Shown: positions 1-39,525 of the stretch, in pieces
How positions within the stretch are numbered: the first letter of the stretch is position 1
Layout: every line of letters starts with the position of its first letter
NCBI GenBank assembly: GCA_028712095.1
Contig: JAQTQU010000007.1
Coordinates: forward strand, 1 to 39,525
Direction of reading: 5' to 3'
From: Candidatus Peribacteraceae bacterium
Lineage (GTDB): Bacteria; Patescibacteriota; Gracilibacteria; Peribacterales; Peribacteraceae
DNA: 39,525 nucleotides
Translations under genes and position numbers: made by a program
The notes under the pieces: generated by a model
Database searches by the model: none
What the model was told of the DNA's origin: nothing
The model's input: the letters and a program-made list of their open reading frames with translations, nothing else

Positions 1-316
1 GGAGCGTTGAGTCGGGATCGTGGAAATCGCGGGGAGACAATCCGAACATGTGCATGCGCAGAAATATCTGTTCTTTGGTGAGCCTGAGCTGCTGCGCCAC
101 TCCGCCCTCTCCGTCAATGATTCCCTGCGGAGATTGCCGATAGGCGATCAGCAGGTCGCGTATGGTTACCAAGGCCATGACGATATGCACGATGACCTCC
201 TGACTTTCGGCATCATCATGTTCCAGCGTGCCTTCCTGCAGCTGTTCCAGATTGTACAAGAGACAGTGAGCCCAAGAAGCGTCTTCGGCGGAGAGGTCAT
301 CAAGTTCCATGCTCAT
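1..316 (-). CDS. Hypothetical protein, C-terminus beyond window edge
   Basis: The minus strand is open from an ATG at 316 to the window edge, giving at least 105 codons (MSMELDDLSAEDASWAHCLL...). The start codon overlaps the serS stop as ATGA, so it is the next gene in the serS operon and probably translationally coupled. An internal ATG two codons later is an alternative start. The visible part is acidic and helical (LLYNLEQLQEG, VIVHIVMALVTIRDLLIAYR), with no signal peptide or membrane segment. I do not recognise the family. A competing open frame on the plus strand (20-388) runs into serS and has no promoter or start signal, so it is judged a shadow. Confidence 0.6.
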   Translation of the reverse strand, partial: MSMELDDLSAEDASWAHCLLYNLEQLQEGTLEHDDAESQEVIVHIVMALVTIRDLLIAYRQSPQGIIDGEGGVAQQLRLTKEQIFLRMHMFGLSPRDFHDPDSTL

Positions 317-1614
317 CGAATGATATCTTGGCCTCCCATATACGGCCGCAGCGCCTCCGGAATCGTAATGCTCCCATCTTCGTTCTGATTCATTTCAAGC
401 AGCGGGATTAAGATCCGCGGGCTTGCGATGCAGGTGTTATTCAGCGTGTGGACGAAAAGCTTCTTGCCTTCACTCGTCTCATACTTGATGTTCAGTCGTC
501 GCGCCTGAAAGTCGCCCAAATACGAACATGAGTGCGTCTCACCGTAGCTCTCGCGGCTCGGCATCCACGTCTCGATATCCTGCATGGTGACCTTGCCCTT
601 GCCCATGTCGCCCGTGCAGATATCCAGCACGCGGTAGGGCAGGTTCAGAAGTTGCAGCACCTCTTCCGCGTTCGTGCGGATCTCTTCAAAGAGGTCGAGC
701 GCGATATCCGCGTTCGCGGGGCACAGCACCACCTGCTCCACTTTGTCGAACTGGTGGATGCGGTACAGGCCCTTCGTATCTTTGCCGTACGTGCCGGATT
801 CCCTCCTGAAGCAGGGCGAGAATCCCGCGTAGCGCTTGGGCAGGTCATTCTCCTTCAAGACTTCGTCCTTGTGATAGCTGCAGACCGAGACTTCCGAAGT
901 GCCGATCATGTAGAGGTCATCCGGTGTGATCTTCTCGCCCCGTTTCTCCTGTGCGCCTACGGCGTAGGTCTGCTCCTCGGCCCCGGGGAAGAACCCCGTG
1001 CCCATGAGGCACTCCCAGCCCGCCATATACGGCGGCGTGAAATGTACCCAGCCTTTTTTGCCCAGATGGTCCAATGCGAGCTGCAGGACCGCGCGGTGCA
1101 GCCGCGCCCCGTCGCCTTTGAGGAAATAGCTGCGCGCGCCGGCTAATTTCACTCCGCGTGGGATGTCGATGATATCCAGTGCCTCGCCGAGCGTCACATG
1201 GTCTTTCGGCTCCTTCACTTTCAATAGTTTTTTCGGATCACCCCACTTTTTCACTTCCACGTTTCCTTTCTCGTCCCTGCCCACCGGCACGCGCGGGTGC
1301 GGAAGTGACGGCAGCATCAGCTGCAGAGTCATCCACGTCTCTTCGGTCTGCTGCAGCTCGTTTAAGCGGTGCTTCAGTTCCTCTGACAGCTCCTTCATCT
1401 CTTTCAGCGCTTCTTCCTTCTCCTTTCCCTTGAGTCCCGGAATACGCTTGCTGGCGGAGTTCTGGCGCGCGCGCATCTCGTCGGTCATCTTCTGCAGTTC
1501 CCGGCGGTACTCGTCGGTCTTGAGGAACGCCTTGATATCCACCTTGATGTTCTTGTTGTCGGCGGCTTCCTGATAGACGTCTGGGCGGGCACGAAGGTCT
1601 TGGAGATCAATCAT
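313..1614 (-). CDS. serS: Seryl-tRNA synthetase
   Basis: Charges tRNA-Ser with serine in the cytoplasm (class II aminoacyl-tRNA synthetase). The 433-residue length is normal for the bacterial enzyme. The N-terminal ~110 residues are the charged two-helix coiled-coil arm that grips the long variable arm of tRNA-Ser (KMTDEMRARQNSASKRIPGL...). Motif 2 is FRRESGTYGKDTKG, with the ATP-binding arginine near residues 270-271. Motif 3 ends in ASPRILIPLLE with its invariant Arg at about residue 400. The C-terminus LRPYMGG is typical. A TACACT -10 box lies 6 bp before the ATG, suggesting a leaderless start. The stop overlaps the next gene (ATGA), and a small ORF ends 24 bp upstream. Confidence 0.96.
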   Translation of the reverse strand: MIDLQDLRARPDVYQEAADNKNIKVDIKAFLKTDEYRRELQKMTDEMRARQNSASKRIPGLKGKEKEEALKEMKELSEELKHRLNELQQTEETWMTLQLMLPSLPHPRVPVGRDEKGNVEVKKWGDPKKLLKVKEPKDHVTLGEALDIIDIPRGVKLAGARSYFLKGDGARLHRAVLQLALDHLGKKGWVHFTPPYMAGWECLMGTGFFPGAEEQTYAVGAQEKRGEKITPDDLYMIGTSEVSVCSYHKDEVLKENDLPKRYAGFSPCFRRESGTYGKDTKGLYRIHQFDKVEQVVLCPANADIALDLFEEIRTNAEEVLQLLNLPYRVLDICTGDMGKGKVTMQDIETWMPSRESYGETHSCSYLGDFQARRLNIKYETSEGKKLFVHTLNNTCIASPRILIPLLEMNQNEDGSITIPEALRPYMGGQDIIR

Positions 1615-1638
1615 GGAAGAAGTGTAGCGGAAACGCAG

Positions 1639-1926
1639 TCATCCGGTAACGGCGCTCGCGTAGGCGGAACGCAGCGATTTTACGGATTGGCGGACGATCT
1701 TAAGGACGTCATCTTCTTCGGGATCCTCGATGCGCCGGAGCATCTCTGCCATGGCCGGATGACTGAAGTCGCACCTGCCTTCGATGATTGCGATATCCAC
1801 GAATTGCCTGCCGCGCTTGCGCGCAGTGAACACCTGTTGGTTGTGCTCCGGGTTGTTGGAGGATGGGATTGCAAATTCCCCGGTCCTCCTGAAGTCATTG
1901 TCGATGGTGACGCGCAATATGCCCAT
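1639..1926 (-). CDS. Small hypothetical protein upstream of serS
   Basis: A 95-aa frame lying 24 bp upstream of serS on the same strand. The product (MGILRVTIDNDF... EHNQQVFTARKRGRQFVDIAI...) is soluble and mixed alpha/beta at the start, with a helical C-terminal half. The segment HPAMAEMLRRIEDPEEDD resembles SPGLTEMLERMDAPGADA in the divergent neighbour at 2037, so the two may be distant paralogues (inference). No family is recognised. Other frames overlap this region on both strands; this one is preferred for its composition and operon position. The exact start is uncertain because the frame stays open upstream. Confidence 0.5.
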   Translation of the reverse strand: MGILRVTIDNDFRRTGEFAIPSSNNPEHNQQVFTARKRGRQFVDIAIIEGRCDFSHPAMAEMLRRIEDPEEDDVLKIVRQSVKSLRSAYASAVTG

Positions 1927-2002
1927 GTGGAGGGTGAATCTACGCCGCAGTGTTTTGCTGTCAATGAATGATTTCCTGCTGTTTCTTCTGCTGTTTTGGA
2001 TT

Positions 2003-2030
2003 TTGACAGAAAATTGATATATGTTATCAT
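2003..2030 (+). promoter_or_regulatory. Sigma70-type promoter with leaderless geometry
   Basis: TTGACA at 2003-2008 and TATCAT at 2025-2030 are separated by 16 bp. The ATG of the next gene is at 2037, only 6 bp after the -10 box, so the predicted transcription start falls on or beside the start codon. No Shine-Dalgarno sequence could fit. Confidence 0.65.
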
Positions 2031-2036
2031 GACGTT

Positions 2037-2357
2037 ATGAATTCACCGATTGAAGGAAATCGTCAGGAACTGCAGGCGACGAAGCGCCAATTGGAGCTGA
2101 GATCTTCTGCGCTCGTCCTCCGCTCCGCTCTCGCGCGCCAAAATCTGCACAGCTACCTTGCCATGGCGGAGAGCGACGTACCCGATCCAAATGCCCTCTC
2201 TCCAGGACTGACGGAAATGCTGGAACGTATGGATGCCCCCGGAGCAGATGCAGAACAGATTCAGGCTGGCATTATCGGGCTCATCCAGGCGGCACTGACA
2301 ACGCTGGATGCCCGTGAGCAGCGGCAAATAAAACCCGAATCTGCGGAGGAGGCATAG
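2037..2357 (+). CDS. Small hypothetical helical protein
   Basis: A 106-aa product that is Glu/Gln/Ala-rich and probably all-helical (QELQATKRQLELRSSALVLR..., TEMLERMDAPGADAEQIQ). It has no signal peptide, membrane segment or recognised domain. A strong promoter sits directly before the ATG. The stop at 2357 lies 34 bp before uvrB, but uvrB has its own -10 box, so the two may be only partly co-transcribed. The central motif resembles one in the divergently transcribed ORF at 1639-1926. Function unknown. Confidence 0.6.
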   Translation: MNSPIEGNRQELQATKRQLELRSSALVLRSALARQNLHSYLAMAESDVPDPNALSPGLTEMLERMDAPGADAEQIQAGIIGLIQAALTTLDAREQRQIKPESAEEA

Positions 2358-2391
2358 AAGCGTCTGCGGCTCCTTGGTACAATGCAGGGAC

Positions 2392-4371
2392 ATGCCGGAG
2401 AGCAAGCCCTTCCGCCTCGTGGCTCCCTTCAAGCCCACCGGTGATCAACCGAAGGCTATCGCGAAACTGATTGAGAACCTCAAGAAGGGCGAGCGGCACT
2501 CGACCCTGCTCGGCGCCACCGGTACCGGCAAGACGTTCACGATGGCGAATGTGATCACCGAGCTGCAGCGTCCCACGCTGGTCCTCGCGCACAATAAGAC
2601 CCTTGCCGCGCAGCTCTGCAGCGAGTTCCGCGAGTTCTTCCCCGATAATGCGGTCAGCTACTTCGTCTCGTACTACGACTACTACCAGCCGGAGGCGTAC
2701 CTGCCGGCGACCGATACCTACATCGAGAAGGACGCCAGCATCAACGAAGAGATCGAAAAGTTCCGCCATGCGGCGACGATGAACCTGCTCACGCGCAAAG
2801 ATGTGCTCATCGTCGCGTCGGTCTCGTGCATCTACGGACTTGGCAACGTGAAGGATTACGAGGCGCTGGCGATCCATCTGGATAAGGGCCAGCCCATCCA
2901 GCGGGATACTCTCCTCCGCCGTCTCACGGACATCCAGTACCGCAGGAGCGGCATCGAGTTCAAGCAGGGCATGTACCACGTGCTCGGCGACACGGTCGAA
3001 ATCTTCCCGCCCGGCGGAGACACGGCGATCCGGCTGGAGCTCCCGTTCGACGAGATCGACTCGATCGAAGAGGTCGACAGCTTCACGGGCGAACTCGTAA
3101 AAAAACTCGACGAGGTGACGTTCTTCCCCGCCGCGCACAACGTGACGACCAAGGAGAAAATCGACCGCGCCACGGAGGCGATTCTCAAGGACATGAAAAT
3201 CCAGGAGAAGAAATTCCTCGAGGTCAAGGAGTACGCCAAGGCCGAGCGCATCCGCACGCGGACCGAGTACGACGTCGAGATGCTGAAAGAGACGGGATAC
3301 TGCACCGGCGTCGAAAACTACGTCCGTTATCTGGAAGAGAAAACTCCCGGCACGCCGCCGTCGACCCTGCTCGATTACTTCCCCAAGGATTTTCTGCTGA
3401 TCGTGGACGAATCGCACATCACGATCCCGCAGATCGGCGGGATGCATGAGGGCAACTTCAGCCGCAAGCAGACGCTGGTGGATTTCGGCTTCCGGCTCTT
3501 AAGCGCGCACGACAACCGTCCGCTCAAGTTCGACGAGTTCGAGGCGCACATCTCTCAAGCCATCTACGTGTCGGCCACGCCCGGCAAGTACGAGTTCAAG
3601 TTTACTCCCAAGCAGGGGCTGGTCGAGCAGATCATCCGTCCGACGGGCTTGCTCGATCCGCCGGTGACGGTCAAACCCTCGAAGCACCAGATCGATGACG
3701 TGATGACCGAGATCCAACAGACCCTCAAGCGCAAAGAGCGCGTGCTCCTCACGACCCTCACGAAGAAGATGGCCGAAGATCTCACGCAGTTTTTGCAGGA
3801 TGCAGACCTCAAAGTGCGCTATCTGCACAGCGACATTGAAACCATGGAGCGCATTGAGATTCTGCGGCAGCTCCGTACGGGCGAGATCGACGTGCTCGTC
3901 GGCATCAATCTGCTTCGTGAAGGGCTGGATCTGCCCGAGGTGAGCTTCATCGGCATCCTCGACGCCGACAAGCAGGGGTTCCTGCGGTCGCGCGATGCAC
4001 TGATCCAGACCATCGGTCGCTGTGCGCGCAACGTCAACGGCCACGTGACGCTGTACGGAGACAGGATGACGGATGCCATGCAGCAGGCCATCGACGAGAC
4101 CAACCGCCGTCGCACGATTCAGGAGGCGTACAACGTGAAGCACGGCATTACCCCGAAGACCATCGAGAAGGCGGTGAAGGATATCGCCGAAGCGCATTCC
4201 AAGGCCGCGCTGAAGCATCCTCACCGCGATCCGGCCAGGATTCCCAAAGACGAGAAGAAGCGCTTCCTCGAAGAGCTTACCGCGCAGATGGAGATTGCCT
4301 CGGCGAACTTAGAATTTGAAAAAGCCGCCGATCTTCGCGACGAGATTGATCTGCTCAAAAAGGAGCCATAA
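2392..4371 (+). CDS. uvrB: UvrABC system protein B (excinuclease subunit)
   Basis: The damage-verifying helicase-like subunit of nucleotide excision repair; it loads with UvrA and recruits UvrC. From ATG 2392 the protein has 659 residues, the usual length. Visible features are Walker A GATGTGKT (41-48), the beta-hairpin region YYDYYQPEAYLP that inserts between DNA strands, a DESH Walker B, the motif VI region QTIGRCARN (most family members have Ala where this has Cys), and a C-terminal UVR domain (ANLEFEKAADLRDEID) for UvrC contact. The frame extends to a TTG at 2374, but 2392 is chosen because a TACAAT -10 box at 2378-2383 lies inside that extension, 8 bp before the ATG. uvrA and uvrC are not in the window. 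Confidence 0.96.
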   Translation: MPESKPFRLVAPFKPTGDQPKAIAKLIENLKKGERHSTLLGATGTGKTFTMANVITELQRPTLVLAHNKTLAAQLCSEFREFFPDNAVSYFVSYYDYYQPEAYLPATDTYIEKDASINEEIEKFRHAATMNLLTRKDVLIVASVSCIYGLGNVKDYEALAIHLDKGQPIQRDTLLRRLTDIQYRRSGIEFKQGMYHVLGDTVEIFPPGGDTAIRLELPFDEIDSIEEVDSFTGELVKKLDEVTFFPAAHNVTTKEKIDRATEAILKDMKIQEKKFLEVKEYAKAERIRTRTEYDVEMLKETGYCTGVENYVRYLEEKTPGTPPSTLLDYFPKDFLLIVDESHITIPQIGGMHEGNFSRKQTLVDFGFRLLSAHDNRPLKFDEFEAHISQAIYVSATPGKYEFKFTPKQGLVEQIIRPTGLLDPPVTVKPSKHQIDDVMTEIQQTLKRKERVLLTTLTKKMAEDLTQFLQDADLKVRYLHSDIETMERIEILRQLRTGEIDVLVGINLLREGLDLPEVSFIGILDADKQGFLRSRDALIQTIGRCARNVNGHVTLYGDRMTDAMQQAIDETNRRRTIQEAYNVKHGITPKTIEKAVKDIAEAHSKAALKHPHRDPARIPKDEKKRFLEELTAQMEIASANLEFEKAADLRDEIDLLKKEP

Positions 4372-4429
4372 TCCGCCTCTGTTGCCGTTTTCTATGGGTG
4401 GGTCCTCTGGGAAATTATGCAAAGGATTA

Positions 4430-4457
4430 TTGACATTTCTGACGAATCAGACATAAT
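4430..4457 (+). promoter_or_regulatory. Sigma70-type promoter with leaderless geometry
   Basis: TTGACA at 4430-4435, a 16-bp spacer, and CATAAT at 4452-4457. The ATG of the secreted-protein gene at 4466 is 8 bp downstream of the -10 box, at the expected transcription start. Confidence 0.6.
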
Positions 4458-4465
4458 CCCCCGCT

Positions 4466-4879
4466 ATGGCACTCCTCCCCCGCCACCGTCGTTCTCGAAC
4501 GATGTGGCCCCGAACACGCTTCGCTGTCATGGCATCGGCCATCCTCGCTGCCTCCGTGCTCTCCGCAACGCCGGCGATGGCCACCTCGCCGAATTACCGC
4601 TATGACTGGGATATTGACTGGCTGCAGAAGACGAATGGAGGATTTTCGAGCGGGTACTTCTACGATCCCACGACGTTCTACTACACGCTGCCCTCGCGGG
4701 CGAAGAGCTTTGCGCTGCACTCCTATTTCCGTCAGAACTACTACAAGACCTACCATGCATTCCCCGCACCGGTTGATTATGAGGAGGAGCTGACGCCGGC
4801 TGAACTCGTGCAGTGCGGTAACTACACCTTCTCGCGTTACGATCGCGTGCCGCCGTTCGGGTACGAATGCACGAGGTAG
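4466..4879 (+). CDS. Small secreted protein, function unknown
   Basis: A 137-aa product with a long basic N-region (LLPRHRRSRTMWPRTR), a hydrophobic core (AVMASAILAASVLS) and a likely signal-peptidase site after TPAMA near residue 39. The mature part is rich in Tyr, Phe and Trp (YRYDWDIDWLQ, YFYDPTTFYYTL) and carries two Cys near the C-terminus (QCGNY, YECTR) that could form a disulfide outside the cell. The internal ATG at codon 13 is an alternative start. The stop codon TAG is also the first bases of a GGGATT-type repeat, so the gene end abuts a repeat arm. No family is recognised. Confidence 0.65.
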   Translation: MALLPRHRRSRTMWPRTRFAVMASAILAASVLSATPAMATSPNYRYDWDIDWLQKTNGGFSSGYFYDPTTFYYTLPSRAKSFALHSYFRQNYYKTYHAFPAPVDYEEELTPAELVQCGNYTFSRYDRVPPFGYECTR

Positions 4880-4910
4880 GGATTAGGGATTGGTATATTG
4901 GGGATTAGGA
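4878..4910 (+). repeat. GGGATT-unit repeat, left arm (copy A)
   Basis: A 33-bp G-rich tract built of AGGGATT / GGGGATT heptamers plus one 8-nt GGTATATT unit. It is the inverted partner of the arm at 5300-5332; together they bracket the four-helix-bundle gene. Related arms occur at 14755, 18195 and 18276. Confidence 0.8.
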
Positions 4911-4930
4911 CTGTAAACAACACGACATCT

Positions 4931-5305
4931 ATGGGTTCCTTCTTGGATTTAGAGGCGACGAAACAAGCTCTGAATCTTGTTGCAGAGGTCTATCTGCTTT
5001 GTAAGAAATTACCAAAAGAGGAAATATACGGATTAGCTTCCCAACTTAAGCGCTCGTCTTCCAGTGTTGTGGCAAATATTGCGGAAGGCTTTGGAAGGTA
5101 CACGTATGCAGACAAGGCGAACCGCTACACGATTGCGCGTGGAGAGTGCACCGAAGTTGTTGCCTATCTTCATGTCGCGGTTCGTGTGGAATTGCTGTCT
5201 CTTCAAGAGATTCAGCACAGCTTGGAAATTGCCGATCAAACCGGGAAACTCATTTCCGGACTCATATCCTTTTGCAAAGAAAAAAGTTACGTGTCTCATT
5301 CCTAA
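4931..5305 (+). CDS. Four-helix bundle protein (S23/IVP family, TIGR02436-like)
   Basis: About 124 residues from ATG 4931; the frame stays open upstream to about 4898 through the repeat arm. Conserved family features are visible: LKRSSSSVVANIAEGFGRYT, the RG.CTEV helix and a final helix with IADQTGKLISGLI. The family was first known as the ORF inside 23S rRNA intervening sequences; the Avd accessory protein of diversity-generating retroelements has the same fold, a basic pentameric barrel that binds nucleic acid. There is no rRNA or reverse transcriptase here. The gene is alone between inverted repeats that also supply its stop codon (TAA, inside CCTAATAC). Lower GC than galU and uvrB also suggests an acquired cassette. 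Fold assignment is confident; function is not known. Confidence 0.88.
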   Translation: MGSFLDLEATKQALNLVAEVYLLCKKLPKEEIYGLASQLKRSSSSVVANIAEGFGRYTYADKANRYTIARGECTEVVAYLHVAVRVELLSLQEIQHSLEIADQTGKLISGLISFCKEKSYVSHS

Positions 5306-5332
5306 TACACTAATCCCCAATCCCTAATCCCT
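5300..5332 (-). repeat. GGGATT-unit repeat, right arm (copy B)
   Basis: The C-rich arm on the plus strand. Its reverse complement begins with the same 16 bases as copy A (AGGGATTAGGGATTGG) and carries an 8-nt AGTGTATT unit. It fills the space between the convergent four-helix gene and galU; the galU stop is 2 bp beyond it. Confidence 0.8.
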
Positions 5333-5334
5333 CG

Positions 5335-6165
5335 CTACGAAACCATCCCCAACATCTTCACCGCCTCCGCATATCCTTCGGGCGTGCCGGTATCGATGCG
5401 TGAGCCGTTGCACTCCAGCGCGTAGATCGGCAGGGTGTTGAGTGCTGCGATGAGAGCGTCGATCAGACGGATCTCGCCGTCTTTGCCGACCGCCACCTTG
5501 GGCAGCGATTCGATCACGGAGCGCGGGATCAGGTAGCGCCCCACGATGCCCAGCGTGGAGGGAGCCTTCACGGGGTCCGGTTTCTCGACGAGGCCTTTCA
5601 CTTTCCGCAGGCGCGGGTGGCCGGGGACTTCCTTTGCAATTTCGATGACGCCGTAGCGGCTTGTCTTCTCACGCGGGATATTCTCGACGGCGATCAGTGC
5701 GAATTCCTTCTCGGGGATGAACGCGCTCGCTTCGATCAACTGCACGATGCCGGGCTTGTCGCCGACAAACAGATCATCGCCAAACAGCACGGCGACCATG
5801 TCGCTCTTCACGCACTGCTTTGCCTGCAAAATCGCATGCCCGTCTCCCAGCATCTGTTCCTGATACGCTGTCTCGAAGTGCGCTTTGGCGTAGGGCTTGA
5901 GGGGGTCAAGCAATTGTTCCTTCCCACGCCGTTTGAGCTCCTTCCGCAGCGCGGGATCCTCCTCAAAGTACCGTCCGATGGATTCCTTTCCGTGACTGAT
6001 CACGAAACAGATATCCGTAATACCGGCCTCCAGACACTCGTCCACGATGTACGCGATGATCGGGCGGTTGCCGAGCGGCAGCAGCTCCTTGGGCACGGCC
6101 TTCGTCCACGGGAGGAAGCGTGTGCCCAGTCCCGCGACGGGGAGGATGGCTTGGGTGACGGTCAT
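5335..6165 (-). CDS. galU: UTP--glucose-1-phosphate uridylyltransferase
   Basis: Makes UDP-glucose from UTP and glucose-1-phosphate, the sugar donor for surface glycans. The 276 residues fit the bacterial GalU family. The nucleotide-binding signature GLGTRFLPWTKAVPKELLPL is at the N-terminus. Other family segments are DECLEAGITDICFVIS, the FGDD metal-binding segment, RYGVIE, GLVEKPDP and GRYLIP. A TACACT -10 box lies 8 bp before the ATG, with TTTGTC as a possible -35 at 16 bp, so it is probably leaderless. It is convergent with the four-helix cassette. The partial glycosyltransferase at the right edge of the window could use such nucleotide sugars (inference). Confidence 0.95.
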   Translation of the reverse strand: MTVTQAILPVAGLGTRFLPWTKAVPKELLPLGNRPIIAYIVDECLEAGITDICFVISHGKESIGRYFEEDPALRKELKRRGKEQLLDPLKPYAKAHFETAYQEQMLGDGHAILQAKQCVKSDMVAVLFGDDLFVGDKPGIVQLIEASAFIPEKEFALIAVENIPREKTSRYGVIEIAKEVPGHPRLRKVKGLVEKPDPVKAPSTLGIVGRYLIPRSVIESLPKVAVGKDGEIRLIDALIAALNTLPIYALECNGSRIDTGTPEGYAEAVKMLGMVS

Positions 6166-6269
6166 GGAGAGAAAGTGTAGCGGAACCGTGAGATTGACAA
6201 ATATTCATAGTAATATAATAATGCTTTTCTGCTCTTTTTGCTTACTCTCAAACCTGATGGAGGTGCCAG

Positions 6270-6458
6270 ATGCCGGAACCCCGAGACCCCGAGCTCGAAC
6301 GGTTATTGGGTCAGTATGCCCGTATCCTCAGAGCCAACACTGCTGACTCGTCCGAAGCACGTCACTTCGTGGATCAGCACCGTGAAAACGGAGAGTTCGT
6401 AGAGTTGGCGGCGATAGCCAGGACCCTGAAGAAGGCCTGGGCCATCGGTCCGCAGTGA
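6270..6458 (+). CDS. Very small hypothetical protein
   Basis: A 62-aa frame (MPEPRDPELERLLGQYARIL...) that is charged and predicted helical. Support comes from its surroundings: a TTGACA box at 6194 with an AT-rich -10 (TATAAT/TAATAA at 6214-6221), one of the few clear Shine-Dalgarno sequences in the window (GGAGG at 6259-6263, 6 bp from the ATG), and a strong terminator 15 bp after the stop. Unlike its neighbours it therefore has a real 5' leader of about 40 nt. No family is recognised. Confidence 0.6.
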   Translation: MPEPRDPELERLLGQYARILRANTADSSEARHFVDQHRENGEFVELAAIARTLKKAWAIGPQ

Positions 6459-6473
6459 GTGTCAGAGCAGTGA

Positions 6474-6513
6474 GGGCGGTCTCGACTCTTCGGAGTCCGG
6501 ACCGCCCGTTTCT
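6474..6513 (+). terminator. Rho-independent terminator with UUCG loop
   Basis: GGGCGGTC (6474-6481) pairs with GACCGCCC (6500-6507), and GACTC pairs with GAGTC around a TTCG tetraloop (6489-6492). GTTTCTATTGTT follows. It closes the small ORF at 6270-6458 and faces the end of the minus-strand TSP3 gene. Confidence 0.8.
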
Positions 6514-6540
6514 ATTGTTGACGATCAGGGAGTGTGACGG

Positions 6541-7695
6541 TCATGGCTGCGGGGGAGGACTGCGGCGCAGCGTGAGCGCGACCAGGACGACGAGCACCGC
6601 GGCCGCGCCGCCCATGCCCACCCACGGCAGCCACGGCAGGCGTTCGGTAACGCGGCTTTCCTGTGTGTCGCAGACATCGCCGATATGATCACCATCCGTA
6701 TCTTTCTGATTCCGGTTGGGCAGATTGGGACAGTTATCTTTGCTGTTGATGATGCCGTCCTGATCGAAATCGTCGCAGATATCCCCACGGCCGTTGCTGT
6801 TCAGATCTTGTTGGTCCGGATTGGCGATCGAGACGCAGTTATCCTGCACATCAGGAACCCCGTCACCATCAGTATCGGCAATACGGTAGGTGGGATTGGG
6901 CTGCGGAAGACTGCCACCGATCGGCAGCACATCTTTCGCCGACGCCAGATCTCCCGATTCACCGACCTTGGCGGATACTCTGCGGTCAGGATTGAAGTAG
7001 ATGCGGTACGTCTGGTCTGGCTGAGCGAGAAAGCGGAGCGAACGGATGAATGGCGTGGCATTTTCCCGGTTGAACCGAAGCTCGGTGATGCGCAGCGGCT
7101 GACCATAGGTGAGTGTCATGGTCCATGTCTGCGCAGTTGTGCGGGGAAAGGAAATAATTGATCTCTGCAGTTTGCTCGAGGCGAGAACGATTCTTTCCTC
7201 CCCATTCACCACGGCACGGATTTCCGCCGTAAGCGGGAGAGCAACATGGTCATCGACGAGCAGCGTGATGGACGAGGCGGTCACCGGGGAGGCACTGGTC
7301 AAGGTCAGCGTCAGACGGCCTTGTGCATCTTCGGGAAGCCGAAACTCCGCAGAAGTACGCTCGTCTGAATCCAGCATGTTCGGCAGCGTTCCTTCCAGAA
7401 GAGTCGTATCCGATGAGAGTGTGATGAGGGGGGGCGCAACATCCTGACGGAAGAATGACGGCTCAAAGGCGCCGGTGGTTTGGTTCCAGACCGCGAAATC
7501 CGTGCGCTCAATGGATTCAGTATTGAACGGGACCTCGATCACGGTGGGCACGCGGATCGACAGGGAACCGACCTCTTTGTACTCGCGGTAGGCACTGATG
7601 ACCTGTTCCGGCGTGGGGAGGGCATTTTGTGCCTGTCCCTGTACTGTCATAGCAAGCAGACAGAAGGCGAAGGCGGAGCAAACAATGTACTTCAT
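6541..7695 (-). CDS. Secreted, membrane-anchored thrombospondin type 3 repeat protein
   Basis: From ATG 7695 the product is 384 aa; the frame stays open upstream but only as a shadow of the preceding gene. It has a signal peptide ([20 protein letters not shown]) and a beta-rich middle region of about 240 residues without a recognised fold. Three TSP3-like calcium-binding repeats follow at roughly 270-340 ([40 protein letters not shown]). A hydrophobic stretch ([18 protein letters not shown]) and the short basic tail RRSPPPQP end the protein. This layout suggests an extracellular protein tethered by its C-terminus. It lies 26 bp downstream of the DUF2339 gene on the same strand and is probably co-transcribed. 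Confidence 0.85.
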
Positions 7696-7721
7696 TGTGA
7701 AAAAAGGAATGGAAGGAGACT

Positions 7722-9437
7722 TTATGAAGAGTGTTTCTTTCTTCCCACGAAAGCCGTGGAGATCAGCAGAGCGCCCACGAGGAAGAAGGTGATGATTCGT
7801 CCGGAGAGTTCCATGCTCCACACGTCGATCAGGAGCAGCCGCGCCACCACGCATCCCAGCACCACTCCTCCATATACCTTCAGTCCCTGCTGCCCGTTCG
7901 CTTTTCCCGTCAGATGAGTGATGAGGCCGATGATCGTATAGACGGCGAGCGCAGTCATCACGGCGGTGGCATTGAGCAGTGTTGCCTGCAACGAGAGCCA
8001 GAGCAGTGCGTAGAGGTAGAGGGAGCCGGCGTCGGCCAGAAGTCCGCTGGGGAATACGCAGTCCGTCGTCTTCGTTGCCCGTGCCTGTGACCAGAAGAAG
8101 GTGCCGAGGCCGAGCAGTATCACTCCCAGGATGAGAAGCACGAAGAAATCTTCGTATGGGATGCCCATGAACCACCGGTAGGATGTCAGGCTGTCTATGG
8201 AGAGCGCAATGGGTCCGACGAAGAGCAGGCAGGTCCGCAGCGCCAGCTTGAGATCCTTGAGAAGGCCGAACGCCAGCAGGGCGACGACTCCGGCTTCCAG
8301 CGTGTAGGCGATGGTCAGGGTTGCTCCTTGCAGTTCCGAGGACAGAGCGGCAGCGAGCATGGCGATGCCCACCCCCACGTACACGTAGAGCGGTTCGCGT
8401 TTGTGGGAGATCGTGAAGATCGAGAACGCCCCGATGACGAAAACCAGCATCCATCCGACGATGATCAGGCTTTTCCATTCGTCCGGAGCGGCAATCATAA
8501 TCCATGCCAGCAGGAACAGGCCGTTCCCCGCTGCCGTGAGCAGATCGGGCAGCATTTCTTTCTTCTCCAGCTTGAGCAGGCCCGCCGTATTGGTGACGAA
8601 GAAGGCAGCTGAGAACGCGTAGGCTATGAGAAGCAGGGTGGGGAGGTCCACTGGCCTCGAGCCGAGGACGGGAACGCTGTAGAGGGCGACAATGATGAGA
8701 GCGGCTGCGGTGAGCTCGTGTCTGCGGATGATGATGGCGATCCAGACGGCGCCCAAAATCACGATCAGCAGGTAGGTGAACAGTCCCACGAGATTCGGAT
8801 CGGGAGAATGGGTGAAGAGCGGCGCAACGCTGGCGAGGATCAGGCTACTGAGAGCAAGAGCACGGCTGTTATACTTCACGCTGGCCAGCCCCACGAATGC
8901 CGTCGAGAGGAACATCACCGCGAGCGCTGTCGTGGGGGTGAAAAACCCGTACACCGAACGTGCCGCAAAGATCGTCATCAGAATCACCGTGGATCCCAGC
9001 ACCAGAAAGACCCCTCCCTGATGGATGAATTTCCGGATTCGAAAGAAACCGAGAAGCAGGAAGAGGACACCGGCGCCAATACCGAGGGCGATACGGCCCA
9101 TGGGGCCGATCCAGTTGTTCATGAAGGCGTAGGTTGTCAGCCAGCCGAATGCGATGATCAGGAGCAGGGCTCCCAGCTTGAGGAGCCAGTCCTGTTTGGC
9201 CCATTGCGCGAACAGCTCGAGAGCAGTGGGACCGGTGTGGGAGGGATGCCGAGGTGTTCCCTCAGTCGGGGGCGTGGGTAATGGTGCGGGCGAGGGGGCG
9301 CGTCCCTGTTTCTGTTCCAGCAAGAGTTCCAGTGCTTCCACTCGCCTTCTCAGTCTGGAGACGGAGGAGAACAGGATGAGAGGGCTCAACAGGAGGAAGG
9401 CAATTACGAGGAGAATGATGAGGATGATGGGTTCCAT
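7722..9437 (-). CDS. DUF2339 family polytopic membrane protein
   Basis: A 571-aa protein. It has an N-terminal membrane helix ([18 protein letters not shown]), a short coiled coil ([20 protein letters not shown]), a Pro-rich linker, and then about 15 or more hydrophobic helices. The segment [16 protein letters not shown] followed by short alternating membrane helices is characteristic of DUF2339, a family of unknown function linked to the envelope. A TATGAT -10 box lies 8 bp before the ATG, so it is probably leaderless. The next gene on the strand is a TSP3 surface protein, consistent with an envelope role. Family call is confident; function is unknown. Confidence 0.85.
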
Positions 9438-9623
9438 AGACTCGCATCATAGCAAATCGCACGTACATGCACAGAACGGATGGGACTGAAGCAAATGAAT
9501 GCAATGGACGCAGAACGGGGATCGGAATGTGCGATGAATATTGATTGCGGTAAAATACGTCCTTTTGCGCTTGTTCATGCCAAGAACAATCCATGTTCCC
9601 GGGGGTGAATATTGGGCAGAGGT

Positions 9624-9652
9624 TTGACCATGATGGTAAAAACCGCTACAAT
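9624..9652 (+). promoter_or_regulatory. Sigma70-type promoter
   Basis: TTGACC at 9624-9629, a 17-bp spacer and TACAAT at 9647-9652. Predicted transcription start is near 9659, leaving a leader of about 20 nt without a Shine-Dalgarno sequence before the ATG at 9679. Confidence 0.7.
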
Positions 9653-9678
9653 GTCTCGATTTCTTCCACACAAACCCC

Positions 9679-9948
9679 ATGACCGTCTCGCAGTCCGCAC
9701 TCGCCAAGGTCCACGATCTCTACGTCATGCAGATCGAACTCTGGAAACATTTGCGCGAGGGAAATTTTCAGAAGGCCGATCAACGAAAAGAAACCCAGAA
9801 GTGTCTGAAGCAATTTTCCCGCCTCCTCGATCAGGTGGACTGGCACTACATGGGAGGCGAGGATGTGCTGGCGGAACTCAAGACCATGCGCGGCGAAGTG
9901 TCGGCACAACTGAGGAACATCCGCCGCAGGAAGACGAAGCGAAAATAA
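9679..9948 (+). CDS. Small basic helical protein, unknown function
   Basis: An 89-aa product, probably all-helical (AKVHDLYVMQIELWKHLREG..., TQKCLKQFSRLLDQVDWHYM), ending in a very basic tail (RNIRRRKTKRK) that could contact nucleic acid. It has a good promoter and no signal peptide. It is convergent with hsp20, and its TAA stop lies in the first unit of a 9-nt inverted-repeat array. No family is recognised. Confidence 0.6.
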   Translation: MTVSQSALAKVHDLYVMQIELWKHLREGNFQKADQRKETQKCLKQFSRLLDQVDWHYMGGEDVLAELKTMRGEVSAQLRNIRRRKTKRK

Positions 9949-10077
9949 GGAATTCAAAGAAATCAGGGATGACAAAGAGTACAAAGAAATACTCATCTGC
10001 GAATCCTTGTACTCCTTGTTTTCTTTGTACTCCTCGTACTCTTCGTTTTCCTCGTACTCTCTTCGTCATCCCCCCTC
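9946..10077. repeat. Inverted array of degenerate 9-nt units between convergent genes
   Basis: The left arm reads AAGGAATTC, AAAGAAATC, AGGGATGAC, AAAGAGTAC, AAAGAAATA. The right arm, read on the minus strand, gives units such as AAGGAGTAC, AAAGAAAAC, GAGGAGTAC, GAAGAGTAC, GAGGAAAAC. The arms are complementary in pattern, so the transcript can fold, but there is no clean U-tract. The array starts at the stop codon of the upstream gene and includes the stop codon of hsp20. Confidence 0.65.
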
Positions 10078-10524
10078 ACTGATCCTGATCACTTTCACCT
10101 TTTCCTCTTTCGGTACGAGGATCTTCAAAATGCTGTCGCGGTTGAATGTCGCTTTCACCCGCTTGGGATCAATGACGCAGGGCAGCGTGACGGAGCGCGA
10201 GAACTCCCCCCAGAAACACTCCTGCAGGTAATACTGGTCGCGTGCAATGGCGTCAGGCACGGTCCTCCTGCCGCGGATGGTGAGTATCTTGTCATCCACT
10301 TCGATGTCGAGGTCGCTCAGTTTCACGCCCGCGAGCGGTGCACGAATGATGTAGTAGCCTTCCTGCTCGTAGATATCCACGGCGATCTGCCCCACACCTG
10401 ACTGGCGCTGGGGGGCCGGATCTTCCGCTGCCAGCTTGACCGTGGTGGCCGCCGGCGCCGCGCCCCGATCCCACTCGGGGGAGCCCAGTGAACTGAAGAT
10501 GCCGTGGAAGGGGGAAGACGCCAT
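10066..10524 (-). CDS. Small heat shock protein, Hsp20/alpha-crystallin family
   Basis: An ATP-independent holdase chaperone of 152 aa. A variable N-terminus (about 1-45) precedes an alpha-crystallin domain with VDIYEQEGYYIIRAPLAGV, LDIEVDDKILTIRGRR, and the signature ECFWGEFSRSVTLPCVIDPKRVKATFNRDSI split over the last two strands. The C-terminus KVIRI is an I-x-I-like tail motif for oligomer contacts. A GATACT/TACTAT -10 is 8-10 bp before the ATG, with TTGCCA as -35. An inverted repeat overlaps that -35 (10545-10563) and could be an operator. dnaJ lies elsewhere in the window, not adjacent. Confidence 0.93.
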   Translation of the reverse strand: MASSPFHGIFSSLGSPEWDRGAAPAATTVKLAAEDPAPQRQSGVGQIAVDIYEQEGYYIIRAPLAGVKLSDLDIEVDDKILTIRGRRTVPDAIARDQYYLQECFWGEFSRSVTLPCVIDPKRVKATFNRDSILKILVPKEEKVKVIRISEGG

Positions 10525-10532
10525 TTTCAGGA

Positions 10533-10563
10533 ATAGTATCGAATTTTGCCGAGCGTTGGCAAA
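10533..10563 (-). promoter_or_regulatory. hsp20 promoter with overlapping dyad
   Basis: On the minus strand, TTGCCA (10562-10557) serves as -35 and GATACT/TACTAT (10540-10533) as -10. The -35 is embedded in the dyad TTTGCC-N7-GGCAAA (10545-10563). It is not a CIRCE element (TTAGCACTC-N9-GAGTGCTAA). An operator role is inference. Confidence 0.4.
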
Positions 10564-10705
10564 GAGGATCAGTAGCGCATTAAGAGAGATGTGATGAATT
10601 GACAGCCCTCCATGATTGGCGGTTGCTCGTCACCCGGCGGTTTTTCAGCGAGTCCTCTCCATATTTCTGTCGCACACTTCCGATGATTTCTGTAGCCTAT
10701 GGCGC

Positions 10706-11332
10706 GTGTTACAGATACTCGCACACTGGCTGGTCGATACCGTCGGGACTCTGGGGTACCCCGGCATCGTCCTGCTCATGGCGGTGGAGAGCTCCTTCAT
10801 TCCTTTCCCCAGTGAAGTGGTGATGATTCCTGCGGGGTATCTCGCCAGACAGGGTCAGATGAATCTGGGCATCGCGATTGCCTGCGGGATATGCGGCTCG
10901 CTTGTCGGGGCGTGGGTGAACTACACCATTGCCGCCACGTTCGGGCGCCGCGCACTGCTGAAGTACGGTCACTGGTTTCTGCTCTCGCCCGAAAAGTTCG
11001 AGCGGGCGGAACGCTTCCTGCTCCGGCACGGAGAGATCAGCACCTTCGTCGGACGCATTATCCCGGTCGTGCGGCAGTACATTTCTTTTCCCGCGGGGCT
11101 GGCGAAGATGCCGCTTGCCCGTTTTTCACTCTGGACGGGACTGGGGGCGGGATTCTGGGTGACGGTGCTCGCACTGATCGGTTACGCCGTGGGCGGTAAT
11201 GAGCAACTCGTGCGGCAGTGGTCGCAGACCGCGACACTCTGGGCGGTCGGCGGGTGCATCGTTCTCCTGTGGGTCTATGTGCAATGGAAGCGATGGCGCA
11301 CGCGTCGCCGGTATTCCCCGTTGCGCGGATGA
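10706..11332 (+). CDS. DedA/SNARE-associated (VTT domain) membrane protein
   Basis: DedA-family transporters include the UptA-type flippases that return undecaprenyl phosphate across the membrane. From GTG 10706 the product is 208 aa, the usual family length; a TTG at 10616 would add 30 residues that do not look like the family. Visible hallmarks are [21 protein letters not shown] (shown here whole as [11 protein letters not shown]), the G-rich ARQGQMNLG region, and the [18 protein letters not shown] signature, whose arginines are required in studied members. C-terminal membrane helices end in a basic tail (WKRWRTRRR). Its stop overlaps the uppP start (ATGA), so the two are translationally coupled. 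This makes a carrier-lipid recycling role likely. Confidence 0.88.
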
Positions 11333-12108
11333 CGGCATTTGATGCATTGCTCCTCGGCCTGCTGCAGGGGTTCACAGAGTTCCTGCCCGTTTCAAGCTCG
11401 GGGCATCTGGTGCTTGCCGAAACGTTTCTGGGTACGGGCATTCCTGCGCGCCTGCAGAGCTTCGATATTTTTCTGCATGCCGGTTCTCTGTTCGCTCTGC
11501 TGCTCGCGTATCCCGTGCTGTGGTGGCGGATGCTGCGTTCACTCTGCACGAGGGAAAGCAAACCCCGGCACCTGCTGCTGGTCATCGTGCTGGCATCCGT
11601 CCCGGCCGCAGTGGCGGGCGTCCTGTTCGAAGGAATGATCGCCGCGCAACTGCGCTCCCCGTCATCCGTTGCGATCGGGTTTGTCATCACGGCTGTTGTT
11701 CTTCTGCTGGCAGAACGCATACCGCAGCGCACCGATCTGTCGCGGATTTCATGGATGCATGCGCTCCTCATCGGGCTGGCGCAGGCGTGCGCGCTTCCGC
11801 CGGGCATTTCACGTTCCGGACTGACCATTGCCGCCGCACGCGCCCTCGGATGGCGCCGCGAAGTCGCCGTGGAATTTTCTTTTCTGCTCGCCGTTCCCGT
11901 CATTGCGGGTGCATCACTGTTCGCCACCAGAGATCTTCTGGACGGGGCAACCCTGCCGTCTCTGCCGGTTCTGTCGGCCGGCGTGCTGTCTTCGTTCGGC
12001 GCGAGCCTGCTCGCCGTTCTTTTTCTGCGTGCGATGGTGCGCCGGTTCAGTCTGGCATGGTTCGCGCTCTACCTCATTCCTCTTTCCATTCTTTTGCTTG
12101 CGCGATGA
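11329..12108 (+). CDS. uppP: Undecaprenyl-diphosphatase
   Basis: Dephosphorylates undecaprenyl pyrophosphate to the monophosphate carrier used for peptidoglycan and surface glycans. From ATG 11329 the product is 259 aa with many hydrophobic helices. Both active-site motifs are present: [11 protein letters not shown] (E17, S22-S24, H26) and PGISRSG (158-164, with R162). Upstream in-frame starts inside dedA are rejected because 11329 overlaps the dedA stop by 4 nt and begins at the conserved N-terminal helix. Coupling with a DedA flippase makes sense: UppP acts on the outer face of the membrane and DedA would bring the product back in. Confidence 0.95.
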
Positions 12109-12158
12109 ACCGGACGTCACTATGTTTTTTTGCGCAAGTGAAGAACGCACAGCAAACC

Positions 12159-12186
12159 TTGATCTTGTGAGCGCCGTCAGTACAAT
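12159..12186 (+). promoter_or_regulatory. Promoter of the XRE regulator gene
   Basis: TTGATC (12159-12164), a 16-bp spacer and TACAAT (12181-12186). The ATG is at 12223, so this gene has a leader of about 30 nt. The leader is C/T-rich and carries no Shine-Dalgarno sequence. Confidence 0.5.
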
Positions 12187-12222
12187 GCGCCCCTAAGTCA
12201 CCTTCCTCCTCCCCCTCCATTC

Positions 12223-12447
12223 ATGTCTTCCGTCGCCCTCAAGAACTGCATCCGCCGACTCCGTTTCGAGAAGAACATGACGCAGGAGGAATTGGCGCTG
12301 CGCACGGGGGTGAGCCGCCAGACGATCATGTCGATTGAGCGCGGCCAGACGAATCCTTCGGTCCTTCTCGCTTACAAGATTTCGGCAGCCCTCAGTACGC
12401 CTATTTCCAGTGTGTTCCAGATGGAAGGAGCATTGGCGCCTGTTTAA
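12223..12447 (+). CDS. Small XRE-family helix-turn-helix regulator
   Basis: A 74-aa protein that is essentially one Cro/C1-type HTH domain: LRFEKNMTQEELALRTGVSRQTIMSIERGQTNPS (broken here as MTQEELALRTGVSR and QTIMSIERGQTNPS), then a dimer-forming helix with LAYKISAALSTPISSVFQME. This single-domain type (YozG-like) binds DNA as a dimer and commonly represses its own or a neighbouring gene. There is no obvious partner; the next feature is a two-hairpin repeat that may terminate the transcript. Likely cytoplasmic; target unknown. Confidence 0.85.
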   Translation: MSSVALKNCIRRLRFEKNMTQEELALRTGVSRQTIMSIERGQTNPSVLLAYKISAALSTPISSVFQMEGALAPV

Positions 12448-12449
12448 TT

Positions 12450-12547
12450 CGTGAGGGAAAAAGCCGTAGGTTTTGTCCCTCACGGGCACCCTTTTTCCCT
12501 AAGCGGTGTCGCTCCGGACGGGCGGAGCCCGTCTTCGCGACGAATTA
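12450..12547 (-). repeat. Two-hairpin interspersed repeat, copy 1
   Basis: Hairpin one is CGTGAGGGA (12450-12458) with TCCCTCACG (12476-12484). Hairpin two is GTCGCTCCGGACGGGC (12508-12523) with GCCCGTCTTCGCGAC (12527-12541). The reverse complement matches 36113-36210 nearly base for base outside the loops and the linker between the hairpins. The first hairpin, followed by CCCTTTTTCCC, may also terminate the XRE gene. Confidence 0.8.
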
Positions 12548-12556
12548 CTTGTTATA

Positions 12557-12748
12557 CTATTCTCTTCTCATAGAGTGAGGATGCCCCTTGTAGAATTCCC
12601 GAGGGCAATGGGCGCGTACAGCGGCAGCGCAATTGAGGAGCGGACGGAATTCCTCGACGATGCGGGCAATAGCCGCGCGCCCCGCTTCACGATGCTCGTT
12701 ATTCTGCTCGGTGTCAGGGGCTGAGGATTGCATCTTGATCTCCGGCAT
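12557..12748 (-). CDS. Possible small protein downstream of recJ
   Basis: A 63-aa frame (MPEIKMQSSAPDTEQNNEHR...) starting 4 bp after the recJ stop on the same strand. AGGGA before its ATG could serve as a weak Shine-Dalgarno. The middle (REAGRAAIARIVEEFRPLL) looks like an amphipathic helix. There is no homology I recognise, and an opposite-strand frame covers the same bases. Operon position and composition favour this one. Confidence 0.4.
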   Translation of the reverse strand: MPEIKMQSSAPDTEQNNEHREAGRAAIARIVEEFRPLLNCAAAVRAHCPREFYKGHPHSMRRE

Positions 12749-12752
12749 GTCC

Positions 12753-14465
12753 CTACGATACCACTGTTTCGCGCTGCCGGTGTTCTTTTTGGAATGACGT
12801 GGTAGCGACCCGTACATCTTCGATCACGATCTGCGGCGCCCGGTGGCCGTTCCACGCATCGATACCGATCTTGCAGACCACGTCGATCGGTGCGGCGGCG
12901 GCATTCATCAGGTGGCCCAGGCGCCACCCGATGGTCTTGATGCCTGCGATGCGGCACTGCAGATGCGCTCCGTCCTTCCCCACGCGGCGGGGAGATTCCA
13001 TGCGCACGTCTTGCAGAAGGAAGAACGGTTCGGGATTTCCCTGCCCGAACGGTTCCAGATGTTTCAGTTGCCCGCAGAGGGAAAGAGAGATGTCCTGAGC
13101 CAACAGTATTCCATCCACCGTGAGTGCGGGGAGAAGGTCTTCGCCCGTTGTGCGTGTCGCGATATCCTCCGAAAGACGTCGTATGATTTCGTGCAGGTTC
13201 TGCTCCGGGAAGGTACACCCCGCCGCCTGCGCGTGGCCGCCGAAGCTGGAAAACAGATCCGCAATCCGTTCCAACCCCTCGGCGATGTGGTAGGCGCGCG
13301 TGCTCCGCAGGGATGCCGTACATTCTCCGCCACGGCGGTCGTGACCGTCCGTGGCCTCATCCCGGATGGTCACGACGAGGCTGGGATGTCCTGTGGCCTC
13401 GGTGAGTCTTCCCGCGATAAGCCCGATGAGTCCCTCAGGAAATTCCGTACCGGAAACGACGAGGAGCGGAGGGAGCGCAGTCAGCTCTGCAGCCTGCGGT
13501 TGCGGAGAGAGATGCAGGAGTTGCCAGGCGCGGGCGAAGAGGCCCCCCGTGGCGTCCTGCCGGTGCGTGTTGAGCTGTGCGAGTGCCGCCAGGGCCTCGC
13601 CTCCTTCCAGCAGGGCTCTGAGCGCGATCTGCGGGTCCTCCATGCGTCCGGCGGCATTGATGCGGGGAGCGAGCCTGAAGGCGATGTCCGTGCTTGTGAG
13701 GGGCGCACCGTGGGTGCGTATGGAATCCGCAAGGAGGGCGAGCGGGCAATTTTCGAGTGCATTGAGAGCGGCAATTCCTTTTTGTACGAGCACGCGGTTC
13801 ATTCCTGTCAGAGGGACGAGATCCGCGATGGTCCCGATCGCCGCGAGCGCGAGATCCGTCCGGTGGTCGTCCCACACATCCGTTGCTTCGAGTGCGCGGA
13901 CAAACTGCAGGGCGACACCGGCGCCGGAGGGATGGGGCAGCGGATGACTCGGCGCGAGGGCGGGATGAATCAGCGCCAGCGCATGCGGCACTTCATCCTG
14001 AACGTGGTGGTGATCCGTCACGATCACGTCGATCCCGAGCGCGGCTGCCGCGGCGATTTCCTGCACTGCGGTGATGCCCGTATCCACAGTGGCGAGAAGA
14101 GTGATGCCGTGTGCCGCACATTCCTCCACAATTACCTGATTGAGACCGTAGCCATCGTGCACGCGGTGGGGCAGACGCACGACGGGTTCCACGCCGTGCC
14201 TCCTGAAATATCGCACGAGGAGTGCTGTCGCGGTAATACCGTCGCAGTCGTAATCGCCGAAAATGCCGATCGTTTCATGCGATGCCATTGCCCGCCTCAC
14301 CCGTTCCACCGCGCGCGGCATATCGGGGAATATCTGCGGGGATGGCATGGTGCCCGTTGCGAGGGAGCGTTCAGCGGACAACCGGGCCAGAATGGCCGAT
14401 GGTACGGCATCGGTCTGCTCAGGAATACTCCACCGTTTACCCGTCAGTGAAAGAGGGCTCTGCAC
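12753..14465 (-). CDS. recJ: Single-stranded-DNA-specific exonuclease RecJ
   Basis: A 5'-3' ssDNA exonuclease of recombination and mismatch or base-excision repair. The 570 residues match the RecJ core. The DHH phosphoesterase motifs are complete: DYDCDG (71-76), VDTGI (127-131), TDHHH (150-154) and INAAGRM. The DHHA1 domain has FSSFGGHAQAAGCTF, followed by an OB-fold region (LEPFGQGNPEPFFLL). The start is GTG 14465, 9 bp after a TAGTCT -10-like box, so again possibly leaderless. It is the only exonuclease in the window; recA and other partners are not seen. Confidence 0.95.
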   Translation of the reverse strand: MQSPLSLTGKRWSIPEQTDAVPSAILARLSAERSLATGTMPSPQIFPDMPRAVERVRRAMASHETIGIFGDYDCDGITATALLVRYFRRHGVEPVVRLPHRVHDGYGLNQVIVEECAAHGITLLATVDTGITAVQEIAAAAALGIDVIVTDHHHVQDEVPHALALIHPALAPSHPLPHPSGAGVALQFVRALEATDVWDDHRTDLALAAIGTIADLVPLTGMNRVLVQKGIAALNALENCPLALLADSIRTHGAPLTSTDIAFRLAPRINAAGRMEDPQIALRALLEGGEALAALAQLNTHRQDATGGLFARAWQLLHLSPQPQAAELTALPPLLVVSGTEFPEGLIGLIAGRLTEATGHPSLVVTIRDEATDGHDRRGGECTASLRSTRAYHIAEGLERIADLFSSFGGHAQAAGCTFPEQNLHEIIRRLSEDIATRTTGEDLLPALTVDGILLAQDISLSLCGQLKHLEPFGQGNPEPFFLLQDVRMESPRRVGKDGAHLQCRIAGIKTIGWRLGHLMNAAAAPIDVVCKIGIDAWNGHRAPQIVIEDVRVATTSFQKEHRQRETVVS

Positions 14466-14785
14466 AGGCCGATGAGACTAGCAGGCGTGCGGGAAGACGG
14501 AAAGGGCCCTGCCTCACCCCCCAACCCCCTCTCCCCCGCCTTCGCCAAGGCTTCCCCCTTCGCTAAAGCTTCGGGGGACAAGTCGGCGGGCAGGCGAGGA
14601 GAGGGGGAATGTTTGTTTTTTTGTAGTTGTTTCATGCATTGAAGTACTCCCCTTCCTCCACGGGAGGAAGGGGCTGGGGGATGGAGGTTAGAACAAAAAT
14701 GAGAGGAAAGTTGGGGGGTGGCAAAAAAACAACTCACAATAAAGGACCCTTCGTCCCAATCCCTAATACTCCAATCCCCAATCCC
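14466..14785. other. Repeat-filled spacer between recJ and an envelope gene
   Basis: No convincing gene. It holds a large imperfect hairpin of the CCCCTCTCC ... GGAGAGGGG type with its arms near 14530 and 14605 (the interior reads GCCTTCGCCAAGGC), a REP-like hairpin at 14649-14692, an A/G-rich stretch, and a GGGATT-unit repeat at 14755-14787. The recJ upstream region lies at the left end. Confidence 0.7.
14649..14692 (+). repeat. REP-like hairpin with conserved foot, copy 1
   Basis: CCCCTTCCTC (14649-14658) pairs perfectly with GAGGAAGGGG (14664-14673) around a 5-nt loop, followed by the foot CTGGGGGATGGAGGTT. The same hairpin plus foot occurs in the opposite orientation at 37229-37267. Confidence 0.75.
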
Positions 14786-14787
14786 TT
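14755..14787 (-). repeat. GGGATT-unit repeat, solo arm (copy E)
   Basis: Almost identical over 30 bp to copy D at 18276-18307, including the 8-nt unit GGAGTATT on the minus strand. No inverted partner is seen nearby. It abuts, and partly supplies, the TAA stop of the minus-strand gene at 14786. Confidence 0.8.
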
Positions 14788-15319
14788 ATCGTGCGATCAC
14801 CACTTTTCCCCTGTGTGCGCGCAGGAGCGTCCAGCCTACCGCCCCGATCATGGTCAGTCCCGACAGGATGCCGCCGGCTCCCGTGGGAGCGAGAGGGGCG
14901 CCGCCGTGCAGCGCGTCCGCCTGCATGGGGAGCATGCGGTCTCCGTACAGCACGACCTGCTGGTTGCGCTGCACACGGTGAAGCAGCCGGATCGTTTGCA
15001 GCAGTCTCAGATCGTCCTTAGAGAGGGAGCCTTCCGCCGGAACGGCACCATTGCCCTCGACGGGCGCCGGGACCACGGCGGCACTCGACGCCTCTGAGGA
15101 GTGCTGCGAATTGAAGATGATTTCCTGTTCGCGCTCGCGGCGCTCGGCGCTCTCGCGTGCCTGAGTGGAGACACGATCGAGCGTCTCCCGCGTCGTCGGG
15201 GGCAGATAGAGTTCCTTATTGAGCAGCACGTCCTCCGGCGAGAGGTAAGCCAGCGCGGCCGGCGCCATCGAGAGGCCCAGAATCAGGAGTGCGCCGCGGA
15301 GGATGTGTTTGTGGATCAT
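14786..15319 (-). CDS. Secreted protein with LAPTG-like C-terminal sorting signal
   Basis: A 177-aa product. The signal peptide covers residues 1-24 (RGALLILGLSMAPAALA). A charged helical segment follows (TRETLDRVSTQARESAERRE), then an Ala/Pro/Ser linker and a second helix (DDLRLLQTIRLLHRVQRNQQ). The C-terminus has LAPTG (143-147), a hydrophobic stretch (ILSGLTMIGAVGWTLL) and a basic tail (RAHRGKVVIAR). LPxTG-like motif, membrane span and basic tail are the three parts of a sortase signal; LAxTG is the class E variant. A simple C-terminal membrane anchor is the alternative, and no sortase gene is in the window. The promoter is TTGCTA-17-TATAAT ending 6 bp before the ATG. Confidence 0.75.
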   Translation of the reverse strand: MIHKHILRGALLILGLSMAPAALAYLSPEDVLLNKELYLPPTTRETLDRVSTQARESAERREREQEIIFNSQHSSEASSAAVVPAPVEGNGAVPAEGSLSKDDLRLLQTIRLLHRVQRNQQVVLYGDRMLPMQADALHGGAPLAPTGAGGILSGLTMIGAVGWTLLRAHRGKVVIAR

Positions 15320-15325
15320 CGGATT

Positions 15326-15354
15326 ATTATACAGGATTGAAGGGATTCTAGCAA
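15326..15354 (-). promoter_or_regulatory. Near-consensus promoter with leaderless geometry
   Basis: Minus strand: TTGCTA (15354-15349), a 17-bp spacer and TATAAT (15331-15326), then 6 bp to the ATG at 15319. The -35 box lies within the last codons and stop of the upstream gene. Confidence 0.75.
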
Positions 15355-16361
15355 TCCGAGCCGCCGGTCATCAGACACTGGTAATACCGCTCTCCGTCGG
15401 AGATATCGTTTTTGAGGGTGGACCACATGCGCGGATCGGATTCGCCCTCATCAACGATGCCATTGAGGTTTTTATCCTCTCCCAGCACCTGTGTGTTCCG
15501 TCCCACACCCAGTTTCATGAGACCGTCGGGCAGACCGTCGCGATCGGTATCCCACTTGTTCGGATCGGTATCGCCGATTTCGAGGTGGCCGTTGTGGTTG
15601 GCATCTTCCAGACCGTCGATAAGGCCGTCGCCGTCCGAATCGCGGCGGATGGGGCTTGAGTGCAGGAAGAAAATTTCACGGCCGTCCGAAACGCCGTCTC
15701 CGTCGGAGTCGGCGACAGCGGGATCGGTACCGTATTCCTTTTCCACCTGATCATTGGCTTCGTCGTCGTCCGGATCGAGTCCCATGGCGAGGGGTACCTG
15801 CGACATGATGTAACAGATGCTGCCCGGATCGAAGGTTTCGATTTCGTGTTCGATGCGTCCGGCGGGCCGTTCGCGCAGCTGATTAAGATCCTCCTCTGTC
15901 AGGTTCTCGGGCACCGAGAAGCGCTCATTGAGCTGACGCTGGTATGCGTCGTCGCGCGCCTTGCGTTCCCCCTCCGACAGAAACACCTTTCCGGGAAGCC
16001 GGTCACCGGCCACGGCTTTGGTCTGGTCATAGTTCTCGGGCAGACAGTAGCCCCAGTAGCGGATATCCATATCGTAGGATCCCAGCAGGATCCGTCGCAG
16101 AATCGGCCGGGTGTCTCCGGGGATGGTGAAGATCACATTCGTATCGGGGGGGATCGTTGCGCCGCTCTCCACCATGTTCGCGTCGATCACGCGCCACTGC
16201 ACTTCTTTGCGATAGGCCGCAGGCAGCAGTCGTCCCTCGAGCGGCGTGGAATTTCCGTCAAAACCGAGGAACGCATAGCCCACGATCAGCAGGCTCAACC
16301 CGCCGAGCGTGAGGGTGGTCCAGCCGAGGAATTTTCTCGATAAGGATGCGCTTGAGGCCAT
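15348..16361 (-). CDS. Membrane-anchored calcium-binding repeat protein
   Basis: A 337-aa product. Residues about 11-33 (LGWTTLTLGGLSLLIVGYAF) form a membrane helix or uncleaved signal anchor. An extracellular region of about 150 residues has no recognised fold. From about 205 on, DxDxDG-type Ca-binding loops repeat (DSDGDGVSDGREIF, DSDGDGLIDGLED, DTDRDGLPDGLMK, DKNLNGIVDEGE), as in TSP3/dockerin-like surface proteins. The C-terminus holds two Cys (YYQCLMTGGSDC). A TAAAAT -10 box lies 6 bp before the ATG. It is followed by the LAPTG protein, giving a two-gene envelope cluster, and is divergent from dnaJ. Confidence 0.85.
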   Translation of the reverse strand: MASSASLSRKFLGWTTLTLGGLSLLIVGYAFLGFDGNSTPLEGRLLPAAYRKEVQWRVIDANMVESGATIPPDTNVIFTIPGDTRPILRRILLGSYDMDIRYWGYCLPENYDQTKAVAGDRLPGKVFLSEGERKARDDAYQRQLNERFSVPENLTEEDLNQLRERPAGRIEHEIETFDPGSICYIMSQVPLAMGLDPDDDEANDQVEKEYGTDPAVADSDGDGVSDGREIFFLHSSPIRRDSDGDGLIDGLEDANHNGHLEIGDTDPNKWDTDRDGLPDGLMKLGVGRNTQVLGEDKNLNGIVDEGESDPRMWSTLKNDISDGERYYQCLMTGGSDC

Positions 16362-16434
16362 CGGAATATTTTACCACAAAAAGAGACGGGCTTCCACCCT
16401 TGCTTCCTGACCTTTCCTTCGCGATCCTGAGGGG

Positions 16435-17535
16435 GTGCCCAAGGATCTCTATGCCATTCTCGGACTTGAACGCAGTGCCTCCAAAGAGGACATCAAGCGT
16501 GCGTACCGTCGCTTGAGCAAAGAACATCACCCCGACCGGCATAAGGGCGACAAGGCCGCGGAGCAAAAATTCAAGGAGGTGAATGAGGCGTACGAGGTCC
16601 TGCATGACGACAAGAAGCGTGCAATGTATGACCAGTTCGGGACGACGGGGGGGCCGGCCGGATCGTCGGGTGCGGGTGGCGGAGGGTCGGGGCCGTTCGG
16701 CGGATTCAATTTTTCCGGATTCAATGCCGAGGATCTGGGGGGATTCGGCGATCTGTTCGAATCGTTCTTCGGCGGGGGAGGAGGGCGGAGGGGAAAGCGC
16801 GACCAGAAGGGGCGCGATCTGCAGGTCGAAATCGCCGTCGAGTTCGCGGATGTGGTCGAAGGCAGAGACCGGTCCCTCACGCTGGAGCGCCAGCGCCCCT
16901 GCCAGAAGTGCGGGGGATCGGGAGCCGAGGAAGGCACGAAGCAGGTGACATGCCGCGAGTGCGGCGGGACGGGGGAGGTGACGCGCACGACGCAATCGTT
17001 CTTCGGCACGTTCCGGCAGGCGGCGGTCTGTTCCGCGTGCGGCGGAGCGGGCAAGACCAACGAGCATCCGTGCAAGAACTGTGGCGGGGACGGAAGGGTC
17101 CGTTCGCGTGATCCCGTGACGATCCACATTCCCGCAGGCATGCAGGACGGACAGACCCTGCGCGTGCGCGGCGAGGGGGAAGCGGGTGTCAGGGAGGCGG
17201 CGACCGGGGATCTGTACGTTACGGTGCGCGTGCGGCCCGATCCCGCGTTCGAGCGCGACGGCGACGATATCCGCACTGTTGTTTTCATTCCAGTGACGTC
17301 TGCACTCCTCGGCACGGAGATTGCCATCGAAACCGTGCGCGAGTCGGTGACACTCAAAATTCCGGCGGGCACGCAGCCCGGTCAGGTCTTCCGCCTGAAA
17401 GGCAAAGGCATGCCGGTTCTCAATACCAGCCGCTTCGGCGATCATTACGTCACCGTGAACGTCGAAATTCCGACGCGCTTAAGCCGGGCGGAACAGAAGT
17501 TGCTTGAAGAGTGGAAGAAGTTACGCGGAGCGTAA
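16435..17535 (+). CDS. dnaJ: Chaperone protein DnaJ (type I Hsp40)
   Basis: The co-chaperone that delivers substrates to DnaK and stimulates its ATPase. The 366 residues show all type I parts in order: a J domain with HPD at 32-34 (LSKEHHPDRHKG), a Gly/Phe-rich linker (about 75-120), a zinc-binding domain with four CxxCxGxG repeats between about 156 and 220 (CQKCGGSG, CRECGGTG, CSACGGAG, CKNCGGDG), and the C-terminal substrate domain (GDLYVTVRVRPDPAFERDGDD). The start is GTG 16435, which begins the J domain exactly; no Shine-Dalgarno spacing fits. dnaK and grpE are not nearby. Confidence 0.97.
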   Translation: MPKDLYAILGLERSASKEDIKRAYRRLSKEHHPDRHKGDKAAEQKFKEVNEAYEVLHDDKKRAMYDQFGTTGGPAGSSGAGGGGSGPFGGFNFSGFNAEDLGGFGDLFESFFGGGGGRRGKRDQKGRDLQVEIAVEFADVVEGRDRSLTLERQRPCQKCGGSGAEEGTKQVTCRECGGTGEVTRTTQSFFGTFRQAAVCSACGGAGKTNEHPCKNCGGDGRVRSRDPVTIHIPAGMQDGQTLRVRGEGEAGVREAATGDLYVTVRVRPDPAFERDGDDIRTVVFIPVTSALLGTEIAIETVRESVTLKIPAGTQPGQVFRLKGKGMPVLNTSRFGDHYVTVNVEIPTRLSRAEQKLLEEWKKLRGA

Positions 17536-17611
17536 TGTAGCTCGTTGGCTCGTTGTTCGTTACTCGATGGAATCAATAACGAGCCAACAAGGAATGAGCA
17601 ACGGAACTGTT
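17536..17611. repeat. Inverted-repeat spacer between dnaJ and khpB
   Basis: GTTGGCTCGTT on one side and AACGAGCCAAC on the other are exact complements around a loop of roughly 20 nt. Extra short units (TTCGTTACTCG; AATGAGCAACG) extend the pattern. It fills the space between two convergent genes. The architecture resembles the 9-nt arrays, with 7-8-nt units. It could act as a bidirectional terminator although there is no U-tract. Confidence 0.6.
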
Positions 17612-18169
17612 CTACACATCCAAATTCTCAAACCCCTCTCCTTTCGGTGCCGCATCTTCCATCACAGGAGAAAGCTCTTCCCCGACGGCGGGGCCTTTCT
17701 TGCTCTTGAGTCTCAGCACCACCTGCCGGTAATCGCCTTCTCCGATGCTTTCCGTCGTCAGGTCCTGGAACGTGGGATTGTTGGCGATGTGCAGGTGCAC
17801 GATGCGACGGAAATATGGGCTCATCGGGGCCAGTGCCACGCGGGTGCCCGTGCGGCGCACGAAGTCGGCTTTGTTCTCGGCCATCTTCTTCACCTTGTCC
17901 TCCTGCTCGCGGCGGTAACCGTCCACGTCCAGCACGAGAAACGGACTCTTCTCCAGATTCTCTTTGCTCCGGAGAATCGACTTGAGCAGGTGCTGCACGG
18001 AGTTGAGTGTTTCGCCGTGCCAGCCGATCAGGCGACTTGCCGCGGAGGACGTGATGTCCACGCGCGTGAATCCCTCCCCTTCCGTTTCGTTGACCGTGAT
18101 TGCATCAAACGGAAGATCGAGGAGTTTTAAGAGCGAGCCCAGGACGTCTTGGATGAGAGAGCTATTCAT
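17612..18169 (-). CDS. khpB: KhpB/Jag family RNA-binding protein (KH + R3H)
   Basis: A cytoplasmic RNA chaperone tied to cell division and envelope control in other bacteria, usually encoded near yidC (not the case here). From ATG 18169 the product is 185 aa. The KH domain has the IGWHG loop (48-52) in the segment SRLIGWHGETLNSVQHLL. The R3H domain carries MSPYFRRIVHLHIANN with R121-x3-H125, then TESIGEGDYRQVVL. The Jag N-terminal domain is missing or shortened to about 25 residues. The frame extends upstream to 18256 through a repeat element, but that part looks non-genic. A TATCCT box is 9 bp before the ATG. Confidence 0.9.
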   Translation of the reverse strand: MNSSLIQDVLGSLLKLLDLPFDAITVNETEGEGFTRVDITSSAASRLIGWHGETLNSVQHLLKSILRSKENLEKSPFLVLDVDGYRREQEDKVKKMAENKADFVRRTGTRVALAPMSPYFRRIVHLHIANNPTFQDLTTESIGEGDYRQVVLRLKSKKGPAVGEELSPVMEDAAPKGEGFENLDV

Positions 18170-18193
18170 CGGAAGCGGAGGATAGCGTGTGAC

Positions 18194-18308
18194 GAGGGAT
18201 TGGGGAATAGGGATTGGAATATTAGGGACGCAAGAAGTGGCGGGAATCGTTTCCAAGGAGCTTCGATTTTGTTTTCCTAATCCCTAATACTCCAATCCCC
18301 AATCCCTC
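18194..18308. mobile_element. MITE-like element of the GGGATT-unit family (copies C and D)
   Basis: A G-rich arm (18194-18228) and a C-rich arm (18276-18308) face each other across a 47-bp core with no ORF. Both arms consist of GGGATT-type heptamers plus one 8-nt TATT unit (GGAATATT; GGAGTATT). The arrangement copies that around the four-helix-bundle gene, minus the gene, as expected of a non-autonomous derivative. It sits between khpB and the hup terminator. Mobility is inferred, not shown. Confidence 0.55.
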
Positions 18309-18310
18309 AA

Positions 18311-18335
18311 AGAAAGCCCCCGTTTTCACGGAGGC
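18311..18335 (-). terminator. Rho-independent terminator of hup
   Basis: On the minus strand GCCTCCG (18335-18329) pairs with CGGGGGC (18322-18316; one G-T pair) around TGAAAA, followed by TTTCT. It lies 26 bp after the hup stop. Confidence 0.75.
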
Positions 18336-18361
18336 CCTCTCGTTACAAACCAAATTTGAAT

Positions 18362-18637
18362 TTACCGGACGGCATCCTTGAGGGTCTTGCCGGCCTTGAA
18401 GGACGGGACCTTCATCGCGGGGATGGAGATCCTCTGTGTCGGGTTCCTCGGGTTCACGCCCATGCGGGCGGCGCGCTTGGAAACCTTGAAGGTTCCGAAG
18501 CCTGTGATCGTCACGTGATTGCCACGCTTGAGTTCCTTGGTGACGAGCGTGATCAGGGAATCGAGCGAGGAAGCAGCGGCACGCTTGGTGATGCCGGCCG
18601 CATCCGCGATCGCGTTGATGAGATCCTGCTTGGACAT
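18362..18637 (-). CDS. hup: HU family DNA-binding protein
   Basis: A nucleoid protein that bends and compacts DNA as a dimer. 91 aa, normal for the family. It has the N-terminal dimer helices (MSKQDLINAIADAAGITKRA), the core GNHVTITGFGTFKVSKRAAR, and the DNA-binding beta arm with MGVNPRNPTQRISIPA, including the intercalating Pro of the RNPxT motif. It ends with KVPSFKAGKTLKDAV. Promoter TTGCCT-16-TACACT gives a ~27-nt leader without a Shine-Dalgarno. The -35 lies inside a 16-bp palindrome that recurs 60 bp further out. A strong terminator follows. Confidence 0.96.
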   Translation of the reverse strand: MSKQDLINAIADAAGITKRAAASSLDSLITLVTKELKRGNHVTITGFGTFKVSKRAARMGVNPRNPTQRISIPAMKVPSFKAGKTLKDAVR

Positions 18638-18671
18638 ACGGAATGGGGGAAGGAGAAGTAAATCAACCCTC

Positions 18672-18699
18672 AGTGTACGGAGAGGAATGGCTTAGGCAA
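18672..18699 (-). promoter_or_regulatory. hup promoter
   Basis: Minus strand TTGCCT (18699-18694), a 16-bp spacer and TACACT (18677-18672). The -35 overlaps the palindrome at 18688-18703. Confidence 0.6.
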
Positions 18700-18763
18700 G
18701 CCACGGATGCGCAGCAACACGTCTTTTTCCGCTTCACTTCGTCAGCATGGCTTATGTAAGCCA
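18688..18763. promoter_or_regulatory. Pair of 16-bp palindromes upstream of hup
   Basis: TGGCTTAGGCAAGCCA (18688-18703) and TGGCTTATGTAAGCCA (18748-18763) share both half-sites (TGGCTT/AAGCCA), 60 bp centre to centre. The first overlaps the hup -35. This looks like a two-site operator (inference); the cognate regulator is not known. Confidence 0.5.
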
Positions 18764-18995
18764 ATTCTTTTGAGCACCAAAGGTAGTCAGTGTGGAGGGA
18801 TTTTCATGGTGATTGAGTCACATTTCTTCGAACGGAGCAACTTTTGTCTTTCTGCCCCGCACGATTCGTCTTCTGTCTTTCTCTTTGACACTCGCTTGCT
18901 CCGACCACTAGTCTCTCGAACTGTTTCCTTCACGCACCTTTCTCATCCACAGCCACGTGGTTCGCCCTCGCTTCCCATAAAGAGGCCTGCTCCCG

Positions 18996-19028
18996 CCTTC
19001 CTTACCTTCCTTACCTTCCTTACCTTCC
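18996..19028 (+). repeat. Tandem 9-bp repeat before topA
   Basis: CCTTCCTTA is repeated 3.7 times without a mismatch, ending 10 bp before the topA GTG. Replication slippage could vary the copy number and so the leader length. Confidence 0.85.
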
Positions 19029-19038
19029 CTTTCTTCCC

Positions 19039-21393
19039 GTGCCCAGCCACCTCGTCATCGTCGAAAGTCCCACGAAGGCCAAGACCATCAAGCGCTTTCT
19101 CGGAAAAGATTTCGATGTCGAGGCGAGCATGGGGCACGTCCGCGATCTGCCCGAAGGGTCGCTCGGGGTCGACACGGAGGATTTTTCCGCGAAGTACGTG
19201 ATTCCCAAAGAGAAGGCGACCGTGGTGAAGAAACTCCAGAAGTCCCTCGACTCCGCCGCTGATCTCTGGATCGCGACTGACGAAGATCGCGAAGGGGAAG
19301 CCATCGGCTGGCATCTGACGGAGATTCTCAAGCGAAAGAAGAAGCAGCCGGTGAAACGCATCGTCTTTCATGAGATCACCAAAGAGGCGATTGATGCGGC
19401 GGTCGCACATCCCCGCACGATCGATGAAAAGCTGGTCGACGCCCAGCAGGCGCGCCGGATCCTGGACCGCCTCGTGGGCTACACCCTCTCGCCGTTCCTG
19501 TGGAAGAAAGTCTATCGCGGCCTTTCGGCCGGACGCGTGCAGTCGGTCGCGGTGCGCATCATCGTGGATCGCGAGCGCGCGATCAAAGCATTCAAAGCGG
19601 AGGAGTACTGGACGATCAAAGCAGATCTCCTCAATGGAGCTGCGCAGCCGTTCTCGGCGGAACTGAAGCAGAAGGATCATAAGAAGTTTGTGCCCGTGAC
19701 CGATGCGCAGGCTCAGCAGGTGCTGGCGGATCTGAAAGGCGCTTCCTATTCCGTCGAGACACTGGAAGAAAAGGAGGTGAAGAAGACTCCTCCTCCCCCC
19801 TTTACAACATCCACGCTCCAGCAGGAGGCCGGACGGAAATTGGGATTCAGCGTGAAGCAGACCATGATCGTTTCGCAGCAGCTCTACGAAGGTGTGGATC
19901 TGGGCAAAGGCGAAGGGCACGTGGGTCTGATCACCTACATGCGTACCGATTCGGTGAATCTGAGTGACAAGGCGCTCGCGGACGCACGCGAAACGATTCA
20001 GAAGCACTTCGGCCGCGAGTACATTCTCTCTGCTCCCCGCAAATACAAGACCAAGAGCAAGGGCGCGCAGGAGGCGCACGAAGCAATCCGTCCCAGCGAG
20101 ATGTCTCGCGTGCCCGCATCGCTCAAGGCGGAGCTGGATCATCAGCAGCTCAAGCTCTACACACTGATCTGGGAGCGTGCGATTGCGTCGCAGATGGCCG
20201 AGGCGCAACTCAAGCGCGTGGGGGCCGATATCCAAGCGGGTGCCTACACCTTCCGCGCCACCGGCCAGACCATTGCCTTCGATGGCTACCTGCGCGTGTA
20301 CATGGAGGGTCGCGACGAACCCGAATCGCAGCAGGCTGCCGAAGAGGAGGAAGGTGCGGGCGTACTTCCGCCGCTGAAGGAAGGCGAAGCGCTCGACTGT
20401 CAATCCTTACTACCCGAGCAGCACTTCACCAAACCGCCGCCCCGCTTCACCGAGGCGAGTCTCGTGAAGAAACTGGAGGAGGAGGGCATCGGTCGTCCTT
20501 CCACCTATGCTCCGACCATCTCCACGATCCAGCAGCGCGGCTATATCAAGAAGGAGGGCAGGCAGCTTCTGCCCGAAGATATCGCCTTCACGGTCACCGA
20601 CCTCCTCACCGAGCACTTTCCCGATATTGTGGATCCCGCCTTCACGGCCCGGATGGAGCAGTGCTTAGACGATATCGCAGAGGCCGACCTCAAGTCCGTC
20701 ACCTTCCTCAAGGGCTTCTACAAGCCATTTGCAAAGCTCATCAAGTCCAAGACCGAAGAGGTGCAGAAGGGCGACGTGCTCAAGGACCGCGTGATCGGCA
20801 TCGATCCCGAAACAGGGCTCGAGGTGCTGGCGCGCACGGGACGATTCGGCCCGTACATCCAACTCGGACACATCGAGGTCAAGAAAGGAGAGAAGCTTAA
20901 AAATACCCCCAAGCCCAGGAGCGCATCGATTCCGAAGTCCATCGGCAAAGATGCAATCACGCTCGCGCAGGCGCTCTCGCTGCTTGCCTTCCCGCGCATG
21001 CTCGGCGAGAAGGATGGCAAAACCATCGAGGTGCATCTGGGGCGCTTCGGTCCGTACATCAGGTGGGGCGAGGTCACGTCCAGTTTGGGTACGGAACTCG
21101 ATCCGGCCCAAGTGACGAAGGAGGAAGCACTTGCCCATATCGCTTCGGCCAAGGAGCGTAAAACGAAAGCGGCCGAACCGCTGCGTACTCTCGGTTCTGA
21201 TCCGGTGACGGGAGCGGAAATCCAAGTGAAGACCGGCCGGTACGGGCCGTACGTCACCGACGGCAAAACCAATTGTTCCCTGCCCAAGCGTTTCACGCCC
21301 GAAGCGGTGACGCTGGAGGAGGCTTCGGATCTGCTTGCAAAAAAGCGTGCGCGGGGGCCGGGCAAGCGGTGGGGCGGGTGGAAGAAAAAGTAG
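19039..21393 (+). CDS. topA: DNA topoisomerase I (type IA)
   Basis: Relaxes negative supercoils by passing strands through a transient break. 784 aa from GTG 19039 (GTG CCC AGC, like dnaJ). The Toprim domain begins at once (LVIVESPTKAKTIKRFLG) and includes TDEDREGEAIGWH. The catalytic tyrosine is Y300 in TYMRTDSVNLS. AHEAIRPS and the EASLVKKLEEEGIGRPSTYAP segment are also present. The C-terminus has no zinc fingers but three GRFGPY-type repeats (TGRFGPYIQLG, LGRFGPYIRWG, TGRYGPYVTDG), as in actinobacterial and CPR enzymes, and a basic tail. HU and topA being divergent neighbours puts two supercoiling-related genes around one control region. Confidence 0.96.
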   Translation: MPSHLVIVESPTKAKTIKRFLGKDFDVEASMGHVRDLPEGSLGVDTEDFSAKYVIPKEKATVVKKLQKSLDSAADLWIATDEDREGEAIGWHLTEILKRKKKQPVKRIVFHEITKEAIDAAVAHPRTIDEKLVDAQQARRILDRLVGYTLSPFLWKKVYRGLSAGRVQSVAVRIIVDRERAIKAFKAEEYWTIKADLLNGAAQPFSAELKQKDHKKFVPVTDAQAQQVLADLKGASYSVETLEEKEVKKTPPPPFTTSTLQQEAGRKLGFSVKQTMIVSQQLYEGVDLGKGEGHVGLITYMRTDSVNLSDKALADARETIQKHFGREYILSAPRKYKTKSKGAQEAHEAIRPSEMSRVPASLKAELDHQQLKLYTLIWERAIASQMAEAQLKRVGADIQAGAYTFRATGQTIAFDGYLRVYMEGRDEPESQQAAEEEEGAGVLPPLKEGEALDCQSLLPEQHFTKPPPRFTEASLVKKLEEEGIGRPSTYAPTISTIQQRGYIKKEGRQLLPEDIAFTVTDLLTEHFPDIVDPAFTARMEQCLDDIAEADLKSVTFLKGFYKPFAKLIKSKTEEVQKGDVLKDRVIGIDPETGLEVLARTGRFGPYIQLGHIEVKKGEKLKNTPKPRSASIPKSIGKDAITLAQALSLLAFPRMLGEKDGKTIEVHLGRFGPYIRWGEVTSSLGTELDPAQVTKEEALAHIASAKERKTKAAEPLRTLGSDPVTGAEIQVKTGRYGPYVTDGKTNCSLPKRFTPEAVTLEEASDLLAKKRARGPGKRWGGWKKK

Positions 21394-21735
21394 ATTGGCA
21401 GAGCGGCCCGGTTGTGATGACTCAACTTTGAATCCCAGAGGGCGTTTTTGAGGGGGTGGGTCAGCCGGACACGAGGGCCGACCGGTCGGGGTAAAAATGA
21501 GACAAAGTGAGACAGTACTTTGAGGGGGTAAACCGAACAATCCGAATAGTACTGAGGGGGGCTGAATGTGACAGTACTTCGGGGGCTCCCAAAGCCATAT
21601 TGGATCACAGGAATTCCATCTGTCCTACGAGGCATTTAAGACAGTACAACAGGGAGGCTGAACCGAAGAAATTCACTCTTCCAGAATTTCCTATAATCTC
21701 CTATAATCTCCCACAGATCGTTACGTATCATTCTT
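21394..21735. other. Spacer with degenerate AGTACT repeats before fic
   Basis: No gene is supported. It contains the 12-bp palindrome CCGACCGGTCGG (21478-21489). At least three and possibly four degenerate copies of a unit follow, combining (A)CAGTACT with a G-run and CTGAACCGAA (near 21512, 21546, 21570 and 21640). GAGACAAAGTGAGAC stands before the first. On the minus strand the repeated TACTGTCTCA / TACTGTCACA pattern resembles the multi-repeat ends of some insertion sequences, so this could be the remnant of an IS terminus. Confidence 0.5.
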
Positions 21736-22812
21736 ATGAATGCAAATCGTTTCGAGAAACGGTTACAATTCGATCCAATAACTTCGCAGGAGATTGCGAA
21801 GCTTCTGGCGCGTATCGATGAATGCAAAGGATACTGGGAGGCGTTCTCCCTTCTCTCACCCGAATATCTGAAACGCATGAAACATGCGGTCATCGTGAGT
21901 TCCTCCGGATCTTCGACACGCATCGAGGGAGCACATCTCAGCGACGAGGAAGTGGAGCAACTTCTGCGTGATGCCAAGGTGCGGCGTCTCCGAACGCGTG
22001 ACGAGCAAGAAGTCCTCGGGTATCTCGATACGATCAAGAAGGTCTTCGAGTCTTGGGGAGCGATGAAATTCTCCGAAAATCTCATCAAGCACATTCATGC
22101 ATCGGCATTGAAATACAGTGAGAAAGACTCGCGACATAAGGGAGAATACAAATACACGCCGAATCGCGTAGAAGCTGTTGATTCCAAGGGGAAGGTCGTC
22201 GGAATCATTTTCGATCCCACACCGCCGTTCCTCACGCCGAAGGAGATGCAGGAGCTGACGGAGTGGACGCAGGAGCAGTTCAGAAAAGCGATACTGCATC
22301 CGCTTCTCCTTATCGCAAATTTCATCTTCGAGTTCCTCGCAATCCATCCTTTCCAGGACGGGAACGGCAGGACGAGCCGCATCCTCACGAACTTGCTCCT
22401 TCTTCAGCACGGATACGGCTTCGTGCCTTACGTGTCGCACGAAAAGCTCATCGAAGACAACAAGGTGGACTACTATCTCGCACTCAAGAGAACCACGACA
22501 ACATGGCAGAAGGACAACGAGAATATTACTCCCTGGACGCTCTTCATCCTTCGCATGGTTGCAAAGCAGGGTGAGATGGCCGTGGCTCTCACGAAAGAGG
22601 ATCACACGGAGCAGCTCCTTTCCGGGAATCAGCTGGCCGTCTGGAAGGCCTTCCACGATGCAAATACACTAAGCAGAAAAGAGATCGCAGAGAAGACGGG
22701 GATCAATATTCGAACGGTGGATCAGGCACTAGCGAAGCTTCTCTCCCTCAAGAAAATATCGAAGATCGGGGAAGGGCGGGCGACGAGATATCGTATATCA
22801 GGAAAACACTGA
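21736..22812 (+). CDS. Fic-domain protein, class II (N-terminal inhibitory helix), with winged helix
   Basis: Fic enzymes transfer AMP or a related group to target proteins. The 358 residues hold an N-terminal helical Fic_N region with inhibitory motif S60-TRI-E64-G, matching (S/T)xxxE(G/N). The Fic core has HPFQDGNGRTSR at 204-215 (catalytic His204, phosphate-binding GNGR). A beta-hairpin flap (YKYTPNRVEAVDSKGKVVG) precedes it. The C-terminal winged-helix region (LSRKEIAEKTGINIRTVDQAL) suits DNA binding or autoregulation. All catalytic residues are intact. A TATCAT box ends 4 bp before the ATG. The gene stands alone beside recombinase debris and a tRNA, consistent with acquisition. Confidence 0.92.
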   Translation: MNANRFEKRLQFDPITSQEIAKLLARIDECKGYWEAFSLLSPEYLKRMKHAVIVSSSGSSTRIEGAHLSDEEVEQLLRDAKVRRLRTRDEQEVLGYLDTIKKVFESWGAMKFSENLIKHIHASALKYSEKDSRHKGEYKYTPNRVEAVDSKGKVVGIIFDPTPPFLTPKEMQELTEWTQEQFRKAILHPLLLIANFIFEFLAIHPFQDGNGRTSRILTNLLLLQHGYGFVPYVSHEKLIEDNKVDYYLALKRTTTTWQKDNENITPWTLFILRMVAKQGEMAVALTKEDHTEQLLSGNQLAVWKAFHDANTLSRKEIAEKTGINIRTVDQALAKLLSLKKISKIGEGRATRYRISGKH

Positions 22813-22834
22813 TAAGCGTGAATGAATCTCCGAT

Positions 22835-22948
22835 TCAATACCCGTCTCGTAACAACTCATTCGTTGCATCGATATCGAATTCTTCAGCATCGAATTCGTC
22901 CCCGTTCTCAAGCCCCAGCCACTCGAGCATTTCTTCATGCGAACGTCC
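22835..22948 (-). pseudogene. C-terminal fragment of a plasmid pRiA4b ORF-3-like protein
   Basis: The minus strand encodes GRSHEEMLEWLGLENGDEFD followed by AEEFDIDATNELLRDGY and a TGA stop. The HEEMLEWLG ... FD.E.FD...N..L pattern is the typical C-terminus of the pRiA4b ORF-3 family (PF07929), found on plasmids and mobile elements. Upstream (higher coordinates) the frame loses family likeness where the recombinase fragment begins on the other strand. Only about 38 of the usual ~180 residues remain. The identification rests on motif memory and needs a profile search. Confidence 0.55.
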
Positions 22949-22953
22949 TTGGC

Positions 22954-23112
22954 ATGAACGAGCAGAAGGCGAAGAAAATTAATCAGAGAAAGTACGTGGA
23001 GTACGTTCTTCGGAACGGGACAATGGAGGAGAAGAGAGGGCTGCTGGGGAGTTTGAAAAATAGACTCGTGCTAAAGCAGGGCGACATTCAGATGGAAGAA
23101 TCACATGGCTAA
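22954..23112 (+). pseudogene. C-terminal fragment of a serine site-specific recombinase
   Basis: The 52 residues from ATG 22954 contain YVEYVLRNGTMEEKRGLLGS and LKNRLVLKQGDIQME. They match the very end of large serine recombinases (typical NGTxEEKRxIL..LGSNLxLKD). The catalytic domain, zinc ribbon and coiled coil are absent, and the preceding 130 bp encode something else on the opposite strand, so this is a truncated remnant. Its position near tRNA-Trp supports a decayed integrated element. Confidence 0.6.
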
Positions 23113-23151
23113 TTTCATTATCGGTTTCTATTACACTGGTCAGTTCCGCGA

Positions 23152-23520
23152 TCAACTTTTAATCCTCCCTGCTTCCTCGTCAATAACCTTCAAAATGGCG
23201 GCAACAATTGCATGGTGTGAATCCAAGCATTTTTTGTCGATGTTAACTTTGATTCGTTCGGCATCGTGAACGTCTTGCGAATCTGCGGGTCCCTTTGCAA
23301 GAAGAGAGAAACTTACGTTATCAATATCTGCCGAGAGTCCATGCTTGCGCAAGACGTCGCAAACTCGAGGTCCAATGCTTTGGAGACAGAGGTGCGTGCC
23401 TATCGGACTCACAAACTCTTCCCCCATTTGCAGATTGAGCAGCCTAGAGGTGCTTGTTGAGTTATTCACCACGGAAATTGTACCCGGCCTAGACAATTGC
23501 GAAGATGCTTCTGCTTGCAT
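23152..23520 (-). CDS. Orphan hypothetical protein in the accessory pocket
   Basis: A 122-aa frame. The N-terminal half is polar, and the C-terminal half reads like a compact soluble domain (ERIKVNIDKKCLDSHHAIVA, AILKVIDEEAGRIKS). A plausible promoter is TTGACA-18-TAACAT on the minus strand just upstream (about 23569-23540). No signal peptide or known motif. Lower GC than the core genes. A real but unrecognised gene is more likely than not. Confidence 0.5.
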   Translation of the reverse strand: MQAEASSQLSRPGTISVVNNSTSTSRLLNLQMGEEFVSPIGTHLCLQSIGPRVCDVLRKHGLSADIDNVSFSLLAKGPADSQDVHDAERIKVNIDKKCLDSHHAIVAAILKVIDEEAGRIKS

Positions 23521-23869
23521 ATTTACTGGGAAGAGAACATGTTAGATGATGTAATTGTAGGATGTCAAGTGTACCTTGATTACCCAATAATTGTCGCGTT
23601 TAGGGCAGACCGATCGCTGTTCTATGTGGTCCCCACTTCGTTCCTCTCCCTCGACAAGCTCGGGATCGGAGCTTCGGGGGACCAAGTATCTTCGGACTCA
23701 CTGCGTCCCCCCCGGCAAGCTCGGGGTCCTTGTTCGTCTCGAATTCAACTTGGCAGGTCACGTCACATTAATGTGACGTGACAGGCGCGGCCCCACTTCG
23801 CTCTGCGGAGCTACGAGGGGCCTATCGCAGATCATGAGAGTAATTGGATCGGTTGCTTGGGTTTTGATC
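23521..23869. other. Palindrome-rich spacer next to tRNA-Trp
   Basis: No gene is supported. From left to right: the presumed promoter of the minus-strand orphan; a long hairpin (GGTCCCC at 23628 with GGGGACC ending 23683) whose inside holds CCCTCGACAAGCTCGGG; a second hairpin CCCCG-GCAAGCT-CGGGG near 23710, similar in sequence; a perfect 26-bp palindrome (23757-23782); and GGCCCC/GGGGCC arms at 23789-23822. Confidence 0.6.
23757..23782. repeat. Perfect 26-bp palindrome built of GTCAC repeats
   Basis: The sequence is GTCAC twice, then ATTAAT, then GTGAC twice; every base is matched. The doubled pentamer in each arm suggests a binding site for a dimer of dimers, or a cruciform. It lies 88 bp from the tRNA-Trp 3' end, with no gene directly downstream. 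Confidence 0.9.
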
Positions 23870-23945
23870 TGGCAGGCGCGGTAGGGTTCGAACCTACGAC
23901 CCCAGGTTTTGGAGACCTGTGCTCTACCAGCTGAGCTACGCGCCT
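23870..23945 (-). tRNA. tRNA-Trp (anticodon CCA)
   Basis: 76 nt on the minus strand with a full cloverleaf: acceptor AGGCGCG/CGCGCCT, T8-A9, D arm GCTC...GAGC, anticodon stem CAGGT/ACCTG with loop CTCCAAA (anticodon CCA), T arm GTAGG-TTCGAAC-CCTAC, discriminator G and an encoded CCA. Its 3' end points toward the accessory pocket at 21.4-23.8 kb, the side where tRNA-targeting elements insert. A 9-bp CAGGCGCGG also occurs at 23782-23790, too short to call an attachment site. Confidence 0.97.
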
Positions 23946-24063
23946 AGGCCGCTCCTATCTTACTCAGCCCCCGAAGGAAACGACAGTGCTGTCGGGCAAA
24001 AACTGCTCTCGCCGATTCCGCAGGGTTCCGCTACACTCCCCGACTGTTCCTTCCCCCTGTTGT

Positions 24064-24351
24064 ATGGACATCCAAACTCTGCTCCAGGCGCTGCCCCAGG
24101 CAGTCTTCACGCCGGAGTTTTTCATGGTGTGCGTCTTGGTCTTTTTCGTCTGCGAGGCGCTCTTCAAGATTCCGCAGCTGGCGGAAATGGGATGGGGCAA
24201 GCCCGTGACGGCGCTCGTCATCGGCGCTGTCTTGAGCGTACTGCAGTACGGGTTCGCTCTCGATGCCGTGCTCATGGGTATCATGGCGGGCGGCGTGACC
24301 ACGCTCTCTGTGAATCGTCTGGACCGCTGGCTCATCAAAAAGAAGAAGTGA
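24064..24351 (+). CDS. Small holin-like membrane protein
   Basis: 95 aa from ATG 24064. It has two or three hydrophobic helices (FFMVCVLVFFVCEALFKI; PVTALVIGAVLSVLQYGFAL; AVLMGIMAGGVTTLSVNRL) and a basic end (RWLIKKKK). Size, helix spacing and the final GI.AGG.....N.L pattern resemble small phage holins such as the A118 type, but sequence alone does not prove holin activity. No endolysin is adjacent, although M23 peptidases lie 4.7 and 9.6 kb away. The stop is inside a hairpin terminator. An upstream extension of the frame to 23986 is judged non-coding. Confidence 0.6.
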   Translation: MDIQTLLQALPQAVFTPEFFMVCVLVFFVCEALFKIPQLAEMGWGKPVTALVIGAVLSVLQYGFALDAVLMGIMAGGVTTLSVNRLDRWLIKKKK

Positions 24352-24364
24352 TTTGCTTCTTTTT
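24337..24364 (+). terminator. Rho-independent terminator overlapping a stop codon
   Basis: AAAAAGAAG (24337-24345) pairs with CTTCTTTTT (24356-24364) around a 10-nt loop. Because the right arm is T-rich, the hairpin ends in its own U-tract. The left arm encodes the Lys-rich tail of the holin-like protein. Confidence 0.65.
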
Positions 24365-24395
24365 CGGGTACCGAAAGGGACTCCGGTTCTTCCTT

Positions 24396-26402
24396 TTACC
24401 GGATCCGTCTTGCGGTGAGGGAGCTCAACGCGCGGACAATACTGTCCGAAGAGCCGGCATTGTCCTGTGCCCACTGAAGGCGCACCGTGCCCGCCGTCAT
24501 GCCGGTCGAGATGAAGCCATGCACCAGGTAGGGGACATCTCTGCCGCTGCCGGCGATATTTTCGATGGTCGCTCCGCAGGTTGTCGCGGCTCCACCCGTG
24601 GCGCCTTCGGCATCGCTCACTGATGTGAGGCAGGTGGAACCTGCAGGGGCGGTGACTGCAAAACGGAAATCCCGCGATGTACTGCTGTTACCTGCCAGAT
24701 GCATCTCGAATTCCCACTGCTCATTCGCGCCGATGGGGAAAAAGAGGTGATCGTCATCCTGCAACACCGTAGAGTTCGTTACGGTTTCATCCTCGATTTT
24801 TGAGGCAAAAATAAACGGTCGTGTCCAGGTAAGCTGCCCCGCACCATTCGTCGCGAGGACTCTTCCCGATGCCGCACCGTCACTCGCAGGGAAGGAATAG
24901 GTGACACCCCCGAGTTTCACGGTGCTCCCGAGTGTGGTGGTTCCCTCGATGTTTGCCGTTCCGCTGATGGAGAGATTCCCGGATCCTGAGATGGTTCCCA
25001 TGGTATGCACGGCGCTGCTCAGTTCGAACCGCTGCGCTGTGTTGTTATACTGCAATATTTGCGCTCCCGCGCTATTCCCGAACGTAAGGACCGCGTTCTG
25101 TGCCGCATTCTTGTAATTGAGGGTCATGCCGCCCTCGGTTCTGAGGGCGCCGGATGCCGTGAGGGCATTCATGCCGGATGCCTGGCGAATGATGAGAGTG
25201 CCTGTCATCGTTCCGCCCTGCCGTTGGAGGTAGCGGGCGTCAGTGACATCCAGTGTGGCACCGGTACCCTGCAATCCTCGTGGCCCTGTTTCCCCCTGAA
25301 TTCCTTGTGGGCCCTGATCACCCTTCTCTCCTTTCTCTCCTTGAATACCCTGCAATCCCGTTGCCCCGGTGTTCCCCCTCGGCCCTTCCGGTCCTACAGG
25401 TCCCATTTCCCCTTGAATACCCTGAATTCCTTGCGGACCGGTCTCTCCCTGAATTCCTTGCGGACCCTGGACGCCGTTCGACCAGTGGAGTTGGCCGGAG
25501 CCGTTCGTCTGTAAGTACAGGCCCGAACCGCTGCCATCGGCAGCAGGGAATGTGTAGGTGACACCTCCGAGTTGTATCGTCCCTCCGAAACTCGCTGCTC
25601 CGTTCACCACCAGTGATCCGCTGCTTTCGAGGCGATCCTGCGCATGGAGTACTGAGCCGCTTGTTGTTCCTGTGATGCTGAAATCGCCGGTGACATGCAC
25701 GTCGTCACTGAACTCAAACCGCTTCGTCGTGTTGTTGAATTGCAGCGTTTCCGGTCCCGCCTCATTTCCGAACGTAAGCACGGCATCGGCGGCTGTCTGA
25801 TTTGCATTGATGCTGAAATTCAGCAGGTTTGTGCCGCTTCCCGTCTGCGCGATCCCGATTTTGCCCTGCGGTCCCAGCAGCAGGATGTTCCCTGATTCCG
25901 TTCCGGTGGTGCGGTTATGGAGCGTTTCCGCATTCATCGCATAGGCGACGGATCCGATGGGTTGTCGGTCTGTGGCATCCGCTCCGGCATCGCCGGTGGG
26001 GTCGAGGAGCTGATAATCCGCATCCGGCTGTCCGTCGGATTTTATTTCCACCTGCAGGAATTTATGCAGTGCATAATCGATCTGCGGGAGGGCGGTTTCA
26101 TTGCCCAATTGCACGTTCACGATGCCGTTACCCGTAGGAGTGATCGTCTGGACTTCTGACCATCCTCCGTAAACGGATGATGCGGTATTGATGGAGCCGC
26201 TTGCGGTATCGGTCGTAACCCAATCGGCGTCTTTCCAAAAGGAGAAACGTAACACGATGGGAGTGGTGACGGGGCGGCGGTCGGCATCAAGGATCCTCCC
26301 TTCGTACAGGAGTGTGCCGGGAACAGTCGCGGCATGGGCTGTCACGGCGATGCCGAGCAGACAGAGCAGTGTCGTCAGTGAAGAAAGGGATTTGAAATTC
26401 AT
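24396..26402 (-). CDS. Secreted collagen-repeat surface protein
   Basis: A 668-aa product. It has a signal peptide (LTTLLCLLGIAVTAHA) and an N-terminal beta domain (VPGTLLYEGRILDADRRPVT...) of a kind found at the start of bacterial surface fibres. The middle holds two copies of a beta-rich module (AVLTFGNEAGPETLQFNN... GGVTYTFPAADG and AVLTFGNSAGAQILQYNN... GGVTYSFPASDG). Between the copies are 24 uninterrupted Gly-X-Y triplets (about 309-381, e.g. GPQGIQGETGPQGIQG) able to form a collagen-like triple helix. A C-terminal beta domain of about 130 residues with two Cys closes it. Likely a trimeric extracellular fibre. Its ATG overlaps the stop of the Cys-rich gene (ATGA), so the pair is co-translated. 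Confidence 0.9.
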   Translation of the reverse strand: MNFKSLSSLTTLLCLLGIAVTAHAATVPGTLLYEGRILDADRRPVTTPIVLRFSFWKDADWVTTDTASGSINTASSVYGGWSEVQTITPTGNGIVNVQLGNETALPQIDYALHKFLQVEIKSDGQPDADYQLLDPTGDAGADATDRQPIGSVAYAMNAETLHNRTTGTESGNILLLGPQGKIGIAQTGSGTNLLNFSINANQTAADAVLTFGNEAGPETLQFNNTTKRFEFSDDVHVTGDFSITGTTSGSVLHAQDRLESSGSLVVNGAASFGGTIQLGGVTYTFPAADGSGSGLYLQTNGSGQLHWSNGVQGPQGIQGETGPQGIQGIQGEMGPVGPEGPRGNTGATGLQGIQGEKGEKGDQGPQGIQGETGPRGLQGTGATLDVTDARYLQRQGGTMTGTLIIRQASGMNALTASGALRTEGGMTLNYKNAAQNAVLTFGNSAGAQILQYNNTAQRFELSSAVHTMGTISGSGNLSISGTANIEGTTTLGSTVKLGGVTYSFPASDGAASGRVLATNGAGQLTWTRPFIFASKIEDETVTNSTVLQDDDHLFFPIGANEQWEFEMHLAGNSSTSRDFRFAVTAPAGSTCLTSVSDAEGATGGAATTCGATIENIAGSGRDVPYLVHGFISTGMTAGTVRLQWAQDNAGSSDSIVRALSSLTARRIR

Positions 26403-27391
26403 GTGTATATGCGGGAACGGGGAACAGAGCGTGGTTTGTTTTTTTTGTGATCCGGTGCAATCCGGATGGATGAGCGGCGCGCCCGTCTGTTCCGCAGGGC
26501 GGCGGATCGTACGGAAACAGCGCCCGTGGCATGGGAATGCGCCCAGAGGAGCTGTATGAGAAGCGCTGCCAAACTGACAATGGCGATTTCAAGGATCGTG
26601 GAGGCGCTGGGGGTGAGTTGCACGAGCAGTGAAGCAAGAACGGAACCCGAGGGTTTCTGCGTTTTCGTTTCTGCAGCATCGGATGCCTGTCCAGAAAGAC
26701 GGATTACAGAAGAGGGCGGTGGCTGATCGACGGGAATTCCGGAGGATTTTTTCCGGATACTCGTAAGTGCATTCTGCGCGGGCAGCGGCTTGGTTTCCTG
26801 TTCCAATGTGGTGTTTTGAGGGGGAAGGAGGAAATCCGTTTCGGTCGCCAGCTCTATTGTCTCTTCGACATGAAAGGATGGCTGCGTTTGCGGCTCGGAG
26901 ACCGGAGTGGCTGTGACTGTCTGTGCATTGGAACCCCTGTGTCCGCCGATCGTTGCATTGGGCGATTCCGGTTGCACGTTCAGTACCCCCCCGTCTGTAT
27001 TCTGAGATTGCTCTTTTTCAGAACCTTCCTCAGCGGAACACCCGCTGCTGTCGATGACGCACTGATCGGTGCACAGGATATTTCCATGCGCAAACCCAAG
27101 AGATTGGCAACTCACAGAGCCGACGTCACTGCCATCACACTCTTCGTTGTCTTCCCGGATATTGTCGCCGCACATGGCGCCGGTGCCTGGAGTGCTTGTC
27201 TGTATTGTCGTGCCGTTGCCCGTACCCTGTAACGAGACCATCCCCCCCTCGACGAAAAACTGACTCGTGCTCAGCATCCCTGTTTTGCCCTGCACACTCT
27301 GGTAATCTACAATGAAGCCCTGGGCGCAGACCTTGGGGCAGCAAGTCAGTATTCCAGCCGCACAAGTGATGAACGCAAGAGAGAGGCGCAT
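26399..27391 (-). CDS. Cys-rich secreted protein with C-terminal membrane anchor
   Basis: A 330-aa product with a signal peptide (LSLAFITCAAGILTCCPKVCA). A Cys-rich module at 74-118 (CGDNIREDNEECDGSDVGS then CQSLGF, CTDQCVIDSSGC) resembles the Myxococcus Cys-rich / CGDG-EECDDGN repeat of extracellular proteins. A long Thr/Ser/Pro/Gln-rich linker, probably extended, leads to a membrane helix (about 261-283, ILEIAIVSLAALLIQLLW) and a basic cytoplasmic tail (RNRRARRSSIRIAPDHKKNK). It is coupled to the collagen-repeat gene by a 4-nt overlap; the anchored protein may present or attach the fibre (inference). A strong AT-rich promoter lies upstream. Confidence 0.82.
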   Translation of the reverse strand: MRLSLAFITCAAGILTCCPKVCAQGFIVDYQSVQGKTGMLSTSQFFVEGGMVSLQGTGNGTTIQTSTPGTGAMCGDNIREDNEECDGSDVGSVSCQSLGFAHGNILCTDQCVIDSSGCSAEEGSEKEQSQNTDGGVLNVQPESPNATIGGHRGSNAQTVTATPVSEPQTQPSFHVEETIELATETDFLLPPQNTTLEQETKPLPAQNALTSIRKKSSGIPVDQPPPSSVIRLSGQASDAAETKTQKPSGSVLASLLVQLTPSASTILEIAIVSLAALLIQLLWAHSHATGAVSVRSAALRNRRARRSSIRIAPDHKKNKPRSVPRSRIYT

Positions 27392-27424
27392 AGTCAGTAT
27401 CGGGCATTATGTGTATTTAATGAT

Positions 27425-27453
27425 ATTATACAATAATATTCTATATTGCACAA
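27425..27453 (-). promoter_or_regulatory. Promoter of the collagen-fibre operon
   Basis: Minus strand TTGTGC (27453-27448), a 17-bp spacer and a consensus TATAAT (27430-27425), in a locally very AT-rich stretch. The leader to the ATG at 27391 is about 27 nt, and no Shine-Dalgarno is visible. Confidence 0.65.
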
Positions 27454-27616
27454 TAGACCGACATTCGTGCAGTTCAGAGAGCAGTGCGTGACGACATGTG
27501 TCAGGATTGTGGCGAAGGAATAATGATGTGACGGGTGAATCGTGTGGATTGCCGGTCTATCAATAAAACAACACAGAGTGCTATTCCTTTTGTCTGCTTT
27601 TTCTGGGAGGCGCACG

Positions 27617-28603
27617 TTAACGCGTGAAACGCATAATCTGTAACCTTTCCGCGAAGACTTCCTTCGGAGTACGGTAATGGAGAGAACGACGGGGACAATT
27701 GTTGAGCCATTTCACGGCAGCGTCAACGTCCTCTTGGGTCTTCTGCGAGAAGTCCGTTCCTTTCGGGAAGAACCTCCGCAGTTCCCGGTTCATGAATTCA
27801 TTGAGGCCACGGTCACAGGATCGGTAGGGTCTGGCGCAGTACACGGCCATGTGCAGGTTCTCGGTGATTTCTTCATGCTTCGCAATCTCTTTGCCATTGT
27901 CGTGCGTCATTGTTAAGCGGAGTGTTTCAGGAATATCTCCCAACGCATCCGTACTTGCTCTGACCATTTCATCGGCCGACTTGTCGGTAACGAGGATCGC
28001 CCTGAAGTACATGCATGTGCGCTCTGCGAAGGTAGCGACAGCACCATCTCCTTCCTTGTTGCTCACAACGAGATCACTTTCCCAGTCGCCGCTGCGTCCC
28101 TTTGCATTCACGATCTCCGGGCGTTCCTCGATGCCTATGCGATTCGGGATCCGTATCTTGTCCTTGGCTATGCCACGCCATTTGTACTTCTTGCCCTGGT
28201 AGCGCAAACAGAGATGCAGCGATCCGCCTTCCTCTTTCTCCCGTTCAACGTACACGTAGATGCTCTGGTGGCTGACCGTGTGCTTCCTGCCTCGTTCCGC
28301 CATGCGTCCGGCGATCTGATCCGGACTCTTCCTGTCTCTGAGTTCCCGCTCCACATGTTTTCGCAGCCGCGCATCATCATGCCAGCGCGAACGATCATCG
28401 TACGCATGCAGTCTCCGCTCGGTTGCGCGGACGTGGGCCTTGTGCGCGGTGTAGTGACGGCGCAATCTGGGGCTGCCACGGGCAAGTTCGCGACTGACCG
28501 TGGATTGATTGCAGCCGACGATGTCTGCGATCTCCTGTTGCGTATGACCGGCCCGGTGCAGTCCTTCGAGCTGATCGCGCTTCGAACGTGTAATGTGTGT
28601 CAT
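27617..28603 (-). CDS. IS30 family transposase
   Basis: 328 aa from ATG 28603; a second in-frame ATG at 28642 would add 13 residues. It has an N-terminal HTH (HTQQEIADIVGCNQSTVSREL) and an IS30 DDE domain: GDWESDLVV (first D), TMTHDNGKEIAKHEE (second D), and RGLNEFMNRELRRFFPKGTDF (third acidic residue), followed by WLNNCPRRSLHYRTPKEVF. All expected catalytic residues are present, so it may be active. The last codons read through the left inverted repeat, and the stop codon (TAA at 27619-27617) lies in flanking DNA just outside it. Confidence 0.92.
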   Translation of the reverse strand: MTHITRSKRDQLEGLHRAGHTQQEIADIVGCNQSTVSRELARGSPRLRRHYTAHKAHVRATERRLHAYDDRSRWHDDARLRKHVERELRDRKSPDQIAGRMAERGRKHTVSHQSIYVYVEREKEEGGSLHLCLRYQGKKYKWRGIAKDKIRIPNRIGIEERPEIVNAKGRSGDWESDLVVSNKEGDGAVATFAERTCMYFRAILVTDKSADEMVRASTDALGDIPETLRLTMTHDNGKEIAKHEEITENLHMAVYCARPYRSCDRGLNEFMNRELRRFFPKGTDFSQKTQEDVDAAVKWLNNCPRRSLHYRTPKEVFAERLQIMRFTR

Positions 28604-28713
28604 ACGGTATGGGTGGAAAGGAGCTAGAACGCCTTCCCTCATACCGTACTTTGAAAACTCTCTCAGAAGGGCTGCGCGCTACGCCCGCAGCCCTTCTGGA
28701 TTATGCGTTTCAC
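27624..28713 (-). mobile_element. IS30-family insertion sequence, 1090 bp
   Basis: The terminal inverted repeats are 15-bp perfect matches: GTGAAACGCATAATC at 27624-27638 and its complement at 28699-28713. Between the transposase start and the right repeat is a 13-bp perfect hairpin (28664-28698). No matching short target duplication is visible (flanks ...CGC and TTC...), so it may have decayed, or the ends may be set slightly differently. It separates the collagen-fibre operon from the M23 peptidase gene. Confidence 0.85.
28664..28698. repeat. Perfect hairpin at the IS30 right end
   Basis: CAGAAGGGCTGCG pairs with CGCAGCCCTTCTG around CGCTACGCC. On an IS transcript entering from outside it could block readthrough or hide the transposase start, as protective hairpins do in other insertion sequences (inference). 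Confidence 0.85.
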
Positions 28714-28736
28714 TTCTGAATTTCGGAGGGCTCTAT

Positions 28737-28765
28737 TTGCTGAATTAGTAAAAACATGGTATTAT
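28737..28765 (+). promoter_or_regulatory. Promoter of the first M23 peptidase gene, leaderless TTG start
   Basis: TTGCTG (28737-28742), a 17-bp spacer and TATTAT (28760-28765). The TTG start codon at 28772 is 6 bp beyond the -10 box. The promoter lies 24 bp outside the IS30 right end, so the insertion did not remove it. Confidence 0.65.
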
Positions 28766-28771
28766 CTTTAG

Positions 28772-29824
28772 TTGTCCATCACACCCACACCCATTCGCAG
28801 ACACAAACGATTACTGGGACGCCTCATTCGCCGTCGTGAGCACCGGCTGGCCACCTATACCTGTCTGCTTTCGATCCTGCTCTGTTTCTTGCTCGGCATG
28901 GAGCGATACCAGGCACAGGAGATTCGGGCCTTCGTCCAAGAGGCGGAAAAGAAACAGGGGGATGCCTCATGGATCCTCTACCGTGCCGCGCAGCGTCGGC
29001 AGGAACGCATGGTGCGGTGGGAAACCGTTGCGCAATCCTATCCGCCAGCCGCATCGGATCGTGTGGACGTGCGGCAGCTTTCGGTACAGGCGGATTTGCG
29101 GGCGAGCGCCGATACGCCGGTTGTCATTCTCCGTTCGCAGAAACAGGAGGTGTTTCCCGCATTCGGGCACACGGAATTTCCGGTGTCTGTTGTGCCCGAT
29201 TGGGGAGCCATGCGCACGGCTGCCGAATGGGACCGGCCGTTCAGCCAGATTCCCGCAACCGAATTCGTTCCGTTGCCTGCATACGATCTTTCGACACTGC
29301 AAATTCCTCTCAGTTCACTCACGAATCCCATCCGTTCCGCTTCCATTCCCGTTCTCACTGCCAAGCTCACCTACTCCACACGGTACTACGGAGCCTATGA
29401 TCTGGATGCAGGGGAGTTCTCCGGTTTGCATCCCGGCATCGATTTGAAGATCGCCTTCGGCACGCCTGTGGGAGCCATTGCCGGAGGTCGGGTGCATCTT
29501 GTTTCAAAGAATGAAGAGGGATTGGGTCTCTATGTGATTGTCGAACATCATCTGGAGAATAGCGAAAAGATCTACTCGATCTACGGCCACCTTGATACGG
29601 CTCGAGTGCAAGAAGGTGAGGATATGGAGCCAGGGCAGATCATCGGAATGGTGGGCCTCTCGGGTCGCACGACGGCGCCGCACCTGCATCTGCAGATTGA
29701 TCGTGACGATGGATCAGAACCACACCAACCGTACTGGCCGTCGAGCCTTCCCTCGTCCGTGGAGGCGGATCGTCATACGGCTCATCCGGTTTTCTTCATT
29801 GAAAGGTTTGCTTGGGGCGAGTAG
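28772..29824 (+). CDS. M23 family (LytM-type) metallopeptidase, membrane anchored
   Basis: A zinc endopeptidase expected to cut peptidoglycan cross-links outside the membrane. 350 aa from TTG 28772; no ATG or GTG precedes the membrane segment, so this weak start is accepted. A basic N-terminus (RRHKRLLGRLIRRREHR) leads to a membrane helix (YTCLLSILLCFLLGM) and a coiled linker. The M23 domain has H220-xxx-D224 (HPGIDLKIAFGTPV), YGHL and H304-L-H306 (HLHLQID), giving the full zinc set. It is convergent with the giant Ig-like surface gene across a hairpin. Confidence 0.9.
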   Translation: MSITPTPIRRHKRLLGRLIRRREHRLATYTCLLSILLCFLLGMERYQAQEIRAFVQEAEKKQGDASWILYRAAQRRQERMVRWETVAQSYPPAASDRVDVRQLSVQADLRASADTPVVILRSQKQEVFPAFGHTEFPVSVVPDWGAMRTAAEWDRPFSQIPATEFVPLPAYDLSTLQIPLSSLTNPIRSASIPVLTAKLTYSTRYYGAYDLDAGEFSGLHPGIDLKIAFGTPVGAIAGGRVHLVSKNEEGLGLYVIVEHHLENSEKIYSIYGHLDTARVQEGEDMEPGQIIGMVGLSGRTTAPHLHLQIDRDDGSEPHQPYWPSSLPSSVEADRHTAHPVFFIERFAWGE

Positions 29825-29830
29825 CGAAAG

Positions 29831-29875
29831 CGCCCGCCTCTCCTCTGTACATGATCCGGAAGGGGAAAGCGGGCG
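29831..29875. terminator. Possible bidirectional terminator hairpin
   Basis: CGCCCGC (29831-29837) and GCGGGCG (29869-29875), with CTCC/GGGG pairing possible inside, lie between the convergent M23 and adhesin-like genes. There is no strong U-tract on either side. Confidence 0.45.
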
Positions 29876-29899
29876 TATGTCGGCAAACAGTGTCTCATT

Positions 29900-32800
29900 T
29901 CAGCGCACACGCAGGGTCAGCAGTGGCTGACGATCCGCAGCGAAGAGTTGCTGGCGGTAGCGGTCGCCCCAGAAGAAGGTGATGAGCGAATCCGGATGGG
30001 TCCAATAATGGCCGGAGTGATAGCGCTTGCAGCTCATGGGTGTGAGATCATTGGCGGAAACGGAGATATTATTACGAATACATGCATTCCAGATCGGGTT
30101 GGTGGAAAGGGGGATTCCCTTTGCATCTACGGGCATGATCTGCTGGATACTGGCAACGGAGACAGGAGGCGTGATGGAAGCCGAGCCGGAACACAGGCCG
30201 GGATCCTGCAGGGCCTGCTCTATGATGGCAGGCTGGAGATTGAAGAACGGAGCCATGTATTGAGCCATCCAGATAATCAGTGACGATTCGGCACGGGGAG
30301 AAATGGAACGCTGCAGGACACAGAGGATTTCACGTTGTCTCGGGATAATCACGTTATCGCCCTGTCCTCCGAATGCACCCGGAGCGACTGTGCCTCTGCC
30401 ACCTCCGCCTCCTCCCGCATTGGCGAGCACGAAGTGTACGACGGAGGAGTAAGAAGTCAGGTTATGGCCGCGGCCACTGCCGTTTTCGGGCGGCTGGGGG
30501 ACGACAACGAGCTCTGCAATATCGGAAGTGCTGCCGATGTTATTACTATCGCCGCTATAGACCGCCGTGAAGGAATGAGAGCCAAGCGCGAGAGACGAGG
30601 TTGTAAAACTGCCGGAACCGTTCGAGAGCGTGAGAACGGCAAGATCCGATCCGCCATCCCTGAAGGTGACTGTCCCGGAGGGGAAGAAGCCCGTGACAAT
30701 CGCTGTCAGTGACAAGTCATCACCAAAGAAACTCAAATTCGAAGAGAGGCTTAAGCTGACGGAGCTCTGGAATTTATCGACCACCTGAATGATCGCACCG
30801 GTCGAGGAGCTGCTGAGGTTATTGGCATCTCCCAGATAGTCCGCATGTACGTCATAGTTGCCTGTGGCAGAGAAGATGTAGTTGAGCGTGGCGGATCCGG
30901 CGAGGATCGTTCCACTGCCGAGAAGGGTGGAACCAGAAAGAAAATTCACGATTCCTGTGGGGTTGTACCCTCCGCTCACGCTTGCCGTGAAGAGCACCGT
31001 ATCACCGACGATGGAGGAATTCGGCACACCGATGGCGGTCGAGGTGGATGGCAGAGCCTTATCCACCACCTGTACCGTTGCCGAGGGGGAAGTGCTCGAA
31101 TTGTTACTGGCATCGCCGAGATAGCGTGCTTTCAGTAGGTAGTTCCCAGCTATCGTAAAGGTATGGGAGAGTGTGGCGCTCGTGCCCGTGAGAGCCACTG
31201 TTCCAAGAATTGTGGATCCACTCATAAAATCCACAAAGCCTGTGGGATGGAATCCTCCGGAAACCGTGGCGCTCAAGAGCACGCCCGAGCCCACGGTAGA
31301 GGAATTCGGCGCCGAGAGAACGGTCGCGGTGGCCGGAGAAGCCTTGGCAACCACCTGCATGACGGTGCCTGTTGATGTACTGAGGTTATTACTGCTGTCG
31401 CCGAGATAACGTGCGGAAAGAGTGTAGTCTCCAACGACTGTGAAAGCGTAGGTCAGAGAAGCGCTCGTACCGACGATGGAGCCGGTGCCGATAAGCACGG
31501 AACCACTCAAGAACTCCACAGTGCCCGTGGGATTGAACCCTCCAGTGACGTTGCCTGTCAGTGTAACGCTGTCGCCGACTGTGGATGTCGATGGCGCATT
31601 GAGCACAGTGGAGGTCACCGGTGAAGCCTTGTTCACCACTTGCAGCGTTCCTGTTCCGGACGTACTGGGATCATTGTTCCCATCGCCCAGATAGTGGGCG
31701 GTCAGTTGGTAATCTCCTACTGTCGTAAATATGACGCTGATACTCGTTTTCCCGCCCGTGAGGGAACCGGTTCCAATGACAACTGATCCACTCAGAAATT
31801 GCACGTTGCCCGTTGGGCCGAATCCCCCGCTCACACTCCCTGTCAGCGTCACGGGATCGCCCACGATAGAGGCATTGGGAGCCGAGAGAACGGTATTGGT
31901 GGTCGTGGAGACTGATGTGACGGTAAGCAGACCATCCACAAACGCGAAGAAGTAATTGGATGACGCGAGTGAACCGGTTCCGGCAGTGATGGCGTAGGGG
32001 CTGCCCGAAACAGGGCTGGCGGGTGTGGCGGCTGTCGTTAAGCTTGGTGAGCCGGTGACGTCGGACGTTCCGAGAACTTCCCCATTCACGAAGCCGCTGT
32101 AGCCGGCGGTAAAAGCCGGATTCGCAGCACCGTAGGCGCGGCTCGCGCCATCCGCGGTGACGGTCAGGGTCGCCTTGTTCACGACCTGCATGAGAACGGG
32201 GGAGGTGGCTGTTTCATTTTCGTTGTCTCCCGAATAGACAGCAGTTATTGAGTGAGAGCCGCCACCTAGAGTGCTTGTGGCGAAGGTCGCGGAACCTCCG
32301 GCGAGAGCTACGCCCGACGCGATCGTCGTTAATCCATCCTTAAAATCCACCGTGCCCGTTGGCGAGTAGCCGCCGGAGACCGTTGCGGTGAAGGTGACGC
32401 TATTGCCGTACGTGGAAGGGTTGAAATCCGGGGTGACGGCGGCGGTGGGCGTGAGCTTGTCGGCGCCGCAGTACGGAGCGGCCAGGCGGGTCACCTGTGC
32501 CTCCGTGAGCGCTGCGTTGTAGAGGCGGGCATCATCCATCATTCCGGAGAAGCGTTGTCCGACGAGACTGCGTGCTCCTATTTCGAACGCGGCGCTATTG
32601 AGTATGCTCCCCACGAGCGCATCCACGATGGCTGTGGTGGACTGAGCGGAGCCATCCACGTACATCTGCACCCCCGCGGCCACGCCGGAACCGTCGTAGG
32701 TGAAAGCCAGATGGTGCCATGTTCCGGCTGAGAGGGCGGAAGACCCCACGACGCGGAGATAGTTGCCTGCCCCGTAATCACGAATGATCCATGTTTCGGG

Positions 32801-33283
32801 CACGCCCGCATTCAGGACGAAAAGGTATCCGCGCTTCGCCGACGTCGTATCATCAATTTTGTGCCCAATGACTCGGTAACTGCCGAAGGATACTCCATCC
32901 ACCCACACAGAAGCGGAGAACGCATCGCTCGTATCGAACTGTAACGCGGGAACATCCCCCACGGAGACAACACTATTCGTTCCATTGAATATGAGTGAGG
33001 CGGGATCATCGAAGCCAATCGATGGCGGGACGGAGGCAGACCATCCGCCGGTGCCGCCGATGCTTCCCGTGTTGCCTCCGATGGTATCGGCCGCCGATGC
33101 GCCCGTTCCTTCGTCGAACTTCCAATAGCCAACGAGGCTGGCATCTTCTGGCGTGCAAACGAGAACGGCGGCGCTGGCCATCGGCACGAACACCGGAATC
33201 ACCGAGAGCATCGGGCTAAAGATGAGACTGATCACCAGAGGAAAGAGCTGCACTCTGGCAAAGAATTTTTGCGTGAAACGCAT
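29900..33283 (-). CDS. Giant secreted adhesin-like protein (LamG, Ig-like and MBG domains)
   Basis: 1127 aa from ATG 33283. Signal peptide (about 1-38, ending MASA). A LamG/concanavalin-like jellyroll is at about 45-275 (VGYWKFDEGTG..., AGTWHHLAFTYDGSG, FSGMMDDARLYNAALTEAQV). An Ig-like domain (277-368) and one MBG domain (about 369-452, KATLTVTADGASRAYGAANP) follow. Next come five Ig-like modules of about 93 residues (459-862), each with GGF/Y.PTG.V.F.SGS and ARYLGD..N..S. The last ~265 residues are unrelated: a Gly run (GGGGGGRG), then a domain with four or five Cys and no membrane span. No surface anchor is visible, so attachment is non-covalent or via that domain. The strong promoter has a short leader. 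Confidence 0.88.
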   Translation of the reverse strand: MRFTQKFFARVQLFPLVISLIFSPMLSVIPVFVPMASAAVLVCTPEDASLVGYWKFDEGTGASAADTIGGNTGSIGGTGGWSASVPPSIGFDDPASLIFNGTNSVVSVGDVPALQFDTSDAFSASVWVDGVSFGSYRVIGHKIDDTTSAKRGYLFVLNAGVPETWIIRDYGAGNYLRVVGSSALSAGTWHHLAFTYDGSGVAAGVQMYVDGSAQSTTAIVDALVGSILNSAAFEIGARSLVGQRFSGMMDDARLYNAALTEAQVTRLAAPYCGADKLTPTAAVTPDFNPSTYGNSVTFTATVSGGYSPTGTVDFKDGLTTIASGVALAGGSATFATSTLGGGSHSITAVYSGDNENETATSPVLMQVVNKATLTVTADGASRAYGAANPAFTAGYSGFVNGEVLGTSDVTGSPSLTTAATPASPVSGSPYAITAGTGSLASSNYFFAFVDGLLTVTSVSTTTNTVLSAPNASIVGDPVTLTGSVSGGFGPTGNVQFLSGSVVIGTGSLTGGKTSISVIFTTVGDYQLTAHYLGDGNNDPSTSGTGTLQVVNKASPVTSTVLNAPSTSTVGDSVTLTGNVTGGFNPTGTVEFLSGSVLIGTGSIVGTSASLTYAFTVVGDYTLSARYLGDSSNNLSTSTGTVMQVVAKASPATATVLSAPNSSTVGSGVLLSATVSGGFHPTGFVDFMSGSTILGTVALTGTSATLSHTFTIAGNYLLKARYLGDASNNSSTSPSATVQVVDKALPSTSTAIGVPNSSIVGDTVLFTASVSGGYNPTGIVNFLSGSTLLGSGTILAGSATLNYIFSATGNYDVHADYLGDANNLSSSSTGAIIQVVDKFQSSVSLSLSSNLSFFGDDLSLTAIVTGFFPSGTVTFRDGGSDLAVLTLSNGSGSFTTSSLALGSHSFTAVYSGDSNNIGSTSDIAELVVVPQPPENGSGRGHNLTSYSSVVHFVLANAGGGGGGRGTVAPGAFGGQGDNVIIPRQREILCVLQRSISPRAESSLIIWMAQYMAPFFNLQPAIIEQALQDPGLCSGSASITPPVSVASIQQIMPVDAKGIPLSTNPIWNACIRNNISVSANDLTPMSCKRYHSGHYWTHPDSLITFFWGDRYRQQLFAADRQPLLTLRVR
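30700..31905 (-). repeat. Tandem ~280-bp Ig-module repeats inside the adhesin gene
   Basis: Starts of successive modules (TVLSAPNAS, TVLNAPSTS, TVLSAPNSS, TAIGVPNSS, then a diverged LSLSSNLSF) fall roughly every 280-285 bp. Similarity between copies is visible at DNA level, so recombination between them could change the number of modules. Confidence 0.8.
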
Positions 33284-33306
33284 GCAGAGAGGGGAAAGAG
33301 CGGGCG

Positions 33307-33334
33307 AATCTATCATGTGAGGTGATGTTGTCAA
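33307..33334 (-). promoter_or_regulatory. Promoter of the giant adhesin-like gene
   Basis: Minus strand TTGACA (33334-33329), a 16-bp spacer and TAGATT (33312-33307). The predicted leader before ATG 33283 is about 17 nt and pyrimidine-rich. Confidence 0.65.
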
Positions 33335-33548
33335 GAGTGCACTGCCAATACGGTGATTCCGGATGGGGACCCGCACGTTGTTCGGTTTTTCCCGAGCCCT
33401 TCTCTGTGGGACATTTCCAACCCGTCGGAATGTATTGACTTCATAGAGTACTCTGCTCTCAAATGTATTTGTCGTCCCCCGAAAAGTCGCCTGTGGTGGT
33501 GGGGGAGAGGATGGTCAATGCAGCGTAAATTTGCTACAATGCTATGAT

Positions 33549-33677
33549 ATGAAGTTTTCACAAATTCTGCACATCGCCCGTTGTCCCCTCACCCTACCCT
33601 CTCCCCCTTTCCGAGGGGAGAGGAGACAAGGAAACGTATTGAATCGAGATGAGCTAAAACAAGAGGTGATGGTTTAA
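33549..33677 (+). CDS. Possible 42-aa leader ORF before M23 gene
   Basis: ATG 33549 lies 8 bp after the TACAAT box, the same geometry as the leaderless genes, and the frame runs 42 codons (MKFSQILHIARCPLTLPSPP...) to a TAA 22 bp before the M23 start. The middle of the frame is an intergenic hairpin repeat, so it may be a broken or chance ORF. A short translated leader that controls the M23 gene is possible but not shown. Confidence 0.3.
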   Translation: MKFSQILHIARCPLTLPSPPFRGERRQGNVLNRDELKQEVMV

Positions 33678-33699
33678 TGCCTTTTACCATTTTTTGCTG

Positions 33700-34641
33700 A
33701 TGCTCCGCGTCGAAATAGACATCCCCCATCCGGTCGAAACGCTCTTCCTGTTGTTCGCAACGGGAGGGGTGCTGTTGTGGATGACGTGGGACGTTCCGCA
33801 GAGCAGGAAGACTCAGGCGTCGATCGCTCCCGCCCATGCCGCATCGACAACGGATACAGAGATCGGTGGCGACGGTGGGCTTGCCCACCGTAGTCCGGAC
33901 GAAGGCGGGCCGGATCGTCAGGCACGCATGCTGGCACTGCGGAGTGCCGAGGATGACGCCCGCCGCATCCGCACCGAGCAGGCGGTCCTGGAACGCAGCG
34001 AAGAAATCCTGCGTTACGAATTGAAAATTCTGGAGGATGAAGCGGTCCGTTCGGGCGATGACGCGGCTGTGCGCAGAGCAAAAGAGAAGCTGCTTTCGTT
34101 GCTGGCCGATGAGCGCGCTGCCGAGGAGCAGTTCCGTCAGACTCTGCGGGAGATGTGGGAAGCCGAGGGGCTCTCGGCCACGGCGGTCGTGGGCAGCCCG
34201 GGGATCGTACACGTGCTGTGGCCCGTGGAACCGGACGAAGGACTCTCTGCCACGTTTCACGATCCTGCGTACGAACAGCGATTCGGTATTCCGCACAACG
34301 CCATCGACATTCCGGTGCCGCAGGGTTCCGCCATCCGCAGCGCCGCGGATGGTGTGGTGGATACGATCGTTGATAACGGTCTGGGATACAGCTACATCAT
34401 CGTCAAGCACGAGGGATTTGCCACACTGTACGGCCACGCGAGCAACTTCTTCGTGGCCGAGGGCGATCGGGTCCGGCAGGGCGATGTCCTCGCCGCATCC
34501 GGCGGCATGCCGGGAACGCCCGGAGCGGGCACGCTCACGACGGGTCCGCACCTGCACTTCGAGGTGATCGTCGGCGGCGAGCGCGTCGATCCGCTCACGG
34601 TTCTTCCGGCGCGGCAGGGGCTGCGCCCAGTGCAGCAGTGA
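33700..34641 (+). CDS. M23 family metallopeptidase with coiled coil (EnvC/NlpD-like layout)
   Basis: 313 aa from ATG 33700 (a TTG at 33694 is also in frame). A membrane segment (VETLFLLFATGGVLLWMTW) is followed by a charged coiled coil (about 70-150, RSAEDDARRIRTEQAVLERS...) and a C-terminal M23 domain with H199-xxx-D203 (HNAIDIPVPQG), LYGHAS and H284-L-H286 (GPHLHFEV). Zinc ligands are intact. Coiled coil plus M23 is the layout of division-associated peptidoglycan hydrolases and their activators. Its 3' end overlaps the convergent dgt gene by 47 bp. It and the other M23 gene flank the giant adhesin-like gene. Confidence 0.9.
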   Translation: MLRVEIDIPHPVETLFLLFATGGVLLWMTWDVPQSRKTQASIAPAHAASTTDTEIGGDGGLAHRSPDEGGPDRQARMLALRSAEDDARRIRTEQAVLERSEEILRYELKILEDEAVRSGDDAAVRRAKEKLLSLLADERAAEEQFRQTLREMWEAEGLSATAVVGSPGIVHVLWPVEPDEGLSATFHDPAYEQRFGIPHNAIDIPVPQGSAIRSAADGVVDTIVDNGLGYSYIIVKHEGFATLYGHASNFFVAEGDRVRQGDVLAASGGMPGTPGAGTLTTGPHLHFEVIVGGERVDPLTVLPARQGLRPVQQ

Positions 34642-35740
34642 GCTTGAGCTCACATGCCTGTTTCAGTGCGAACGCATCCGTCATGCCCGAGACATAGTCT
34701 TTGACAGCTTCCGGCAGGGGGCTCGAGTTTTTCTTCACGAGAGCGAGAATCTTGTCCGATGGATGACTGGCGTACTGTCGGCACAGAGTGGTCACGATGG
34801 ATTGTCCATAGGCGTTGCAGGTCTGTACGTGCGGATGCAGGTACAAGTGCTGCCAGAGAAAATCGTGGAGTGTTTTGAGTTCTTTCTGCATTGCATCCGA
34901 GAAGCGCACGAGGGGGGCCTGTGCGGCAGAGACATCCTTGAGAGTGCCGATTGTATGGGTCTTGAGTTCCCGCTCGGTGGCGGCGTACAGGTCGGTGACG
35001 AGCAGATGAATGAGTGCTCCGCGCAGCGAGGTGCCCCGCGCATTGGCGCGTTTCGCTGCCGATTTGGTGAGAGGCAGCGCGGTGATTTCTTCGAACATGA
35101 AAAGTTTTGCGCTCAGTCCGTCGTCACAGTCGTGCGCGGTGTAGGCGATCTCGTCGGCAATATTCACAAGCTGTCCCTCCAAGGTGGGAATGTACCCGTG
35201 TGAAGCGCTTTCTGGGGTGTCATGTGGGGTGAGATGTTTTTGAAGACCCTCCAGTATTTCGCGGTTGAGGTTGAGTCCGGGCGTGCGTGCCGCGTGTTCC
35301 TCGAGCAGTGTCACGATCCGGAGTGATTGTTCGTTGTGCTCAAACGTTCCTTCTTGTGTCTGCATCCACGCATCCAACGCTTCCTCCCCCGCGTGGCCGA
35401 AGGGCGGGTGGCCGAGATCGTGCGCGAGGGCGATGCACTCGGCAAGGTCCTCATTGAGGCTCAGTGTCCGTGCGATGTCGCGGCTGATCTGCGCGACTTC
35501 GAGAGTGTGCGTCAGGCGCGTGCGCACGTGATCTGATCCTCCCGCCACGAAGACCTGTGTCTTCCCTTTCAATCTGCGAAAAGCCTGCGTGTGGATGATG
35601 CGGTCGCGGTCGCGCTGAAAGGGGAATCGCGTTTCATCCTCCGGCTCCTTCATCGACCGTCCCAGTGTGCCTCCGTGCGGTACTGCGTAGGGAGCGAGGA
35701 GGGTATTGGCCTGGTTCAGGCGTTCTTGGAGTGGGGGCAT
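34595..35740 (-). CDS. dgt: dGTP triphosphohydrolase (HD-domain dNTPase)
   Basis: Hydrolyses dGTP or other dNTPs to the nucleoside and triphosphate, adjusting nucleotide pools. 381 aa from ATG 35740. This start is preferred over an in-frame GTG at 35767 because a TACACT -10 box (35755-35750) lies between them, 9 bp before the ATG. HD signature: H78 in TRLTHTLEVAQ, H107-D108 in LAHDLGHPPFGHAGEE, and further acidic residues in ADEIAYTAHDCDDGL. FRRLKGKTQVF is characteristic of the dGTPase group. Sits downstream of pgeF, another purine-handling gene, but 750 bp away. Confidence 0.94.
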   Translation of the reverse strand: MPPLQERLNQANTLLAPYAVPHGGTLGRSMKEPEDETRFPFQRDRDRIIHTQAFRRLKGKTQVFVAGGSDHVRTRLTHTLEVAQISRDIARTLSLNEDLAECIALAHDLGHPPFGHAGEEALDAWMQTQEGTFEHNEQSLRIVTLLEEHAARTPGLNLNREILEGLQKHLTPHDTPESASHGYIPTLEGQLVNIADEIAYTAHDCDDGLSAKLFMFEEITALPLTKSAAKRANARGTSLRGALIHLLVTDLYAATERELKTHTIGTLKDVSAAQAPLVRFSDAMQKELKTLHDFLWQHLYLHPHVQTCNAYGQSIVTTLCRQYASHPSDKILALVKKNSSPLPEAVKDYVSGMTDAFALKQACELKLTAALGAAPAAPEEP

Positions 35741-36112
35741 GAGAGAACCAGTGTACCTCTTTTCCACCCTTTTCTGGCGACAAAGAAGGGATCATTTCCT
35801 CGTTGAGGAACATATGAATCGGTTTCTTTTGTCAGAGGAGGAGGGAAAAGAGTTCGGTTCCCTACCCCCTCCGACACCTCCCTAACCTTCCTAACAGTAA
35901 ACCTCGTAATTCTGTTGACCCTTTTCTGACATTGACCCAATGGTGCTATGCGCCGTTTTTTTGTTTTCTGTGTGTGTTTCCGTTTCTCCGAATAAGTTTT
36001 GGAAATAAAAAATCTTGCCGCAAGCACGCCAATACTCATTGCGAAGTTGTACGTTGTTGTCGCACAGCGACATCAATAATTCGTGCCGAAGCGCGAGGAT
36101 CTCGTGGGATTG

Positions 36113-36210
36113 AAATAATTCGTCGCGAAGACGGGCTTTGCCCGTCTGGAGCGACACCACTCAGGGAAAGGGGAGCTCGTGAGGGGGAAACCGTAGGTTT
36201 CTTCCTCACG
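36113..36210 (+). repeat. Two-hairpin interspersed repeat, copy 2
   Basis: Hairpin GTCGCGAAGACGGGC (36122-36136) / GCCCGTCTGGAGCGAC (36140-36155), a short linker, and hairpin CGTGAGG (36178-36184) / CCTCACG (36204-36210). It is the inverse of 12450-12547, with the loop sequence CCGTAGG kept but the second hairpin flipped. Confidence 0.8.
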
Positions 36211-36220
36211 TCCAAACAGC

Positions 36221-36392
36221 CGTTGAGCAGGGACGCTATGCTCCTGGGTTACCAGGTGGGTGACCGCATCCCCCGACCACGGTCGGGAGAGAGTAGGCCT
36301 CCCCTAGAGCACTTGAGGAGAAACGTACCGGCTCTGACGTGCCGTCCAGACGATGGGATTCTAGCAATGAGGATGGAGGATTGCCATGTGGC
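36221..36392. ncRNA. Candidate structured RNA, strand undetermined
   Basis: Consecutive stems without coding potential: GAGCA/TGCTC (36225-36243); CCTGG-GTTA-CCAGG (36243-36256); GGT/ACC just after; CCCGAC-CACG-GTCGGG (36272-36287); GCTC (36240) with GAGC (36307) could close a multi-branch junction around them. CGGC/GCCG (near 36329-36343) and GCAAT/ATTGC (near 36364-36384) follow. It does not match the conserved cores of RNase P, tmRNA, SRP RNA, 6S RNA, T-box, TPP or GEMM elements as I know them. On the minus strand it lies between pgeF and dgt. Confidence 0.4.
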
Positions 36393-36400
36393 TCTTTTGA

Positions 36401-36515
36401 GAGGAAACAGAAGAAACAGAGGACGCAGAAGAAGAAAAGGAAATAAAGGAGAACGATTGTGACCACACCTCTTTTTATTCCTTTCTTTCCTCTATTCCCT
36501 TTCATTCCTGTCCAA
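36401..36515. repeat. Inverted array of 9-nt units after pgeF
   Basis: The purine-rich arm has units GAGGAAACA, GAAGAAACA, GAGGACGCA, GAAGAAGAA, AAGGAAATA. The pyrimidine-rich arm has TCTTTTTAT, TCCTTTCTT, TCCTCTATT, CCCTTTCAT. They meet around ATTGTGACCACACC and overlap the 3' end of pgeF. Same architecture as 9946-10077 with a different unit sequence. Confidence 0.6.
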
Positions 36516-37178
36516 CAGGACGCATCCCAGCACGTTCGTCCATCCACGTTTCACTGCTTCGCGGTCGCCTCCCCGGTAGGTCCAATACGTTTGCGGGGCG
36601 CAGCAGGTGCAATCCGGCGAGCGTTCGAAATGATCCCGCGGAAGTCCCAGCGTGAAGAGTTGTGCATCCGCCGCTCCGCGCAAGTCGGCCTGGTTTCCGT
36701 TGATGAATTCCGGGGGAATGGAAGGGAGTTCGCGCTCAGGGTCACTGAACCCTGCGCATTTCTGGCAGAGCGATGGCCCTGCGGCGACCCATGTGTCTTT
36801 CGGATCGATCTTCCATTCGTTTTTCAGCGTCGCGAAAAATGCTCGAATGGCTCCGGCGATGAGCCCGCGCCAGCCCGCGTGCAGCACGCCGAGGACGTGA
36901 TGTTCCGGTGCATAGACGACGAAGGACTGGCAGTCGGCGAACCGTACCGAGAGGGCGAGCCCGCTTTGGTCCGTGATGAGGCCGTCCGCTCCCGGCGCGT
37001 AGCGGATGGCATCGCGGGCGATGCTGATTTTTGTTCCGTGCACCTGCTCCGCGTAGGCCTCCTCTTTCACTCCCAGGACCCCGCACACGTCATGCGGCCG
37101 CGCATCCTCTTTTGCCCACTGGACCACTTTGATCCGGTCGGAAAACGGCGTGAACAGTGAAAAGGGAGCGTGGAGCAT
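36492..37178 (-). CDS. pgeF: Peptidoglycan editing factor / purine nucleoside phosphorylase (YfiH family)
   Basis: A cytoplasmic zinc enzyme of the laccase-domain (YfiH) family, variously shown to act on purine nucleosides and to remove wrong UDP-MurNAc-amino-acid precursors. 228 aa from ATG 37178; the longer frame upstream crosses repeats. Metal-site segments are present: EQVHGTKISIA, ADGLITDQSGLALSVRFADC and VLHAGWRGLIAG. AAGPSLCQKC and DCTCCAPQTYWTYRGGD complete the family pattern. A TACAAT -10 box lies 8 bp before the ATG, so it is probably leaderless. Confidence 0.92.
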   Translation of the reverse strand: MLHAPFSLFTPFSDRIKVVQWAKEDARPHDVCGVLGVKEEAYAEQVHGTKISIARDAIRYAPGADGLITDQSGLALSVRFADCQSFVVYAPEHHVLGVLHAGWRGLIAGAIRAFFATLKNEWKIDPKDTWVAAGPSLCQKCAGFSDPERELPSIPPEFINGNQADLRGAADAQLFTLGLPRDHFERSPDCTCCAPQTYWTYRGGDREAVKRGWTNVLGCVLLDRNERE

Positions 37179-37228
37179 GAGGCGGCATTGTAGCAAACCC
37201 CTCTTCCCAACCCTCTCTTTAACACAAA

Positions 37229-37320
37229 CCTCCATCCCCCGGCCCCTTCCTCCCAAGGAGGAAGGGGAGCAGAACAAAGTGCGTCCCTCCTCCTCGGGAG
37301 GAGGGATTGAGGGTGGAGGA
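37229..37320. repeat. Pair of REP-like hairpins in mirror arrangement
   Basis: Hairpin one, CCCCTTCCTCC (37243-37253)/GGAGGAAGGGG (37257-37267), is preceded by AACCTCCATCCCCC, the inverse of the foot at 14674-14692. Hairpin two, CCCTCCTCC (37285-37293)/GGAGGAGGG (37297-37305), is followed by ATTGAGGGTGGAGG, a diverged foot in the direct orientation. Two opposed units make a BIME-like composite, between divergent pgeF and the 37429 gene. Confidence 0.7.
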
Positions 37321-37428
37321 TAAGGAAACAAGAGAGGGAAAGGGGGAGAAGGGGTAAGGGAGTAAAAGGGCGCTGATTTCACGAGGATTTCCTTTCCCGC
37401 GCTTTTTATACAGCGATATATTGATGGT

Positions 37429-37926
37429 ATGTCTATCGATGGAGAACCCTCCTTCGATTCGCTGCCCGACCACCTTAAAACGTCCAAGCTGGCCTATGCC
37501 ATTGATCCTGAGGGCGCGGCAGATGCAGCCGATAATCTCCAAGAGAGATTATTTTGGGGGAGAGTCGTATTTCATAATTTCTCTCAGGCAGAACTCAGTG
37601 TTTACCTTTGGAGAAAATGGGGGGAGCAATTGCGGGGGTGGTCTGATGCGGAAGTGCTCGCGTGGTTGAAGGCGATGGATTTTCGTGATCACTCGACATT
37701 TGATGGAATGGGCGATCAGGATGTCATCCAACTCATCAGAAAGAATGATGCCGTGCTGGCATCGTATGCGGAACGGTATGCAGACTCCGGTGATTTCGCC
37801 GTCGTCTGTCGCCAGGCTGGCATGGAACCCAGTGACAATATCGAAAAACGGAGAGTGCAGGCCAGGAGGTTTCTTTGTGAAGACCCGTTACTCAAATCTC
37901 TCCTTTCAGAATTGCTCGCACACTGA
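37429..37926 (+). CDS. Hypothetical soluble protein
   Basis: A 165-aa product, acidic and mostly helical (LERLFWGRVVFHNFSQAELS-like and DAEVLAWLKAMDFRDHSTFD segments). It has several Trp (LWRKWGEQLRGWSDAEVLAW) and two Cys, and no signal peptide or membrane span. A TATATT box lies 6 bp before the ATG. The stop is 5 bp from the stop of convergent nnrD. I do not recognise the family; composition and codon pattern look genuine. Confidence 0.65.
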   Translation: MSIDGEPSFDSLPDHLKTSKLAYAIDPEGAADAADNLQERLFWGRVVFHNFSQAELSVYLWRKWGEQLRGWSDAEVLAWLKAMDFRDHSTFDGMGDQDVIQLIRKNDAVLASYAERYADSGDFAVVCRQAGMEPSDNIEKRRVQARRFLCEDPLLKSLLSELLAH

Positions 37927-37931
37927 AAGGC

Positions 37932-38741
37932 CTACGCCATCGCCTTGAGCACCTTCGGAATTTCCTTGATCACCCTGCGCGTGCCGAACGCATACCCGTA
38001 TTTTTCGAAGAGCTGCTCCGCTGCGCGCTTCATCACCGTTCCAGCTTTCTTGGCTGCCTCAAGCGGTTCCAAGCCCTGAGCCACGAGTCCCGCGATCAGT
38101 CCCGCCAGCGCATCGCCCGTGCCGCCGACGGTCAGCCCCGCGTTCCCTCCTTTCAGTTCCGTCAGCGAACCGTCGGGTCCGGCAATCGTATCGATGGGGC
38201 CTTTGAGAAAAATCACCGCTCCCGCGTTGCCGGCCTGCAGAGCGAGATCCGCGGGAGCCAGATTCATCCGTTCCAGCTCGGCGAGATGCGGAGTCAAAAC
38301 GGCGGCCTTGCCGCGCACGAGCTCCAGAGTTTCTGGCTGCAGAGCGGTCGCGTCCAGAATCAGCCGACAGGGGGATTCCGCCACGATGGTCATCAGTGCC
38401 TTAAGGCTCTTTGCGTTGCCGTGGGCGATGCCCGGCCCCGCCACGGCGCAGTCCATGGTGGCGAGCAGCTCCAGAATTGCCGCGGTGTCGCCTGCGGCCA
38501 GATCATCATTGCCGAAGGGATGCACCTGAAAATTGAGCGAAGTCGCTTTCGCAATTTCTGCATGACACTTGGGTACACTCACGAAGAGCAGATCGGCGCC
38601 GCTGGCCTCGGCCGCCAGTGCCGCAAAGAGCGGTGCGCCATGCATGCTCGCCGATCCGCCGATGATCGCCACTTTTCCATTTTCGCCTTTGTGGGAGTCC
38701 TTCAGCCGATCCACGGGGTCGAGTATAGCAAACTTCCTCAC
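37932..38741 (-). CDS. nnrD: ADP/ATP-dependent NAD(P)H-hydrate dehydratase
   Basis: Repairs hydrated NAD(P)H in the cytoplasm, using a ribokinase-like fold. 269 aa, with DSHKGENGKVAIIGGSASMH at the N-terminus and the signature GGNAGLTVGGTGDALAGLIA near the C-terminus, with the catalytic Asp in GTGDALAG. The epimerase half (NnrE), fused in many bacteria, is absent. The start GTG 38741 overlaps the glycosyltransferase stop (GTGA). A TATACT box lies inside the gene, 7 bp before an in-frame GTG that begins VDRLKDSHKG, so a shorter, independently transcribed form is possible. Confidence 0.93.
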   Translation of the reverse strand: MRKFAILDPVDRLKDSHKGENGKVAIIGGSASMHGAPLFAALAAEASGADLLFVSVPKCHAEIAKATSLNFQVHPFGNDDLAAGDTAAILELLATMDCAVAGPGIAHGNAKSLKALMTIVAESPCRLILDATALQPETLELVRGKAAVLTPHLAELERMNLAPADLALQAGNAGAVIFLKGPIDTIAGPDGSLTELKGGNAGLTVGGTGDALAGLIAGLVAQGLEPLEAAKKAGTVMKRAAEQLFEKYGYAFGTRRVIKEIPKVLKAMA

Positions 38742-39525
38742 GTGCGGCGCGCAACGGCTCTCTCGACGGCTTGCGCAATCCGCTCCCGAAAATGGTCACT
38801 CGAAAACTGCCGCGCGTGTTCCCGGATTGCTGCGTGATCAAATGTCATGCGTTCAAATCGCTCCAGTGCGTCGCGCAGCGCATCGACGGTCTGTTCTTCA
38901 AAGAAGACGCCGGTCCTGCCCTCCCGCACCGTATCCAGCACACCACCGCGCCGAAGCGCGATCACGGGCGTGCCGCAGGCCTGCGCTTCCAGAGGCACTA
39001 CGCCGGCATCTTCGATCTGCGGCAGCAGCAGGGCGCGGGCATGGCCGTACAACTCCGGCAGATCTCTGTCCGGCACGAAGCCGAGCATGGTGACCGTTGG
39101 TCCGGCAAGCGCTGTGAGCCGCGCAAGATCACGTCCGGTTCCGGCAATAGTAAGCGGGAGCTTGAGTGCATTGGCAGTTTCGATGAGCAGGTCGAAGCGC
39201 TTGTACGGCACCAGACGTCCGATCGCGAGCAATCCTTTTCGCTGTTCTCCGGTTGTGAGGGCCTGCATGAAAAATCGCGCATCAACCGGCGGAGGAATCA
39301 CGGTGCTCTCACGACCGTACACGCGGCGGATGCGTTCCTGCGTGGTGGTGGAGTTGGCAATGAAGTGATCCACACGTTTGGCAGTAGTGAGATCCCACCG
39401 GCGCATGCGTTTCAACATCCGTTTCACCGTACGGCGCAGGATGTGCGGTACCCGGAAATCACGTAAGTATTCCTCTTCCATCTCCCACGCGTAGCGCATC
39501 GGCGTGTGGCAGTAGCACACGTGCA
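38738..39525 (-). CDS. Glycosyltransferase family 4 (GT-B), 5' end beyond window
   Basis: About 262 residues are visible; the frame is open to the window edge and the first residues (HVCYCHTPMRYAWEMEEEYL) belong to the middle of the N-terminal domain. That segment and FIANSTTTQERIRRVYGRES are typical of WbaZ-like mannosyltransferases, which build surface polysaccharides from nucleotide sugars. The C-terminal domain has VIPPPVDARFF, AIGRLVPYKRFDLLIE and the donor-binding E-x7-E motif in EDAGVVPLEAQACGTPVIA. It overlaps nnrD by 4 nt, so the two are coupled, which looks like genome compaction rather than shared function. galU in this window could supply an activated sugar. Confidence 0.93.
   Translation of the reverse strand, partial: HVCYCHTPMRYAWEMEEEYLRDFRVPHILRRTVKRMLKRMRRWDLTTAKRVDHFIANSTTTQERIRRVYGRESTVIPPPVDARFFMQALTTGEQRKGLLAIGRLVPYKRFDLLIETANALKLPLTIAGTGRDLARLTALAGPTVTMLGFVPDRDLPELYGHARALLLPQIEDAGVVPLEAQACGTPVIALRRGGVLDTVREGRTGVFFEEQTVDALRDALERFERMTFDHAAIREHARQFSSDHFRERIAQAVERAVARRT

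Follow-up and report, generated by a model that had tools for sequence, protein, structure and literature searches.

What is a small gene for a four-helix-bundle protein doing between inverted arrays of short direct units in the genome of Candidatus Peribacteraceae bacterium (assembly GCA_028712095.1)? The window, that is, the whole stretch of DNA that was analysed, comprises positions 1 to 39,525 of contig JAQTQU010000007.1, and the features discussed are collected in Table 1. The two arms are inverted repeats of 36 nt that are 78% complementary and share a perfect core of 12 nt. In the inward direction the five units are AGGGATT AGGGATT GGTATATT GGGGATT AGGACTG in the left arm and AGGGATT AGGGATT GGGGATT AGTGTATT AGGAATG in the right arm. 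Each arm thus has one unit of 8 nt, in third place on the left and in fourth place on the right, and four units of 7 nt. Sequence and inverted-repeat analysis thus bears out the preliminary description, which had seen 7-nt units with one 8-nt unit per inverted arm around a TIGR02436-type gene. It had also remarked that the arms abut or supply the neighbouring stop codons, and indeed the upstream TAG overlaps the left arm and the stop codon of the downstream minus-strand gene (5335-5337) lies 2 nt from the right arm. Finally, it had proposed that the arms fold in RNA or act as ends; the predicted fold of the cassette RNA pairs them (z = -5.4), and predictions for this and a gene-less copy agree that such folding is possible.

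Table 1. Features of the window that bear on the four-helix cassette and its relatives (a point marks features given without strand).
Feature	Position	Strand	Remarks
Upstream ORF, 137 aa	4466-4879	+	stop TAG 4877-4879 overlaps left arm
Left arm (end of gene-bearing element)	4878-4913	+	five direct units; based on sequence, inverted repeat and family consensus
Four-helix-bundle gene, 124 aa, TIGR02436/PF05635 (23S rRNA intervening sequence protein family)	4931-5305	+	ATG at 4931, stop 5303-5305 within right arm
Right arm (end), inverted	5297-5332	-	includes stop codon of four-helix gene
UTP-glucose-1-phosphate uridylyltransferase-like gene (named by sequence recognition)	5335-6165	-	right boundary of insertion site
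Probable gene-less hairpin, other arm family	9928-10052	.	intergenic; units of about 9 nt such as TACTCCTTG/TACTCTTCG
Solo arm, GGGATT family	14754-14786	-
Gene-less hairpin, GGGATT arm family	18194-18308	.	spacer about 46 nt; fold z -5.2 and -6.3
Possible further gene-less copy	36366-36550	.	GGAAACAGAAGAAACAGAGG-type arms

The protein itself is a member of both families by score (96.5 bits against a cut-off of 24 for TIGR02436, and 102.3 against 33.8 for PF05635). Its AlphaFold2 model has four helices (pLDDT 97), and the best fold match is 2gsc (XCC0516; TM 0.84, rmsd 0.9), followed by 2rld and Avd proteins. The PDB entries 2gsc and 2rld, which are also sequence relatives, contain five chains each, and the window protein is probably pentameric. 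Six residues (Q38, R41, S45, N49, E52 and E75) are conserved in 96% or more of 145 proteins, and dN/dS is 0.03-0.16 even with copies at different loci included; the protein is under strong purifying selection. Since family and fold comparison revealed no known nuclease, transposase or reverse transcriptase motif, a role of the protein in movement is one that we infer. No relative was present in the phage genomes searched.

Is the arrangement peculiar to this locus? The window's own genome (G000; 1.25 Mb in 67 contigs) has 15 TIGR02436 (PF05635) genes, every one of which lies between inverted arms of short direct units. The unit differs from locus to locus, being GGGATTA in the window and AGTATGC, GGACTTG, GTTACAC, TGAAGCT, GGAATATC (8 nt), GAGGTTGAA (9 nt) and others elsewhere, and GGGATT is therefore rejected as an arm common to the whole family. 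The preliminary description had expected GGGATT arms around the sister genes and would have counted TIGR02436 genes lacking such arms against its reading; the letters are absent, each gene having its own unit, but the inverted unit-array architecture is present throughout. Mean complementarity is 21.5 for a gene's own arms and 12.6 +/- 3.0 for arms taken from different loci (15 genes), so the pairing is not due to chance, and own-arm pairing ranks first or second at all 15 loci, L015 being the weakest. Relatives carry from 0 to 21 family genes per genome, in most cases with the same arrangement. Among 272 arms sampled from the window's lineage, other phyla and cyanobacterial plasmids, 231 contain a periodic run, compared with 45 of 265 control windows; the period is 7, 8 or 9, and the median length is 4.4 units. 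Family consensus arms have four full units and the first letters of a fifth, and longer arrays are also found. The five chains of the solved relatives suggest, short of proof, that one arm unit may correspond to one subunit of a pentamer. Arm and protein go together: arms are shared in most of the non-syntenic protein pairs with over 70% identity (4 of 5), and the protein-arm Mantel correlation on non-syntenic pairs is 0.34 (permutation sd 0.04). From this co-variation, the four-helix protein presumably binds its arms.

The arms also occur without the gene. Arm-type searches covered 884 kb of the window's own genome and the 1.2-Mb complete genome of a congener, G003 (80 kb of which are N), with the reversed arm as a decoy. 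The larger families gave 20, 19, 30 and 18 gene-less copies against 0, 0, 0 and 1 for the respective decoys; most copies are intergenic hairpins of about 100 bp with a short spacer, an arm type has up to about 20 of them per genome, and they often sit at stop codons. For the hairpin family at 9928 of the window, no cognate gene was identified. The window also carries an IS30-like transposase gene (27617-28642; named by sequence recognition) with no apparent relation to the four-helix elements. Arm families are abundant alongside their cognate gene: L009-type arms occupy 20 loci in G000 versus 1 in G003, L002-type arms 17 versus 4 and L010-type arms 7 versus 0, and the pattern is reversed for the arm type of L022 of G003 (1 versus 19 loci); the L013 type, whose gene is present in both genomes, has 3 versus 15.

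Arms from different copies resemble each other more closely than do the two arms of a single element. The difference is significant in five families (P<0.0003 for three of them, 0.0008 and 0.04 for the other two) and not in the three smallest sets, and it shows that these are oriented, two-ended elements and not random palindromes. A test of A and B classes of ends is weaker when taken alone (P 0.02-0.5). As an example, the second unit in the AGTATGC family is usually AGGGR.. at one end and AGTATNC at the other. Perfect arm pairing is rejected as a conserved feature, since arms of the same element pair worse than arms across copies. Spacers of gene-less copies within one family are mostly unrelated, unlike those produced by ordinary MITE amplification. 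Separately, we observed a REP-like family, TGTCACNCTGAGC...GTCGAAGG, at positions 120664-120725 and ten more places of G003, a genome that has no PF01797 gene.

Do these elements insert? The window site is empty in congeners G001 and G003, where 23-31 bp separate the flanking genes and the orthologues of the upstream ORF have different ends and lack the insert; in congeners G002 and G004 it holds gene-less hairpins of other, unrelated arm types. Other elements of the window's own genome likewise have empty sites in G003, one of which holds a gene-less hairpin of another family. The preliminary description had called for a search for empty orthologous sites, and the cassette is not fixed in all relatives. 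In cyanobacterial plasmids, near-identical filled and empty sites allow insertions to be resolved to the nucleotide. The filled site of Trichormus plasmid C is AAAAAGTAAT|AAATCAGAATTC...TTCTTCTTT|GTAATTAACAAAT, and plasmids of Nostoc linckia, Tolypothrix and Nostoc carneum (about 97% identical) have the empty site AAAAAGTAATTAACAAAT; the comparison gives a clean 5-bp target duplication, GTAAT. Plasmid pNsp_a of Nostoc ATCC 53789 reads AGGTTCTA|AATCAGGAGTC...CTTCTGGA|TTCTAGTTATGC, and plasmid pNsp_c has the empty site AGGTTCTAGGTTATGC; here the duplication is TTCTA, again 5 bp and clean, with one base lost beside it. One gene-less element shows an ambiguous 4-bp duplication, TGAC. GTAAT and TTCTA, both from cyanobacterial plasmids, are the only two clean cases; other filled/empty pairs are ambiguous, and those of Dolichospermum and Calothrix are not clean. 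Within the genus to which the window belongs, no duplication can be resolved; Patescibacteria-type gene-less copies gave no signal of a fixed target duplication, their sites being too diverged or their boundaries uncertain. A second copy of the Trichormus element, 82% identical from arm to arm, lies in Aulosira, likewise on a cyanobacterial plasmid but at a locus unrelated to the first. The earlier proposal of a mobile cassette has thus held up, with empty sites in two congeners and at other loci in G003, copy numbers of 0 to 21 and 5-bp duplications in related elements, and the mobility of the element family is well supported. We therefore think it likely that the cassette in the window belongs to a widespread family of small mobile DNA elements with two ends, of which it would be a gene-bearing copy whose sole gene is the four-helix gene.

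Several loci give particular views of such insertion. L119 (G000:C12, 2580-5135) holds a diversity-generating retroelement (DGR) with Avd at 2668-3009, a template-like repeat near 3650-3860 and a reverse transcriptase from about 4000 onward. A single hairpin family has inserted into it three times, and one of these insertions includes the family's own four-helix gene, which adjoins Avd and is easily misread as a second Avd. On cyanobacterial plasmids, four-helix genes with repeat arms lie between cas10 and cmr3 (L283, 1977-2333) and between cas6 and cas4 (L279, 1977-2345); the nearest relatives lack both genes, which are thus probably insertions and not CRISPR components. A Nostoc operon (L297, 735-1000) has two heptad features upstream of a gene-bearing element of the same arm family, one of which is a gene-less hairpin absent in a sister plasmid, and this suggests local or repeated insertion.

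How far does the family extend? A scan with the XCC0516 sequence gave 80 named loci in many phyla, where own arms score 24.0 on average, far flanks 11.5 and the same flanks compared in direct orientation 14.7; the arms of only 42 of the 80 loci exceed the 99% far-flank control. The same architecture surrounds relatives in Xanthomonas, Flavobacterium, Nitrospira and cyanobacterial plasmids; the Xanthomonas arms, GGGAATC GGGAGTG GAGAATC GGGAATC GGCAAAG, enclose relatives of XCC0516 (PDB 2gsc). Each of 12 Xanthomonadales-type genomes checked has one or two family genes. Where the gene has GGGAAT-type arms, GGGAAT arrays outnumber GGGATT arrays in 7 of 9 genomes, and where it has GGGATT-type arms the reverse is true in 7 of 7; five genomes with other arm types have no GGGAAT and no GGGATT arrays, and reversed patterns are absent everywhere. 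Two of 16 Xanthomonadales genomes, G031 and G034, have the non-cognate unit in equal or greater numbers, and the extra family gene predicted to explain these arrays was searched for in both and not found.

Which known systems does this resemble? REP/REPIN elements with their RAYT (TnpA-REP) genes (PMC3116915, PMC2817692, PMC8266576) are alike in that one gene between inverted repeats is accompanied by scattered, intergenic, gene-less hairpins and that protein and repeat are cognate. They differ in their protein, a Y1 HUH transposase instead of the four-helix PF05635 protein (G003 has elements without PF01797), and the arms here are arrays of 7-9 nt units. The REP/RAYT family is not known to make target site duplications, whereas related four-helix elements show GTAAT and TTCTA. 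The element family is REP/RAYT-like in organisation but is not a member. The heptanucleotide repeats of Xanthomonas and Nostoc, with GGGAATC units, mostly four, and 70-75 inverted pairs per Xanthomonas genome, have been treated as G-quadruplex repeats (PMC4692102), and a term search of that paper found no mention of the four-helix gene. Such intergenic 7-nt unit arrays match the arms at Xanthomonas relatives of XCC0516, and other units match those at cyanobacterial genes (cyanobacterial STRR); arms of four-helix elements are also built of 8- and 9-nt units. The Avd protein of DGRs (PDB 4dwl, 8ub7) has the same fold (TM about 0.77), but of the invariant residues, Q38, S45 and E52 are missing from the Avd of the window's genome that was compared. 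The window protein scores well below the cut-off of the Avd models (21.6 bits versus 80 for DivGenRetAVD and 21.1 versus 40 for bAvd), and the window contig has no reverse transcriptase match, the genome's only PF00078 match being on another contig. DGR membership is rejected on both grounds. Classical IS elements and MITEs differ from this family, whose protein has no transposase domain and whose arms vary between loci. Within one open-access library, known classes never pair a PF05635 protein with such ends, no paper in this open-access subset links the four-helix gene to such repeats, and the element family is apparently unrecognised.

Might the hairpins instead be MITE-like and moved in trans by an IS transposase, a Y1 transposase or a reverse transcriptase, with the four-helix gene as mere cargo, retained perhaps for a stabilising or silencing effect on them? 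This seems to us unlikely. The 5-bp duplications resemble those of cut-and-paste transposases, the four-helix protein has no recognised catalytic motif and its Avd relatives in DGRs require a separate reverse transcriptase, but G003, with 4 four-helix genes and many hairpins, has no match to PF00078 or PF01797, nor do G011 (8 genes) and G020 (5 genes). Moreover, arm sequence tracks the four-helix protein across loci and genomes, and no other gene lies inside the examined elements; the trans-acting enzyme families counted were PF00078 and PF01797, and a DDE transposase might still act in trans. The absence of reverse transcriptase and Y1 transposase genes from some element-rich genomes means that neither is required there, which weakens both as required partners.

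Insertion is indicated by empty orthologous sites, by copy numbers that range so widely, by target duplications and by sister species that have unrelated families at the same site. All this tells against a system that is regulatory and not selfish, in which the protein would act on numerous transcripts by binding their heptad hairpins and the spread of the arms would be due to slippage and recombination under host selection. We hold this decidedly improbable, even with hairpins that are intergenic and often at stop codons, a protein under strong purifying selection and arrays whose varying length shows that slippage occurs; ring proteins such as TRAP do bind repeated triplets for regulation. 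Still less probable, indeed barely so, is that the cassette is an RNA element of the intervening-sequence type, whose arm stem RNase III would cut, rRNA intervening sequences being copies that landed in 23S genes. The preliminary description had likened the cassette to an rRNA intervening sequence, and the resemblance stands for the protein family and the complementary, stem-forming arms that enclose it: the Coxiella 23S rRNA intervening sequence, with its S23p ORF, is excised by RNase III (PMC4990558), and the cassette RNA folds well. It fails for location in rRNA. The window copy lies between two protein genes, all examined copies do likewise, and there are many copies, gene-less families and an arm sequence peculiar to each locus; no 23S gene was found in the window's own genome assembly. 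By location, the family is not an rRNA intervening sequence. RNase III cutting would explain why copies are tolerated and not how they spread, and it is compatible with the mobile-element explanation.

How, then, might the mobile element work? Each copy has two inverted ends of about four and a half direct 7-9 nt units, similar but not identical, with one TIGR02436/PF05635 gene in gene-bearing copies and none in the hairpins of about 100 bp that make up most of the family. The four-helix protein may bind an arm as a five-chain ring, each subunit taking up about one unit in the manner of TRAP on repeated triplets; it may also pair or mark the two ends and mobilise both its own element and gene-less copies. 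Cutting could be done by the protein itself, through the invariant Q-R-S-N-E...E residues, or by a recruited host enzyme, and the paired arms probably let transcript copies fold out of the way. A bolder version, possible in our judgment but doubtful, would make the pentamer a new kind of recombinase in which the ring reads the arm unit by unit, the Q38-R41-S45-N49-E52 strip and E75 form the active site and insertion proceeds with a 5-bp stagger. The cyanobacterial and Xanthomonas heptanucleotide repeats, together with rRNA intervening sequences, would then be products of one unrecognised mobile class.

The TIGR02436/PF05635 family owes its name to its unusual location in 23S rRNA, and the cyanobacterial and Xanthomonas heptanucleotide repeats have long been known. 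The elements described here join this very common protein family of unknown function with those repeats and with the gene-less hairpins of small genomes. They also suggest that four-helix genes inside operons (cas10/cmr3, cas6/cas4) are insertions and not parts of those systems. If the explanation is true, there would be a widespread class of bacterial mobile elements without a known transposase, whose binding and mobility would be directly testable, given a relative of solved structure (2gsc) and hosts in which one or two genes stand beside tens to hundreds of arrays.
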